Source: Deltaproteobacteria bacterium (lineage in GTDB: Bacteria; Desulfobacterota; Binatia; UBA9968; JAJDTQ01). Taken from it: 64,000 nt of DNA. Under the pieces are notes generated by a model. The model was not told where the DNA came from and made no database searches. It worked only from the letters and a program-made list of their open reading frames with translations. Below, piece by piece: positions 1 to 64,000 of the stretch. The stretch covers positions 1-64,000 of the forward strand of contig JAPPNF010000006.1 in assembly GCA_028818755.1 (NCBI GenBank), given 5' to 3'. Position numbers and translations under genes: made by a program. How positions within the stretch are numbered: position 1 is the first letter of the stretch; every line of letters begins with the position of its first letter.

Positions 1-2
1 GC

Positions 3-452
3 CGGGTCCACGGCGGCGTGCTGGTGCAGGACTGGGACCACAAGCCCATCGACGTACGGGAGTGCAAGGTGGTGACCGAGCGGCAGCCCACCGACGACGA
101 GTACAAGGCCCTCGGTTTCGCCTGGCGCGTATGCCACCACGTGAAGTCCAACGCCATCGTGTTCACGTCGAGCGACCAGTTGCTCGGCGTCGGCGCCGGC
201 CAGATGAGCCGGGTGGATTCCGCCCAACTCGCCGTCACCCGGGCGAAGACCCACGGCCTCGACCTCGCGGGCTCCGTGGTGGCGTCCGACGCCTTCTATC
301 CCTTTCGCGACGGCGTCGACGCGGCCGCCGAGGCCGGCGCCCACGCGGTCATCCAACCGGGGGGCTCCATCCGCGACGAGGAGGTCATCGCCGCCGCCAA
401 CGAGCACGGCCTGGCCATGATCTTCACCGGCATCCGGCACTTCAGGCATTAG
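3..452 (+). CDS. purH: PurH C-terminal fragment (AICAR transformylase/IMP cyclohydrolase)
   Basis: This is the last 149 residues of the bifunctional purine enzyme; the 5' part lies outside the window. The transformylase half passes a formyl group from 10-formyl-THF to AICAR in the cytoplasm and the cyclohydrolase half closes the ring to IMP. Visible family features are the GGVLVQDWD stretch, the QPTDDE segment, [18 protein letters not shown], the [13 protein letters not shown] loop and the typical C-terminal FTGIRHFRH. It stands upstream of purD in the usual purH-purD order, but a MITE-like element now separates the two genes. Identification is secure; only the start is missing. Confidence 0.95.
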
Positions 453-612
453 TGTCCTGTACGGTTAATTCGCATGGTAAGATGCGCTGGATTTTTTGTC
501 GTCGGCAAGGCGCGATGACGAGCAGTGGCGGGTACCACGCGAGGAAGAGCAACGCCGCCGACGGCGAAAAAGACAAGCAGATTACCATGCGAATTAACCG
601 GACAGGACACTA
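450..612. mobile_element. MITE-like element with 30-bp terminal inverted repeats
   Basis: Positions 451-480 and 582-611 are inverted repeats matching at 29 of 30 bases, starting AGTGTCCTGT. They bracket about 100 bp with no convincing ORF. A TA dinucleotide sits at each outer edge (450-451 and 611-612), as expected of IS630/Tc1-mariner-type insertions. The left end touches the purH stop codon and the right end lies three bases before the purD ATG. The element could fold into a long hairpin in a purH-purD transcript. The length and lack of a transposase suggest a non-autonomous element; no parental element is visible here. Confidence 0.7.
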
Positions 613-614
613 AC

Positions 615-1886
615 ATGAACATCCTCGTGGTCGGCGGCGGCGGGCGGGAACACGCGCTGGTCTGGAAGCTGCGGCAGAGCCCGCGGGTGGACAAGCTCTA
701 CTGCGCGCCGGGCAACGCCGGCATGCGTGAGCAGGCGGAGTTGGTGGACATCGCCGCCGGCGAGATCGACAAGCTCGCGGACTTCGCCGCCCGGGAGGGC
801 ATCGACCTCACCCTGGTAGGACCGGAGCAGCCGCTGGTGGCGGGCATCGCCGACCGGTTCGAAGAGAGGGGCCTCAAGGTGTTCGGACCCAGCCGTGAAG
901 CCGCGAGGCTCGAGGGCAGCAAGGCCTTCGCCAAGGAGCTGATGCTGGAGAACGGCATCCCCACCGCGGCCTGCGAAGTGTTCTCGGACCTGGACGAGGC
1001 CCGCCGGTACGTGGCGCAAGACCGGCCCTGCGCGGTCAAGGCGGACGGCCTCGCGGCCGGCAAGGGCGTGATACTGTGCCCGGGCAGGGCCGAGGCCGAA
1101 GCCGCCCTCGACGACATCATGGCGCGAAGGGTGTTCGGCGCGGCCGGTGACCAGGTGGTCATCGAGGAACTGCTGGTGGGCGAGGAAGCCTCCTTCATGG
1201 CCCTCATGGACGGCGACGACTTCCTTCCGCTGGCGACGGCCCAGGACCACAAGCGCATCTTCGACGGCGACGAAGGGCCCAACACCGGCGGCATGGGCGC
1301 CTACTCGCCGGCACCGGTGGTGGACGCGGCGGTGCACGACGCCGTGGTCGAGCAAGTGCTCAAACCGCTGGCGGCGGGGCTCAAGCGCCGCGGCCTGGTG
1401 TATCGCGGCGTGCTTTACGCCGGGCTCATGATCACCGAGGACGGCCCCAAGGTGCTGGAGTTCAACGCCCGCTTCGGCGACCCCGAGTGCCAGCCCATCA
1501 TGATGCGCCTTGAGAGCGATCTGCCGTCGCTGCTCCTGGCCACCGCCGAGGGAAGGCTCCGGGAGATGGAAGCGGAGTGGACGGATCGGGCGGCGGTGTG
1601 CGTCGTGCTGGCGTCCGGCGGCTATCCGGGAGAGTATGGAACCGGTATGGAAATAGAGGGGCTGGAGGCCCTCGATTCCTGGAACAATGGATACGCGTTT
1701 CACGCCGGGACGAAACGTGAGGGCGGCCGGTGGCTCACCGCCGGCGGCCGGGTGCTGGGCGTCACCGCGCTGGGCGACACCATCGCCTCGGCCACCCGCG
1801 AGGCCTATGAAGGCGTGGGCAGGATCAACTGGGACGGCATGCACTACCGCCGGGACATCGCCCGACGCGCCATGGACCGAGGTTGA
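615..1886 (+). CDS. purD: Phosphoribosylamine-glycine ligase PurD
   Basis: PurD joins glycine to phosphoribosylamine using ATP, the second step of de novo purine synthesis, in the cytoplasm. At 423 residues it has the normal family length. The N-terminal nucleotide-binding motif VVGGGGREHALVWKL begins at residue 5. The ATP-grasp part contains VKADGLAAGKGV and the loop HKRIFDGDEGPNTGGMGAYSP, and EFNARFGDPECQ carries metal-binding residues. The frame is open further upstream through the MITE, but the ATG at 615 begins exactly at the conserved N-terminus, so it is chosen. Confidence 0.96.
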   Translation: MNILVVGGGGREHALVWKLRQSPRVDKLYCAPGNAGMREQAELVDIAAGEIDKLADFAAREGIDLTLVGPEQPLVAGIADRFEERGLKVFGPSREAARLEGSKAFAKELMLENGIPTAACEVFSDLDEARRYVAQDRPCAVKADGLAAGKGVILCPGRAEAEAALDDIMARRVFGAAGDQVVIEELLVGEEASFMALMDGDDFLPLATAQDHKRIFDGDEGPNTGGMGAYSPAPVVDAAVHDAVVEQVLKPLAAGLKRRGLVYRGVLYAGLMITEDGPKVLEFNARFGDPECQPIMMRLESDLPSLLLATAEGRLREMEAEWTDRAAVCVVLASGGYPGEYGTGMEIEGLEALDSWNNGYAFHAGTKREGGRWLTAGGRVLGVTALGDTIASATREAYEGVGRINWDGMHYRRDIARRAMDRG

Positions 1887-1890
1887 ACCG

Positions 1891-2028
1891 GGCGTCCTTC
1901 GACTTCGCTCCGCTGGCGCTACGCTCAGGACGAACGGTTGGAGCCGCCTGGGTCCGGGACGAACGGCTGATACAATCGGTCCCGTTCGTCCTGAGCGTAG
2001 CGCCAGCGGAGCGAAGTCGAAGGACGCC
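1891..2028. repeat. 47-bp perfect inverted repeat between purD and purE
   Basis: The arms at 1891-1937 and 1982-2028 are perfect reverse complements over 47 bp, separated by 44 bp. The inner half contains GCGCTACGCTCAGGACGAAC. A shorter, diverged single arm occurs at 17770-17820 and a degenerate one at 58114-58152, so this is a dispersed family rather than a one-off hairpin. It occupies almost the whole purD-purE gap and could form a strong stem-loop in the transcript. Confidence 0.85.
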
Positions 2029-2081
2029 ATTGCCAAGACCACCGAGCAAGAGCAGACACCGAACAAAGGAGGAAGAAAACC

Positions 2082-2594
2082 GTGACGGAGCAGACTCCCA
2101 AGGTCGCAATTCTCATGGGCAGCGATTCCGACGTGGAGGTCATGAAGGAGGCCGCGACGCGGCTGGAATCCTTCGACATCCCCTACGAGATGCACATCTC
2201 GTCCGCGCACCGATCACCGGAACGGACCCATGCCTATGCCAAGGGGGCGGCGGACCGGGGCATCGAGGCGTTCATCGTCGGCGCCGGCGCAGCCGCGCAC
2301 CTGGCCGGGGTGGTGGCGGCGGTCACCACGCTGCCGGTGATCGGCGTGCCGCTGAGCGCGTCGGCGCTGGACGGCATGGACGCGCTGCTGGCGACGGTGC
2401 AGATGCCGGCGGGCGTGCCCGTGGCCACCATGGCCATCGGCAAGGGCGGCGCCGCCAACGCCGGCATCTTCGCGGCCCAGATCATCGCGCGAAAGGACCC
2501 GGAGCTGGCCGGCAAGCTCGCCCGCTTCAAGGAAGAGCTGGCGGCCGGAGTCGAAGCCAGAGACCGGAAGCTGCAGGACAGCCTGAAGGGATAG
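2082..2594 (+). CDS. purE: N5-carboxyaminoimidazole ribonucleotide mutase PurE (class I)
   Basis: PurE class I converts N5-CAIR to CAIR in purine synthesis. The 170 residues match the family length. The N-terminal loop [10 protein letters not shown], the substrate loop [10 protein letters not shown] and the [14 protein letters not shown] and [15 protein letters not shown] segments are all present. The start is GTG at 2082, supported by a strong AGGAGG ribosome site at 2070-2075. No purK was seen next to it. A 47-bp inverted repeat lies between it and purD. Confidence 0.96.
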
Positions 2595-2619
2595 GGGACG
2601 CGACACTAGAAGAGCGCTT

Positions 2620-3921
2620 ATGGCCAAGATTTTCCCGTTTCGGGGGCTGACGTACGACCCCCAAAAGATCGACGATTTTTCCAGCGTGGTGGCGCCGCCT
2701 TATGACGTCATCTCCCCGGAGTACCAGGCGGAACTGTACGACCGCTCGCCGCGCAACGTCGTGCGCATCGACTTCTGCCGCGACCCCGACCCCTACGACA
2801 CCGTGCCGAAGCGATTCCGGGAATGGCAGGAGGACGGCATCCTGGTGCTGGAGGACGCCCCGGCCATCTACTACCTGAGCCAGGAGTACCGTCTGCAGGA
2901 CGGCATCGCACGGGAGCGGCGCGGCTTCATCGCGCTGACCGCCATCGAGGATTTCGGCGGCGGCATCCACGGCCACGAGAACACCCTGACCGAACCCAGG
3001 GAGGACCGCCTCAAGCTGATGCTCGCGTGCGATGCCCAGTTCAGCTCCATCCTGGCCCTGTACACCGACGAGAAGCCCACCCTGACCGACGCCCTGAGCG
3101 AGCACGTGAAATCGCGGCCTCCCAAGCTCGAGGCCTCGGAGGGCGAGTACGGCACCTCCCGCCTGTGGGCGGTCACGGACCCGGGCCTCATCGGCATGGT
3201 GCAGGACGCCATGAGCCGGCAGGCCGTCTTCATCGCCGACGGGCACCACCGCTACGAGGCGGCCTGCGGCTACGGCCGCCGGCGCATGGCGGAACGGCCC
3301 GGCGCCACCGGCGAAGAGGGCTTCAACCGCGTGATGATGTACTTCGCCAACCTCCAGGAAGAGGGCGTGGTGATATTGCCGACGCACCGGTTGGTCCGGG
3401 AGCTTCCCGACGCGCCGATGGAAGAGCTCGAACAGAAGCTGCAGCACCACTTTCACGTCGAGGAGTTCTCCAGGGATGCGGACGGCCGGCGGCGGTTCCT
3501 GGACACGGTCCGGAACCCGGAGGGTGACCAACGGCTGGTCGGCGCGTGCTTCGGAGGCGATTCGCGCTACCTGGCCTTGCGCATCAGAGACAGCGAGACC
3601 CTGCACCACTTGGCTCCCGACATGGGCCCCGAACTGCGCAGCCTGGACGTCACCACGCTGCACTTGCTGCTGATGGAGCATATCCTCGGCGTGTCAACTC
3701 GCGGCGCGGTGAATACCGACGCGGTGTCCTACACGCACGACGCGGAAGAGGCGCTGGCCGAGGTGGAGAGCGGCGGCTGCCGGGCGGCGTTCATCCTGAA
3801 TCCCCCGACCGCCGGCGAAATGATCAGCGTCTCCCTCAAGGGGGAGAAGATGCCCCAGAAATCGACCTACTTCTTTCCCAAGCTTGTGACCGGCCTGGTG
3901 ATCCACAAGGTGGAGATCTAG
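2620..3921 (+). CDS. DUF1015 family protein
   Basis: A 433-residue cytoplasmic protein of the DUF1015 family, whose biochemical role is not settled. The N-terminus FPFRGLTYDPQKIDDFSSVVAPPYDVISPEY is the family hallmark, and the DGHHRYEAA motif near residue 206 is the other conserved block. The gene begins 25 bp after purE on the same strand, so it probably shares transcripts with it. Full length, no signal peptide or membrane segment. The family assignment is firm; the function is unknown. Confidence 0.85.
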   Translation: MAKIFPFRGLTYDPQKIDDFSSVVAPPYDVISPEYQAELYDRSPRNVVRIDFCRDPDPYDTVPKRFREWQEDGILVLEDAPAIYYLSQEYRLQDGIARERRGFIALTAIEDFGGGIHGHENTLTEPREDRLKLMLACDAQFSSILALYTDEKPTLTDALSEHVKSRPPKLEASEGEYGTSRLWAVTDPGLIGMVQDAMSRQAVFIADGHHRYEAACGYGRRRMAERPGATGEEGFNRVMMYFANLQEEGVVILPTHRLVRELPDAPMEELEQKLQHHFHVEEFSRDADGRRRFLDTVRNPEGDQRLVGACFGGDSRYLALRIRDSETLHHLAPDMGPELRSLDVTTLHLLLMEHILGVSTRGAVNTDAVSYTHDAEEALAEVESGGCRAAFILNPPTAGEMISVSLKGEKMPQKSTYFFPKLVTGLVIHKVEI

Positions 3922-3987
3922 GAGAGAGGACCGGAACACCCGCCGGCACCCTCGGTCCCGGCAAAGGAACGCGCAAGGAACACTGTC

Positions 3988-4983
3988 ATGTCCAAGCTAA
4001 ATCTTACACTGGCGTGCGGCGACTACGACCGCACCAAGACGCTGCAGGACGGCTCGCTCAGCCCCGACGGCATCGCCCTCAACTACCTGCCGATGCAGGC
4101 CGAGGAGATCTTCTGGCGCATGGGCCACCACCAGGAGTTTCACGCCTCCGAAATGTCCCTGGCCAACTACATCACCATGACATCCCGGGGCGAAAGCCCG
4201 TTCACGGCCATCCCGGTGTTCCCGTCGCGCTATTTCCGCCACTCCTGCGTGTTCATCAACACCGACCGGGGCCTGGACAAGCCCGAGGACCTGCGCGGCA
4301 AACGCGTCGGCGTGCCGGAGTACTCCATCACCGCGGCGGTGTGGATCCGCGGCTTCCTGAGCGACGACCACGGCGTCAAGGCCGGCGACGTCGAGTGGTT
4401 CACCGGCGGCCAGGAAGTCCCCGGGCGCAAGGAACGCATCGAGCTCAGGCTGCCGCCGGAGATCAAGGTCCAGCCCATCGCCGGAGACCGGACCCTGAAC
4501 GCCATGCTGGACAAGGGCGAGATCGACGCCCTGGTCACCGCCCGCATCCCCTCGTGCTTCGCGGCCGGCGCCCCGCACATCCGCCGCCTGTTCCCCGATT
4601 TCAAGTCCGTGGAGATCGACTACTACCGGCGCACGAAGATCTTCCCCATCATGCACACCGTCTGCATCCGCAACGACGTGTTCGAGGCCAACCCCTGGGT
4701 GGCCCGGAGCCTCTACGCCGCCTTCTGCCAGTCCAAGGACGACGCCATCGCGCGCATGAACATCAACAACACCATGGCCAGCACGCTGCCCTGGCTCCAG
4801 GCCGAGATGGCGCTTCTCCGGGAGGTCTTCGGCGACGACTGGTGGCCCTACGGCATCGAGCCCAACCGCCACGTCATCGAGGCGCTGACCCGCTACATGG
4901 GCGAGCAGGGCCTGCTGGGCGACAAATTCCCCACGGTGGAAGAGTTGTTCGCGCCGACGCTGCTCGGGGATTACAGGCTGTAA
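3988..4983 (+). CDS. Substrate-binding-like protein (4,5-dihydroxyphthalate decarboxylase-like family)
   Basis: A 331-residue protein with the two-lobed periplasmic-binding-protein fold of the NMT1/4,5-dihydroxyphthalate decarboxylase-like group. Family features include LTLACGDYDRTKTLQDG at the N-terminus, MSLANYI, PVFPSRYFRHSCVFIN, DLRGKRVGVPEYSITAAVWIRG and the late RHVIEALTRYMGEQGL. No signal peptide is visible, so a cytoplasmic location, enzymatic or binding, is more likely than export. There are no transporter genes beside it. Substrate unknown; such proteins are often annotated by similarity to phthalate catabolism without proof. Confidence 0.75.
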   Translation: MSKLNLTLACGDYDRTKTLQDGSLSPDGIALNYLPMQAEEIFWRMGHHQEFHASEMSLANYITMTSRGESPFTAIPVFPSRYFRHSCVFINTDRGLDKPEDLRGKRVGVPEYSITAAVWIRGFLSDDHGVKAGDVEWFTGGQEVPGRKERIELRLPPEIKVQPIAGDRTLNAMLDKGEIDALVTARIPSCFAAGAPHIRRLFPDFKSVEIDYYRRTKIFPIMHTVCIRNDVFEANPWVARSLYAAFCQSKDDAIARMNINNTMASTLPWLQAEMALLREVFGDDWWPYGIEPNRHVIEALTRYMGEQGLLGDKFPTVEELFAPTLLGDYRL

Positions 4984-5008
4984 TATCCAGAACCGCGAAT
5001 CCCGTGGA

Positions 5009-5118
5009 GACGGATCCGTCATTCCCGCGAAAGCCGGGAACCGGGAAGGGAAGGGCGGGGAACCACGCCGGCGGTCACGGTGCTCTGGATTCCGGCTTTC
5101 GCCGGAATGACGGATTCA
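5009..5118. repeat. REP pair (inverted) downstream of the binding-protein gene
   Basis: Two inverted REP units, CGTCATTCCCGCGAAAGC-type at about 5017-5040 and GGATTCCGGCTTTCGCCGG-type at about 5086-5108, face each other. Relatives occur at 9330-9345, 51776-51807 and 53622-53715. The pair may act as a transcript-end hairpin for the upstream gene. Confidence 0.7.
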
Positions 5119-5135
5119 GGGACGTCAGTAAAAAC

Positions 5136-5555
5136 ATGACCCGCAAGGAAGCGGCGTTCATCCGTCAGGCCCGGGTAGGGATCTTGGCGACGGTCGACGA
5201 GCACGGTCAGCCCCTTAACGTGCCCTTCTGCTTCGCCTTCGACGGCGCGTGCCTGTACTCACCTATCGACGAGAAGCCCAAGGCCGCAGGGCCACGGGAG
5301 CTGAAGCGGATCCGCAACATCCGCGCCAACCCCCGGGTATCCGTGGTCGTCCAACGCTACGACGACGAGGACTGGTCCCGCTTGGCTCACATCATCATCC
5401 ACGGCGAAGCCAGAATCCTCACGGATGGAGATACCCACGGCAAGGCCGTCCGGCTGTTGCGCCGGAAATACTCCCAGTACCGCACCATGGCCCTGGATCA
5501 ACGGCCCGTCATTCAGATTCGGGTTGTCCGTTGCATTCGTTGGGGCAGGGTCTGA
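5136..5555 (+). CDS. PPOX-class split-barrel flavin/F420-binding protein
   Basis: A 139-residue protein of the pyridoxamine 5'-phosphate oxidase-like split-barrel fold, closest by eye to the Rv0121-type probable F420-dependent group. Diagnostic segments are FIRQARVGILATVDEHGQPLNVPFCFAFDG, ELKRIRNIRANPRVSVVVQRYDDEDWS and IIIHGEARIL. The reading frame is open far upstream, but the ATG at 5136 starts exactly where the family begins. The cofactor (FMN or F420) cannot be decided from the sequence. It follows a REP pair, so it is probably transcribed separately from the gene upstream. Confidence 0.75.
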   Translation: MTRKEAAFIRQARVGILATVDEHGQPLNVPFCFAFDGACLYSPIDEKPKAAGPRELKRIRNIRANPRVSVVVQRYDDEDWSRLAHIIIHGEARILTDGDTHGKAVRLLRRKYSQYRTMALDQRPVIQIRVVRCIRWGRV

Positions 5556-5590
5556 CGACGGGTTCAAGGCGCGCTCAGTTGCTTTGCTAG

Positions 5591-5619
5591 TTGGCTACCA
5601 CTCAAATGAGTGGTAGAAT
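5591..5619 (+). promoter_or_regulatory. lexA promoter with overlapping palindromic operator
   Basis: A -35 box TTGGCT (5591-5596) and a -10 box TAGAAT (5614-5619) are spaced by exactly 17 bp. The spacer is filled by a perfect palindrome at 5595-5616, with arms CTACCACTCA and TGAGTGGTAG separated by AA. A repressor bound there would block RNA polymerase. The position just before a LexA-type gene argues for autoregulation. The motif differs from the CTGT-N8-ACAG and GAAC-N4-GTTC LexA boxes. Confidence 0.7.
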
Positions 5620-5626
5620 AACCAGT

Positions 5627-6265
5627 ATGGAAGAGCTGACCGGCATACAGGTCCGTGTCCTTGACGCCTTGCGAGGGCGCGCCGACACAGGACAAGCACT
5701 TCCCAGCTATCGGGCACTCTGCGCAGAGTTCGGGTGGTCCTCCACGGGAACTGCCAGGGATCATCTGCGTGCCTTGGAGCGCAAGGGTTACGTCGACCTC
5801 CCAGGCAGCCGAGGCCGTCGGGTTAGATTGCGTCGCCGGTTTCCCGGGATCGCCCGTGCACCCATCGTTGGCCGCATTGCAGCGGGCAAGCCGGTGTTGG
5901 CGGACCAATACCACGACGACCTGCTTCCGTTTCCGGCGGAATGGCGCGGCTCCGGCGACTGTTTCGCGCTGCGGGTGGCGGGAGACAGCATGGAAGGCGC
6001 GGGGATTCTGGAAGGGGACCATGTGATCATCCGACAACAAGAAATCGCTGACAACGGCGACATCGTTGCAGCGACTCTCGGTGGAGAGACGACGCTCAAA
6101 CGCTTGGTCAAGGACGGCGACCGGACTTTCCTGGTCGCGGAGAATCCCCGCTACGCACCCATCGAGGTCACGACGGATTCAGCCGTGGTCCACGGCGTCG
6201 TCGTCGGACTGTTGCGTTCGTACCGACTCCACGATAGTAGGAGCCCGTTTCCTGGCAACCGCTAG
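5627..6265 (+). CDS. lexA: LexA-type self-cleaving repressor
   Basis: A 212-residue transcriptional repressor with an N-terminal winged helix (about 1-70) and a C-terminal S24 peptidase domain. Expected autoproteolysis residues are present: cleavage site Ala86-Gly87 in GRIAAGKP, nucleophile Ser121 in AGDSMEG, and Lys158 in TTLKRL. This implies RecA-stimulated self-cleavage after DNA damage. A TTG at 5591 would add 12 residues but overlaps the promoter, so the ATG at 5627 is chosen. It leads an operon with a radical SAM protein and TcmP and is preceded by its own palindromic operator. It may be the host's main LexA or a dedicated local copy; this window cannot decide. Confidence 0.88.
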   Translation: MEELTGIQVRVLDALRGRADTGQALPSYRALCAEFGWSSTGTARDHLRALERKGYVDLPGSRGRRVRLRRRFPGIARAPIVGRIAAGKPVLADQYHDDLLPFPAEWRGSGDCFALRVAGDSMEGAGILEGDHVIIRQQEIADNGDIVAATLGGETTLKRLVKDGDRTFLVAENPRYAPIEVTTDSAVVHGVVVGLLRSYRLHDSRSPFPGNR

Positions 6266-6289
6266 TGTCCGCGGGAGGCACACCACACC

Positions 6290-7342
6290 ATGCTCACAGC
6301 ACGCAGAGCGTCCAAGTTCATTCGTCGCTTCGGCGGCCCTGGAGACGATTCCGGCATCGTATGCTTCAAGTTCTGGCAACTGGTGCCGGCGGGAGGTTGT
6401 CCCTACCGTTGCTCCTATTGCTTCCTCCAGACCACCCCATGGTTTCGCTTCAACCCCGATCACCTCAACGGGCTGGTCTACACCAACGTCGACGACATGC
6501 TTCGAGAAGTCGACGCTTGGCTCGAAGATCCCGTCGCGAAAATGATGATCGTTGGTGAACTGCAGGATGGCCTCGTCTTCGAGACGGCGTTCAAGAAGGT
6601 GACTGGGAAGCCCCTCACTCATTGGATCGTTCCGAAGTTCGCCGCGCAGGCCCGGCATCGCCTCATCTTCCTGACGAAGTCCACGCAGGTACACGACGCC
6701 CTGCAACTCGATGCCACACCCCAGGTCGTCTTCTCCTGGTCGGTGAACGCCGAGGAGGTCGCCGCCCGGTGGGAACATGGAACCCCGCCTCCATCCCAGC
6801 GCTTCGCGGCGGCGTCCGCGATGAAGGACGCTGGCTGGCCTGTCCGCTTTCGGCTGGACCCTATGGTGCCCTATCCGCGTTGGCGGTCCGGATACGGCGC
6901 AGCAATCCGGGAGATCAACCGCATTGCGCCTGAGATGCTCACATTGGGCGCTCTTCGTGCCACCTCAGCCAAGTCTCTACGCGGTGCGGCCACCAAAAAC
7001 GGCCGTGATGACAGTATTTTCGAGTATCTGACCGAAGAACGGGACCCGTCGGGGTTCAAGTACCGAATCCCGTTCCCGGTCCAAGTGGAGCTCTTTCGTT
7101 ACGCGATCCAGAAGCTCTCCCGGTCCATCGTTCCCGCACTGTGCAAGGAGGACCAAGCCCTCTGGCGAGAACTTGGGATGCCGTTCCAGGGTTGTCACTG
7201 CCTTCTCGGGGCGTCGGACGCCCTCGTACAGAACTCGCCGAGAGAGATCCCATCGATAACCGGCAACAGCGCGAACTCCCGCCGACCGCAGACGATGCCT
7301 GGCACCACGGCCGGGCGTACTTCGCTCACTTCGGTACCGTAA
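6290..7342 (+). CDS. Spore-photoproduct-lyase-like radical SAM protein
   Basis: A 350-residue radical SAM protein of the SPL/COG1533 type. The cluster-binding CxxxCxxC is at Cys37, Cys41 and Cys44 (GGCPYRCSYCF). It is followed by the family-like VGELQDGLVFE and RLIFLTKST segments, and a C-terminal GCHCLLG supplies further cysteines. SPL enzymes repair a thymine dimer by radical chemistry, but related proteins have other roles. The gene starts 24 bp after lexA and is followed by tcmP; pairing of Cys-motif radical SAM proteins with TcmP is an established genomic association. A LexA-regulated DNA repair or modification role is an inference. Confidence 0.75.
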   Translation: MLTARRASKFIRRFGGPGDDSGIVCFKFWQLVPAGGCPYRCSYCFLQTTPWFRFNPDHLNGLVYTNVDDMLREVDAWLEDPVAKMMIVGELQDGLVFETAFKKVTGKPLTHWIVPKFAAQARHRLIFLTKSTQVHDALQLDATPQVVFSWSVNAEEVAARWEHGTPPPSQRFAAASAMKDAGWPVRFRLDPMVPYPRWRSGYGAAIREINRIAPEMLTLGALRATSAKSLRGAATKNGRDDSIFEYLTEERDPSGFKYRIPFPVQVELFRYAIQKLSRSIVPALCKEDQALWRELGMPFQGCHCLLGASDALVQNSPREIPSITGNSANSRRPQTMPGTTAGRTSLTSVP

Positions 7343-7359
7343 CGCCCGGGCACAACACC

Positions 7360-8526
7360 ATGAGGGAAGTCTCTTACTACAGCGGGCGAGAGCAAACCTA
7401 CCTAAAGCATTTCTTTTTGGAAAAATACCTGGAACGAGTCGCGTACGTAATCGGGTATAACCAGTCGGAGTTTGTTTACATCGATGGGTTTTCAGGACCC
7501 TGGAGGTCCGCGGATGAGGCGTTTGAGGACACGTCGTTTGTCGTTGCCATCAACATTCTTCGGAGGGTCCGGGATGGGCTGGCGAGCGGAGGCAAGCGCC
7601 CACGAATTCGCTGTCTGTTCATCGAGAAAGACCCTCAGGCCTTTGCCGCGCTTCAAGACGCTGTTGGGCGCTTCCCCGACCTTGATGTCACGCCACTAAA
7701 CGGCGACTTCGAAACACTCATACCCACGATCCTACGCTATATCCGCAATTCGTTTTCTCTGGTCTTCATCGACCCGACGGGATGGACGGGGTTTGGGCTG
7801 CGAAAGATCGAACCGATTCTGAAGCACCGCCCTGGCGAAGTCCTCATCAACTTCATGTTCGACTACATTAATCGATTTCTGGATCATCCCGATGACCGAA
7901 TTACCGCAAGCTTCGACGATCTCTTCGGTGGGCCGGGCTGGGATTCAGCCGTGTACGCGGATGACCGCAGAGAGAACGCAATCCTTGAACTCTACTGTGA
8001 CCGCATGCGCGGCTTGGGGAGGTTCGAACATGTCGCGCGTACGCGCATTCTCAAGCCGACCTCGGACCGATCCTACTTCTACCTCGTTTACGGAACACGC
8101 CACGTAAAGGGCCTTCGCGAGTTTCGCGGCATCGAGAAGAAGGTCATCGAGGAACAGGAGCGCGTACGTTCAACCGCCAAGCAGACACACCGTGTAGCGC
8201 GTACGGGGCAGTCGGAGTTGTTTGCCGCGGCCACACTCACCGGGGCGGCCTCCTACGAACAGGAACGCCAAGTGCAATTGTCCGCCGCGTCGGAGAAGTT
8301 GCTCACACTACTGCGCGACGGGCGGCAAATAGAATACGAAAACGCACTTGCCGCGCTACTGGAGCGGCCTTACGTCTGGGAAAGTGACGTCAAGGCGCTC
8401 GTTCAGGAGCTACGCAGAGCCGGTCAACTGAAGATCGTGGGAATGAAACCACGAGAACGAACCCCTAAAGAGGGGCACGTCCTTGTGCCTCCGGCGACCG
8501 ACGCGCCAGCAAGGCAACCCCGCTAA
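7360..8526 (+). CDS. tcmP: Three-Cys-motif partner protein TcmP
   Basis: A 388-residue protein of the three-Cys-motif partner (TcmP) family. The N-terminal YSGREQTYLKHFFLEKYL is followed by a Rossmann, methyltransferase-like core: FVYIDGFSGPW, CLFIEKDP, LNGDFETLIP, then VFIDPTGWTGFG in the position of a motif IV DPPY/NPPY loop. The C-terminal part (after about residue 290) resembles a winged helix. The frame is open upstream into the radical SAM gene; the ATG at 7360 is the first good in-frame start after that gene stops, though no clear ribosome site is seen. It ends two bases before the convergent glutathione transferase. Biochemical function unknown. Confidence 0.8.
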   Translation: MREVSYYSGREQTYLKHFFLEKYLERVAYVIGYNQSEFVYIDGFSGPWRSADEAFEDTSFVVAINILRRVRDGLASGGKRPRIRCLFIEKDPQAFAALQDAVGRFPDLDVTPLNGDFETLIPTILRYIRNSFSLVFIDPTGWTGFGLRKIEPILKHRPGEVLINFMFDYINRFLDHPDDRITASFDDLFGGPGWDSAVYADDRRENAILELYCDRMRGLGRFEHVARTRILKPTSDRSYFYLVYGTRHVKGLREFRGIEKKVIEEQERVRSTAKQTHRVARTGQSELFAAATLTGAASYEQERQVQLSAASEKLLTLLRDGRQIEYENALAALLERPYVWESDVKALVQELRRAGQLKIVGMKPRERTPKEGHVLVPPATDAPARQPR

Positions 8527-8528
8527 CC

Positions 8529-9113
8529 CTACGCCACATCCTTGATCGACGACACGCCCGTGGCCTTCATCATGCGCTCCAGGAAGGCGTGCACGTGGGT
8601 GTACTTCGCGTCGATCTCCCGGTCCAGGGAGGTGTAGAGGTAGTGGAGCTGGGCGTAGATGGAAATGTCGGCCAGGGTCATGCGGCCGAAGATGAAATCC
8701 CTTCCGGAATAGAGCAGGTCGAGGTTCTCCAGGTGTACCGCCAGCCCCTCCTCGGCCTTTTTCACGTCGTCGTCGTTCTGGGCCCTGCGGAAAGCCATGA
8801 CGGTGCCGTTGAGGTCTTCGTCGGCCCAATCCTCCAGCATCAGGCAAAGCCCCTTGTCCGAGGGATTGTCCGGGTAGATGGTGGGCTCGGGAACTTTCTC
8901 CTCCCAGTACTTGGCCAGAATGGTGGAATCCTGAATGCACTGGCCGTCGATGTCCATGGTTGGGACCTTGCGCTGGTTGGAGAACGCGATCAGCGACTCG
9001 CGGTTGTCTGCGCGGACGTCCACCACGTCGTACGAAACCCCCTTCATGGTCAGGACCACGCGGAGCTTCTCGCAGAACATCGACGTCTTCGAATTGAAAA
9101 GCCTGTTTGCCAT
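8529..9113 (-). CDS. Glutathione S-transferase family protein
   Basis: A 194-residue two-domain glutathione transferase. The thioredoxin-like N-terminus has NSKTSMFCEKLRVVLTMKG at the active-site position, the cis-Pro segment RKVPTMDIDGQ and the glutathione-contact motif IQDSTILAKYWEE. The helical C-terminal domain carries FIFGRMTLADISIYAQLHYL. Substrate class cannot be assigned. It is transcribed toward tcmP and is preceded by AGGAGG about 7 bp before its ATG. It is single, with no operon partners. Confidence 0.88.
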   Translation of the reverse strand: MANRLFNSKTSMFCEKLRVVLTMKGVSYDVVDVRADNRESLIAFSNQRKVPTMDIDGQCIQDSTILAKYWEEKVPEPTIYPDNPSDKGLCLMLEDWADEDLNGTVMAFRRAQNDDDVKKAEEGLAVHLENLDLLYSGRDFIFGRMTLADISIYAQLHYLYTSLDREIDAKYTHVHAFLERMMKATGVSSIKDVA

Positions 9114-9369
9114 CGTAATGCCTCCTTGTGCCGCCCGAGCGGCGGGTAACCGTTGTTGTGGATCTACAGATAACCGTGCTGTTCGTGGATGCGCACACCG
9201 TTGACCGTACGGTGGGGCACCCGGACTGAATAGAACTTCGCCGGTCCGGCGTCAAACGAGAGGCGCCCGGCGCCTCTCGTCGCTCCGGGCTCGACCCGGG
9301 GTCCAGAAGCGGCGGATTCCGGCCTGAGCCGGAATGACGGAAGGGGGGCGTTGTGCTAGGGTGGGCACC
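9114..9369. other. Intergenic region with a perfect palindrome and a REP half-unit
   Basis: A 256-bp gap between divergent genes. It holds a perfect 12-bp palindrome at 9256-9280 (ACGAGAGGCGCC, one central C, then its complement) and a single REP half at about 9327-9345 (GATTCCGGCctgaGCCGGAATGACGG type). Near 9160-9260 the minus strand has a short open stretch without a start codon. No convincing gene is present. Confidence 0.5.
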
Positions 9370-10818
9370 ATGAGCGAGATTCATTTCGTGGACACCACGT
9401 TGCGGGACGGCCAGATGAGCCTGTGGGCCACGCGCATGCGCACGGGCATGATGCTGCCCGTTGCCGAGCGCATGGACCGGGCGGGCTTCGACGCCGCCGA
9501 GCTGATGTCCAGCATCTTCCTCAAGAAGTGCGTCCGGGACCTCAAGGAGGACCCCTTCGAGCGCATCCGGCTGGTGAAGGAAAGGATGCCCAACACCCCG
9601 TTGCGCATGACCTCCGGACGGTTCAACGCCTTCGAGGTGACGCCCTATTCCCTGTACGCCCTCTACCTGCGGCGCATGCGCGAGAACGGTATGAGCCAGG
9701 CCCGGATATCCGACGAGTGGAACGATCCGGAGGGATGGAAGCAGAAGGTGCAGACCGTCCGGGAAGCCGGGCTCGAGCCCATCATCAACCTGATCTACTC
9801 GGTGTCGCCCAAGCATACCGACGAGTACTACGTCGAGCGCGTGCGGCAGGCCGCGACCCTGGACCTGCCGCGCATCTGCCTGAAGGACCCCGGCGGTCTC
9901 ATCACGCCGGACCGGGTGCGCACGCTCGTGCCGCTGGTGCTGGAGAACGTCAACGGCACGCCGGTGGAGTTCCACACCCACTGCACCACCGGCCTGGGGC
10001 CGGTGTGCTGCGTGGAGGCCATCAAGCTCGGCGTCACCATCGTCAACACCGCCATCCCGCCGCTGGCCAACGGCTCCTCCAACCCGTCGCTGTTCAACGT
10101 CGCGGCCAACGCGCGCGCGCTGGGGCATACCACGGCGGTGGACGAGGAGTCGCTGCACGCGGTGTCGGAGCACTTCACCCGCATCGCCGAACAGGAAGGC
10201 CTGCCCCCCGGCCAACCCGTGGAGTACGACTACGGGCAATACCTGCACCAGGTGCCCGGCGGGATGTATTCCAACCTGCGCCACCAACTGGAGAAGGTCG
10301 GCCTGGGCCACAAGTTCCACGAGGCCCTGGAGGAATGCGGCCGGGTGCGGGAGGAGTTCGCCTATCCCATCATGGTGACGCCCCTGTCCCAGTTCGTGGG
10401 AAGCCAGGCGGCCATCAACGTCATCGTCGGCGAGCGCTATGCCCAGGTCACCGACCAGAGCATCCTCTACGCCCTGGGACTCTGGGGCGAGGAGGGCAGC
10501 CGGCTGATGGATCCCGAGGTCAAGGACAAGATCCTGGACCGGCCCCGGGCCCGGGAGCTGGCCAAGTGGGAGCCGCCGCAGCCCTCCATCGCCGAGATCC
10601 GCAAGGGCTTCGAGCCCGGCCTTTCCGACGACGACCTGCTGCTGCGCTGGCTCGTCACCAAGGACGAGTTCAACGCCATGCGCGACGCCGGCCCGGCGAC
10701 GCCATACACGGGCAACGGCGTGATCGGCCTGCTGCAAAATCTGCGCGGGCACAAGGCCAACCACGTGTACATCAGCAGACCGGGGCTGAAACTGTCGCTG
10801 CAAGGGTCGGCGGGCTGA
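9370..10818 (+). CDS. Pyruvate carboxylase/oxaloacetate decarboxylase-type carboxyltransferase subunit
   Basis: A 482-residue protein with an HMGL-like TIM barrel (about 1-270) followed by the PYC_OADA conserved carboxylase domain. Visible motifs are VDTTLRDGQMS near residue 6, the lysine in ICLKDPGGLITPDRV and the metal-binding EFHTHCTTGLG. There is no biotinyl-lysine domain, so it would need a separate carrier or catalyse a biotin-independent reaction. The ATG at 9370 fits the conserved N-terminus better than an upstream alternative. It lies 25 bp before a gentisate dioxygenase-like gene on the same strand, suggesting an aromatic-acid or keto-acid pathway. Exact reaction not assignable. Confidence 0.75.
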   Translation: MSEIHFVDTTLRDGQMSLWATRMRTGMMLPVAERMDRAGFDAAELMSSIFLKKCVRDLKEDPFERIRLVKERMPNTPLRMTSGRFNAFEVTPYSLYALYLRRMRENGMSQARISDEWNDPEGWKQKVQTVREAGLEPIINLIYSVSPKHTDEYYVERVRQAATLDLPRICLKDPGGLITPDRVRTLVPLVLENVNGTPVEFHTHCTTGLGPVCCVEAIKLGVTIVNTAIPPLANGSSNPSLFNVAANARALGHTTAVDEESLHAVSEHFTRIAEQEGLPPGQPVEYDYGQYLHQVPGGMYSNLRHQLEKVGLGHKFHEALEECGRVREEFAYPIMVTPLSQFVGSQAAINVIVGERYAQVTDQSILYALGLWGEEGSRLMDPEVKDKILDRPRARELAKWEPPQPSIAEIRKGFEPGLSDDDLLLRWLVTKDEFNAMRDAGPATPYTGNGVIGLLQNLRGHKANHVYISRPGLKLSLQGSAG

Positions 10819-10843
10819 TGACCTTTACGGCGGGAGGTACCCC

Positions 10844-11920
10844 ATGAGCGCGAATACCGAAACCGAGGCCTTCTACCGCGAAGTGGACGACAAACACTTG
10901 GTGCCGCTGTGGAACATCACGGAGAGCCAGCTCACCACGGAACCGCAGTCGCCGGTGAAGGCGCATCTGTGGCGCTGGGCCGACCTTCGCCGGCTGGCCC
11001 ACCAGGCGGGCGACCTCGTGCCCATCGAGCGCGGCGGCGAACGGCGCGTGCTGGGGCTGGTGAACCCGGGACTGGGCGGCAAGCCCGCGGCCACGCGCAC
11101 CCTTTGGGCCGCGGTGCAGATCGTCAAGCCCGGCGAGATCGCCCCCTGCCACCGGCATTCGCCGTCGGCTATCCGCTTCATCATCGAAGGCGACCGCACC
11201 TACACCAACCTGAACGGCGACAAGTGCGTCATGAGCCGGGGCGACCTGGTGCTGACGCCTAACTGGGACTGGCACGACCACGGCTGCGAGTCCGACGAGC
11301 CCATGATCTGGATGGACGGGCTGGACCTGCCGCTGGTGGGAGATCTCGATGCCACCTTCTTCGAGATGTACCCGGACCACCGGTTCCCCATCACCGACGT
11401 CAACGAGTCGGAGCGCAAGTTCGGCGTGACGCACCTGCGGCCCACTTGGGAGAAACCGCCGGAGCACCGCTCGCCGCTCTTGAACTTCAAGTGGGAGCCC
11501 ACCTACGAAGCTCTCCAACGCATCGGCGAGGGAGCGGCTAGCCCCCACGACGACGTCTGCTTCGAGTACCTGAACCCGAGCACCGGCGGCCCGGTTCTGC
11601 CCACCATGAGCTGCACCATCCAGATGGTGCGGCCCGGCGTCCGCACCCAGGCCCACCGGCAGGTGCAGAGCTCGGTCTACCTGGCCTTCGCCGGAAAGGG
11701 CTACTCGGTTATCAACGGAGAACGGTTCGACTGGGAGGAAGGCGACTTTTTCGTGGTGCCGCCGTGGGCTTGGCACGAGCATGCCAACGACACCGACGGC
11801 GAGTCCATCCTGTTCGCCATCCACGACGCCCCGGTGATGAAGGCCCTTGGCCTGTATCGAGAGGAAAGCTATACAGAGGGTGACGGACACCAGGAGATCA
11901 CAGCGAGCTTCGAAGCGTAG
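10844..11920 (+). CDS. Gentisate 1,2-dioxygenase-like bicupin
   Basis: A 358-residue protein with two cupin domains, as in gentisate 1,2-dioxygenase, a ferrous-iron enzyme that opens the ring of gentisate to maleylpyruvate. The first cupin has APCHRHSPSAIRFIIEG and NWDWHDHG, giving the histidines expected for iron. The second has TQAHRQVQSSVYLAFAGKG and PPWAWHEH. A GGGAGGT ribosome site precedes the ATG. It follows the carboxyltransferase-like gene in the same transcript. No maleylpyruvate isomerase or fumarylpyruvate hydrolase is beside it, so the substrate could be a related salicylate-type acid. Confidence 0.8.
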   Translation: MSANTETEAFYREVDDKHLVPLWNITESQLTTEPQSPVKAHLWRWADLRRLAHQAGDLVPIERGGERRVLGLVNPGLGGKPAATRTLWAAVQIVKPGEIAPCHRHSPSAIRFIIEGDRTYTNLNGDKCVMSRGDLVLTPNWDWHDHGCESDEPMIWMDGLDLPLVGDLDATFFEMYPDHRFPITDVNESERKFGVTHLRPTWEKPPEHRSPLLNFKWEPTYEALQRIGEGAASPHDDVCFEYLNPSTGGPVLPTMSCTIQMVRPGVRTQAHRQVQSSVYLAFAGKGYSVINGERFDWEEGDFFVVPPWAWHEHANDTDGESILFAIHDAPVMKALGLYREESYTEGDGHQEITASFEA

Positions 11921-11976
11921 GGCTTCGAGGCACGAGCCTTCGAGGCAACCGCCTCCGAAACGCGGAAAGACCGGAA

Positions 11977-12225
11977 ATGGCGAAGTACCTGCAATGCAGT
12001 GAGTGCGGCAAGCTGGCGTTCTACTACGACGGCTACGTCGGCACCGAGAAACCGTTCTATCTCAAGAACATGATCTACCCCGACGGCAGCCAGCCGCAAA
12101 CGCCCCGCTGCATAAGCTGCAACGCCGTCCCGCGAATGCTCTTCGACTTCATCAAGGAAGACAAGGAACCCCTCCCCACACCGGCGCCAGCCCCGGAAGC
12201 CGAAACGGAATCGGCGCCGGAGTAG
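11977..12225 (+). CDS. Small zinc-ribbon-like protein, unrecognised
   Basis: An 82-residue protein not recognised as a named family. It has two cysteine pairs, CSECG at residue 7 and CISC near residue 46, arranged like a zinc ribbon. Between them is the aromatic stretch FYYDGYVGTEKPFYLKNMIYPDG, and a Pro/Ala/Glu-rich tail follows. It starts 56 bp after the dioxygenase gene on the same strand and may be part of that transcript. A role as a small accessory or metal-binding protein is only an inference. Confidence 0.6.
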   Translation: MAKYLQCSECGKLAFYYDGYVGTEKPFYLKNMIYPDGSQPQTPRCISCNAVPRMLFDFIKEDKEPLPTPAPAPEAETESAPE

Positions 12226-12318
12226 GACGGCGCCTGCACCCGGCCGAGGCCGCGTGGGCACTAGCGCCTTGGGCTCGCCGCGTCACCTTTCCTCACCGAT
12301 CGACATCGAACCACCACA

Positions 12319-12430
12319 TTACCGTTCGGGAAATTTGCATCTGAGGTCGCTCAATCAGGGGCCTAGATTCCCGATCGGGAAATTCATCTTGTAATTGACT
12401 TGAATTTCCTTCATTATTCCCGATCGGGAA
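12319..12430 (+). promoter_or_regulatory. hipBA promoter with three HipB-type operators
   Basis: The palindrome TTCCCGATCGGGAA occurs at 12368-12381 and 12417-12430, and a 12/14 match (TTACCGTTCGGGAA) lies at 12319-12332. The three sites are spaced by exactly 49 bp. A promoter TTGTAA-N17-CATTAT (12389-12417) sits between the second and third operators. The hipB ATG follows at 12437. This layout predicts cooperative autorepression by HipB or HipAB. Confidence 0.75.
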
Positions 12431-12436
12431 CTTATC

Positions 12437-12679
12437 ATGAAAGTACAAGACCTGACCCCAGCCGCAATCGGCGCCGTCGTGCGCGCTACACGGAAGGCCG
12501 CGGGCCTGCGACAGTACGAGCTCGCGGGCGCCGCGGGCGTCGGCGTACGCTTCATCGTCGATCTCGAAGCAGGCAAGCCCAGCGCACAGATTGGGAAAAC
12601 CCTCCAGGTGCTGGCGGCTCTCGGGTGCTCTTTGGACATCTCCACGCCACCACAAGACAAGGGAAGGCGGAACCCGTGA
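12437..12679 (+). CDS. hipB: HipB-like antitoxin/repressor
   Basis: An 80-residue XRE-type helix-turn-helix protein. The HTH spans about residues 12-65 (IGAVVRATRKAAGLRQYELAGAAGVGVRFIVDLEAGK). HipB binds operator palindromes and holds HipA in an inactive complex; here three matching palindromes stand directly upstream. Its stop codon overlaps the hipA GTG in a 4-base GTGA junction, implying translational coupling. Length and arrangement are typical of chromosomal hipBA loci. Confidence 0.85.
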   Translation: MKVQDLTPAAIGAVVRATRKAAGLRQYELAGAAGVGVRFIVDLEAGKPSAQIGKTLQVLAALGCSLDISTPPQDKGRRNP

Positions 12680-13935
12680 CCCGCACCCTCAACGTTTGGT
12701 GGGATCGGCGGCTCGTCGGCCGGCTCACGCAGGACCGGCACGGCGAGCTTGGGTTCGTGTACGCGGACACATGGATTGAGCAGGAAGATGCGCCGACCCT
12801 GTCCGCCTCATTGCCCAAACGAGCGGAGCCGTATCGCCGTCGTGAATGCCGCCCGTTTTTCGGCGGCCTTCTGCCGGAGGAAGGCCAGCGGCACGCTGCC
12901 GCACGAGCCGTCGGCGTTTCCCCCGCCAACGACTTCGCCCTGCTCGACAAGCTCGGCGGCGATGTGGCGGGCGCGTTGCAAATACTTCCTCCCGAAGCAA
13001 CGCCGACCACGCCTGACCGGGCGCCAACGCCACGGTTGCTCGACGACGCCGGCCTGATCCGTGTGCTCGATGCGCTGCCCACGCGCCCACTGCTTGCGGG
13101 TGAAGAGGGGCTGCGGTTGTCCCTCGCCGGCTCTCAGTCGAAAGTACCCGTGGTCGTGGTCGAAGGCGCGGTAGCGTTGCCATCGTCCGGACAACCGACC
13201 ACACACATCCTCAAGCCGTCCATCGCGCGATTTCCCGGCACCACCGAGAATGAAGCCTTTGTCATGCGCCTCGCGGCCGCGGCCGGACTTGACGTCGCCC
13301 CCGTCGAACCCCGGGTGGTAAGCGACCGGAGGTTTCTGCTTGTGGAACGTTATGACCGGTCGTTCGATCCCGCCGGGCAGATTCGCCGTATCCATCAGGA
13401 AGACTTCTGCCAAGCCCTCGCCGTCAACCCGGAACGCAAGTACCCGGGCGAAGGAGGCCCAACCTTCAGCGATTGCTTCGGGCTGCTCCGTCAGGTTTGT
13501 GTGCGGCCGGCGGTGGAAGTCCTGAAACTGCTCGACGCCGTGGTCTTCAATCTGCTCGTGGGCAACGCCGATGCCCACGGCAAGAACTTCTCGGTTCTGT
13601 ATGACGAAGGCGGCCCGTGCCTGGCGCCGCTTTACGATCTCTTGGCCACGGTCGCCTATCCTGAACTCTCACCCAACCTGGCCATGAAAATCGGGGGAGC
13701 CGCGACGCTGGGCGACATGGATCCCAAGGCATGGGCGGCGTTCGCGGGGGACGCAACTCTCGGCCTTCCCTTGGTCCGCCGTCGCGTCACGGAAATCAGC
13801 GAAGCCGTCAAGGAGCAGGCAAACGAGGTTGCGCGCACGCTGATTCAGCCGGGGCTTGATGAGGAGATCCTGTCAAGGATCGTCGAGTTGGTTGTCGGAC
13901 GCGCCGAACGGTGTGCGCGGACAGTTCGACCGTGA
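12676..13935 (+). CDS. hipA: HipA-like serine/threonine kinase toxin
   Basis: A 419-residue protein of the HipA kinase family, whose E. coli member phosphorylates glutamyl-tRNA synthetase and induces dormancy. The N-terminal domain has VWWDRRLVGRLTQDRHGELGFVY and FFGGLLPEE. The kinase core shows SLAGSQSKVPVVV in the flexible serine loop, THILKPS, the phosphate-binding ENEAFVMRLA stretch and the catalytic NLLVGNADAHGKNFS with its Asp. The start is GTG at 12676, overlapping hipB. All core residues are present, so it is probably active; the target is unknown. Confidence 0.87.
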   Translation: MTRTLNVWWDRRLVGRLTQDRHGELGFVYADTWIEQEDAPTLSASLPKRAEPYRRRECRPFFGGLLPEEGQRHAAARAVGVSPANDFALLDKLGGDVAGALQILPPEATPTTPDRAPTPRLLDDAGLIRVLDALPTRPLLAGEEGLRLSLAGSQSKVPVVVVEGAVALPSSGQPTTHILKPSIARFPGTTENEAFVMRLAAAAGLDVAPVEPRVVSDRRFLLVERYDRSFDPAGQIRRIHQEDFCQALAVNPERKYPGEGGPTFSDCFGLLRQVCVRPAVEVLKLLDAVVFNLLVGNADAHGKNFSVLYDEGGPCLAPLYDLLATVAYPELSPNLAMKIGGAATLGDMDPKAWAAFAGDATLGLPLVRRRVTEISEAVKEQANEVARTLIQPGLDEEILSRIVELVVGRAERCARTVRP

Positions 13936-13948
13936 CTCATATAGTCAG

Positions 13949-14146
13949 TTACCCGTCGCTCTTGCCCGCCGCTGTAGTCCGGGCCGTGAAGCCTTCGAAC
14001 AAACCTTCGAGACGCGCCATTCGCTCCTCGAGACGCGCCATTCGCTCGCGCAGCCCTGCCACGTCGCGATGGAGTCCCCACAGGAAGGCAAGAGACGCGG
14101 CATTGGACAGCCCTACGATAATGATGGCGATGAACTCCGGAGACAT
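13949..14146 (-). CDS. Small single-pass membrane protein with a coiled coil
   Basis: A 65-residue protein with one N-terminal hydrophobic helix (FIAIIIVGLSNAASLAFLWGL) followed by a short coiled coil with two near-identical heptads, RMARLEERMARLEGLFEG. AGGAG stands 6 bp before the ATG, so it is likely translated. It converges on hipA. No named family recognised. A protein of similar plan, though not of similar sequence, is encoded at 57068-57340. Confidence 0.55.
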   Translation of the reverse strand: MSPEFIAIIIVGLSNAASLAFLWGLHRDVAGLRERMARLEERMARLEGLFEGFTARTTAAGKSDG

Positions 14147-14220
14147 GGCAACTCCTGGCGCGGTTAGAATAGTCTTTATGGACTAAGCATTCAAACGAAA
14201 CTGTGACGGGATTCCCCGCC

Positions 14221-14688
14221 CTACGGCGTGCACTTCACAAGAGTGACCTGGCCCGTGGCCTGATCGTAGGTGGCGACTCCGGTATCGTCGGCGCAGCCTT
14301 CCGTGACCGTGGCGGTCACCACAAAGGTGGCATCGTCGGCTTCGGTGACGGCGGGGGTGATGTTCGCGCTCTGCGTGTAGCCGAAGGCCGTCAGATCGTC
14401 AGGGTCGTCGGCGTAGGTGTTGTTTTCCAGGTAGTAACCTTCCTGGGCCAGAGCCATGTTCCGGACGTTGGCCTGGGCATCGGCGTCGAAGCCCTTGCGC
14501 CGATAGCCTCCGAACTGCGGGATCGCCACCGACGCCAGGATTCCAATGATGGCAATGACCACCAGCAGCTCGATCAGGGTGAACCCGGCCGCCTTTTCGC
14601 GGCCGTGGCGATCAGGCGGCCGCATGCCCGCCTGATGCGTTCCCACAGGGCTTCTCTTCGTTCCTCTTGCCAGGACATCCGTATCCAT
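14221..14688 (-). CDS. Type IV pilin/pseudopilin-like protein
   Basis: A 155-residue prepilin. After a long basic leader comes GFTLIELLVVIAIIGILASVAIPQF, the class III signal cleaved between Gly and Phe by prepilin peptidase, with Glu5 present. The globular part has two Cys (in EGCADD and VKCTP) that could form the C-terminal disulfide loop of type IV pilins. AGGAGG lies 7 bp before the ATG at 14688; an internal ATG would give a shorter leader. It is last in a pilB-pilC-pilin operon on the minus strand and is probably the fibre subunit. PilA-like pilin and GspG-like pseudopilin are both possible. Confidence 0.82.
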   Translation of the reverse strand: MDTDVLARGTKRSPVGTHQAGMRPPDRHGREKAAGFTLIELLVVIAIIGILASVAIPQFGGYRRKGFDADAQANVRNMALAQEGYYLENNTYADDPDDLTAFGYTQSANITPAVTEADDATFVVTATVTEGCADDTGVATYDQATGQVTLVKCTP

Positions 14689-14699
14689 CCGAATCCTCC

Positions 14700-15920
14700 T
14701 CACTGCACCATGCCGCCCATCTGAAAGATCGGCAGATACATGGAGATCACGATCCCTCCGAGCACGACCCCCAGGACAATCATCAGCACCGGCTCCATGA
14801 GCGTGGTCAGCCGCGCCACCGCCCGGTCCACTTCCTCCTCGTAGAACGCCGCCACCCGGCTGAGCATCGTGTCGAGGGCGCCGATGCTTTCTCCCACGGC
14901 GACCATGTGGCAGACCAGGGCCGGGAACAGGCCGGTGGCCTCCAGCAGCTCGGACAGGGTCATGCCCTTCTCCAGCCCGGCCCGGGTCTCCAGGACGGCC
15001 TGCTCCAGGACCTTGTTGCCGGTGGTGCCGGCGGTGACGGTCAGGCTGTCCAGCAGCACCACGCCGGACTGGAGCAGAAGGCCGGTGTTGTGGCTGAAAC
15101 GGGCGATGGCCGCCTTGCGCAGCAGGTCTCCGACGAGCGGCAGCCTCAGCAGCCATCGGTGGACCGCCCGCCGGCCTCCCTCGGTACGGCAGGCCAGATG
15201 AACCGCCACGGGCGCGGCCAGGCCGCCGCCGAGAAAAAACAGGAAATGCTCGTACGTCCAGCGGCTCACCGCGATGGTCAACTCCGTCAGGGGAGGGAGG
15301 GCCTGCCCCATGCCCCGGTAGACTTCCGCGAAGACCGGGATCACGTGGAGGAGAAGCACGGCCACAACCACCACGGCCACGGCGATGACGGTGGCGGGAT
15401 AGAGCATGGCGGTCTTGACCTTGCGCTTGAGCCGCGCCGAACGCTCGATGAACAGCGCCAGTCGCGCGAGGATCTCCGGCAGCACGCCGCCGTGCTCGCC
15501 GGCAGCCACCATGCGTACGAACAGCGTGTCGAACAGCCGGGGGTGGCGGGACATGGCCGCGGTCAGCGTCATGCCGTTGGACACATCGAGGCGCACGGCC
15601 CGAAGCGCTTCTCTTACCGTGCCGTTGCCGGTCTGGTCGGCGAGCACCTGGAGGCACTCGACGATGGGGACGCCGGCCTCGATCATGACGCCGAAGTTCC
15701 GCGTCAGCATGACGATGTCGTCGGCGCCGACCCTGGGCGCGAGCCCCGGGATGACGATCTCCCGGCGCATCCCCGCGCCCTTTTCCCGAATCCCCGACGC
15801 CAGCGGCCGGATCCCGCGCCGGCGAAGCTCGGCCGTCACCGCGGCGCGGTCCACCGCCTCCATCTCGCCCCGCAGGAGCCTGCCATCACGGTTCCTGCCT
15901 TGCCACCGGTAGAGCGCCAC
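14700..15920 (-). CDS. pilC: Type IV pilus/type II secretion inner-membrane platform protein
   Basis: A 406-residue PilC/GspF protein. Two T2SSF domains are visible, with MLTRNFGVMIEAGVPIVECL near residue 70 and the repeat RFSHNTGLLLQSGVVLLDSL near residue 270. Hydrophobic helices lie at about 170-195, 220-240 and 370-395. It forms the inner-membrane base that the ATPase drives. The stop of the upstream ATPase gene is only four bases away, and the pilin follows 11 bp downstream, so the three genes form one operon. Confidence 0.9.
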   Translation of the reverse strand: MALYRWQGRNRDGRLLRGEMEAVDRAAVTAELRRRGIRPLASGIREKGAGMRREIVIPGLAPRVGADDIVMLTRNFGVMIEAGVPIVECLQVLADQTGNGTVREALRAVRLDVSNGMTLTAAMSRHPRLFDTLFVRMVAAGEHGGVLPEILARLALFIERSARLKRKVKTAMLYPATVIAVAVVVVAVLLLHVIPVFAEVYRGMGQALPPLTELTIAVSRWTYEHFLFFLGGGLAAPVAVHLACRTEGGRRAVHRWLLRLPLVGDLLRKAAIARFSHNTGLLLQSGVVLLDSLTVTAGTTGNKVLEQAVLETRAGLEKGMTLSELLEATGLFPALVCHMVAVGESIGALDTMLSRVAAFYEEEVDRAVARLTTLMEPVLMIVLGVVLGGIVISMYLPIFQMGGMVQ

Positions 15921-15924
15921 GGGA

Positions 15925-17646
15925 TCACCCAGCTCGAACCGGCGCGGGGGGAACGGCCCGTGCCTCGGCCGGGTCCGGTTCCGTCACCCGCAACGCCTCC
16001 TCGACGCTGGTGACCCCTTGCCGGACCTTCCGCACGGCGGCCTGACGCAGCGTGCGCATCCCCCTCTCCATGGCCGCGGCCTTGAGCTCGACGACGGAGC
16101 CGCCCCGGAGAATCATCCCGCGGAGATCATCGCTCAGCGTCATGACCTCGTAGATGGCCACGCGGCCGCGGTAGCCGGTGTGGTGACATTCGGGACACCC
16201 GGCGCCGTGGTAGCCCTCGACGTCGCCCACTTCCTGCGCCCCGCGGCGCGGGGCCGTGAGCATTCCGGGCTGCAACGCGGTGCGCACCTTGCAGGCTTCG
16301 CACACGCGGCGCAGCAGCCGCTGCGCCGCCACCATGGTGATGGCCGAAGCGATGAGGTAGGGCTCCACCCCCATGTCGAGCAGGCGGTGGACGCTGGACG
16401 GCGCGTCGTTGGTGTGGAGGGTTGTCAACACCAGGTGTCCGGTCAGGGCGGCATTGACGGCGATGCGGGCGGTCTCGGCGTCGCGGATCTCGCCCACCAT
16501 GAGGATGTCCGGGTCCTGTCGCAGGAACGCCCGGAGGCAGGCGGCGAAGGAGAGGCCTATCTCGCCGTGGGTCTGAACTTGGTTGATGCCGGCGAGGTGG
16601 TACTCCACCGGGTCTTCCGCGGTCGAGATGTTTACTCCCGGCCGGTTGAGCTCCGACAGCATGCCGTAGAGGGTCGTGGACTTGCCGCTCCCGGTGGGTC
16701 CCGTAAGCAGGATCATGCCCGCGGGCTTGCTCATGGCTTCGGCGAAACATTCCCGATCCACGCCTTCCAGGCCCAACCGGTCGAGGCTCGTCGCCAGGTC
16801 GGAGCGGTGCAGCAGCCGCAGCACCGCCTTCTCTCCGAACCGCGTCGGCAACACCGAAACCCGCACGTCGACTTCGCCGCCGCCCGCCGCCAGCTTCAGG
16901 CGGCCGTCCTGGGGCAACCGGTGCTCGGCGATGTCCAGACCCGCCATCACCTTGATGCGGGAGGTCAGCGCCTGCTTCATCTCGTGCGGCGGCGTCATGA
17001 CTTCCTGCAGGATCCCGTCGATCCTGAAGCGCACGCGCACGCTGTCCTCGTAAGGCTCGACGTGAATGTCGCTGGCGCCGCGCGCCACCGCGTCCCGCAT
17101 CAGCGAATCCACCACCGCCACCACCGGCGCATCGCCGGCGGCATCCGTCGACGACGGCTCACGCGCCCGTGGCTCCGCCGTCGAAGGGGCCGTTTCCCTC
17201 GTCTCTTCGCGCCCGCGGCCCGACGAGCCGGAACGTTGCTCCAGGACCTGCCGGATGGCGGACGGGCGCGCCACATAGGTTCTCACGTCGTGCCCGGTCA
17301 TGAACCGGACCTCGTCGATGGCGCCGAGATCCGTGGGGTCGCTCACGGCCACGTCCAGCACCGAGCCCGCGCGGGCGAACGGGAGCAGGCCGCGCTTCTC
17401 CAACAGCGACAAGGGCAGCAGGCCGAAGGCGGCATCGTCGACCTCGGACGGCTTCGGACTCACCTCCTCCAGGCCGAAACGCTCGGCCACGAACGCCGTC
17501 AACCGGCCCTCATCCGTGGCGCCATCCTGAACCAGCGCCGCTACCAGGCTGCCGCCGTCGCGCCGCCGGATCGCCTCCGCCCGGTCTCGCGCCTCGCGCG
17601 TGACCACGCCGGCCCGCACCATCAGATCGCCCAGAGAGAGTTCCAT
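15925..17646 (-). CDS. pilB: Pilus assembly/type II secretion ATPase
   Basis: A 573-residue hexameric ATPase of the PilB/GspE family. The N-terminal T2SSE domain is followed by a Ser/Arg-rich linker near residues 150-180 and the motor core: Walker A GPTGSGKSTTLYG, Asp box AEDPVE, Walker B DILMVGEIRDAETA and His box. A four-Cys zinc motif comes at CEACK and CPECHHTGYRGRVAIYEV. It starts the pilB-pilC-pilin operon. The presence of only these genes means peptidase, secretin and alignment genes lie elsewhere. Confidence 0.92.
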   Translation of the reverse strand: MELSLGDLMVRAGVVTREARDRAEAIRRRDGGSLVAALVQDGATDEGRLTAFVAERFGLEEVSPKPSEVDDAAFGLLPLSLLEKRGLLPFARAGSVLDVAVSDPTDLGAIDEVRFMTGHDVRTYVARPSAIRQVLEQRSGSSGRGREETRETAPSTAEPRAREPSSTDAAGDAPVVAVVDSLMRDAVARGASDIHVEPYEDSVRVRFRIDGILQEVMTPPHEMKQALTSRIKVMAGLDIAEHRLPQDGRLKLAAGGGEVDVRVSVLPTRFGEKAVLRLLHRSDLATSLDRLGLEGVDRECFAEAMSKPAGMILLTGPTGSGKSTTLYGMLSELNRPGVNISTAEDPVEYHLAGINQVQTHGEIGLSFAACLRAFLRQDPDILMVGEIRDAETARIAVNAALTGHLVLTTLHTNDAPSSVHRLLDMGVEPYLIASAITMVAAQRLLRRVCEACKVRTALQPGMLTAPRRGAQEVGDVEGYHGAGCPECHHTGYRGRVAIYEVMTLSDDLRGMILRGGSVVELKAAAMERGMRTLRQAAVRKVRQGVTSVEEALRVTEPDPAEARAVPPAPVRAG

Positions 17647-17769
17647 CAGATGACCTCTACACGCCCGTGATCGGCGCTCGCGCCGCCATGAATATGAATC
17701 GGCCGGCGGGCGGGAAACTATAGCTGCAGAGGTTGGGAGATGGGGTGAGAACGGAGAAGGACCCTACAA

Positions 17770-17820
17770 CCGTTCGTCCCGAGCGTAGCGCCGCGTCGGC
17801 GGCGCGAAGTCGAAGGGACG
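17770..17820. repeat. Diverged single copy of the purD-purE inverted-repeat family
   Basis: CCGTTCGTCCCGAGCGTAGC starts this copy at about 17770, and GGCGCGAAGTCGAAGGGACG ends it near 17820. It matches one arm of the 1891-2028 repeat with several changes. It lies just downstream of ppdK and upstream of pilB and has internal dyad symmetry, so it could end the ppdK transcript. Confidence 0.65.
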
Positions 17821-17824
17821 CCGT

Positions 17825-20541
<2,717 letters not shown>

Positions 20542-20542
<1 letters not shown>

Positions 20543-21864
20543 TACCGGTCCCTCGTCCGGGGGTCGATGCGGCGGCGGATCTCGTCCACCAGCCGGTCCA
20601 CCGGAATCCTCACCTGGGTCATGGCGTCGCGGTCGCGCAGCGTCACCGTCTGGTCCTTCATGGTGTCGTGGTCCACGGTGACGCCGAAGGGGGTGCCGAC
20701 CTCGTCCTGCCGGCGGTAGCGGCGGCCAATGGAGCCGGCTTGGTCATAGACCACGGGGAAATGCTCCTTCAGGATGTCGCGGATCTCCTGGGCGCGCTCC
20801 GGCTGTCCGTCCTTCCGCAGCAGCGGGTAGACCCCGGCCTTGAACGGCGCCAGGCGCGGGTCGAGGCGCAGCACGATGCGGCGCTCGCCCTCCACCTCCT
20901 CCTCGTCGTAGGCGTCCACCAGGAACGCCAGCAGCGGCCGGTCCACGCCGGCGGAAGGCTCGATGACATAGGGGACGTAGCGGCTGCGGGTGGCCTCGTC
21001 GAAGTAGGTCATGTCCTTGCCGCTGTACTCCATGTGCTGCTTCAGGTCGAAGTCGCTGCGGTTGGCGATACCCTCGAGCTCCGACCAGCCGAACGGAAAC
21101 TCGTACTCCACGTCCACGCAGGCCTTGGCGTAGTGCGCCAGCTCGTCGCTGCCGTGGGGACGGAGACGCAGGTTGCCGGCGCGGATGCCGTTGTCCACAT
21201 ACCAATGCATGCGCGCGTCCTGCCAGGACTGGAACGCCTCCTCGTCTTCGCCCGGCTTGACGAAGTACTCGATCTCCATCTGCTCGAACTCGCGGGTGCG
21301 GAAGATGAAGTTGCCGGGGGTGATCTCGTTGCGGAAGCTCTTGCCGATCTGCGCGATGCCGAAGGGGATCTTCTGGCGCGCGGTGTCCAGGACGTTGGTG
21401 AAGTTGACGAAGATGCCCTGGGCGGTCTCGGGACGCAGGAACACCGTGCTGGCGGTGTCCTCCACCGGCCCCATGAAGGTCTTGAACATCAGGTTGAACT
21501 GCCGCGCCTCGGTGACCTCGCCGCCGCAGACCGGGCACTTGCCCGCTTCCTCCAGGAAGTCCTCGCGGAAACGTTGGTGGCACACCTTGCACTCCACCAG
21601 CGGGTCCGAGAAGCCGGCCACGTGGCCCGACGCCTCCCACACCCTCGGGTGCATCAGGATCGAGGCGTCCAGGCCGACGGTGTCGTTGCGGCCGGTCACC
21701 ACCGCCTTCCACCACGCCTCCTTGACGTTGCGCTTGAGCTCCACTCCCACGGGCCCGTAGTCCCAGGTGCTGCCGATTCCTCCGTAAATCTCACTGGACG
21801 GAAAGATGAACCCTCTCCGCTTGCAAAGATTGACGACCTTTTCCATCGTCGCGTGTTCGTTCAT
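20542..21864 (-). CDS. glyS: Glycyl-tRNA synthetase, homodimeric type
   Basis: A 440-residue class II synthetase charging tRNA-Gly, of the single-chain alpha2 (archaeal/eukaryote-like) type rather than the alpha2beta2 type. Motifs include [25 protein letters not shown], the motif 2 region [29 protein letters not shown] and the C-terminal anticodon-binding part. A CKVCHQRF and CPVCGGE pair suggests a bound zinc. It lies between recO (49 bp upstream) and ppdK (overlapping). Confidence 0.96.
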
Positions 21865-21913
21865 GGGTGCTGTGGTTCTCCCGTCTGTCGTCGAAACGCG
21901 GCCTTCCCGGACG

Positions 21914-22681
21914 CTATTGAAACGAGCCGTTCAGGAAGGCCGCGGACTTGAGCTTCTTACTAAGCTGGTACTGGATAAACAAGGGCAGCACCTCACGGGT
22001 CTCCCTGAGCGCCGGCCTGGAGAACGGCGGCGTCTCGCCGTGCACCCACCCGTGCCGCTGGAAATGGGCCATGATGGCCAGCGCCTCCGCCGACAAAGGC
22101 ACCGACTCCCGGCGAAGACCGCAGCAACTCCCGCACAGCACGCCGCCGTCCCGGGGACTGAACCCCCAACGGCCGTTCCCCCACTCCCGCCCGGGCGTGG
22201 CGCCGCAACGCTGGCAATGCTCCAGCGTGGGCTGATAGCCGGCCAAGCGCAGCAGCGTCAACTCGAACGCGGTGAGGAATTCCGTCGACGCCTCGTTCCC
22301 CTCCAGGAACCGGAGGCCGTCCCGCAGATGGGTGAACAGGGACAGGCTCTCGTCGCCGTCCCGCGTCAGCTCGTCGGTGATCTCCACGAGATAGGAGGCG
22401 TGGGCGATCTTGCCCAGGGTCCGGGTTATCTCCCGGAACACGTACACCCAGTCGCAGGCGTGGACGAAGGCCAGCGGGCTGTTGGAGCGCTGATGGAAAC
22501 GCACCTGGACCAGCGTGAAAGGCTCCAGAACGTTCAGGAATCGTTTGCGGGATCGCTTGGCTCCCTTGGCGATGCCCCTGATCTTGCCGAAATCCCGCGT
22601 GAGGAAAGAGACGATCTTGTCCGATTCGCCGTAAGCCCAGGACCGCAGCACGATGGCCGGGCTCGACCGTATCGCCGGCAC
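21914..22681 (-). CDS. recO: DNA repair protein RecO
   Basis: A 255-residue RecO, which loads RecA on SSB-coated single strands together with RecR in recombinational repair. The N-terminal OB fold reads [41 protein letters not shown] zinc motif with CQRCGA and CGSCCGL follows in the helical domain. It is the first gene of the minus-strand recO-glyS-ppdK operon and is divergent from grpE. Full length. Confidence 0.93.
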
Positions 22682-22839
22682 TCAATAACCCCCCGACGTG
22701 AACGGCGTCCCCCGGCCTGTCGGCCCAACCCCGGTGCCGCCGCGCAATCGCCTATATCCCGTACGTATACACGAAGGCAGGGGAAAAGTCGCGTGGAAAC
22801 GTCGACTTCCGGACGATTTGCCCCTCTGTTCCCGCTACC

Positions 22840-22868
22840 TTGACAAGGCCCCATCCGGTGATTAACTT
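22840..22868 (+). promoter_or_regulatory. Sigma70-type promoter for the grpE-dnaK-dnaJ-lon operon
   Basis: TTGACA at 22840-22845 and TAACTT at 22863-22868 are separated by 17 bp and lie 73 bp before the grpE ATG. No CIRCE element (TTAGCACTC/GAGTGCTAA) is visible in the 260-bp gap. A full sigma32 promoter with standard spacing was not found either, so how heat induction works is not evident. Confidence 0.5.
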
Positions 22869-22941
22869 CTCTCGGCCCGTTACGGGGGGAGGGGCTGTTT
22901 TTCCTCGTATTGGGACAGCACGCCGGAATCACGACAACATC

Positions 22942-23580
22942 ATGGGTGAAGAGAGCAGAGACCGGGCCGAGGCGGCCGTGGAAGAAGAGGAAACGGCAAC
23001 CCGGCCCGACGCCGGCGAAGGGGCGCCCGTGGCAGAGGAGCCGTCGGAGGTCGAGAAGCTCACCGCGGAACTGGAGGCCGCGCGCGAGGAGGCGCGGCTC
23101 AACCACGAGCTCTACCTGCGCGAAGCGGCCGAGACCGAGAACTACAAGAAACGCGTAACCCGCGAGAAACACGACGCTATCCGGTACGCCAACGAATCCC
23201 TGGTGCGGGATCTCCTGCCGGTCATCGACGACCTGGAGAGGGCGGCCCGGCACGCGCCGGACGACGGTACCCCGCGGCCGTTGCTGGACGGCATCGAGCT
23301 GGTGCTCAAGGGCTGCCTCGAAGCGCTTCAGAAACACGGGGTCACGCAGGTCACGGCGAAGGGACAGCCGTTCGATCCGGAGAAGCACGAGGCCTACGCC
23401 CAGGTGGAAACCGACGAGCACGAGGCCAACACGGTGGTGGACGAGGTTCACCCGGGCTACTACCTGGCCGACCGGCTGCTGCGGCCGTCCCTGGTGAGTG
23501 TCGCTAAGGCCCCGACTTTGCGAGAAAAAGACGAAAAAATTGACGAAAACGCGGTTGAAAACGGCCCAACCGATGATTAA
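22942..23580 (+). CDS. grpE: Nucleotide exchange factor GrpE
   Basis: A 212-residue GrpE, the DnaK cochaperone that exchanges ADP for ATP. An acidic disordered N-terminus is followed by the long helix ([36 protein letters not shown]) and the beta domain with [57 protein letters not shown]. The frame is open 34 codons further upstream without a good start; the ATG at 22942 is chosen. First gene of the chaperone operon. Confidence 0.93.
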
Positions 23581-23621
23581 TTTCACTCTGTAAGCGTTTT
23601 CGAGAGACAAGGAGACGAGAG

Positions 23622-25553
<1,932 letters not shown>

Positions 25554-25571
25554 GGGTGGCGGGACTGGACA

Positions 25572-26687
25572 TTGGACAAAAGGGACTACTATGAGATCCT
25601 CGGCCTGAGCCGCAACGCCGGCGAGGACGAGATCAAGAAGGCGTATCGGAAGCTCGCGCTTCAGTACCATCCCCACCGGAATCCGGACGACAAGCAGGCG
25701 GAGGAGAAGTTCAAGGAGCTGTCCGAAGCGTACCAGGTGCTCTCCGATCCGGAGAAAAGGACCAGGTACGACCAGTTCGGCCATACCGCCTTCGGTGAAA
25801 GCGGCCCCTTCGCCGGGGGCTTCGACTTCACCGGCGGATTCGAGGACATCTTCGGCGACATCTTCGGCGAGTTCTTCGGCGGAGGACCCCGGGGGCGTAC
25901 CCGGTCGCGCGCCCAGCGCGGCGACGACCTGCGCTACAACCTCGAGATCTCCTTCGAGCAGGCCGCCTTCGGCACCGAGAAGAAGATCAAGATCCCGCGC
26001 CACGGGCCTTGCGACGAGTGCGAGGGCAGCGGCGCCGAGAAAGGCACCTCGCCGCAGACCTGCCCCGCCTGCAAGGGCACCGGACAGATGGCCTTTCAGC
26101 AGGGTTTCTTCACGGTCTCCCGCACCTGCAGCCAGTGCGGCGGCCAGGGCCGGGTGATCCCCCACCCGTGCTCCACGTGCGGCGGCGCGGGGCTTACGCG
26201 GAAGTTCCACACCATCAACGTCAAGATCCCCGCCGGGGTCGACACCGGCTCGCGGCTCAAGCTGCGGGGCGAGGGGGAGAACGGCGCCCGTGGCGGCCCG
26301 CCCGGGGACCTCTACGTGGTCATCATCGTCCAGGACCACCCGATCTTTGCCCGCGACCGCACCGACGTCATCTGCGAGATGCCCATCAGCTTCGTCAACG
26401 CCACCCTCGGAGCCGAGATAGAGGTGCCCACGCTGGAAGGCAAGGTCAAGATGAAGATCCCCGCGGGGACCCAGTCCCACGCGGTCTTCCGCCTCAAGGG
26501 CAAGGGGATCAAGGACGTGCACGGAGGCCGCCGGGGCGACGAGCACGTCCGTGTCCTGGTCGAGACCCCGACCCGGCTCAACGCGCGCCAGAAGAAGCTG
26601 CTCAACGAATTTGCCCAGGAAGGCGGGGAGGAAGCCCATCCTATTGCCAAAGGCTTCTTCGAGAAGGTAAAGGAACTGTTCGACTGA
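25572..26687 (+). CDS. dnaJ: Chaperone DnaJ with an altered HPD motif (HPH)
   Basis: A 371-residue type I J-protein that should deliver clients to DnaK and trigger ATP hydrolysis. The J domain (about 1-70), Gly/Phe-rich region, four zinc modules ([32 protein letters not shown]) and C-terminal domains are all present. The conserved HPD tripeptide reads His33-Pro34-His35 because codon 35 is CAC at 25674-25676 rather than GAC. In other DnaJ proteins loss of this Asp abolishes DnaK stimulation. The start is TTG at 25572, directly before the conserved [10 protein letters not shown]. Confidence 0.93.
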
Positions 26688-26696
26688 GGGTAACGC

Positions 26697-29177
<2,481 letters not shown>

Positions 29178-29178
29178 C

Positions 29179-29197
29179 GGCGGGTTTCAGACCCGCC
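29179..29197. terminator. Perfect stem-loop just after the lon stop codon
   Basis: GGCGGGT (29179-29185) and ACCCGCC (29191-29197) form a perfect stem with the loop TTCAG, immediately after the lon stop. No T-run follows, so it is either a processing/stability hairpin or a small repeat rather than a classic intrinsic terminator. thiL starts 36 bp later. Confidence 0.4.
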
Positions 29198-29232
29198 CGT
29201 GGCCGCACCACGCGACCCGTCGCACTAACCCC

Positions 29233-30225
29233 ATGACACTTCGGGACCTGGGAGAGTTCGGGCTCATCGACCTGATACGCAGGAAGACCCCGCGGGCCCG
29301 CGGCGTGCGCCTAGGCATCGGCGACGACGCCGCCCGCGTCTCCACCCCCGACGACTCGCTCCTGGTCACCTCGGACCTCCTCGTCGAAGGCGTCCACTTC
29401 AACCGCGACTGGATCTCCATGCGCGATCTCGGGCACAAATCCCTCACCGCCAGCCTGAGCGACATCGCCGCCATGGGGGGGCGGCCGGCCTATTTCCTGC
29501 TGTCGCTGGCGCTGCCCGACCTCGCCACGCAGCAAGTGGCCGCGCTGGTCCGTGGCGTTCACGCCGCCGCCGCGGAGCACCGCGTGGCGCTGGCCGGAGG
29601 CGACACGTGCGCCGCCGACCGCGTGATCATCGACGTCTTCCTGGCCGGCTTCGCACCGTACGGCGCGGTCACCCGCGCCGGCGCCAGGGTGGGCGACGAC
29701 ATCTACGTCACCGGCACGCTTGGGGACTCGGCGCTGGGCCTCGGATTGCTGGCCGATCCACGGCCCGAGGTCTCGGCGCGGGACCGGAACTACCTGATCC
29801 GCAGGCACCACCGCCCCACGGCGAGGGTGCAAACCGGCATGGAGCTGGCTCGGCAAGGGCTGGCCAGGGCGATGATGGACGTGAGCGACGGGCTGGCCCA
29901 GGACCTGGGGCACATCTGCCGCGCCAGCGGCACCGGCGCGGTGGTGCTGCAAGACCAGGTGCCGCTGTCACGCGCCTTCGCCCGGGTCGCGGGTCCGGGC
30001 GATCTCACCTGCGCGCTGGCCGGCGGCGAGGACTACGAGCTGCTGTTCACCGCGGCGAGCGGCGCCCGCAAGGGGGTCGAACGGGTCGCCCGGCGCACCG
30101 GCGTCCCCATCACCCGCATCGGCGAATGCGTGGCCCGCAAACACGGTCTCACGCTGGTGGGCCCGCGGGGCGACCGCGTGCCCCTGACGGCCCCCGGCTA
30201 CGACCACTTCAGGGGGATGTGTTAG
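29233..30225 (+). CDS. thiL: Thiamine-monophosphate kinase ThiL
   Basis: A 330-residue kinase making thiamine diphosphate from thiamine monophosphate. The N-terminus GEFGLIDLIRR, the IGDDAARV motif, TSDLLVEGVHFNRDWISMRDLGHKSLTASLSDIAAMGG, VALAGGDTC, MMDVSDGLAQDLGHIC and GGEDYELLF are all family blocks of the ThiL/PurM fold. Magnesium-binding aspartates are present. It follows lon and precedes larB by 6 bp. Confidence 0.94.
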   Translation: MTLRDLGEFGLIDLIRRKTPRARGVRLGIGDDAARVSTPDDSLLVTSDLLVEGVHFNRDWISMRDLGHKSLTASLSDIAAMGGRPAYFLLSLALPDLATQQVAALVRGVHAAAAEHRVALAGGDTCAADRVIIDVFLAGFAPYGAVTRAGARVGDDIYVTGTLGDSALGLGLLADPRPEVSARDRNYLIRRHHRPTARVQTGMELARQGLARAMMDVSDGLAQDLGHICRASGTGAVVLQDQVPLSRAFARVAGPGDLTCALAGGEDYELLFTAASGARKGVERVARRTGVPITRIGECVARKHGLTLVGPRGDRVPLTAPGYDHFRGMC

Positions 30226-30231
30226 GCAACC

Positions 30232-30981
<750 letters not shown>

Positions 30982-31026
30982 CGGGCAAGGCCGGATATGG
31001 GCTAAATTCCTTGGCAGGGACACGAC

Positions 31027-31455
31027 ATGGCGGACGAGGACAAGAAATACAGGGTCATCAGGAAGTCATCGGAGCTGAGCATCCGGCTCTCCGGCGACTC
31101 GCTGCCCGGGATTCTCGCCGACGCCGGAGCGGCGCTGTTCGACCTGCTGGTGGACATGACCGCCGTGGAGGCGCGGGAGAGCGTCACCCTGGAGGTGGAA
31201 GGGCTGGACAACGACGACCTGATCGTCAACTGGATGCGCGAGCTGCTCTACGAATACCAGGTCAGCGGTTACATGCTTAAGGAATTCGACATCCACGAGT
31301 CCGGCGAGTTCTTCGTGCGCGCCGAGGCCAGAGGAGAGAAATTCGATCCCGACCGTCACGAGGAGCGCGAGACCATCGGCGCGGTGGACGAAAGGTTGAG
31401 CCACCTGGGCAAGATGGGTTCCCAATGGACCGCCCAGGTGAGTTTCGAGCTGTGA
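31027..31455 (+). CDS. Archease-like protein, divergent
   Basis: A 142-residue protein of the archease fold. Archease assists the RNA ligase RtcB by speeding guanylylation. The central LPGILADAGAALFDLLVDM and DNDDLIVNWMRELLYEYQVSGYML segments fit the family. The usual N-terminal H-T-A-D metal motif is replaced by RKSSELSI, and the late KAVTYH motif is replaced by ETIGAVDERLSHLG. No rtcB gene is in the window. It may therefore have lost the RtcB-activating chemistry. Confidence 0.7.
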   Translation: MADEDKKYRVIRKSSELSIRLSGDSLPGILADAGAALFDLLVDMTAVEARESVTLEVEGLDNDDLIVNWMRELLYEYQVSGYMLKEFDIHESGEFFVRAEARGEKFDPDRHEERETIGAVDERLSHLGKMGSQWTAQVSFEL

Positions 31456-31473
31456 ACCTTGACGGGGCGCTCC

Positions 31474-32838
31474 ATGCGTGACGAGTACTCCGGATGCTCC
31501 CTCATCGCCGACCCCATCCACCGATACATCCCGTTCACAGTCCCCCGGGACGCCGATGAGGCCACCGAAAAGGACCTGATCGATTCCCCCTGGTTCCAGC
31601 GCCTGCGCTACATCTTCCAGCTACAGAGCGCCCGCTGGGTGTATCCCTCGGCCGAGCACACCCGTTTCCAGCACTGTCTCGGGGCCATGCACTTGGCCGG
31701 GACCTTTGCCCGGGGCCTCTACCCCTCGTTGCGCAAGGTGCTGGGCGAGGAGTGCCCTTCCCCCAACTACGTGGAAGAGTACATGCGGGTCACCGGCCTG
31801 CTGCACGACGTCGGCCACGGCCCCTTCTGTCATTTTTTTGACAATCACTTTCTCAGCCAGCACGGCCTGATCCACGAGGACATCTCCCAGGTCATCATCC
31901 GCGAGCATCTCGGCGACATCATCCGCGGCATCCGCCGCAGCCCCACCGGGCCGTTCGCGGACGGAGAAGTTCTCGACCCGGAAGACATCGCCTTCCCCAT
32001 CAAGAAGGACTCCGAGGACGATCCCGCCAAGCCCCTGTGGCTGCGGTTCCTCCAGCCCCTCACCAACGGCATCTTCACCTTCGACAACCTCGACTACGTG
32101 TCGCGGGACTCGTACATGTGCGGCGTGGCGGTGGGACCCATCGACCGCGACAGGCTCATCTACTACAGCTTCATCTCACCCAAGGGGCTGACCCTGCACC
32201 GCTCCGGCGAGGGCGCCCTCACCATGTTTCTCAACGCGCGCAAGTACCTCTACGAGAACGTCTACTTCCACCGCACCACCCGGGCCATCGACGCGCACCT
32301 CCAGGAGCTGTTCCCGGAGACCATGGAGCGCATCGCGCCGGGGAATCCCCTGGACCACATGGAGCAGTACCTGCACCTGACGGACTGGTCGCTCTTGCAG
32401 GAGGTATCACGGTGGCGCCGCCTCGACACCCCGCTGGGGCACGAGTGGGGCCGCATACTCGACCGCGATCTCAAGTGGCGGCTGGCCTACGAAAGGACCC
32501 TGTCCTCGGCGGAGATGGCGAGCGGGCTCGACCTCATCGAAGTCCACGAATGGGAAGTCCTGATCCGTGCGGCGCTGCCCGCGAAGAAACGGGACCTGGT
32601 CTACCACGTGGACATCGCCACCCAGGACTCCCGGCCGGAAAACCCCATGGCCATGGGCAAGAAGCAGATCCACACCTACGACCCCTCCACCGGCGTCATC
32701 ACCAAGGAGTCCATGGCCGAGCTGTTCGCCTACATCCCTTCCAAGATCGTCAAGTTCCGCGTGTTCGCCCTGGACCACGACCACGACCGGCTGCTGGCCT
32801 CCTGCACCGAGGAGGTGTTCCACGGCGCCGGAGAGTGA
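31474..32838 (+). CDS. HD-superfamily phosphohydrolase (dNTPase-like)
   Basis: A 454-residue protein with an HD domain of the SAMHD1/YwfO-like group. Motifs include DSPWFQRLRYIFQLQSARWVYPSAEHTRFQHCLGAMHLA (first metal His), GLLHDVGHGPFCHFFDNH (HD pair) and DNLDYVSRDSYMCGV (later Asp). Relatives hydrolyse dNTPs. Start: the ATG at 31474 (MRDEYSGC); an upstream alternative would add five residues. Its last 89 bp overlap the end of the convergent ABC permease gene. Confidence 0.85.
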   Translation: MRDEYSGCSLIADPIHRYIPFTVPRDADEATEKDLIDSPWFQRLRYIFQLQSARWVYPSAEHTRFQHCLGAMHLAGTFARGLYPSLRKVLGEECPSPNYVEEYMRVTGLLHDVGHGPFCHFFDNHFLSQHGLIHEDISQVIIREHLGDIIRGIRRSPTGPFADGEVLDPEDIAFPIKKDSEDDPAKPLWLRFLQPLTNGIFTFDNLDYVSRDSYMCGVAVGPIDRDRLIYYSFISPKGLTLHRSGEGALTMFLNARKYLYENVYFHRTTRAIDAHLQELFPETMERIAPGNPLDHMEQYLHLTDWSLLQEVSRWRRLDTPLGHEWGRILDRDLKWRLAYERTLSSAEMASGLDLIEVHEWEVLIRAALPAKKRDLVYHVDIATQDSRPENPMAMGKKQIHTYDPSTGVITKESMAELFAYIPSKIVKFRVFALDHDHDRLLASCTEEVFHGAGE

Positions 32839-33730
32839 GAGGAGGGATCCCGATCCACGCGACGATGCGGGCGCAAAGCACCAGCCCGCAACCCAGGGCC
32901 ACCATGGTGGGCCCCAATGGGAGATCGAACCGGTAGCAGACGGCAAACCCCGCCACCGCCATGCTGACGCCCGCCAGGGACGCCGCCATGAAATAGGGCG
33001 CCATGCGCGACACCAGCGGCCGCACGGCGATGGGCGGCAGTACCAGAAAGCCGAAGGTAAGCAGCGGCCCGGCCATCATCACTCCCAACGCCACGGTAAG
33101 GCCGGCCAGCAGATAGAGAAGAAGGTCCCAGACGGCGACGCCCCCTTTCAAGAGGGCCGTGAGGTCGCGATCGAACGATGAGATCAGCAACTCGCGGCGA
33201 AACAGGATCAGGCACGCCATCACCACCGCGTAGACTCCGCCCAGGGTGGCAAGCTCGGCCCAGGACAACACCACCGCCTCTCCCTTCACGAGGCTCAGGA
33301 TCGCCACGTCGCCGAACGGATGGAACGCCACCAGGAGGACGGTGAGCGACCCTGCCAGGGCGTAGGCCACGGCCAGCCGGATCTCGGCGCGGCCGGTGCC
33401 GCGCCGGTCCATCAGGCCCAGCACCACCATGCCGGCGAAGGTGAACAGCAGCGAACCGCCGTAGGCGAGCAGGCGTTCGACCTCGTGAGCATCCTCCGAC
33501 GCATGGCCCGGATGCGGCACCAGCCCGACCTCGTGCGCAAACAACGCGAATGCCACTCCCGCGGCCGCCAGTTGCGGCAGCGTCAGGCCCAGCAGCACGC
33601 TGCGCCTCAGCACCAGGAAGCCCCCGACCGCCGGACAGACCAACCCCAGGACGATGCTCCCGACCACCGCGGGAAACAACAGGAAGGAAGGGTTCAGGAC
33701 CTCCGCGAGCGCGCCCGCCATGGCCACCAT
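32750..33730 (-). CDS. znuB: Zinc/manganese-type ABC transporter permease
   Basis: A 326-residue ABC-3 family inner-membrane permease. About eight hydrophobic helices are visible, including FLLFPAVVGSIVLGLVCPAVGGFLVLRRSVLLGLTLPQLAAAGVAFALF, with the ATPase-contact region following. It is the third gene of the binding protein-ATPase-permease operon and probably moves zinc, given the neighbouring Zur-like regulator. The last 30 or so residues are basic, Arg/Gly/Pro-rich and encoded antisense to the HD gene end. They may be a read-through tail rather than conserved sequence. Confidence 0.85.
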   Translation of the reverse strand: MVAMAGALAEVLNPSFLLFPAVVGSIVLGLVCPAVGGFLVLRRSVLLGLTLPQLAAAGVAFALFAHEVGLVPHPGHASEDAHEVERLLAYGGSLLFTFAGMVVLGLMDRRGTGRAEIRLAVAYALAGSLTVLLVAFHPFGDVAILSLVKGEAVVLSWAELATLGGVYAVVMACLILFRRELLISSFDRDLTALLKGGVAVWDLLLYLLAGLTVALGVMMAGPLLTFGFLVLPPIAVRPLVSRMAPYFMAASLAGVSMAVAGFAVCYRFDLPLGPTMVALGCGLVLCARIVAWIGIPPLTLRRRGTPPRCRRPAAGRGRGPGRTRGT

Positions 33731-33733
33731 ACC

Positions 33734-34402
33734 CTACGCCGGCTCGTGCACGCCGCCGTTGGAGACACGGATCACACGTTCACACGTCCAATCCAGGATC
33801 TCGCTGTCGTGACTGCAGAGGACGATGGTTACTTGAGAGCCGTGGTTGAGGTCGACAAGCTGCTGCGCGATGCTCGCCTTGGAATCCCGATCCACGCCGG
33901 AAAACGGCTCGTCGAGAAGCAGCAGAGCCGGCTCCATGGTCAAGGCCCGGGCGATGAGGGCCCGCTGCCGCTGTCCACCGGAGAGATGGGCGAACGCGGT
34001 CCGGCCCAGGCGGGCCAGCCCCACCCGATCGAGGGCCGTGTCCACCCGCCTTCGCTCCTCTCCGGGGAACAGACGCCAGGGGCGGAGCCGCCCGTAGGCG
34101 CCCATGGCCGCCACCTCCCATACGCTCAACGGAAAGTAGGCGCTCAGGGAAGCACTCTGGGGGACGTAGCCGAGCCGGGCGCGCGGGAGGTGCCGTTCCA
34201 CCCTGCCGCCGCGCAGCGGGAGCAGGCCCAGCATCGACCGGAGGAGGGTGGTCTTGCCGGACCCGTTAGCCCCGGACAGCCCGACGAAGTCGCCGGCATG
34301 GATTTGCAGGTCGACTCCTTCAAGCACCGGCTCGGCGCCGTACCCCAGAGACGCGTCCTGGAGGGCGATGACCGGATGCTCCAGTGCATCGCCCATGATC
34401 AC
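33734..34402 (-). CDS. znuC: Zinc/manganese-type ABC transporter ATPase
   Basis: A 222-residue ABC ATPase. Walker A is GANGSGKTTLLR near residue 40, the signature is LSGGQRQRALIARAL, Walker B is LLLLDEPFSGVD and the H-loop is VLCSHD. It powers the permease, whose ATG is three bases downstream. The start overlaps the end of the binding-protein gene by 4 bp, so the operon is tightly coupled. Metal specificity is inferred from the context. Confidence 0.9.
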   Translation of the reverse strand: MIMGDALEHPVIALQDASLGYGAEPVLEGVDLQIHAGDFVGLSGANGSGKTTLLRSMLGLLPLRGGRVERHLPRARLGYVPQSASLSAYFPLSVWEVAAMGAYGRLRPWRLFPGEERRRVDTALDRVGLARLGRTAFAHLSGGQRQRALIARALTMEPALLLLDEPFSGVDRDSKASIAQQLVDLNHGSQVTIVLCSHDSEILDWTCERVIRVSNGGVHEPA

Positions 34403-35325
34403 GGGGCGGCCGCTTTGGCCAGGTGTGTGACCAGGTAGTCGATCAACCCGATGTAACTGTCTACGCCCGGCCTGCCGCCCACGTACAACGGTATGTGCAC
34501 CAACCTTGCACCCGTCTCCCGGGCGACGCGTTTCGGCACCCGGCTGGGATAGGTGCCGTACACCACCAGCGGGACCTTCGCGGCCTTCATCCGCTCAACC
34601 AGTTGAACGATGTGCGCGGGCGTCGGTCCTATGCCCGAGGCAATCTCCAGGGTGTCGAACTGCCGCATGCCGTAACGTCCGGCGAAGTAGTTCAGCGTGT
34701 CGTGGTAGCTGACGAACCGGATGCCGTTGAGGCCTCGGGCGTTCTCCCGCCACTCGGGTATGCGCCGGTCCAGCTCCGCCAGGTAAGCCTTCAGGTTTCC
34801 CATGAAGAAAGGCCGGTGCTCGGCGTAGGCTTTCGACAAGCCCTCCGCGATGTTCCGCGCAATGAGCTTTCCCATGACCGGGTCCAGGTTGTAGTGAGGG
34901 TTGCCCATCGGATGGACGTCCCCTCCCCTGCGCGAGAGGGTGTCCGGCATCCCCAGGGGCACGACTCCGGCGGAGGTGTCGATACGGCCGATTCCTCCGC
35001 GCGATAGTCGCGGGTTGGCGGCCACGTCGAGCAACGCCGGCAGGAATGAATGCTCCAGCGTGAGCCCCATCAACACCAGCACATCCGCGCGGTTGAGCAT
35101 GGTGACCATGCTCGGCTTCACCTGAACGGCGTGTATGTCCCGGACGCCGAGGGTCAGGCTGCTGACCGACACCCGGTCCTTGCCGATCTGCCGCGTGATG
35201 TCGGCCAGGTCAGGAATCGTCGTGATCACCCGGATCTTCTGGGCGGTCGCGGAACCCGAAAGGATCAACACGAGCGCCAGCGTCATGACGACTGCCGGCC
35301 ACTGCTTCGCGGACATGCTCTTCAT
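34399..35325 (-). CDS. znuA: Zinc-type ABC transporter substrate-binding protein
   Basis: A 308-residue periplasmic metal-binding protein of cluster A-I (ZnuA/TroA type). A signal peptide (MKSMSAKQWPAVVMTLALVL followed by ILSGSATA) is cleaved near AQ. The sequence contains IRVITTIPDLADITRQIGKD, the metal-loop LEHSFLPALLD, GNPHYNLDP and VSYHDTLNYFAGRYG, giving the expected histidines. The long His-rich loop of E. coli ZnuA is absent. The ATG at 35325 has GGAGA 8 bp upstream; a start 12 codons earlier is less likely. It begins the three-gene operon. Confidence 0.88.
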   Translation of the reverse strand: MKSMSAKQWPAVVMTLALVLILSGSATAQKIRVITTIPDLADITRQIGKDRVSVSSLTLGVRDIHAVQVKPSMVTMLNRADVLVLMGLTLEHSFLPALLDVAANPRLSRGGIGRIDTSAGVVPLGMPDTLSRRGGDVHPMGNPHYNLDPVMGKLIARNIAEGLSKAYAEHRPFFMGNLKAYLAELDRRIPEWRENARGLNGIRFVSYHDTLNYFAGRYGMRQFDTLEIASGIGPTPAHIVQLVERMKAAKVPLVVYGTYPSRVPKRVARETGARLVHIPLYVGGRPGVDSYIGLIDYLVTHLAKAAAP

Positions 35326-35357
35326 GAAGGTCTCCTCAAGGAATCCGTTCCGCAGCG

Positions 35358-36776
35358 TCAACGCCGCTCACGAAAACCGTGCGTATGGCTGCCAAGCACG
35401 GTAGTCCACTGAAGGTAGAACTGGGCGCCGTCGTGCCCCGCCACTTCTCCGACTTCGTCCCGGCCGTGGGTGTACTGCAGACGCAGACGGTTGAACTCGC
35501 TGGGCGACCATGAAATGTACGGCGACAGGCTCAGCGTCGTGTCGGAGGGATTCTCCAGGTCTGGTGCGGAATCGAGCAACAGGCCGAGGCTCCAGCGGCC
35601 CTGGACCTCCGGATTCAGATTCACCTCCGCGTAGGCGTAGCCGCCACGGGCAGTGGTCTGCCCCACTTCATGGAAGGTCTGGCGGTTGGTGAACCACTCG
35701 CCCGCGATGGTGAATCCTTCATAGAAATCCGCGACCAAGGGCCGGTGCCGGAGCGTCACGTCGATGCCGAGCAAAGAACGCTCGCTCGGTTCCTCGTCCG
35801 GTTCCTCCGTTTCCATCCTCGGCGTGAATGCCAACGAGGAACCGACTTCGAGGTTCCAGGTCTCGCTCAAGTCGAAGTAGGCATGCAACCGACCGAGGTA
35901 GGTCAGGTTGTTGAGGAAGCGGCTGCCTCCGGAGGTGCCTTCTTCCGCGTGGTCTTCACCCTCCTCGTCATGCTCCTCGCCCTCTTCGTCGTGTTCTTCG
36001 CCTTCCTCGTCATGCTCCTCGCCCTCCTCCTCGTGCTCCTCACCCTCCTCGTCATGCTCCTCGCCCTCCTCCTCGTGTTCTTCGCCTTCGTGGCCGTGCT
36101 CGTCAGCGGCGTGCGCGTGAACGTGACCGATTTCGTTGAATGCGCCCCCCGTCAAAGCCAGGTAGAAAGGTGTCGGGAAGAGATAGCGCCATTGGACGCC
36201 GGTGCCCAGCGCCTCACCACCCACCATGCGGCTGAGCGACAATGGCGCATTCACGAACGGAAGCTCGTGCTGGTGAAACTGAGCCAGGCGGCCAAAATCC
36301 GCAAAGAAACGGCCGGCGGTCACGTTGATGGGCAGAGCGGTCGTTTGCACGGCCGCCTCTTCAATCTCGACCCCGGCTTCCGAGCCGGTGATGAACGTAT
36401 AAGCCCTGGCATACGGATCTACTTCGGCCGACAGTCCGAGCTCCACCGTCCGCAACCTGAACTCCCCGTCGCTGTCACCTCTGTGCTGGAAAGTCGTGTC
36501 GATGGACAACCCTATGGAAGGATTCAGAATCGAAGGGCTCTCCTGGATCGACTTGACCGATTGCTCCACCGACGTCACGCGCGCGGCCTCCGCCTTTTTC
36601 CTCTCGAGCTCATCGATGCGGTCCATCAGGCGCCCCATCTCCTGCCGCATCTCGTTCAGTTGCTTCCTGAGCGCGTCCAACGGCTCTTCCGCCCCCGCCG
36701 GTCCCGCCAGCCCGCATGACAGCAAGAGCACGATGCATCCGGCGAACAACCTCTCCATCACGAAAAACCGTCCCAT
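35358..36776 (-). CDS. Outer-membrane barrel protein with a Glu/His tandem repeat
   Basis: A 472-residue outer-membrane protein. A signal peptide ends at GPAGAEE, a coiled-coil region follows at about 32-65, and the remainder has alternating beta-barrel-type strands with GRFFADFGRLAQFHQHELPFVN. At residues 231-279 seven copies of a GEEHDEE heptapeptide form an acidic, His-rich loop (DNA 35940-36086, 21-bp tandem repeat), preceded by HVHAHAADEHGHEGEEH. Such loops bind zinc or copper. It is upstream of znuA on the same strand and divergent from the Zur-like gene, so a role in zinc capture at the surface is likely but inferred. AAGGAGA precedes the ATG. Confidence 0.78.
   Translation of the reverse strand: MGRFFVMERLFAGCIVLLLSCGLAGPAGAEEPLDALRKQLNEMRQEMGRLMDRIDELERKKAEAARVTSVEQSVKSIQESPSILNPSIGLSIDTTFQHRGDSDGEFRLRTVELGLSAEVDPYARAYTFITGSEAGVEIEEAAVQTTALPINVTAGRFFADFGRLAQFHQHELPFVNAPLSLSRMVGGEALGTGVQWRYLFPTPFYLALTGGAFNEIGHVHAHAADEHGHEGEEHEEEGEEHDEEGEEHEEEGEEHDEEGEEHDEEGEEHDEEGEDHAEEGTSGGSRFLNNLTYLGRLHAYFDLSETWNLEVGSSLAFTPRMETEEPDEEPSERSLLGIDVTLRHRPLVADFYEGFTIAGEWFTNRQTFHEVGQTTARGGYAYAEVNLNPEVQGRWSLGLLLDSAPDLENPSDTTLSLSPYISWSPSEFNRLRLQYTHGRDEVGEVAGHDGAQFYLQWTTVLGSHTHGFRERR
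35940..36086. repeat. 21-bp tandem repeat inside the zinc-island barrel gene
   Basis: Seven in-frame 21-bp units encode GEEH(D/E)EE heptapeptides, varying mainly between Asp and Glu. The units keep the frame exactly, so copy number can change without breaking the gene. Confidence 0.85.
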
Positions 36777-36817
36777 TAGCGTCTCCTTTCCGCGCGCAGG
36801 CTCGATGCCACCGAACC

Positions 36818-36846
36818 TAATTAATAGTATATTCTCAATAAATCAA
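36818..36846 (-). promoter_or_regulatory. Promoter of the barrel/zinc operon
   Basis: On the minus strand TTGATT (36846-36841) and TAATTA (36823-36818) are 17 bp apart and lie 42 bp before the ATG. The surrounding sequence is a strikingly AT-rich island in a GC-rich genome, a plausible site for a Zur-type operator, though no clear palindrome was resolved. Confidence 0.4.
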
Positions 36847-36959
36847 CCCCTCCTTCATTGTTTGCCGCACCGAATGTGGTATTCCTGGGTTGATACTGCT
36901 ACGCGCATATCAATTCATTCCGTGGCTCGGGCGCGCGTGGTCGAAGGGAGCCGCCGCTT

Positions 36960-36989
36960 TGCATGTCCGAAGCGCAGTGGTGTATAATC
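36960..36989 (+). promoter_or_regulatory. Promoter of the Zur-like gene
   Basis: A perfect TATAAT at 36984-36989 is preceded by TTGCAT at 36960-36965 with an 18-bp spacer. It lies 61 bp before the Zur-like ATG. The -10 box is strong for this genome. Confidence 0.5.
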
Positions 36990-37050
36990 GGAGACCGCCA
37001 TTCCAAAAGGGCACGGAACGTACCGCCTGCGGCAGGATCGGGAGACTCAC

Positions 37051-37485
37051 ATGACCGACGAAAAGAGCCACTCCAAGGAAGCGTCTTTCCAGCATCCCCT
37101 TCGCGCCAGAAGGCGGACACGCCAGCGGAGCGTCATCCAGCGGGTGCTGCTGGAAGCCAACCGTCCGCTGAGCCCCCACGACATCCTGAAAGCCGCGCAG
37201 GCCAAGGCGCCAGGCTTGGGGATCGCCACCGTCTACCGCGCGATCCACACCATGATGACCGAAGGGACCCTGGTCTCCGTGGAAGTTCCCGGGGAAGCCC
37301 CCCGCTACGAGAGCGCGGGAAAGGAACACCATCACCACTTCCAATGCCGCGAGTGTGACGACATCTTCGACATCCAGGGTTGCCCGCCGGACATCAACAA
37401 GCTCGCGCCCAAGGGCTTCCGGCTCGAAGGCCACCAGGTCGTGCTCTACGGCGTGTGCCCCCCGTGCACGGGAATGCCGGCGTAG
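37051..37485 (+). CDS. Fur-family metalloregulator, Zur-like
   Basis: A 144-residue Fur-family repressor. A winged helix occupies about 20-85 (TRQRSVIQRVLLEANRPLSPHDILKAAQAKAPGLGIATVYRAIHTMMTEG). The dimerisation/metal part has EHHHHFQCRECDDIFDI and VCPPC, giving two Cys pairs for structural zinc and histidines for sensing. It is divergent from the zinc porin/ABC operon, which it presumably represses when zinc is plentiful; that makes Zur more likely than Fur. It is followed 3 bp later by a molybdopterin-fold gene. Confidence 0.82.
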   Translation: MTDEKSHSKEASFQHPLRARRRTRQRSVIQRVLLEANRPLSPHDILKAAQAKAPGLGIATVYRAIHTMMTEGTLVSVEVPGEAPRYESAGKEHHHHFQCRECDDIFDIQGCPPDINKLAPKGFRLEGHQVVLYGVCPPCTGMPA

Positions 37486-37488
37486 CCC

Positions 37489-37965
37489 ATGAGCGGCCTT
37501 CGCATCGAACAGGAAGGAAAGCCGGCGCAGGAGCTGGATTTCCGGCAACTCGCGGAACTGGACGGCCAGATCGCGGACGTCGGCGCGCTGATCCCCGGCC
37601 GTGTCGGCGGGGCAGTGACGCTTCAGGCCATCCTCGACCGGCTCCAGCCCGACCAGGACCTCGACTACCTCACGGTGGAGTCCACCGACGGCGGCTTCGC
37701 CGCCAGCGTGCCGCTGGAGGCGCTCCGCCGCGCGGTCATCGCCTACCGCGTCGGCGACGAGCCGCTGCCGCGGGACAAGGGCGGGCCGCTGCGTTTCCTG
37801 ATCCCCGACGACGAGGGCTGCGCCACCGGCGGCGCCGACGCCTGCGCCAACGTCAAGTTCGTGGGCACGCTGCGGCTCACCAAGGGGAAGGGCAAGGACA
37901 CGCGGCCGGAGACGCCCCGGCAACACGCAAGGTTGCACGAGCAGGAAGGCGAAGGCGGACATTAG
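37489..37965 (+). CDS. Molybdopterin-oxidoreductase-fold domain protein
   Basis: A 158-residue protein resembling an isolated sulfite-oxidase/molybdopterin-binding fold. Supporting segments are LDFRQLAELDGQIADVGALIPGRVGGAVTLQAILDRLQP, LDYLTVESTDGGFAASVPLEALRRAVIAYRVGDEPLPRDKGGPLRFLIPDD. No clear cofactor-binding Cys is at the canonical place, and there is no signal peptide. It starts 3 bp after the Zur-like gene, so they share a transcript. Function not assignable. Confidence 0.6.
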   Translation: MSGLRIEQEGKPAQELDFRQLAELDGQIADVGALIPGRVGGAVTLQAILDRLQPDQDLDYLTVESTDGGFAASVPLEALRRAVIAYRVGDEPLPRDKGGPLRFLIPDDEGCATGGADACANVKFVGTLRLTKGKGKDTRPETPRQHARLHEQEGEGGH

Positions 37966-38005
37966 ACCTCAAGCCGTCTCGCGAATGGACCGGAAAGGAC
38001 ACTGA

Positions 38006-39142
38006 ATGGCTTCACTCAAGGACAAGTACGCGATCGTGGGCGTGGGGCACTCGGCGCTGGGGAAGGTCCCCGAGCTGAGCGACTACGGCCTGCAGGTGAT
38101 GGCGGTGAAGGCCGCCCTCGACGACGCCGGCCTAAAGAAGACCGACGTCGACGCGGTAATCACCCACAGCCACCTGCTGGGCGCGGTCAGGGTGCACCAC
38201 CAGAACCTGTCCGAGCGGCTGGGCATCGACACCGCTTTCGGAGTGTCGCTGTCGGCGGGCGGCGCGACTTCCTGCCTCATGGTGCAGGTGGCGGCGGCCG
38301 CCATCGAGGCGGGCTTCTGCAAGACCGTGCTGTGCGTGCACGGCGACAAGGGCGCCACCCGCAAGACGCCCGGACGGGGCGAGGGCGGCGGCGAGTTCGG
38401 CCCCGAGTACGGCCTGTACGGCGCCGCCGGACAGCACGCCTTCGGCCTCACCCGCCACATGCACGAGTACGGCACCACCCACGACCACATGGGCGCCATC
38501 GCCGTGGCCTGCCGCAAGCACGCGCAACTGAACCCCGTGGCCGCCATGCAGGCCGACATGACCCTCGAGGACTACCACAACTCGCGCTGGATCGTGTGGC
38601 CGTTCCACCTGTTCGACTGCTGCCTGCGGAGCGATGGCGCCGCCGCGGTCATCGTCACCTCGGCGGAGCGCGCCAAGGACATGAAGCAGAAGCCGGTCCA
38701 CATCATGGGCATGGGCCGCGCCAACAACTCCCGCGGCTACATCTGGGGCGACCACATGACCGAGCTGGGCGCCAAGGAGTCCGGCGCCCAGGCCTTCGCC
38801 ATGGCCGGCCTCGAGCCCAAGGACATCGACACCGCGCAGATCTACGACTGCTTCACCTACATCCTCATGGCCACCCTGGAGGACTACGGGTTCTGCAAAA
38901 AGGGCGAGGGCGGCCCGTTCGTGAGCGGCGGCCGCATCGAGCTGGGCGGAGAGCTCCCCACCAACACCTCCGGCGGCATGCTGTCGGAATGCTACATCGA
39001 AGGCATGCTCCAGATCGTCGAAGGCGTGCGCCAGTTGCGCGGCGAATGCGGCCCGCGCCAGGTCAAGGACGCCGAGACCGCCATCATCAGCGGCAACGGC
39101 GGCAACGCCGTGTGCCACTCGACGCTGATACTGAGGAACTAG
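38006..39142 (+). CDS. Thiolase-family protein (SCP2/acetyl-CoA acetyltransferase-like)
   Basis: A 378-residue thiolase-superfamily protein of the lipid-transfer/SCP2-thiolase group. Visible are YAIVGVGHSALGK at the N-terminus, LSAGGATSCLMVQVAAAAI carrying the nucleophilic-Cys region, DGAAAVIV, the QIYDCFTYILMATLEDYGFC block and a late SGNGGNAVCHSTL. It is followed 19 bp later by a DUF35 OB-fold protein, its usual partner in CoA-dependent condensation or cleavage. Substrate unknown. Confidence 0.82.
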   Translation: MASLKDKYAIVGVGHSALGKVPELSDYGLQVMAVKAALDDAGLKKTDVDAVITHSHLLGAVRVHHQNLSERLGIDTAFGVSLSAGGATSCLMVQVAAAAIEAGFCKTVLCVHGDKGATRKTPGRGEGGGEFGPEYGLYGAAGQHAFGLTRHMHEYGTTHDHMGAIAVACRKHAQLNPVAAMQADMTLEDYHNSRWIVWPFHLFDCCLRSDGAAAVIVTSAERAKDMKQKPVHIMGMGRANNSRGYIWGDHMTELGAKESGAQAFAMAGLEPKDIDTAQIYDCFTYILMATLEDYGFCKKGEGGPFVSGGRIELGGELPTNTSGGMLSECYIEGMLQIVEGVRQLRGECGPRQVKDAETAIISGNGGNAVCHSTLILRN

Positions 39143-39161
39143 TTCCCACAGGGAGACCGCC

Positions 39162-39569
39162 GTGAGCGACTACGCGAAACCGATACCGACCCCGTCCGAG
39201 GATTCCCAACCCTACTGGGAGGCCACGAAAACCCACGAGTTGAAGCTGCAGCAGTGCGGCGCGTGCGGCGCCTTCCGGTTCCCGCCCGCCGAGGTGTGCC
39301 CCGAGTGCACCTCCGAGGACTACGAGTGGAAGCCGGTGTCCGGCAAGGGCCGGGTCTTCTCCTTCGTCATCTACCACCGCGCCTACCACCCTGGCTTCAA
39401 GGAGGAACTGCCCTACGTGGTGGCGGTCATCGAGCTCGACGAAGGGCCGCGCATGCTGTCCAACGTCACCGGCTGCAAGCCCGAGGAGGTGCGCTGCGAC
39501 ATGCCGGTGGAGGTGACCTACGAGGACATCACCGACGAGATGACCCTGCCGAAGTTCCGGCCGGCGTGA
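39162..39569 (+). CDS. DUF35 zinc-ribbon/OB-fold protein (thiolase partner)
   Basis: A 135-residue protein with an N-terminal rubredoxin-like zinc ribbon (LQQCGACGAFRFPPAEVCPECTSEDYEWKPVSGKGRVFSF) followed by an OB fold (PYVVAVIELDEGPRMLSNVTGC, MPVEVTYEDI). Members form complexes with thiolase-like proteins and channel acyl-CoA. The gene sits directly after such a thiolase. Start GTG at 39162 after a GGGAG site. Confidence 0.88.
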   Translation: MSDYAKPIPTPSEDSQPYWEATKTHELKLQQCGACGAFRFPPAEVCPECTSEDYEWKPVSGKGRVFSFVIYHRAYHPGFKEELPYVVAVIELDEGPRMLSNVTGCKPEEVRCDMPVEVTYEDITDEMTLPKFRPA

Positions 39570-39596
39570 CAACACGGCGACCCAAGCGAATGTAAC

Positions 39597-39705
39597 CCCC
39601 TCTCCCTTTGGGAGAGGGTCGGGGTGAGGGCGCCCGAACGAAGCGGAAGGCCGAGCCGCCCTCACCCGGCCTTCGGCCACCCTCTCCCAGAGGGAGAGGG
39701 TGGGT
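39597..39705. repeat. CCCTCTCCC-type inverted-repeat element
   Basis: CCCTCTCCCTTTGGGAGAGG at about 39598 pairs internally and with the mirrored unit ending near 39702 (CCCTCTCCCAGAGGGAGAGG), with CCCTCACCC inner arms. This is a REP-like intergenic element seen in many high-GC genomes; it fills the space between the DUF35 and UbiD genes. Confidence 0.75.
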
Positions 39706-39716
39706 AAGGAACGACG

Positions 39717-41132
39717 ATGTCATACAGAGACCTGAGAGAATGGCTCGAGCAGGTGGACGCCATGGGCGAGCTGCGCACGGTTCCGGGCTGCGACTGGAAC
39801 CTGGAGATCGGCGCCCTGGCCGAGGTGGCCGGGCGCGGCCGGGACGCCCCCGCCATCCTGTTCGACGACATCAAGGGCTACCCCAAGGGACACCGGGTGC
39901 TGGTGGGCATGGTGGAGTCGCTCAAGCGCGCGGCCCTCACCACCAACCTGCCCACGGACATCACCCGCAACGAGTTCATCGCGGCCTGGAGGGAACGCCT
40001 CAACAACCCGAAGCTGATCCCGCCCGAATACGTGGACGAGAGCCCGCTCTACGAGAACGTCTTCACCGGCAAGGACATCGACGTGCTCAGCCTGCCGGTG
40101 CCCAAGTGGCACGACGAGGACGGCGGCCGCTACATCGGCACCGCCCACGTGGTCATGACCCAGGACCCGGAAGAGGGCTGGGTCAACATGGGCGTGTACC
40201 GCACCATGGTGCACGAGAAGGACCGCCTGGCGGTCTACATCTCGCCGGGCAAACACGGCCGCATCCACCGCCAGAAGGCCTTCGACCAGAACAAGCCCCT
40301 CAAGGTGGCCATCTCCTTCGGGCAGGACCCGCTGCTGTTCCTGCTCGGGTCGCGGCAGATCCCCTGGGGCGACCAGGAACTGGACTACGCCGGCGGCATC
40401 AAGGGCGCGCCTGTGGACGTCATCCGCGGCGAGTTCACCGGACTGCCGATTCCCGCCCGCGCCGAGATCGCCATCGAGGGCGAGATCATGCCAGACGAGA
40501 CCCTCCCGGAAGGCCCCTTCGGCGAGTGGCCCGGCTACTACGCCAGCGGCTCGCGCGAGGAGCCGGTGGTGCACGTCAAGAGCCTGATGTACCGCAACAA
40601 CCCCATCCTCACCGGCTCGCCGCCGTTCCGGCCGCTGCCCGGCGCCGACGGCTGCGCCTCGCTGATCCGGGCCGCCTTCATCTGGGACTCCATGGAGAAA
40701 GCCGGCGTCCCCGACGTCACCGGCGTCGCCTGCTACCAGAACCGCTTCTTCACCGCCGTCTCCATCCGCCAGCGCTACCCCGGCCACGCCAAGCAGGCCG
40801 CCCTGATCGCCAGCCAGAACCACACCGGCGCCTACCTCGGCCGCTACGTCGTGGTGGTGGACGACGACATCGACGTCGCCGACATGAACGACGTGCTGTG
40901 GGCCATGTGCACCCGCTGCAACCCCGCCGACTCCATCGACATCCTGCGCCGCACCTGGAGCGGCCCCCTCGACCCCATCATCCCCCGCGACCAGAAAGGC
41001 CACAACTCCCGCGCCATCATCGACGCCTGCCGCCCCTACGAATGGATCAAGGACTTCCCGCCGGTGTCGGGCGCAAGCCCGGAGCTGAAGGAGGAGGTGC
41101 TGGAGAAGTATGGGGGGTATTTGAAGGGGTGA
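39717..41132 (+). CDS. UbiD-family (prFMN) decarboxylase
   Basis: A 471-residue UbiD-family enzyme using prenylated FMN for reversible decarboxylation of aromatic or unsaturated acids. Conserved blocks are MVESLKRAALTTNLPTD, PVPKWHDEDGGRYIGTAHVVMTQDPEEGWVNMGVYRTMVH, GKHGRIHRQKAFDQNKPLKVAISFGQDPLLFLL and EIAIEGEIMPDETLPEGPFGEWPGYYAS with the catalytic Glu region. No ubiX prenyltransferase is beside it. A thiolase/DUF35 pair upstream suggests an aromatic-acid pathway, but the REP element separates them. Substrate unassigned. Confidence 0.88.
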   Translation: MSYRDLREWLEQVDAMGELRTVPGCDWNLEIGALAEVAGRGRDAPAILFDDIKGYPKGHRVLVGMVESLKRAALTTNLPTDITRNEFIAAWRERLNNPKLIPPEYVDESPLYENVFTGKDIDVLSLPVPKWHDEDGGRYIGTAHVVMTQDPEEGWVNMGVYRTMVHEKDRLAVYISPGKHGRIHRQKAFDQNKPLKVAISFGQDPLLFLLGSRQIPWGDQELDYAGGIKGAPVDVIRGEFTGLPIPARAEIAIEGEIMPDETLPEGPFGEWPGYYASGSREEPVVHVKSLMYRNNPILTGSPPFRPLPGADGCASLIRAAFIWDSMEKAGVPDVTGVACYQNRFFTAVSIRQRYPGHAKQAALIASQNHTGAYLGRYVVVVDDDIDVADMNDVLWAMCTRCNPADSIDILRRTWSGPLDPIIPRDQKGHNSRAIIDACRPYEWIKDFPPVSGASPELKEEVLEKYGGYLKG

Positions 41133-41150
41133 GGGGGCCACGAACACTGC

Positions 41151-41179
41151 TTCACATTATACTTCACATCGCGTAAGAT
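41151..41179 (+). promoter_or_regulatory. Promoter of the TIGR04255/HTH module with a direct repeat
   Basis: TTCACA (41151-41156) and TAAGAT (41174-41179) are 17 bp apart. Within them CTTCACAT is repeated directly 12 bp apart (41150 and 41162), a plausible operator for the HTH protein encoded by the second gene. The first ATG is 23 bp downstream. Confidence 0.5.
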
Positions 41180-41202
41180 GGGAGAGAGAAGCTCGGGGCG
41201 TC

Positions 41203-42009
41203 ATGACCACGACATTGCCACCGCCGATGGGTGGCCCTTCGCCCGCCGAAGTGCCGCTTCCGCATGCCCCCTTGGTACGGGTCATCGCACAGGTCCGATT
41301 CCCAACGATCCTGTCCATTCGCAATCCCGAACAGGTGGCAACTTTCCAGGAGAAGATTCGTCGAGCATACCCCGTTTTGAATCAGGAAGAGATCCGCCGA
41401 GTCGTATTGAATGCGGATCAGCCGGCGTCGGATCCCAAGATTCAGGAAGATGTCGTGTGGCGTTTTAGCGACCGGGATCGCAAGTGGCGGGTGTCGCTCG
41501 CTACCGACTTCGTCGCGCTGGAAACGACAAGCTACGACAACCGTCGAGATTTCTTGACACGCCTACGGTCAATCGTTGGGGCGGTCGAAACAACCATGAA
41601 CCCGCAAGAGGCGTTCCGTCTCGGGGTACGGTACATAGATCGGATTACGGGTCCCGCCCTGCGGGACATTTCAAAGTTGATTCGGCAGGAAGTCCTGGGT
41701 GTTTCCTTGTCCCCTATTGGTGCCGCGGCTGAAACCGTACTCACGCAAACGCAGTTCCGTGCCGAGGAAGGATTGCTCCAGGCCCGCTGGGGGCTCTTAC
41801 CTGCGAACGGTACCATCGATCCGGGCACTCTCGAACCCATAGACGAGCCCTCTTGGATCCTGGATCTGGACATGTCTTCGACTGAACCCCTGGACTTTTC
41901 TGCCGACATCCTCGGCAACGCGGCAGAACAGTTTACCGAACGCGTCTATTCAGTATTCCGCTGGATGGTGAGCGCCGATTTCTTGCGTTTCTATGGAGGG
42001 CAACCATGA
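41203..42009 (+). CDS. TIGR04255 family protein
   Basis: A 268-residue protein of the sporadically distributed TIGR04255 family, function unknown. Characteristic are the N-terminal PLVRVIAQVRFPTILSI, WRFSDRDRKWRVSLATDFVALETTSYDNRRDFLTRL, FRLGVRYIDRI and a C-terminal DILGNAAEQFTERVYSVFRWMVS. The ATGA overlap with the next gene, an HTH protein, shows translational coupling. The patchy distribution and operon with a regulator fit a defence or stress module; this is inference. Confidence 0.75.
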   Translation: MTTTLPPPMGGPSPAEVPLPHAPLVRVIAQVRFPTILSIRNPEQVATFQEKIRRAYPVLNQEEIRRVVLNADQPASDPKIQEDVVWRFSDRDRKWRVSLATDFVALETTSYDNRRDFLTRLRSIVGAVETTMNPQEAFRLGVRYIDRITGPALRDISKLIRQEVLGVSLSPIGAAAETVLTQTQFRAEEGLLQARWGLLPANGTIDPGTLEPIDEPSWILDLDMSSTEPLDFSADILGNAAEQFTERVYSVFRWMVSADFLRFYGGQP

Positions 42010-42662
42010 GTTTGGCAGAGGCTGTGGCACTCGATAGCGCAACTTCTGCTGGTGGCACAATGCGAAGCCCGCGAAAGTTTGGGCGAGTCAGCGTACGTGC
42101 GGACTTTGCCGAGCCGGCAACTACAAGCTCCTACGATTCCGTCCTGTTTTGGCCGGAAACACTTGCCAACCCCTCGCCCCCGATCCTGCTCCGGGGAAAA
42201 CCCGAGCCTGTACGACACGGGAGGAGTGTTGCGGAAATCCGACGCCTGTCGGGTCTTACGTGGGACGAACTGGCTGGTCTCATGCACGTCTCACGAAGAA
42301 GTCTTCACCATTGGGTGAGCGGGAAATCCGCCAGCGCCGAACATCAGACACGACTGCAGCGGCTTCTTGGAGCGCTGCGCCGTCTCGACCAGGGCGACAG
42401 CTCACAGAATCGGAACCTGCTCCTTACCCCGGACGACACTGGAACACTTTTGCTGGACTTGCTTAAGGCCGGACAATACGACGCCGCGGTGACAGCCGTC
42501 GGACAAGCATCGCCGTCGCGTGTTTCCCCAAGTACCGCACTGAGTGCGACGGCGCGAGCATCCCGTATGCCGCCGGCTCCAGCGGCCCTCGTCGAGGCCA
42601 AACAGGATCGCCCCCGCGGTTCGCATCGAGCGATAGCCAAAAAACCGCTGAGGCACCCCTAA
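42006..42662 (+). CDS. HTH DNA-binding protein of the TIGR04255 module
   Basis: A 218-residue protein with a central XRE-type helix-turn-helix at about residues 74-118 (SVAEIRRLSGLTWDELAGLMHVSRRSLHHWVSGKSAS). The N- and C-terminal parts are low complexity; the tail is basic. Its start overlaps the preceding stop as ATGA. The likely role is repression of this operon through the CTTCACAT repeats upstream, by analogy with other small modules. The other parts are not recognised. Confidence 0.7.
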   Translation: MSLAEAVALDSATSAGGTMRSPRKFGRVSVRADFAEPATTSSYDSVLFWPETLANPSPPILLRGKPEPVRHGRSVAEIRRLSGLTWDELAGLMHVSRRSLHHWVSGKSASAEHQTRLQRLLGALRRLDQGDSSQNRNLLLTPDDTGTLLLDLLKAGQYDAAVTAVGQASPSRVSPSTALSATARASRMPPAPAALVEAKQDRPRGSHRAIAKKPLRHP

Positions 42663-42683
42663 ACCCCGCGTCTAGTCAACCCG

Positions 42684-43562
42684 ATGCCTTCCTTGCGTGC
42701 GGAAGACGTCACGCGCATCGATCAGGCGCTCCAATCCTGGCGCCAAGGGGATGTTGTCTTTGACGACAGCGTCTTCTTCCTCCATTTGGCTGACCTGATG
42801 ACACCTCTGACGACTGAAGCGCAAGAAACCGCGAAAACTCGCCTCGACTCCGGCGAAGGGGTAGCGGTTGAAGGGGTGGCTAGCGTAGTCCCTGGCGTCG
42901 TTGTTGTTACCCAAACGTGTGACATCGTGCGTTCCTGCGATGTACGGCCCTATGTCGAGGTATCTCCGTTGATCCAAGTCCGCCAAGACTTCCTTAGCGA
43001 AGTTCGAAGGCTACAGCGTCCTGCTTTCGCACATTTGCCAGCCGTGGCGACACAGGGGCTCGTTGCTGACCTTGATCGGACCATGACCGTCGAAAAAGCG
43101 GTGGTTGCCACTTGGGAACGGACCCCAGGCTGGAATACCGACGCGGAGTCCCGCGCGTTCGCAGAGGCGCTCTCACGGAAACGAGCACGTTTTGCCTTTC
43201 CAAACGACTTTGTCGCCGCCGCGCGGGGACTACAAGACCATATCAAACGACGACACAATCGTCACAATAGTGAAGGCGCCCACCTCCGATCTCTTCGCGA
43301 GATTCGTGTTCGCGCGGCTCCATCGTGGGATCATCCAACCGTAAGCCTGTTCCTGTGGTTCGTGAAGGAAACCGACCCGCTCGGTTTCGAACCCGAGTGG
43401 CATGCCTATAGCGACAAGTGGACGGACAGACTCGATACGACAGGCCGATTCACTGTCGATGGTGCCATTGCCTGTTGGCTAGGGGAGATGACCGCACAGG
43501 ACTACGTGGAAAGCGACAGATTGGATCTGGATCAGTTGTCTTCCCACGACTCACATCGGTGA
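42684..43562 (+). CDS. Unrecognised protein with a VTQTCDIVR motif
   Basis: A 292-residue protein I do not recognise as a named family. It opens with RQGDVVFDDSVFFLHL and has a conserved-looking VPGVVVVTQTCDIVRSC near residue 70. This is the style of proteins whose Cys-Asp sits after a hydrophobic strand. A Lys/Arg/His-rich helix (LSRKRARFAFPNDFVAAARGLQDHIKRRHNRHN) follows. It starts 21 bp after the HTH gene and is third in the module. It is probably cytoplasmic. The base composition is less GC-rich than the core genes nearby. Confidence 0.65.
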   Translation: MPSLRAEDVTRIDQALQSWRQGDVVFDDSVFFLHLADLMTPLTTEAQETAKTRLDSGEGVAVEGVASVVPGVVVVTQTCDIVRSCDVRPYVEVSPLIQVRQDFLSEVRRLQRPAFAHLPAVATQGLVADLDRTMTVEKAVVATWERTPGWNTDAESRAFAEALSRKRARFAFPNDFVAAARGLQDHIKRRHNRHNSEGAHLRSLREIRVRAAPSWDHPTVSLFLWFVKETDPLGFEPEWHAYSDKWTDRLDTTGRFTVDGAIACWLGEMTAQDYVESDRLDLDQLSSHDSHR

Positions 43563-43624
43563 CGGCTTGCACTTCCCGTTCTCCATGGCTTTGCAAAATA
43601 GCACTCAACTTCTAAACTACAAGG

Positions 43625-44830
43625 GTGCTCGCTCGGAGGATACTTTCCGTTCTGCGTGCCCGGCTGAAGGACTACCCTGCCGTCGCCCTCGTCGGCCCCC
43701 GACAATGCGGCAAGACGACTCTGGCCTGCTCGATGGACGGCCGATACTTCGACCTCGAACAGGAGACCGACCGGTTGCGCCTGGATCTTGCTTGGGAGGA
43801 CGTCACTGCGGGACACGAACTCGTTGTTCTGGACGAGGCTCAGGCCTGGCCCGCCGTATTCCCGCGTCTACGAGGCGCTATTGACGCAGACCGAAGACGG
43901 AACGGGCGTTTCCTCCTGCTCGGGTCGGTCGTTCCGTACCTGACGCGCCTCAACACACTCTCGGATGTCAGCACGCCTTTCACGTCACTGTCGCGCAGCT
44001 TGGCGACCCAAGTCTCCGAGTCACTCGCCGGCCGGCTGTCCGTCATCGAACTCACCCCCCTGCTTTGGTCCGAACTGACCAGCGACCGGCAGCGTCAAAG
44101 GCTTTGGCTCTTCGGCGGCTATCCCGACGGCGGAGTCCTGAACGGCAGGAGGTTCCCGGTCTGGCAAGGGGATTACCTCAACTTGCTGGCCCAGCGGGAC
44201 CTTCCCACTTGGGGTCTGACGGCCCGCCCGCAGACGACCCAACGGCTGCTGCGAATGCTCGCGGCCGTGCACGGCCAGGAATGGAACGCCAGCCAGCTCG
44301 GAAAGAGCCTGGGGCTCTCCTACCATACGGTCAACGATTACCTCGACTACCTGGAAGGCGCGTTTCTGGTCCGCCGCCTGCCCGCATACCACGCCAACAT
44401 ACGCAAGCGCCTGGTGAAACGGCCCAAGGTGTACTGGCGAGACACCGGGCTGCTCCACGCGCTACTGAACACGAGCGACCGGGAAACCCTCCTGAGCCAG
44501 CCCTGGGTGGGCGCGAGCTGGGAGGGGTTCGTCATCAACCAGGTGCTGGGCGCACTGCAATCCTCCGGGCGGCTCTTCGACCCCTATCATTTCCGCACCA
44601 GCGACCAGCGCGAAATCGACCTCCTGGTCCAGGTCGACTCCGAGCTTTGGGCACTCGAAATCAAGCTCACCACCCGCCCCGGGCCCGAAGACCTCGCGCG
44701 GCTCAACGCCAACGCGGACCTAGTGGGCGCCCACCGGCGATTTCTCGTGTGTCAGAGCAGGGAGTACCTGGAACGGGGTGTGCAGGTGGTGTGCAACCTG
44801 GGGCAGATGTTGGCGTATATCGAAGGGTAG
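43625..44830 (+). CDS. AAA_14/DUF4143 ATPase with an internal insertion
   Basis: A 401-residue ATPase with Walker A GPRQCGKTTLACS at about residue 24 and the Walker B-like ELVVLDEAQAWP. The C-terminal DUF4143 domain ends in a nuclease-like fold (DQREIDLLVQVDSELWALEIKLTTRP). Between the sensor strand FLLLGS and the usual SESLAGR motif it has about 22 extra residues (from VVPYLTRL to SLSRSLAT) compared with typical members. The start is GTG. Members are common and of poorly known role. A second DUF4143 gene is at 49921. Confidence 0.8.
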   Translation: MLARRILSVLRARLKDYPAVALVGPRQCGKTTLACSMDGRYFDLEQETDRLRLDLAWEDVTAGHELVVLDEAQAWPAVFPRLRGAIDADRRRNGRFLLLGSVVPYLTRLNTLSDVSTPFTSLSRSLATQVSESLAGRLSVIELTPLLWSELTSDRQRQRLWLFGGYPDGGVLNGRRFPVWQGDYLNLLAQRDLPTWGLTARPQTTQRLLRMLAAVHGQEWNASQLGKSLGLSYHTVNDYLDYLEGAFLVRRLPAYHANIRKRLVKRPKVYWRDTGLLHALLNTSDRETLLSQPWVGASWEGFVINQVLGALQSSGRLFDPYHFRTSDQREIDLLVQVDSELWALEIKLTTRPGPEDLARLNANADLVGAHRRFLVCQSREYLERGVQVVCNLGQMLAYIEG

Positions 44831-45199
44831 ACCGGGACACCCGTCCTCAGGCTGACTCATCCACCACTTGTACGACCCGCGGGCGCTCGTGGACAGCACA
44901 AGAACCAATGAGTGGCACAGCCTCGCTCTGCGTGTAACGACGTCTGTCCATATGTTAGAAGAAGGAGGAGGCAAAGGACCTTCGTGTCCATCGCCGAACC
45001 CAATCGGAGCAGATCGAGATTCGCATCGCGGAGGCCATGACGGCGCTGTTGCAGTGCAAGGTCAATGTCCTCGCACAAGGGCGCCACCGAGTTGCTGGAG
45101 CTTGCCATCAAAACTCAGGAGGGGTAGACGGCTTCACCGACGACCACCTCCGCGAGGCAGCGCGCGAATTGATACGCGGCCAGCCCCAAGGAAGATGAC
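44831..45199. pseudogene. 369-bp gap containing a degraded ORF
   Basis: No intact gene of normal size is present. Short peptides in different frames look like pieces of one coding sequence: a frame from about 44959 reads EQIEIRIAEAMTALLQCKV; a second frame at 45065-45127 reads SSHKGATELLELAIKTQEG and stops at TAG; and the first frame ends FTDDHLREAARELIRGQ at 45198. They are probably remnants of a small helical protein broken by frameshifts. Family not recognised. Confidence 0.35.
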
Positions 45200-45712
45200 A
45201 TGGGACGCAAGGTTTCAAAGGCAATCTTGGAGCAGCACGAGTTGGAAGATTACCAAGTCGCCTACTGGGATACGCTGAGTGACGACCAGCAGGAGAACTA
45301 CTTCAGTCGGGCCTTCTACGAGAGCCGCAACGCTGTGTACTACGAGAACATGTACGGGAAGCTCGGACAGCGCGGGCGCCGCGGGCGCGGATCGGTCCTG
45401 GCGGACGCCGTCGAGAAAGCTTACCAGGACAGCCCCGAGTACAAAGCGAAAGTCGCCAAGATTAACGCTGAGCGCAAGGCCGCCTATGACAACGAAAGGC
45501 TTACCTGTATCGAGTGCGGCAAGGAGCACCCGCGACAGAAGGGCGTTCAATTCGGCGGAGCCGAGTCGATGTGCCTGCCGTGCGCTATCGCGCACAGCAA
45601 GCCGGGGACTCCCATCGGCGACATGTACCGGGAAGAATGGGAGCGGGTGCGAGGAATACCGGAGAACCCGCCAGAGCTGGGGACAGATCGTCCGATCCGA
45701 CCTAGCGAGTGA
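45200..45712 (+). CDS. Hypothetical protein with a CxxC pair
   Basis: A 170-residue unrecognised protein. It is rich in charged and aromatic residues in the first half (AFYESRNAVYYENMYGKLGQRGRRGRG) and carries CIECGKEHPRQKGVQFGGAESMCLPC, two Cys pairs forming a probable zinc finger. An AAGGAAG site precedes the ATG. It lies between the degraded ORF and the HNH endonuclease gene on the same strand, so it may be part of the same defence-like block. Confidence 0.6.
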   Translation: MGRKVSKAILEQHELEDYQVAYWDTLSDDQQENYFSRAFYESRNAVYYENMYGKLGQRGRRGRGSVLADAVEKAYQDSPEYKAKVAKINAERKAAYDNERLTCIECGKEHPRQKGVQFGGAESMCLPCAIAHSKPGTPIGDMYREEWERVRGIPENPPELGTDRPIRPSE

Positions 45713-45804
45713 AGCTGATCCCGGACGGGCTCACGCCCTCGACGGGCTGGCGAGTTTGCGTACAAGTTCCATAGCATTCCGTAGACTCTGTCGACTTCTT
45801 GACC

Positions 45805-46707
45805 ATGAATCGCGACGAGTTTCTCCGAAAAATCGACCAAATCAATGTCTGGAAGAGCGGCGGAAAACGTGCGCCTCATAAACCTCTGCTGCTCTTACTG
45901 GGACTCGGGCGCGTCCTCAACGGCGAGAACCGGCTCGCGTCCTACCGGAACGACATAGAGCCCGAACTCGGACAGCTCCTGCAACGGTTCGGCCCACCGC
46001 GCAAAGCGCTGCACCCCGAGTTCCCCTTCAGCCGCCTCAGTGCGGACGGTCTGTGGGACATTCCCGGGAGCGATCTCTTGACGGTTGTTTCAAGCGGAGA
46101 TTTTTCCGTCCGGGAGCTGCGGAGCCGCGGCATCGAGGGCGGATTCCCTGAATCGGCGTACCACATGCTCCGTAACGCACCCGAACTGGTCCGGGAAGCC
46201 ACTCAAAAGCTCTTAGACGGTCACTTCCCGGAGTCCCTGCATGACGAAATTCGGGAAGCCGTCGGCATTCCTCGGACTTGGGAGATGCACGATTCTCCCG
46301 TCCAGCCACGCGACCCTGCCTTCCGGCGCGAAGTCCTGCGCGAGTACGAGCACCGTTGTGCTGTCTGCAACTTCGACGTGCAGCTCGGGGATGTCCGGAT
46401 TGGTGTCGAAGCTGCCCACATCAAGTGGCATGCGTACGGCGGCCCCGATGAAGTACCGAATGGGTTGGCCTTGTGCTGGCTCCACCACAAGGCTTTCGAC
46501 CGTGGAGCACTTGGTCTCGCGGCCGTCGACAAAGGCTTCAAGGTCCTCGTTTCCAGCGAAGTCAGTGGCGTCACGCCTCCGCGTCACTGGTTCCTGGACT
46601 TTCACGACCAAGAGTTACGACCGCCTCGTAATCGCCACCTCGACCCCAACCGCGAGTTCGTGAGCTGGCACCAACGATGGGTCTTTCGCAAACCAGCGCT
46701 TCCATGA
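45805..46707 (+). CDS. Sulfur-binding-domain HNH endonuclease (type IV restriction-like)
   Basis: A 300-residue protein with an N-terminal region like the sulfur-binding domain of ScoMcrA-type enzymes (KRAPHKPLLLLLGLGRVLNGENRL and RNDIEPELGQLLQRFGPP) and a C-terminal HNH nuclease (REVLREYEHRCAVCNFDV, GVEAAHIKWHAYGGPDEVPNGLALCWLHHKAFDRGALGL). In the family, the domain recognises phosphorothioated or otherwise modified DNA, and the HNH part cleaves it. No dnd genes are nearby, consistent with attack on foreign modified DNA. ATG at 45805 preferred over a TTG two codons upstream. Confidence 0.82.
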   Translation: MNRDEFLRKIDQINVWKSGGKRAPHKPLLLLLGLGRVLNGENRLASYRNDIEPELGQLLQRFGPPRKALHPEFPFSRLSADGLWDIPGSDLLTVVSSGDFSVRELRSRGIEGGFPESAYHMLRNAPELVREATQKLLDGHFPESLHDEIREAVGIPRTWEMHDSPVQPRDPAFRREVLREYEHRCAVCNFDVQLGDVRIGVEAAHIKWHAYGGPDEVPNGLALCWLHHKAFDRGALGLAAVDKGFKVLVSSEVSGVTPPRHWFLDFHDQELRPPRNRHLDPNREFVSWHQRWVFRKPALP

Positions 46708-46840
46708 CGCCTGCCCTCGCGGATTTCCGCATTGGGAATCCTCACCGCAACTGGAAACCGAAAGAGGGATGCAATCGCGGAGAATGTACCGCTCCCGAAA
46801 GTCGCGGGTGGTCCACGACCTGTAGGGGATGTTGGGTAAG
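46708..46840. other. Short gap between convergent genes
   Basis: 133 bp with no gene. On the minus strand one frame reads RSWTTRDFRERYILRDC, which vaguely resembles the N-terminus of a JmjC-like cupin, but it has no start codon and no continuation. Confidence 0.3.
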
Positions 46841-47503
46841 TCAGGCGGTAATCGAGAAACCGCCGGTCTCGGCACCCGCCGTCCACAACTCGCCCGTATC
46901 GATGTCGAACCACCAGCCGTGCAGCGCGAGGTCACCGCTTTCCACCCTGTCCTGAATCCACGCATAGGACCGGAGGTTTGCCAGTGACTTGAGCACCGAC
47001 CGCTGCTCCGCCGCTGTCGCTGTTTCTGCATCCGTGCGTTTGGTCGCGGAATCCTCCGCCAGCACCTCCCGGCAGGCACCCTCCGCCAGCGCCACCCACG
47101 GTCCAAGGCACTCGAACGGTGGAGGTTCCTGCCCTCTTGCGGCGTCCATAGCCGCCTTGATGCCCCCGCAGTGGGAATGCCCGCATACCACTACGTGGGA
47201 GACCCCGAGAGCCTTGACGCCGTACTCGACGGCCGCCATCACCGCGTGCGCGGTCGCATCGCCGGGGCGCCGAGAGGGCACGAGGTTGGCGACAACCCGA
47301 ACCACAAAGATGTCCCCGGGCCGCGTACTGAAAATCAGCGCCGGGTCCACCCGCGAGTCGCTGCAGGCGATGATCAGGACATCCGGTTCCTGGCCATGTG
47401 ACAGGCGCGCCATGAGGGAGCGGTCGCCTTCGTACTCGGTCTCATGGAAACGGCGGGCGCCCCTGAGGAGCGCGGAGTAGCTGTCGGTACAATCGTTGGT
47501 CAC
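46841..47503 (-). CDS. Beta-class carbonic anhydrase
   Basis: A 220-residue zinc enzyme interconverting CO2 and bicarbonate. The first zinc Cys and catalytic Asp-Arg pair are in IIACSDSRVDP, the remaining zinc ligands in VVCGHSHCGGIKA, and the RVVANLVP strand is present. It lies between two HNH genes and is transcribed away from the methyltransferase-HNH fusion gene. It looks like an ordinary housekeeping or cargo gene in a defence-like island. Confidence 0.92.
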   Translation of the reverse strand: MTNDCTDSYSALLRGARRFHETEYEGDRSLMARLSHGQEPDVLIIACSDSRVDPALIFSTRPGDIFVVRVVANLVPSRRPGDATAHAVMAAVEYGVKALGVSHVVVCGHSHCGGIKAAMDAARGQEPPPFECLGPWVALAEGACREVLAEDSATKRTDAETATAAEQRSVLKSLANLRSYAWIQDRVESGDLALHGWWFDIDTGELWTAGAETGGFSITA

Positions 47504-47541
47504 GGCTTTATCCCCTACCGATTGTCGGCCTCATGTATGCA

Positions 47542-47568
47542 ATGGTATTCTCGAAAACCACCTGTCAA
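47542..47568 (-). promoter_or_regulatory. Candidate promoter of the carbonic anhydrase gene
   Basis: A perfect TTGACA on the minus strand (47568-47563) is followed by TACCAT (47547-47542) after only 15 bp, a short spacer, so the -10 assignment is uncertain. The ATG is at 47503. Confidence 0.3.
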
Positions 47569-47587
47569 CCTGACCGAGAGTTAAGCC

Positions 47588-49462
47588 TTGCCGGATCGCA
47601 AGAGTTCACGGGAATCGACAGGACCACCTGCCTACCCGGATACGGGTAGTGAGGGCAGCACGGGTCCGCGGACATCCTCGCCGCCTTCTGCCCAAGTCCG
47701 CTCTGAATACGATAACCCGGAATACCCGGAATTCGAAGTTCACGACGTAGTGGCCGGCTACGACAGCGCCGCAACTGCTCTCGTGTCCGAGTACGAGCGC
47801 GTTTCATTCGAAAACGTACACGCCCCCGTACTCAAGTGGCTGCCGCAGTCGCCCGCTTGGGTCCTCGACGTGGGTGCGGGCAGCGGGCGGGACGCGGCGT
47901 GGTTCGCGGAAAACGGACACCACGTCGTCGCGGTCGAGCCGTCACGGGGACTACGCGCCGTTGGGAAGGCCCACCACGGATCATCCGCCATCAAGTGGAT
48001 TAGTGATGAGCTTCCGGCGCTATCCAAGGTCGTACGCTCGAAGCTCACGTTTGACTTGGTATGGCTCAGTGCGGTGTGGACGCACGTACCGCCGAAAGCC
48101 CGCCGTCGGGCTTTCCGCAAGCTGGTCTCCCTGATGAGTCCTGGCGGCAGCATGATGTTGAGCCTGCGTCACGGACCTGCCCCTCGGGGACGTCCCATGC
48201 ACTCGGCGGAACCTGGTGAGATCGAGACACTGGCCCAGGAACACGGCCTGCAGATCGTCGGCATCCAGCACCAACAAGACGCAAGCAAACGGCCCGGTAT
48301 CACGTGGGATGTGATCTGGCTCCGGCTCCCCGACGACGGCACCGGGGCGCTTCCGCTGCTCCGCCACATTGTGTTCAAGGACCAGAAGTCCTCCACCTAC
48401 AAGCTCGCCTTGCTGAGAGTGCTGCTTCGTATCGCCGACGGCACGGGGGGTTTCGTTCGCCAGCAGGGCGAACACCACGTAGACCTGCCGCTTGGCCTCG
48501 TGGCGCTCTTCTGGGTCCGCGCGTTTCGGCAACTGGTCGCGGAAGGGTTCCCCCAACACCCCAAGGGCAACAGGCACCTCAGTTTCGCGAAAGATGCCTT
48601 CCATGGCCTGGGAACCCGATCGCCCTACGACCTCCGGATAGGACAGCAGTTCACCGGCGACGACGCCGAAAACCTGGCGGTAGCAATCCGTGATGCCGTG
48701 GACTGCATACGGAGAATGCCGGCCACGTACATTACCTACCCAAGAAGCGACATGCCCGTGTTCCCAACCAGGCGGAAGGGACCGGTAAGGCTCCGCGACA
48801 GCCTTCGGCTCGATGAGTCGTTCCTCTGGTCCTTCGGCACGTTTTCCGTCCCCCTCAACCTGTGGCGGGCGATGTCCCGATACGCTCCGTGGATCGAACC
48901 CGCCATACTGAACGAGTGGGTCCATGTCATGCGCGGTTATGAAAGGACGCCGACCGAAGGAGCGCCGACCCCTTGGGACAACTATATGGGTGCTTTACGG
49001 TGGCTGGTGCCGGACCACGACACGAGTTTCGTCCGGCAACTGGCGGAAGACATGCGCAAGGGCGACTCCAGGCTGTTCTGCGTATGGACCGGACGCCGGT
49101 TGACTCACGCCTTCGATATCGACCACTGCTTCCCCTTCGCTGCATGGCCGTGCAACGATCTTTGGAACCTGCTCCCGAGCTACCCGGCCACGAACCGGCG
49201 CAAGGGTGATCAGCTTCCAACGCGACACGCCCTCGAAGAAGCTGAACCACGCATACTCGACTGGTGGGACAAGGCCTACAGGCAAGGACCGGCCATAAAC
49301 CAGCGGTTCATCGAAGAGTGCAGGAGCGCCCTCCCGATGGCTGTGTCCGACAATGGTGACGTTACGCTCGAATCGGTATTTGAAGGCGTGACGTTCCAGC
49401 AGATGGTGCTGAAACGAGATCAACAGCTTTCGGAGTGGCAGCCAGACCGAGCGGGACGGTAA
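47588..49462 (+). CDS. SAM methyltransferase-HNH endonuclease fusion
   Basis: A 624-residue protein joining two enzymatic parts. Residues about 50-235 are a class I methyltransferase (motif I VLDVGAGSGRDAAWFAENGHHVVAVEPS, post-I DLVWLSAVWTHVP) of the Methyltransf_11 style, without a DNA-methyltransferase NPPY. A middle region of about 240 residues is unassigned. The C-terminus has an HNH motif, FDIDHCFPFAAWPCNDLW followed by NLLPSYPATNRRKGDQLP, with His, Asn and Asn. The first start in frame is TTG at 47588, preceded by TTAAG. Divergent from carbonic anhydrase, next to a Smr gene. A modification-plus-cleavage role is inferred. Confidence 0.78.
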   Translation: MPDRKSSRESTGPPAYPDTGSEGSTGPRTSSPPSAQVRSEYDNPEYPEFEVHDVVAGYDSAATALVSEYERVSFENVHAPVLKWLPQSPAWVLDVGAGSGRDAAWFAENGHHVVAVEPSRGLRAVGKAHHGSSAIKWISDELPALSKVVRSKLTFDLVWLSAVWTHVPPKARRRAFRKLVSLMSPGGSMMLSLRHGPAPRGRPMHSAEPGEIETLAQEHGLQIVGIQHQQDASKRPGITWDVIWLRLPDDGTGALPLLRHIVFKDQKSSTYKLALLRVLLRIADGTGGFVRQQGEHHVDLPLGLVALFWVRAFRQLVAEGFPQHPKGNRHLSFAKDAFHGLGTRSPYDLRIGQQFTGDDAENLAVAIRDAVDCIRRMPATYITYPRSDMPVFPTRRKGPVRLRDSLRLDESFLWSFGTFSVPLNLWRAMSRYAPWIEPAILNEWVHVMRGYERTPTEGAPTPWDNYMGALRWLVPDHDTSFVRQLAEDMRKGDSRLFCVWTGRRLTHAFDIDHCFPFAAWPCNDLWNLLPSYPATNRRKGDQLPTRHALEEAEPRILDWWDKAYRQGPAINQRFIEECRSALPMAVSDNGDVTLESVFEGVTFQQMVLKRDQQLSEWQPDRAGR

Positions 49463-49531
49463 CTGGCCAGGGCGAAAGGAATCGCTATTCACGCAGAAAA
49501 CATCGTTGCAACCCTCCGGCGCATCGCCGCC

Positions 49532-49882
49532 ATGCTCGCCGGGAAGGGCCGCAGCGTTCACGAAACCGCGCACGACCCCCACGACGATCCTCCACCCGAA
49601 GACAACCCCGTCGTCCTCCCCCTGGAGGACCACATCGACCTGCATCCGTTCGCGCCCAGAGACATCCCGAGCGTGGTGGAGGAGTATGTCTGGCAGTGCC
49701 ACGAGCAGGGGCTCCGGGAGGTGCGGCTCATTCACGGCCGCGGCAAAGGGGTGCAGCGCCGCATCGTGCAGTCAGCGCTGGAGAAGAACCCGCTGGTGGA
49801 GTCGTGCCACGACGCGCCCCCGGAGAGGGGCGGGTGGGGCGCGACGGTGGCGGTGATTCGCGCGAAGGAGCGCGGGGAGTAG
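49532..49882 (+). CDS. Smr-domain protein
   Basis: A 116-residue Smr (small MutS-related) domain protein. The core HIDLHPFAPRDIPSVVEEYVWQCHEQGLREVRLIHGRGKGVQRRIVQSALEKNPLVES contains the LDLH and IHGxG motifs; the HGRGKG segment is characteristic of the nicking or RNA-cleaving Smr fold. A short acidic/Pro linker leads in. It starts 70 bp after the methyltransferase-HNH gene. In-frame sequence continues upstream without a normal start, so the N-terminus is uncertain. Confidence 0.8.
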   Translation: MLAGKGRSVHETAHDPHDDPPPEDNPVVLPLEDHIDLHPFAPRDIPSVVEEYVWQCHEQGLREVRLIHGRGKGVQRRIVQSALEKNPLVESCHDAPPERGGWGATVAVIRAKERGE

Positions 49883-49920
49883 CGGGTCGCCGGGGTCAGG
49901 CTCGGCCCGGCCGCAGGCCG

Positions 49921-51084
49921 TTACGTCACCAGCTCATCCCCCCAGAGCCTTTCGAAAAACCGCTCCCAGGGCAGAATCCAGATGCCCTCACTCGTGCGCC
50001 GGGGAGCGTCTTCGTTGCAAACAACCACAGCCTGGGCGGGACGATGTTCGTCCATGTAAGCGCGCATGGCCCTGAGTTCTCCGGGACGGACGCGGGGGCT
50101 TCCCTTGACCTCGATGGCCACCTCGCCCGCGCGGCCGAGTACGAAGTCGCACTCCAGGCCCGACTTGGTGCGCCAGAAACGCACCGGGAAATCGTACTCG
50201 CGGTAGGAACGATAGGCAAGCAGCTCCATCAGCACTAGGTGCTCCAGGGCACGCCCGAAGTCGGCGCCGTGTTCGCGTTCGACCGGGCGTCCGGTCACAT
50301 GGCCGGCCACGCCGACATCGAAGAGGTAGAACTTCGGCGCGCGCGTGATGACCGCGCGCGAGCGACGCGGACTGAACGGCTCGACGAAGACGCCCAGCAG
50401 GGTATCCACGAGTATCTGGAAATACTCGCGCACGGTCTTGGAATCGACGCCGCAGTCCCTGGCGACGTTGCTGTAGTTCAGCAACTCTCCGTGGCAGAAA
50501 GACAACGCTTCGAAGAACCTTGAGAAGCCTGCGACGTTCCGTGTCAACCCTTCGTCGAAGACCTCCTCTTTCAGATAATCATCGACGTAACCCGCGAACG
50601 CACGCCGGTATCCAGTGGCATCATAGTGCTGCGGCACCAGCCCCCGGTTGAGCGCCCTCAACAGATCGAACTCCGGCACCTCCGGCCACGTCAGCGGATG
50701 GAGCTCGAAACGCCAGGCACGGCCGCCCAGCAGGTTGGCGCGGCCGCGCTTCAGCTTTCTGGCGCTGGAACCGCACAGTACGAAGCTCAACCCTTCGTTC
50801 TCGATCAGTCGGTGAACTTCGTCGAGAACGGCGGGCGCCTTCTGCACCTCGTCGACGATGATGGGGTTGGAGCGGGTCGCTTGATCGAATGCCGCCACGC
50901 GTTCCGAGAACGCCCACGGCGCCCGCGTGAGTTCCAGCATGAGCCGGGTGTCGAGCAGGTCGAACCGGGCCGCCTCGGGGAAAAGCGCGCGGAGCAAGGT
51001 GGACTTGCCGGTCTTGCGGGGTCCCCACAAGAAAGCGGACTGTCCCGGTGGCAGGTCCAGGCGGAGGGTCCGGTGGTAATGCAT
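49921..51084 (-). CDS. AAA_14/DUF4143 ATPase
   Basis: A 387-residue ATPase with Walker A LWGPRKTGKSTLLRALFP near residue 20 and a Walker B-like NPIIVDEVQKAP, the sensor FVLCGSSARKLKRGRANLLGGRAWRFEL and the DUF4143 nuclease-like end (RTKSGLECDFVLGRAGEVAIEVKGS). Unlike the paralogue at 43625, no extra insertion interrupts the SSARKLKRG motif. The two share only the fold, so they are not a recent duplication. Confidence 0.85.
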   Translation of the reverse strand: MHYHRTLRLDLPPGQSAFLWGPRKTGKSTLLRALFPEAARFDLLDTRLMLELTRAPWAFSERVAAFDQATRSNPIIVDEVQKAPAVLDEVHRLIENEGLSFVLCGSSARKLKRGRANLLGGRAWRFELHPLTWPEVPEFDLLRALNRGLVPQHYDATGYRRAFAGYVDDYLKEEVFDEGLTRNVAGFSRFFEALSFCHGELLNYSNVARDCGVDSKTVREYFQILVDTLLGVFVEPFSPRRSRAVITRAPKFYLFDVGVAGHVTGRPVEREHGADFGRALEHLVLMELLAYRSYREYDFPVRFWRTKSGLECDFVLGRAGEVAIEVKGSPRVRPGELRAMRAYMDEHRPAQAVVVCNEDAPRRTSEGIWILPWERFFERLWGDELVT

Positions 51085-51176
51085 CGCTCGGAGGTTGTTC
51101 CGAAATGGTCGTACTATTTCGGAATATACTCCGAATCAGCAAAATATTCCAAGCCCTCTGACTCCAATGGCGTCCT

Positions 51177-53570
51177 TCACGGTTTCCCCTCCGCCTCCCG
51201 CACCAGCGCCCTGATCCGGTCCGGGCTCAGCGGCAGCTCCTTGATCTGAATCCCCAGCGACGACAGGGCATTCGACACGGCGTTGGCCAGGGCGGCGCCG
51301 CAGGCGACGATGCCGCCTTCGCCGGCACCCTTGACGCCGAGGGGGTTGAGGGGCGAGGGGGAGTACTCGGTGATGATGCTCTCCACGGGCGGGATCTCGG
51401 TGGCGGACGGGAGCGGGTAGTCCAGCAGGGTCGTCGTCAATAGCTGGCCGTCCTCGTTGTAGGCCAACTCCTCCAACAGGGTGCCGCCGATGCCCTGGGC
51501 GGCGGCGCCGAGGGCCTGGCCGTGCACCAACAGGGGGTTGACCGCGCGGCCAACGTCTTCCAGCACCAGGTACCGCAGGATCTTCACCATTCCCGTCTCC
51601 GGGTCCACGGCGACGTGCACTAGGTGGCCGCCGTAGGTGTAGGTGAGCAGGTTGTTGTGGAAGTATTCGGTGGCCTCGAGGCCGGGTGCGGCGTCGCCGG
51701 GGGCCTTGCCCGGTTTTGTCATCTCCAGCAGGTCTCCGAGGCCCAGGAGCGGGCGGCCCGTCCCCGCCACATCAGCCCCCGGATTCCCGCTTTCGCGGGA
51801 ATGACGTTGGGTGTCCGACAGCCGCTGGTCGGTTCCCGCAGGGTAGACGCCTCCGTCACGGAACTCCAGCCCCGCGGGGTCGGTCTCCAGCCGCCGCGAC
51901 GCCACCTCCAACAAGCGCTTCTTCAGCGCATGGGCGGTGAGGTGCACGGCGTTGCCGGCCATGACGGTGCCGCGGCTGGAGTAGGTGCCGCCGCCCCAAG
52001 GCATGAGGTCGGTGTGGCCGTGGAATACGGTGATCCACTCCATGGGCACGCCCAGGGAGTCGGCGCAGATCTGCGCCATGATGGTCTCGTGGCCCTGCCC
52101 CAGGGTGGCGATGCCCAGGTAGACGGCCACGCTCTCGCGGCCGGTGACGGCGATGCGGGCGCCCTCGGACGGCCCGAGGCCGGTGTTCTTGACGAACCAG
52201 CCGATGCCGATGCCGTGGTAGCGCCCGTCCCGCTTCTGGCCCTGGAGGGGCTTCAACTCGTCCCAGCCGAACCGCTCCAGGGCGTGCTCCAGCGCCCGCG
52301 GGTAGTCGCCGCTGTCGAACACGGTGGAGGCGATGCCGGGCCGGGTGGGTCCCAACTCGTAGGGGATCTCCTCGGGCTGGATGAGGTTCTTGCGGCGCAG
52401 GTCGATGGGGTCCATGCCCAGGTCCCCGGCCACCATGTCGAGCATGCGCTCGCGGAAGTAGCAGGACTCGTAGCGCCCGGGCGCGCGGTAGGTGCCCACC
52501 CCCATCTTGTTGGTCATGACGCAGCGGATGTGGGCCTCGTAGGCCGGGATCCGGTAGGGGCCGGGCAACACGCCGGCGGTGGAGGCCGGCACCAGCCCGC
52601 CGTGGGTGCGGATGTGCGCGCCCATGTCACCGTGGATGTGGGCGCGCATGCCCAGCAGCGTGCCGTCGTTCCGCGCGGCGATCTCCAGTTCGCAGCGCAC
52701 CTCCCGCGAGTGGTTGGCCGCCATCAGGTGCTCGCGCCGGTCCTCGATCCACTTGACCGGCCGCCCGAGCTTCATGGCGGCGTAGGGGATCAGGTAGTCC
52801 TCCGGGTAGAACTCGCCGCGGATGCCGAAGCCGCCGCCCACGTCGGGCTCGACGAAGTGGATACGGTGCTCCGGCATCTCCAGCAGCGACGACAGCACCG
52901 CGCGGTTGAAGTGCGCCACCTTGGTCATGCCCCACACCGTCAACTCGTTCCGCCCGGCGTCCCAGGATGCCACCAGGCCCCGGGTCTCCATGGGGTTGCC
53001 GGTGTGGCGGTGCGTCCGCAGCACCTCCTTGCGGGTGTACTCCGCGTCGCGGAACGCCCCCTCGACGTCCCCCAGCATGATGTCGTGGCCGCCAGCCACG
53101 TTGGTGCCCTGCTCCTCGTGAATGATCACGTCGCCGCGCAGCGCCGCCTCGACGTCCGGCACCACCGGCAGCGGCTCGTACTCCACCCCGATCAGGTCGG
53201 CCCCGTCCTCGGCCACGTAGCGGTCCACCGCCGCCACCAGCGCCACCGGCTCGCCCACGTAGGCGACTTTGCCCCGGGCCAGCGGGTACTGCAGGAAGCG
53301 GTCCAGCCCGTCCAGTTGGTACATGCGCAGCGGGATCGGCTTGACGCCCGCCGGCAAATCGGCAAAGGTGAGCACGCCGACGACCCCCGCGAGCTTCAGG
53401 GCCTCCGACACGTCCACCGACTTGATGCGCGCGTGCGCGTGCGGGCTCCGCAGGACGGCCGCGTACAGCATCCCGGGCAGCTTCACGTCGTCGATGAACG
53501 TGGCCTTGCCGGTCAGGAAACGAACGTCCTCGCCGCGCCGTATCGGCGCCCCGATGTAAGTCTGCGTCAT
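51177..53570 (-). CDS. CoxL/xanthine dehydrogenase-type molybdenum-binding subunit with an in-frame REP
   Basis: A 797-residue large subunit of the xanthine oxidase family. The Ald_Xan_dh_C N-terminal domain (GAPIRRGEDVRFLTGKATFIDDVKLPGMLYAAVLRSPHAHARI) is followed by MoCo-binding segments GGGFGIRGEFYPED, GTYRAPGRYES and the catalytic Glu in VKGAGEGGIVACG. The form I CO dehydrogenase signature AYXCSFR is absent, so the substrate is probably not CO. Residues near 590 read QRHSRESGNPG, the translation of a REP at 51776-51807. No small or medium subunit genes adjoin it. ATG at 53570 chosen; upstream frame is REP sequence. Confidence 0.85.
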   Translation of the reverse strand: MTQTYIGAPIRRGEDVRFLTGKATFIDDVKLPGMLYAAVLRSPHAHARIKSVDVSEALKLAGVVGVLTFADLPAGVKPIPLRMYQLDGLDRFLQYPLARGKVAYVGEPVALVAAVDRYVAEDGADLIGVEYEPLPVVPDVEAALRGDVIIHEEQGTNVAGGHDIMLGDVEGAFRDAEYTRKEVLRTHRHTGNPMETRGLVASWDAGRNELTVWGMTKVAHFNRAVLSSLLEMPEHRIHFVEPDVGGGFGIRGEFYPEDYLIPYAAMKLGRPVKWIEDRREHLMAANHSREVRCELEIAARNDGTLLGMRAHIHGDMGAHIRTHGGLVPASTAGVLPGPYRIPAYEAHIRCVMTNKMGVGTYRAPGRYESCYFRERMLDMVAGDLGMDPIDLRRKNLIQPEEIPYELGPTRPGIASTVFDSGDYPRALEHALERFGWDELKPLQGQKRDGRYHGIGIGWFVKNTGLGPSEGARIAVTGRESVAVYLGIATLGQGHETIMAQICADSLGVPMEWITVFHGHTDLMPWGGGTYSSRGTVMAGNAVHLTAHALKKRLLEVASRRLETDPAGLEFRDGGVYPAGTDQRLSDTQRHSRESGNPGADVAGTGRPLLGLGDLLEMTKPGKAPGDAAPGLEATEYFHNNLLTYTYGGHLVHVAVDPETGMVKILRYLVLEDVGRAVNPLLVHGQALGAAAQGIGGTLLEELAYNEDGQLLTTTLLDYPLPSATEIPPVESIITEYSPSPLNPLGVKGAGEGGIVACGAALANAVSNALSSLGIQIKELPLSPDRIRALVREAEGKP
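51776..51807. repeat. REP unit inserted in the coxL-type gene
   Basis: CCCGGATTCCCGCTTTCGCG and its continuation GGGAATGACG form a complete REP unit, open in the coding frame of the minus-strand gene, giving HSRESGNPG. It has the same core as the intergenic copies at 5017-5040 and 53622-53715. Confidence 0.8.
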
Positions 53571-53621
53571 GTGCTGCTCCAAGGGTTGCCCTGAAAGTCC
53601 ACCGGACCCCGAAGCCAGCCC

Positions 53622-53715
53622 TTCCCGCGAAAGCGGGAATCCAGGGGCGGGGGACACGGCGTCCGTGTTTCCCGGCCCCACCCCACCTGGATTCCCGCTT
53701 TCGCGGGAATGACGG
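53622..53715. repeat. REP pair upstream of the coxL-type gene
   Basis: TTCCCGCGAAAGCGGGAATC at 53622 and GGATTCCCGCTTTCGCGGGA at about 53689 face each other with 43 bp between. It fills the space between the divergent coxL-type gene and the membrane-protein gene. Confidence 0.8.
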
Positions 53716-53779
53716 AGGGGGGACCGGGCTCCGCAGAAGGATACAACACTAGTACACGCGTGTCGCGTTTCGCAAAACG

Positions 53780-55105
53780 ATGTTCCTCTTGAAGCAATTC
53801 ACCCGCCCGGAGACCCTGTTCGTGCTTCTGTGGGGGAGCCAGCTTGTCAGGATGACCTGGCCGTCCACGGCCACGGACCTCGCCGGGGCGGTGCTCGCGG
53901 CGGCGTTCATCCTGCGGGTGTTCCTGTTCCTGCGAAGGGCGACCATCGTCCTGTGCTGCACCCTCGCCGCCCTGGCCGCCGCGCTCATCTTCATCTACGG
54001 CGGCCCGGCCAACGTGCTGGTGGGGTTCAAGGCGGCGCCCATGTTCGCGGGCTTCTTCGGCAGCATCGTGCTGCTGCGCGCCACCGGCGAGCAGCTCCAG
54101 CAAATCGCCCAGGCGCGCGCGCTGTTCGCGCGACTCAAGCCGGACCACCGGCTGGGCGGCTTCCTGGTGGGCAGCCACCTCCTGGCGGTGGTGCTGGGAC
54201 CCGGCGCCTACGCCATCACCGCCCCCATCATCGGCGAGAGCAAGGTGGAGAACGAGCACCTCGCCGCCATGCGCGCCTGCCATCGCGGCGGCGGCGTGGC
54301 CGGCCTGTGGTCGCCGTTCTGGATCGCCATGGCGCTGTCGTCCCAGTACGTGCCGGGGGTGCCCCTGTGGCACACCATGGCGCTGGGCATATCCATGGCC
54401 GCGTGCGCGCTCACGGCCTCCCACGTGCTCTTCGCGCCGGAACCGAGCGTCGCCCTGCTGTGGCGGGCGCTCCGGAGCCTCCAGCCCATCGTCCCGCCGG
54501 TGGCGGTGTGCGTCCTGTCGGTGGCGCTGCTGTCGGGGGTCACGGTGTTGTCGGGCCTGGAGGCGCTGATCGTGAGCGTGCCGGTCCTGTGCGCCCTGGC
54601 CCTCCTGGCCAAGGGCCGGCGCGCGTTCGTGACCGGCGTGGCCAACACCTACCGGGGCACCGCCCACGTCGGCAACGAGATCTCGATCCTGACCATCTCG
54701 CTGGCCCTGGGCGGGGTGATCCGGTACGTCTTTGCCGAGACCGGGACCACCGACTGGATCGGCGGCCTCGACCTGCCCGCCGCGGCCGTCATCGCCATCA
54801 TGATCGGCGCCACCTCCCTCGGCGCCCTGATCGGCGTGCACCAGATCGTGTCGGTGTCGCTGCTGCTGTCGGTGTTCACGGACCTGCCGGTGCGCGTGGC
54901 CGGCGTGGTGCTCATCGAGAGCACGCTGGCGGCCTGGTCCTGCTCGTCCATCATCGGCCTTTCCGCCATCATGGTCGGCACCGCCACCGCCATGTTCCAC
55001 GTCACCCCGGGACAGGTCATCCTCGGTCCCAACCTCAAGTTCGCCGTCCTGTTCGCCTTGGGCGCCATCCTGGTGCTGGCGGGAGTGAACGCGCTGCTGG
55101 TGTAG
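53780..55105 (+). CDS. Polytopic inner-membrane protein, unrecognised
   Basis: A 441-residue protein with roughly eleven or twelve hydrophobic segments, no signal peptide. It has several Gly-rich helices (GGPANVLVGFKAAPMFAGFFGSIVLL, VLGPGAYAITAPIIGESK) and repeat-like blocks with IMIGATSLGALIGVHQIVSVSLLLSVF, reminiscent of ion-coupled transporters of the anion/tricarboxylate kind. I cannot name the family. It is flanked by REP sequence and a VOC gene. Confidence 0.65.
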   Translation: MFLLKQFTRPETLFVLLWGSQLVRMTWPSTATDLAGAVLAAAFILRVFLFLRRATIVLCCTLAALAAALIFIYGGPANVLVGFKAAPMFAGFFGSIVLLRATGEQLQQIAQARALFARLKPDHRLGGFLVGSHLLAVVLGPGAYAITAPIIGESKVENEHLAAMRACHRGGGVAGLWSPFWIAMALSSQYVPGVPLWHTMALGISMAACALTASHVLFAPEPSVALLWRALRSLQPIVPPVAVCVLSVALLSGVTVLSGLEALIVSVPVLCALALLAKGRRAFVTGVANTYRGTAHVGNEISILTISLALGGVIRYVFAETGTTDWIGGLDLPAAAVIAIMIGATSLGALIGVHQIVSVSLLLSVFTDLPVRVAGVVLIESTLAAWSCSSIIGLSAIMVGTATAMFHVTPGQVILGPNLKFAVLFALGAILVLAGVNALLV

Positions 55106-55234
55106 GCGAGATGGCGTCCTCAACGACGGCTGGTCGTCATCCGTCACCTTGGCGCAACAGTCGAAATGTGGAAAACTACGAGAACATTGGCCCGTTGAAC
55201 AAGGGAAGATCGGAAAGTAAGGGAAGAGAACCGC

Positions 55235-55669
55235 ATGACCAGTCTGGCCAAGGAAACCAGGGCGACGATGATTCCGTGCCTCCGCTACCACGACGCGGTC
55301 AAGGCCATCGACTGGCTGTGCGAGGCGTTCGGCTTCGAGCGGCACCTTGTGGTGCCGGGCGAGGGCGGCCTCATCCTCCACGCCCAGCTCGCGTTCGGCA
55401 ACGGCATGGTGATGCTGGGCTCGGCCCGAGACGACGACCACGGGGTGCTGCACCGGCCCGTGGCCAAACCCGGCGATCCGGTGTCGCAGACCATCTACCT
55501 CATCGTCTCCGACGTGGACGCGCACCATGCCAGGGCCGTCGCCGCGGGCGCCGAGATCGTCATGGCCCCGGAGGACCAGGAACACGGCGGCCGGCTCTAC
55601 TGCTGCCGCGACCCGGAAGGCAACCTCTGGTGCTTCGGCAGCTACGACCCCTGGGAAGAGACCGCGTAA
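55235..55669 (+). CDS. VOC-family protein (glyoxalase/PhnB-like)
   Basis: A 144-residue vicinal-oxygen-chelate fold protein of the PhnB/bleomycin-resistance-like group. The first half begins MIPCLRYHDAVKAIDWLCEAFGFERHLVVPGEGGLILHAQLAFGNGMVMLGS and the second has SDVDAHHARAVAAGAEIVMAPEDQEHGGRLYCCRDPEGNLWCFGSYDPW. Metal-ligand His and Glu are plausible. It starts after the membrane-protein gene on the same strand. Substrate unknown. Confidence 0.88.
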   Translation: MTSLAKETRATMIPCLRYHDAVKAIDWLCEAFGFERHLVVPGEGGLILHAQLAFGNGMVMLGSARDDDHGVLHRPVAKPGDPVSQTIYLIVSDVDAHHARAVAAGAEIVMAPEDQEHGGRLYCCRDPEGNLWCFGSYDPWEETA

Positions 55670-55680
55670 AGGAGAACACC

Positions 55681-56163
55681 ATGACCAGAGTCGTCAAGAT
55701 AGTGACAGTCGTCGCCCTGTGTCTCGCTTTGAGCGGCGTGGTGTCGGTAAACAGGGCGCGTGCGGCGGACGACGCCGTTTCGAAGCACATGGTGGCGCAG
55801 GCCATGCTAACGGCCCACTTCATCGCGGCCGCCCTCAAGGCGGGCATGAGCAAGGACGAGATCAACGCGGCGCTGACAAAGGTGGCGGCGGGGTCGGCCA
55901 TCTCCGAGTTCTGGATCAGCGACGACAAGGGCGGCATCGAGTTCACAAACATCCCGAGCATGAGCTTCAAATTTCCCACCGACCCGGCCGGCAAGAGCCA
56001 GGCCGCTCCGTTCGCGGCCTTGTTGAACGGCAGCAAGACCGTGGTGGTGCAAGGCTTCCAGGCCCGTGAGTTCGACGGCAAGATGTTCAAGTACGTGGGG
56101 GTCGCCGGCGTCGACAAGCGCCGCATCGTGCAGGTGGGCGTGTCCAAGGCCGACGCGCGCTGA
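55681..56163 (+). CDS. Small exported sensory-like protein
   Basis: A 160-residue protein with a signal peptide (MTRVVKIVTVVALCLALSGV then VSVNRARAAD). The mature part, SKHMVAQAMLTAHFIAAALKAGMSKDEINAALTKVAAGSAISEFWISDDKGGIEFTNIPSMSFKFPTD, resembles a periplasmic sensor (Cache/PAS-like) fold without a kinase or receiver. AAAGGAGA precedes the ATG. It ends six bases before the start of the outer-membrane barrel gene. A role as periplasmic ligand-binding partner is inferred. Confidence 0.6.
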   Translation: MTRVVKIVTVVALCLALSGVVSVNRARAADDAVSKHMVAQAMLTAHFIAAALKAGMSKDEINAALTKVAAGSAISEFWISDDKGGIEFTNIPSMSFKFPTDPAGKSQAAPFAALLNGSKTVVVQGFQAREFDGKMFKYVGVAGVDKRRIVQVGVSKADAR

Positions 56164-56169
56164 GGGCCC

Positions 56170-57060
56170 GTGACCCGCGTCATCACCGGCCGCTTTCCGG
56201 CCGCGCTGGCCGCGTTTCTCCTGATCGCGGCGGCTCCGGCCTTGACGTTCGCACAGACCACGGGCGCGCCCTCCAATCGCGCGTCCACGGCGCCCTCCAG
56301 CCCAGGTTCCGGCGAAGCCACCGCGCGCGGATCGTCCGGCGCTGCCGCCGCCCACGCATTCTACGTGCGCGCCGGTTTCTTCTTCGACGGCTCCGAACCG
56401 ATGCGTTTCAGGGACGAGGACTGCTCGAGCACCTCGCCAGCCGCCCTCTACGGCTGTGGGGACGGCGTGGACGGCGCGCCGCTGAGCTCTCTCGGCGATT
56501 TTGGAACCACCGGCGGGATCGATCTCGGGCTCGGCTACGTTCTTGCGCCCGCCCTGCGTGTCGAGGTGATAGTCCAGCACCACCCGCGCATCCCTTTCAA
56601 GGGCCGCGCCAACTTCCTCCAGACCACCGCCCGGCAGGACGTGTCCGCGGAACTGTCCACCTTGACCGGCATGCTCGCCGCCTACGTGGACCTCCCGGCG
56701 CTGGGGCTGCCCCGACTGGGACCCTTCACCCCGTTCGCGGGCGCCGGCGCGGGCCTGTCCCGCATCCGTATCGACGATACGCGCATGGATTTCCCGCGGA
56801 CGAGGACCATCGTTCCCGGAGGACGGCGAACCGGCTTCGCATGGATGGCCACCGTGGGGTTGGCCATGCCCTTGGGGGAGAGGGTCATGCTCGACGTGGC
56901 GTGGCGCCATACCGACTACGGGACCATTGCGACCGGCAAGGCCACGGGCCGGATCGAGTGGCGTGACGGCAGCAGACCGCCGTTTCCCCTCCCTCTCGCC
57001 CGCACCAAGGCCGAGCTGCGGCGCGATGGTTGGGTCGTTTCCCTGCGCTACGCCTTCTGA
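56170..57060 (+). CDS. Outer-membrane beta-barrel protein
   Basis: A 296-residue barrel of the OmpA/opacity-like group. A signal peptide (VITGRFPAALAAFLLIAAAP followed by ALTFAQ) precedes a Ser/Ala-rich stretch and about eight amphipathic strands such as FYVRAGFFFDGSEPMRF, GGIDLGLGYVLAPALRVEVIVQHHPR, TPFAGAGAGLSRIRIDDTRM and GWVVSLRYAF, with the terminal Phe typical of barrel insertion. Start GTG, spaced six bases from the exported protein upstream, so the two likely share a transcript. Confidence 0.75.
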   Translation: MTRVITGRFPAALAAFLLIAAAPALTFAQTTGAPSNRASTAPSSPGSGEATARGSSGAAAAHAFYVRAGFFFDGSEPMRFRDEDCSSTSPAALYGCGDGVDGAPLSSLGDFGTTGGIDLGLGYVLAPALRVEVIVQHHPRIPFKGRANFLQTTARQDVSAELSTLTGMLAAYVDLPALGLPRLGPFTPFAGAGAGLSRIRIDDTRMDFPRTRTIVPGGRRTGFAWMATVGLAMPLGERVMLDVAWRHTDYGTIATGKATGRIEWRDGSRPPFPLPLARTKAELRRDGWVVSLRYAF

Positions 57061-57067
57061 ACGCCGA

Positions 57068-57340
57068 CTAGCCCTTCTCTTGCGGCTTCGGCAGCCGAAG
57101 CAGGATGGTCTTGATATCGCTTTCGATGCGGTCGATCCGTACTTCGATACGATCGAATCGTGCTTCGATCCGCTTGTCCATACGGTCTACTCGATCCGTG
57201 AGCAAGTCGATGCGTCCGTCCAGTCGCCTGATCTCCGGGTTGATCTGGACATGAATCGCCCACAAGCCCAACGACCCCAGCGAGGTCATGACGGTCACGA
57301 TCGCGACCACCACCCAGGCGTATTCTTTCAGTTTCTCCAC
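57068..57340 (-). CDS. Small single-pass membrane protein with a long coiled coil
   Basis: A 90-residue protein with one membrane helix (AWVVVAIVTVMTSLGSLGLWAIHV) and a coiled coil with repeated Arg-Ile-Asp heptads (RIDLLTDRVDRMDKRIEARFDRIEVRIDRIESDIKTILLRL). It may oligomerise. A minus-strand promoter TTGACC-N17-TATACT (57389-57361) lies 20 bp before the ATG, supporting real expression. No named family. Confidence 0.6.
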   Translation of the reverse strand: MEKLKEYAWVVVAIVTVMTSLGSLGLWAIHVQINPEIRRLDGRIDLLTDRVDRMDKRIEARFDRIEVRIDRIESDIKTILLRLPKPQEKG

Positions 57341-57360
57341 CGGCCGTACATCTCCATTGA

Positions 57361-57389
57361 AGTATATGAATAATGTATCGGCCGGTCAA
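57361..57389 (-). promoter_or_regulatory. Promoter of the small coiled-coil membrane protein
   Basis: TTGACC (57389-57384) and TATACT (57366-57361) on the minus strand are exactly 17 bp apart. The ATG is at 57340. Confidence 0.55.
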
Positions 57390-57511
57390 AGATTTTCTTA
57401 AGCGGATTTTCCGGCTGACTGTCGATGGATGCAAGGGATATCAGAATTCGGTAGTGGCTAAGAATTCCCGGCGCCAGCCGGCGAGAACCGTCAACCGGCC
57501 GGGCCTACGGC

Positions 57512-57961
57512 CTACTTCGATTCCAGCGGCGTCCACTCCGAGAAGGTCGCCGCCTGCCCGCGCCTGTTGCCGTCCCCGTCCACTACGTTCCACACCGTGG
57601 CCCGCTCCACGAGGAACCGCCGCCCGGTCCGCGAGATCCGCACCCCCCGGTAGTCGTCGACGAAGCCGCAAGCCGTCACCCGGCGAAGCATCCGCGCGCG
57701 CTCCTCGCGGTTCACCGGCTCGGCGGTCAGCCGCGAAGGCGTGGCGGTGAACTGCTCCCAGGTCATCTCCCACAAGTCGAGAGCCTGCCGGTTGCCGTAG
57801 TTGAGAATCGGATCGTCGGAATCAACGTGGGACACCACCACGAAAGGCGCCCGGAACAACCTCTCGCTCTGGGCCTCGATGTCCCCGCCACGGTCGATGA
57901 GCTCCCGCTTCAGCCACAAGGCATGGCTGTCCAGCAGCCACCGAATCCATGTAAGGTCCAT
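57512..57961 (-). CDS. MEKHLA-domain protein
   Basis: A 149-residue protein of the MEKHLA type, a PAS-related domain. Visible are HALWLKRELIDRG, FVVVSHVDSDDPILNYGNRQALDLWEMTWEQFTATPSRLTAEP and a C-terminal GRRFLVERATVWNVVDGDGNRRGQAATFSEW. PAS-like domains usually sense light, redox or ligands, but no output domain is attached. The ATG at 57961 begins MDLTWIRWLLDSH; a start 24 codons upstream (58033) is possible. Confidence 0.75.
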   Translation of the reverse strand: MDLTWIRWLLDSHALWLKRELIDRGGDIEAQSERLFRAPFVVVSHVDSDDPILNYGNRQALDLWEMTWEQFTATPSRLTAEPVNREERARMLRRVTACGFVDDYRGVRISRTGRRFLVERATVWNVVDGDGNRRGQAATFSEWTPLESK

Positions 57962-58056
57962 GGGAGCCTGTCGGAACTTCGCGCCATCCCCAGACACCGA
58001 CCGAATCTTATCCTTTCCAAATCGTCCGCTCAAAGACTTTCTTTGTACCGGCTCGT

Positions 58057-58085
58057 TTGACTTGTCCCCGCAAAACCCTGATATA
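58057..58085 (+). promoter_or_regulatory. Candidate promoter of the Na+-decarboxylase operon
   Basis: TTGACT (58057-58062) and GATATA (58080-58085) are separated by 17 bp; TATAGA two bases further is an alternative -10. The biotin-carrier gene begins about 110 bp downstream. Confidence 0.35.
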
Positions 58086-58113
58086 GAAGGACAGTCCAGG
58101 CTCGTCCGCGACC

Positions 58114-58152
58114 GGTCCTTCGGCTTTGCTCCGCTACGATCAGGGCGAACGG
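58114..58152. repeat. Degenerate copy of the 47-bp repeat family
   Basis: GGTCCTTCGGCTTTGCTCCG, followed by a shortened CTACGATCAGGGCGAACGG, corresponds to one arm of the 1891-2028 repeat with a deletion. It lies in the leader of the decarboxylase operon. Confidence 0.5.
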
Positions 58153-58193
58153 AGTTGACTCAAGGCTGAAATCACGCGCAAGGAGAAGATCCA

Positions 58194-58409
58194 TTGGCAA
58201 CCTCCGTCACCGCCCCCATGGTGGGCAAGATATTGAGGATCGAGGCGAATCCCGGCCAAGCCGTGGAAGAGGACGACGTGGTCATCGTGATGGAGGCCAT
58301 GAAGATGGAGATTCCGGTGGTGGCGCCGGCCGACGGGACGGTCAAGGCGATCCACGTCGAGGTGGGGCAGTCGGTGGAGGCGGGGGAAAATCTCGCCGAG
58401 ATCGAGTAG
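58194..58409 (+). CDS. Biotin carrier protein of the Na+-pumping decarboxylase
   Basis: A 71-residue biotinyl carrier. The biotin site is Lys37 in MEAMKMEIPV, and the domain starts immediately (TSVTAPMVGKI), without the Ala/Pro-rich hinge of many carriers. Carboxybiotin formed on it carries CO2 from the carboxyltransferase to the membrane decarboxylase. The start is TTG at 58194 with AAGGAGA 8 bp upstream. It heads an operon with a tiny membrane subunit, the beta subunit and the carboxyltransferase. Confidence 0.85.
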   Translation: MATSVTAPMVGKILRIEANPGQAVEEDDVVIVMEAMKMEIPVVAPADGTVKAIHVEVGQSVEAGENLAEIE

Positions 58410-58448
58410 CCGCGCGTTCGCGAACGGCACTCACGCACACGGTTGACC

Positions 58449-58565
58449 ATGGGCACCTGGGAATTCGGCCTCACGGTCGCGCTGGTGGGCAGCGTCGGCA
58501 CGCTGCTGGTGTTGTGGCTGCTGAGCCTGCTGATTCTCCTGATCAAGAAGGTCTTCCCTTCCTGA
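58449..58565 (+). CDS. 38-residue OadG/MmdD-like membrane subunit
   Basis: A very small protein, MGTWEFGLTVALVGSVGTLL then VLWLLSLLILLIKKVFPS. It is one membrane helix with a short basic end, matching the start of the OadG/MmdD gamma/delta subunit (TLLGMGVVFLVL-type helix) but lacking the usual extra-membrane Pro/Ala or zinc-binding tail. It lies between the biotin carrier (39 bp before) and the beta subunit (11 bp after) in one operon, the usual place for this subunit. Its role is to stabilise the membrane complex. Confidence 0.7.
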   Translation: MGTWEFGLTVALVGSVGTLLVLWLLSLLILLIKKVFPS

Positions 58566-58576
58566 CCCCTTAAAAC

Positions 58577-59719
58577 ATGGAATCCGCGATCATTTCAGGC
58601 GCCCTGGGGCTGCTTGACGGCGTTTCGCACCTGGGGCTCGGCCAGGTGGTGATGATGGCCATCGGGGCGGGGCTGCTCTACCTGGGAATCAGGAAGGGCT
58701 TCGAGCCCCTGTTGCTCGTGCCCATCGGCTTCGGCGCCATCCTGGTGAACATCCCCCAGGCCGAGCTCATGGCCGAGGGCGGGACGCTGCGGTTCTTCTA
58801 CGACTTCGGCATCCGCACCGAGATCTTCCCGGTGCTGATCTTCATCGGCATCGGCGCCATGACCGACTTCGGGCCGCTGTTCTCCAACCCCAGGATCATC
58901 ATGCTGGGGGCGGCCGGCCAGTTCGGCATCTTCCTGACCGTGCTGCTGGCCCTGGCACTGGGGTTCAGCAAGCTCGATGCCGTGGCCATCGGCGTCATCG
59001 GCGCCTGCGACGGTCCCACCTCCATCTACGTCAGCTCGCGCTACGCGCCGCACCTGCTGGCAGCGGTGTCGGTGGCGGCCTACTCGTACATGTCGCTGGT
59101 GCCGCTGATCCAGCCGCCGATCATGCGGGCGTTGACCACCGCCAGGGAGAAGCAGATCGTCATGGGGATGGTGCAGCAGGCGCCGGTCTCCAGGACAACG
59201 CGCATCCTCTTCCCCATCATCGTCACGGTGGTGGCGTCGATCATCGCGCCCCTGGGGACGCCGCTCATCGGCATGCTGATGCTCGGCAACCTCCTGCGGG
59301 AGTGCGGCGTGGTGGAGCGGCTCAAGCTGGCCTCGGAGAACGAGATCGCCAATATCGTGACACTCTTGCTGGGGCTGGCCATCGGCGGCACCATGGCCGC
59401 GGAGCAGTTCCTCAAGCTCGAGACCCTCATGGTCCTCGTCCTGGGGCTCGTGGCCATCGGCCTGGACACGGTCATGGGGGTGCTGTTCGGCAAGGGCATG
59501 TGCCTGCTCAGCCGCGGCAAGATCAACCCGCTCATCGGCGCCGCCGGCATCTCGGCCTTTCCCATGTCCGCGCGGGTGGTGCAGAACGAGGGACAGCGCT
59601 ACAACAAGAAGAACCACCTGCTGATGCACGCCATGAGCGCCAATGCCGGCGGCCAGATCGGCTCGGTCATCGCCGCCGCGATCATGCTGTCGGTGCTGCG
59701 GGGGATGGGGATCATCTGA
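58577..59719 (+). CDS. mmdB: Na+-translocating decarboxylase beta subunit
   Basis: A 380-residue integral membrane protein that decarboxylates carboxybiotin and pumps Na+. Family segments include GLLYLGIRKGFEPLLLVPIGFGAILVN, IFIGIGAMTDFGPLFSNPR with the Na+-site Asp, DGPTSIYVSSRYAPHLLAAVSVAAYSYMSLVPLIQPPIM and GKINPLIGAAGISAFPMSARV. At least nine helices. Full length. It cannot be told from sequence whether the substrate of the complex is methylmalonyl-CoA, oxaloacetate or glutaconyl-CoA; the neighbouring carboxyltransferase is of the acyl-CoA type. Confidence 0.92.
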   Translation: MESAIISGALGLLDGVSHLGLGQVVMMAIGAGLLYLGIRKGFEPLLLVPIGFGAILVNIPQAELMAEGGTLRFFYDFGIRTEIFPVLIFIGIGAMTDFGPLFSNPRIIMLGAAGQFGIFLTVLLALALGFSKLDAVAIGVIGACDGPTSIYVSSRYAPHLLAAVSVAAYSYMSLVPLIQPPIMRALTTAREKQIVMGMVQQAPVSRTTRILFPIIVTVVASIIAPLGTPLIGMLMLGNLLRECGVVERLKLASENEIANIVTLLLGLAIGGTMAAEQFLKLETLMVLVLGLVAIGLDTVMGVLFGKGMCLLSRGKINPLIGAAGISAFPMSARVVQNEGQRYNKKNHLLMHAMSANAGGQIGSVIAAAIMLSVLRGMGII

Positions 59720-59742
59720 CCCGCCTTTACGGGGGTACGTGA

Positions 59743-61311
59743 ATGGCCGACGAAACGGAAACCCCTGACAACAAGACTCCCGAACAGAAACTCGCCGCCC
59801 TTGAGGCCCGCGTCCTCGCGGGCGACGCCCGGGCCGTCGACAAGCAGCACGGCGAGGGCAAGCTCACGGCCCGGGAGCGCATCGAGCGGCTCGCGGACCC
59901 GGGCAGCTTCATCGAGGAGTTCATGCTGGCCGAGACCCAGTGCACGGATTTCGGCATGGCCGAGCGGCGGCAACCCACCGACGGGGTGGTGTGCGGCTTC
60001 GCGCGCATCGACGGGCGCCCGGTGTACCTGTTCGCCCAGGACCGCACGGTGCTGGCCGGGGCGGTGGGCAGCGCCCACGCAGAGAAGATCGCCAACGGCA
60101 TCCGCACCGCCCGCTCCCTGGGGATGCCCTGCATCGGGCTCTACGACTCGGTGGGGGCGCGCATCCAGGAAGGGCTCAGCGTCACCGCGGCCATCGGCGA
60201 GATATTCTTCGAGAACAGCATCGCGTCGGGCGCCATCCCGCAGATCTCGGCGGTGATGGGGCCGTGCATCGGCGTGGCCTCCTACTCGCCGGCGCTCACC
60301 GACTTCATCCTGATGGTGCGCGGCACCAGCCAGATGTTCATCACCGGGCCGCCGGTGATCAAGGAGGTGCTCGGCGAAGAGGTCTCCATGGAGGAGCTGG
60401 GCGGGGTGCGCATCCACTCGGAGGTGTCCGGGGTGGCGGACCTGGTGAACGCGGACGACGAGGCCTGCTTGGCGCAGATCCGGGAGCTGCTGGCGTTCCT
60501 GCCGGCCAACTGCAACGAGGCGCCGCCGCGCCGCGACACGCACGACGACCCCGAGCGGCGCCTGGACGGCATCGAGGAGCTGGTGCCCGACGACAAGCGC
60601 AAGCCCTACGACATCGTCAAGGTCATTCGGGCGATGGTGGACGGGGGCGAGTTCCTGGAGCTCAAGCGCCGGTTCGCGCGCAACCTGGTCATCGGGTTCG
60701 GACGGCTCGACGGCCACCCGGTGGGGTTCGTCGCCAACCAGCCCATGTTCCTGGCCGGCAGCCTGGACGTGGACGCCTCGGACAAGGCGGCGCGCTTCAT
60801 CCGTTTCTGCGACGCCTTCAACATCCCCATCGTCACTCTCATGGACGTGCCCGGGTTCTTTCCGGGGCGGCAGCAGGAGGAGCAGGGCATCATCCGGCAC
60901 GGCGCCAAGATGCTCTACGCCTACGCAGAGGCCACGGTGCCCAAGATCACCATCGTGCTGCGCAAGGGCTACGGCGGCGCCAAGCAGGCCATGTGCACCC
61001 GCGAGATGGGCGCCGACCAGCTCTGGCTGTGGCCCGGGGTGGAGCTGGCGGTGATGGGCGGCGGCGGCGCCGTCAACGTGCTCTACCGCCGCGAGATCGC
61101 CGCCTCCGACGACCCCGAGCGCACCCGCCGGGAAAAGATGGCCGAGTTCAACGAGCGCTTCAACGGCCCTTTCGAGGCCCTATCGAAGCAGTTCTCCCAG
61201 ACCGCCATCCAGCCCGCCGACACCCGCGCCCGCCTCATCCTCGCCCTGGCGTTGCTGCGCCGGAAAAAAGAAACCCGCCCCGCCAAGAAGCACGGCGTCA
61301 TGCCGGTATGA
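59743..61311 (+). CDS. mmdA: Methylmalonyl-CoA-type carboxyltransferase (decarboxylase alpha subunit)
   Basis: A 522-residue acyl-CoA carboxyltransferase with two crotonase-fold halves. Segments are KQHGEGKLTARERIERLADPGSF, VCGFARIDGRPVYLFAQDRTVLAGAVGSAHAEKI, YDSVGARIQEGL, GPCIGVASYSPALTDFILMV, then DVPGFFPGRQQEEQGIIRHGAKMLYAYAEATVPKITIVLRKGYGGAKQAM and ELAVMGGGGAVNVLYRREI. It moves CO2 from an acyl-CoA to the biotin carrier. It closes the operon and follows the beta subunit by 23 bp. Methylmalonyl-CoA decarboxylation, coupled to Na+ export, is most likely. Confidence 0.92.
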   Translation: MADETETPDNKTPEQKLAALEARVLAGDARAVDKQHGEGKLTARERIERLADPGSFIEEFMLAETQCTDFGMAERRQPTDGVVCGFARIDGRPVYLFAQDRTVLAGAVGSAHAEKIANGIRTARSLGMPCIGLYDSVGARIQEGLSVTAAIGEIFFENSIASGAIPQISAVMGPCIGVASYSPALTDFILMVRGTSQMFITGPPVIKEVLGEEVSMEELGGVRIHSEVSGVADLVNADDEACLAQIRELLAFLPANCNEAPPRRDTHDDPERRLDGIEELVPDDKRKPYDIVKVIRAMVDGGEFLELKRRFARNLVIGFGRLDGHPVGFVANQPMFLAGSLDVDASDKAARFIRFCDAFNIPIVTLMDVPGFFPGRQQEEQGIIRHGAKMLYAYAEATVPKITIVLRKGYGGAKQAMCTREMGADQLWLWPGVELAVMGGGGAVNVLYRREIAASDDPERTRREKMAEFNERFNGPFEALSKQFSQTAIQPADTRARLILALALLRRKKETRPAKKHGVMPV

Positions 61312-61369
61312 CCGCACCCCGTTGTACCGCCTTCGGCCTCCCGTCTGCCGTTTCCGGCACCCGTTATCT

Positions 61370-61780
61370 TCACCGCTCTGCACGCTGCGTCATGATCGCC
61401 AATCGTGTCAGCCTCGCCGACCGCGCGGCATCCATCACCGCCACCACCAGGCCGTGAGGCACGCGCCGGTCGGCGCGGATGAGCACCCGCGGGTCGCGGC
61501 GCTCTCCCGCCAGCTCCCGCAGCCTCGCCCCCAGCGCCTCCAGCGTCACCGGCGCACCGTCGAGGCGGATTCCGCCTTCCGGGGTGATGCCGATCCGGAT
61601 GTCGCCCTCTTCGCGCCCCACCTGCGGCGCCGAGGCGTCGGGCAGGTCCACGGTGACGCCGGGATTGGCTAGGAAGTTCATGGACAGCGCGAAGAAGATC
61701 AGCAGGTTGAAGATGGTGTCCACCACCGGGGTCATGTCGATGAAGCCGCCCGCGGGCCTCTTGCCGGGCCGGAAGTTCAT
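61370..61780 (-). CDS. exbD: ExbD/TolR-family protein
   Basis: A 136-residue inner-membrane protein with one N-terminal helix (FIDMTPVVDTIFNLLIFFALSMNFL) carrying the conserved Asp of the proton path, followed by a periplasmic domain (VTVDLPDASAPQVGREEGDIRIGITPEGGIRLDGAPVTLEALGARL, VLIRADRRVPHGLVVAVMDAARSA). Its ATG is one base after the exbB stop. The pair energises TonB or Tol processes; no tonB is beside it. Confidence 0.9.
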   Translation of the reverse strand: MNFRPGKRPAGGFIDMTPVVDTIFNLLIFFALSMNFLANPGVTVDLPDASAPQVGREEGDIRIGITPEGGIRLDGAPVTLEALGARLRELAGERRDPRVLIRADRRVPHGLVVAVMDAARSARLTRLAIMTQRAER

Positions 61781-61781
61781 G

Positions 61782-62396
61782 TCAGTCGCCGGCGCCCTCG
61801 CGGGTCAGCAGGTCCATGAAGCGGGTGCACAGCCGTTCCATCTCCAGGGTCAGGGCGTTGGCCTTGTTGAGCAGGTAGCGGTGCATCACGATGGTGGGGA
61901 TGGCCACGCTCAGCCCGGCCAGGGTGGTGATCAGCGCCTCGGATATGCCGCCGGCCAGGGTCGCCGGGTTGACCGCGCTCTGGGTGGAGACCACCGAGAA
62001 GATCTCGATCATGCCCGAGATGGTTCCCAGGAGGCCGAGCAACGTGCTCACCCCGGCGATGGTGCCGAGGGTGTCCACGAACCGCTCCAGCCCGGCCGCC
62101 TCCTGGCGTCCCGCCTCCTCCAGGTGGTCCTTGACGATGTCGCGGGGCTGCCCCGACACGCGGAGCCCGGCGGACAGCACCCGGGCGATGGCCGCGCCGC
62201 TCCCGCCGAGCAGCTCCAGGGCGGCGGGAAGGTCCCGGCCGGCGACCAGCGCCTCGGCCCGCCGCACCAGGCCGGACGGCACCACAGCCCGCCGTCGGAG
62301 GCTGAAGAGCCGCTCGATGAAGATGGCAACCGCCGCGATCGAGCACAGCAGGATCGGGACCATGAAGAGGCCGCCCTTGCCGAGAAATTCATACAT
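61782..62396 (-). CDS. exbB: ExbB/TolQ-family proton channel
   Basis: A 204-residue MotA/TolQ/ExbB protein with three helices. The first is GGLFMVPILLCSIAAVAIFIERLFSL. The cytoplasmic loop is followed by LGTIAGVSTLLGLLGTISGMIEIFSV and ISEALITTLAGLSVAIPTIVMHRYL, the proton-channel helices with conserved Thr and Ala. It precedes exbD with a one-base gap in a two-gene operon. Confidence 0.92.
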   Translation of the reverse strand: MYEFLGKGGLFMVPILLCSIAAVAIFIERLFSLRRRAVVPSGLVRRAEALVAGRDLPAALELLGGSGAAIARVLSAGLRVSGQPRDIVKDHLEEAGRQEAAGLERFVDTLGTIAGVSTLLGLLGTISGMIEIFSVVSTQSAVNPATLAGGISEALITTLAGLSVAIPTIVMHRYLLNKANALTLEMERLCTRFMDLLTREGAGD

Positions 62397-62500
62397 GACG
62401 GGCCAATATCATTGATTCTTGACGCCGGGTAAAGCCTGAACGGCCCGTCCCGCATTGCTTTGCGCGCCCGCGTATGGCGTAAAGTAATCAGGGACCGCTT

Positions 62501-63229
62501 ATGGCCGACATCAACCTGTTCGTGGCCTTCGCCGCCGGAGGCCTGTCGTTTCTCAGCCCGTGCGTGCTGCCGCTGGTCCCGTCGTACCTGTCGTTCGTTT
62601 CCGGCATATCGCCCCGGGAAATGAGCGAAGGCGGCGCGGACGCGGCCCGGGTGATGGGAAACGCCTTCGCCTTCGTGTTCGGCTTTTCCCTCGCCTTCGT
62701 CGCCCTGGGCGCGTCCGCGAGCCTGCTGGGAAGGCTGCTGATCGGCTACCAGGACGTCGTGCGCGTGGTCGGGGGCGTGTTCATCCTGGTGGTGGGGGTC
62801 TACCTGACCGGGCTCTTCAGGGTCGCCACCCTGGAGCGCTACGCCCAGTTCAACCTGCGCGGCAAGCCCGCCGGCTATCTCGGATCGGTGCTGGTGGGGC
62901 TCACCTTCGCGGTGGCCTGGATACCCTGCGTGGGGCCCATCCTGGGCGCCATCCTGACCCTGGCCGGCACCCACGGCGAGGTCAACCGAGGCGTGCTGCT
63001 GCTGTCCGCCTATGCCGCCGGCCTGGGCCTGCCGCTGCTGCTGAGCGCCCTGGCCATGAACCAGTTCTTCCGTTTTTCCCGCGCTCTCGGCTCCTGGCTC
63101 CCCGCCATCCACGTCTGCGCCGGCCTGCTGCTCATCGCCGTCGGCCTCCTCCTCGTCACCGACAACATGACCGCTGTCAACGCCTACGCCCTCCGCTTCA
63201 CCCCGGCCTGGCTGGTGACGCGGCTTTAG
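62501..63229 (+). CDS. ccdA: Cytochrome c biogenesis protein CcdA
   Basis: A 242-residue inner-membrane protein that passes electrons from cytoplasmic thioredoxin to the periplasm for heme-ligand reduction. Six helices. The two redox Cys are in SPCVLPLVPSYLSFVSG and AVAWIPCVGPILGA. Also typical is AGLGLPLLLSALAMNQF. It stands alone, divergent from exbBD. A separate thioredoxin-like partner is not in the window. Confidence 0.93.
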   Translation: MADINLFVAFAAGGLSFLSPCVLPLVPSYLSFVSGISPREMSEGGADAARVMGNAFAFVFGFSLAFVALGASASLLGRLLIGYQDVVRVVGGVFILVVGVYLTGLFRVATLERYAQFNLRGKPAGYLGSVLVGLTFAVAWIPCVGPILGAILTLAGTHGEVNRGVLLLSAYAAGLGLPLLLSALAMNQFFRFSRALGSWLPAIHVCAGLLLIAVGLLLVTDNMTAVNAYALRFTPAWLVTRL

Positions 63230-63249
63230 GCGCGGCGGGTTTCCCTGAA

Positions 63250-64000
<751 letters not shown>

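Follow-up and report, generated by a model that had tools for sequence, protein, structure and literature searches.

The systems nearest to the locus presented here are already described in part. LexA control of splB-type (COG1533) radical-SAM genes is reported for alpha- and beta-Proteobacteria and for Bacteroidetes in two studies (PMC3323433, PMC8565304), and a third mentions SplB-like genes together with ImuB-C (PMC3765255). In spore photoproduct lyase (SPL) the radical relay requires Cys140 and Tyr98, and in the C. acetobutylicum enzyme the H-donor cysteine sits elsewhere (PMC5368176). The methyltransferase RlmJ has K18 and D164 as catalytic residues (PMC3814359). LexA-regulated splB-like genes are already known. 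In the literature searched, for the most part outside subscription journals, TcmP was mentioned only in lists, and a TcmP system regulated by LexA was not found described.

The lexA-rSAM-tcmP operon

The locus occupies positions 5591 to 8526 of a 64,000 nucleotide stretch (here called the window; GCA_028818755.1, contig JAPPNF010000006.1, positions 1 to 64,000) from a Deltaproteobacteria bacterium. A sequence-only reading of this DNA had placed there a lexA, a radical-SAM gene, tcmP and a LexA-type operator-promoter, and all of these are present in the order claimed. The operon is composed of three genes: lexA (5627..6265), encoding a 212 amino acid LexA repressor (TIGR00498, PF01726, PF00717; alignments), the gene of a 350 amino acid SPL-like radical-SAM protein (rSAM, 6290..7342; PF20903, TIGR04070; SPL as best fold match), and tcmP (7360..8526), encoding the 388 amino acid TcmP with an RlmJ-like class I methyltransferase fold (TIGR04474; AlphaFold model; RlmJ fold match). 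The three genes had been said to follow one another without a gap, which holds for their order and their common plus strand and not for their spacing, lexA and rSAM being 24 bp and rSAM and tcmP 17 bp apart. The true start of lexA is the ATG at 5627; the TTG at 5591 proposed earlier had to be given up, since 5591-5596 is the -35 hexamer. Gene order and the operator-promoter ahead of lexA support the proposal of one self-regulated operon, as far as sequence can predict it. No translesion polymerase gene is found within 5591-8526. The G+C content, 65% in the flanking DNA, drops to 57% within tcmP. The flanks look ordinary, with a pyridoxamine-oxidase-like gene upstream and a convergent glutathione-transferase-like gene downstream (judged by eye).

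A sigma-70-type scan gave the -35 hexamer TTGGCT (5591..5596, plus strand) and the -10 hexamer TAGAAT (5614..5619, plus strand), a 9/12 match with a 17-bp spacer and a TG before the -10; it is one of three promoter-like matches in the region, where 0.8 were expected. With 7 nt between the end of the -10 and the ATG of lexA, a leaderless transcript is probable. Between the two hexamers and 10 nt before the ATG lies the predicted LexA operator CTACCACTCA-AA-TGAGTGGTAG (5595..5616, not assigned to a strand), a perfect 22-bp palindrome (10+2+10) which occurs only once in the 4.9-Mb genome when up to 3 mismatches are allowed. Perfect palindromes with 10-bp arms number 8 in the window, some of them nested, against 1.9 expected, a count which alone is not significant; since such palindromes are not rare, the weight of the operator rests on its position and its conservation. 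The palindrome is also kept in the related locus L022, and the earlier claim that this LexA has its own operator-promoter is borne out in the form of a conserved, putatively autoregulatory operator within the promoter of lexA itself.

The two LexA proteins and their operator class

The window LexA reaches 165.6 bits with TIGR00498 (cut-off 111) and has both the winged helix (PF01726) and the S24 peptidase (PF00717). Alignments show the Ala86-Gly87 cleavage site and the Ser121/Lys158 dyad, so that the self-cleavage residues are intact, as had been claimed. The genome of the window has recA.

A lexA-imuA-imuB-like cassette is also present in this genome, with a second LexA (G000:C60) at the head of imuA/imuB-like genes; its lexA promoter carries a related operator, TACCAGAC-TTTT-GTCTGGTA. 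The pattern ACCA[CG][AT]C-N4-G[AT][CG]TGGT (ACCASWC-N4-GWSTGGT) is found without mismatch only at the two lexA promoters in the 4.9-Mb genome; with 2 mismatches the looser pattern gave 142 matches versus 349 in the reversed control, which is noise. No operator of the ACCA-N10-TGGT type was found at recA of the same genome, so the sequence ties neither LexA to a classical recA regulon.

Operators of this class are present at lexA in other genomes. L022, found in the rSAM scan described below, has CTACCACTCA-TT-TGTGTGGTAG (whole element CTACCACTCATTTGTGTGGTAG) 10 nt ahead of the lexA start, as in the window; the related pattern found once in genome G148, at lexA, is this same operator. In genome G142, ACCATACAAATGTATGGT is found a single time, between TTGACA and the -10 of the lexA promoter. 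A scan of viral contigs with the window operator gave one match (L207). It lies 3' of a gene on an AT-rich phage contig that has neither LexA nor TcmP nor rSAM, and was rejected as chance.

The radical-SAM protein

The rSAM protein has the CPYRCSYC motif of the SAM/[4Fe-4S] site (C37-x3-C41-x2-C44, residues 37-44; 6398..6421, plus strand), which is invariant in alignment A5. Its model has SPL as the best fold match (Z 16.8 over 245 residues, rmsd 3.5), and the profile comparison agrees. In the cluster region, residues 1-62, this model is weak, and conclusions on the N-terminus rest on alignments. The protein scores 62 bits with PF20903 and does not reach the curated SPL equivalogs, with 72.5 bits for TIGR04070 (cut-off 400) and 24 for TIGR03886 (cut-off 437). 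The likeness to SPL noted earlier stands for the fold and for CxxxCxxC and is not supported for the chemistry. At the position of the H-donor cysteine, Cys140 (Gt) or 141 (Bs), all close rSAM members have GELQD, and the relay tyrosine after the third cluster cysteine, Tyr98 (Gt) or 99 (Bs), is Phe45 in seven out of seven close members. Lacking this relay, rSAM cannot count as a typical spore photoproduct lyase, and the repair reaction cannot be transferred directly from SPL.

Common to all TcmP-linked SPL-like proteins are C37/C41/C44, GExxD, C25, C285 (LCKE) and a C-terminal CxC; relatives without TcmP mostly end without CxC, with few exceptions. The invariant Cys25 might serve as a replacement H-donor, and the extra cysteines may form a second metal site.

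TcmP

TcmP scores 163 bits with TIGR04474 (cut-off 53) and adjoins rSAM, as expected of its family. Its AlphaFold model (pLDDT 80.6) has RlmJ as best fold match (Z 15.9, 205 residues, rmsd 3.2), with the tRNA methyltransferases Trm1 and TrmR among further matches. A profile of 27 TcmP sequences searched against PDB sequences found RlmJ at E 1.8e-4, with motif I, GSPLIA and the DP of motif IV aligned. D138, present in 107 of 107 TcmPs, is aligned by this profile to the DP of RlmJ and is the counterpart of D164; K16, present in 105 of 105, corresponds to K18 by position only. Motif IV reads DPTG and not DPPY, DPxG being found in most TcmPs. TcmP is thus modelled as an RlmJ-like (m6A-type) methyltransferase. 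Residues 299-363 (8254..8448, plus strand) form a putative winged-helix-like C-terminal domain, which scores 20 bits with PF22560 (GMT-wHTH), below the cut-off of 27. The protein also matches PDC-M30A of PADLOC (60 bits, E 4e-17), that is the A component of the candidate systems PDC-M30/M41, whose B component (DUF5131) is absent from the window operon.

Linkage of lexA, rSAM and tcmP in other genomes

About 85,000 species genomes were scanned by short exact peptides, a method which misses divergent members and gives a lower bound. The scan recovered five loci with a 67-79% identical rSAM, the value being 79% for L022 and 67-70% for the others, and one partial (54%). L022 has the same lexA-rSAM-tcmP order (identity over the alignments 61% for LexA, 77% for rSAM, 60% for TcmP), and so has L023 (32%, 65% and 25%, respectively), with dinB 2.3 kb further on. 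L024 and L026 carry dinB-tcmP-rSAM-dnaE, their DnaE scoring below the curated cut-offs of both DnaE1 and DnaE2; L025 carries tcmP-rSAM, and L027 a partial rSAM followed by dnaE at a contig end. The rSAM protein is conserved across phyla while its LexA and TcmP partners change.

A TIGR04474 search covered two phyla, that of the window with 345 genomes and that of L024 and L026 with about 350, and took in wider regions, and a TcmP tree was built of 107 rows, including plasmid, viral and peptide-scan loci. The claim that TcmP accompanies a Cys-motif radical-SAM protein is true of the window. On the tree the usual neighbour is DUF5131 (82/107) rather than an SPL-like rSAM (13/107), and 11/107 have no called partner, several of these being at contig ends or beside another rSAM type. 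The SPL label needs 8 changes on the tree, at least 6 of them forced by well-supported branches, which indicates that partner swaps occurred repeatedly. In L056 TcmP and an SPL-like rSAM are fused in one frame of 695 amino acids.

Of 80 genomes, 6 have an S24/LexA gene at most 5.5 kb away from tcmP, versus 0.40 expected (P 4e-6); without the L023 genome (G500) and one of two related genomes, 4 remain (P ~8e-4, Poisson sum). The clearest cases of tcmP with lexA are L152, with lexA-DUF5131-tcmP, and L128, where lexA, a 254 amino acid gene in the position of ImuA, a 106 amino acid gene, polB, tcmP and DUF5131 follow on one strand. No relative came up when viral contigs were scanned with rSAM alignment A1, P0002 and the L024 TcmP. 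The sequence-only reading had named as refuting its proposal, among other things, a lack of conserved adjacency beyond this genome and a tcmP usually with unrelated partners and never with a repressor; adjacency recurs in several phyla and LexA boxes precede the genes there, so that these two objections fall away.

LexA boxes in Acidobacteriota

In two Acidobacteriota genomes, G150 and G152, the lexA promoters have TTGACGTTCGCTTTNNNTTCGC in common. Among the fetched loci, 519 kb in all, there are 6 matches to the strict form TTGACnTTCRC-N6-TTCRC, and in shuffles there are none. Two belong to lexA promoters and two to the dinB-tcmP-rSAM-dnaE operons; in L025 the box precedes the tcmP-rSAM operon by 13 nt, and in L152 it stands at the start of lexA-DUF5131-tcmP. 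Genome-wide, G150 and G152 each have exactly two copies of the box TTGACnTTCRC-TTTN3-TTCRC, one at lexA and the other at dinB-tcmP-rSAM-dnaE. G163 has one, at lexA-DUF5131-tcmP, and G151 has two, the first at tcmP-rSAM and the second at an operon containing a PolB-like gene, which resembles the L128 PolB by eye and has no Pfam match; the reversed-pattern control gave 0. Five more DUF5131/TcmP operons have a reverse-oriented element (GCGAA-N6-GCGAA) at most 35 bp upstream (P 7e-7), and these boxes, some of which overlap ribosome binding sites or start codons, are only suggestive. As judged from the boxes, the rSAM-TcmP pair is repeatedly under LexA-type control in distant bacteria.

Function of the operon

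The operon and its operators, the linkage across lineages, the folds and the loss of the SPL relay are established at sequence level, and membership of the rSAM-TcmP pair in the SOS response to damage is very probable. Since it stands under LexA boxes beside dinB, DnaE-type and family-B polymerases, processing of damaged DNA is the most likely role. We give slightly better than an even chance to the operon being a stand-alone, LexA-autoregulated SOS unit which delivers a two-enzyme module for nucleic-acid processing, most likely of damaged DNA. For its induction, substrate and chemistry we infer the following course. With no damage, LexA would be bound to the palindrome in the promoter spacer, keeping its own promoter shut. 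Upon damage, RecA filaments would provoke self-cleavage of LexA, as its intact residues suggest, and all three genes would be expressed. The rSAM protein, with its SPL fold, SAM/[4Fe-4S] site and extra cysteines, would carry out radical chemistry on a base or lesion, and TcmP, by way of its winged-helix-like tail, would bind nucleic acid and methylate at or beside the same site. That the two act as partners is established at sequence level by their near-constant pairing and the one natural fusion. Against this SOS reading stand the lack of a polymerase gene in the window operon, most tcmP-rSAM loci, which have no SOS link, and several whose neighbours are R-M, DarTG, toxin or phage genes. Rather less than an even chance is given to the wider statement that TcmP and radical-SAM proteins form a widespread lesion-processing arm of the SOS response (direct repair or damage marking), with tandem chemistry on one site and repeatedly wired to LexA in unrelated bacteria.

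The alternative that survives best, although we consider it somewhat unlikely, is an SOS-induced anti-phage or self-marking module, in which the pair installs or reads a DNA base modification and LexA switches it on after damage by phage or nuclease. TcmP+DUF5131 pairs match PDC-M30A/B and PDC-M41A/B, the fusion L056 adjoins an Eco57I-type R-M gene, DarT and a macro-domain gene, L123 adjoins an SNF2/PLD helicase, the TcmP-rSAM pair of L205 follows an endolysin gene on an IMG/VR contig, and a TcmP gene of S. meliloti is two locus tags from the defence gene hna (PMC12445080). An rSAM 65-77% identical across phyla with differing lexA and tcmP partners also fits mobile modules. However, the rSAM of the window operon has no match in PADLOC, in its close subfamily several members are found beside translesion polymerases or lexA and outside defence islands, and PDC-M30/M41 are candidates of which no mention by name was found in the literature searched.

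RNA is a possible substrate by analogy with RlmJ, which acts on rRNA. The corresponding explanation, that TcmP and rSAM modify rRNA or tRNA upon damage and so change translation during SOS, has the best fold and profile match of TcmP (a 23S rRNA m6A enzyme) and the likeness to Trm1 and TrmR in its favour, but it is improbable: the fold does not fix the substrate, SPL as the nearest solved relative of rSAM acts on DNA, and the neighbours are DNA polymerases. We regard it as very improbable that SOS control was here placed over a genuine spore photoproduct lyase, rSAM, which TcmP would assist as an accessory. SPL is the best match of rSAM in sequence and structure, and splB-like genes under LexA are reported in the studies cited above (PMC3323433, PMC8565304), but the TIGR04070 score is far below its cut-off and both relay residues are replaced in all close members; the displaced cysteine of C. 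acetobutylicum SPL together with the invariant Cys25 is a caveat to this argument. That lexA lies beside tcmP-rSAM by accident and regulates only itself would agree with most tcmP loci having no lexA nearby, but is hardly credible: operons of three different builds, spread over several phyla, all have a LexA-type operator, S24/LexA genes are in excess near tcmP, and G150 and G152 have exactly two boxes each.

Many genomes carry an annotated TcmP to which no function is assigned, and the linkage to LexA, through operons with translesion polymerases and boxes specific to lineages, offers a testable trigger, DNA damage, and a class of substrate, nucleic acid. It also raises the question whether the PADLOC candidates PDC-M30/M41 serve repair, modification or defence.

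Comparison with known systems

With spore photoproduct lyase, rSAM has the fold and the SAM/[4Fe-4S] motif in common, and it differs in the replaced Cys140 and Tyr98 and in four extra conserved cysteines (C25, C285 and the C-terminal CxC). TcmP shares with RlmJ (23S rRNA m6A2030) the fold, the order motif I/GSP/motif IV, the catalytic Asp and, by position, the N-terminal Lys, and differs in having DPTG for DPPY and the winged-helix-like tail. The TcmP+DUF5131 (Gp37/Gp68) pairs of PDC-M30/M41 likewise place TcmP beside a cysteine-motif radical-SAM-like protein, whereas the window operon has an SPL-like rSAM as partner and LexA at its head. The lexA-imuA-imuB-dnaE2 cassettes are, like the window operon, self-regulated and headed by LexA, and carry polymerase genes where the latter has rSAM-tcmP. 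The LexA-regulated splB-type genes resemble it in having an SPL-like radical-SAM protein within an SOS network; no TcmP partner was found named in those reports, while the rSAM subfamily of the window is characterised by its C-terminal CxC and its TcmP neighbour.

TcmP partners and LexA-like elements at other loci

The genome to which the window belongs encodes a second TcmP, whose gene overlaps a DUF5131 gene (locus L130, G000:C9, 5424-7035), so that both partner types of TcmP are found in one genome. LexA-like direct repeats in reverse orientation, GCGAA-N6-GCGAA, are found immediately 5' of the DUF5131/TcmP operons of five other loci (L162, L170, L195, L196 and L197). In the recA promoter region of the window's genome (L206) neither the operator of the window's lexA nor that of the second lexA, which heads imuA/imuB-like genes, was found. 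In L022, a relative with the lexA-rSAM-tcmP operon and the same operator, a second LexA gene adjoins a 411-aa gene without Pfam match (513-2515, minus strand); a serine-recombinase-like gene separates it from the first lexA operon, which is some 3 kb away.

Within the window itself, sequence alone points to two further gene groups. At 12437-13935 a HipA-like kinase gene comes after an HTH gene, a putative HipBA-type toxin-antitoxin pair, and the pilin, GspF-like and GspE-like ATPase genes at 14221-17646 (minus strand) would make up a cluster for type II secretion or a type IV pilus.

Genomic surroundings of the tcmP-rSAM pair

In L056 (5522-10573) the TcmP-rSAM fusion is flanked by an Eco57I-type R-M gene, a gene for the thymidine ADP-ribosyltransferase DarT and one that encodes a macro-domain protein. 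On the IMG/VR contig L205 (3971-6082) an endolysin gene is followed by tcmP and an SPL-like radical-SAM gene (43% identical); the pair may be phage-borne.
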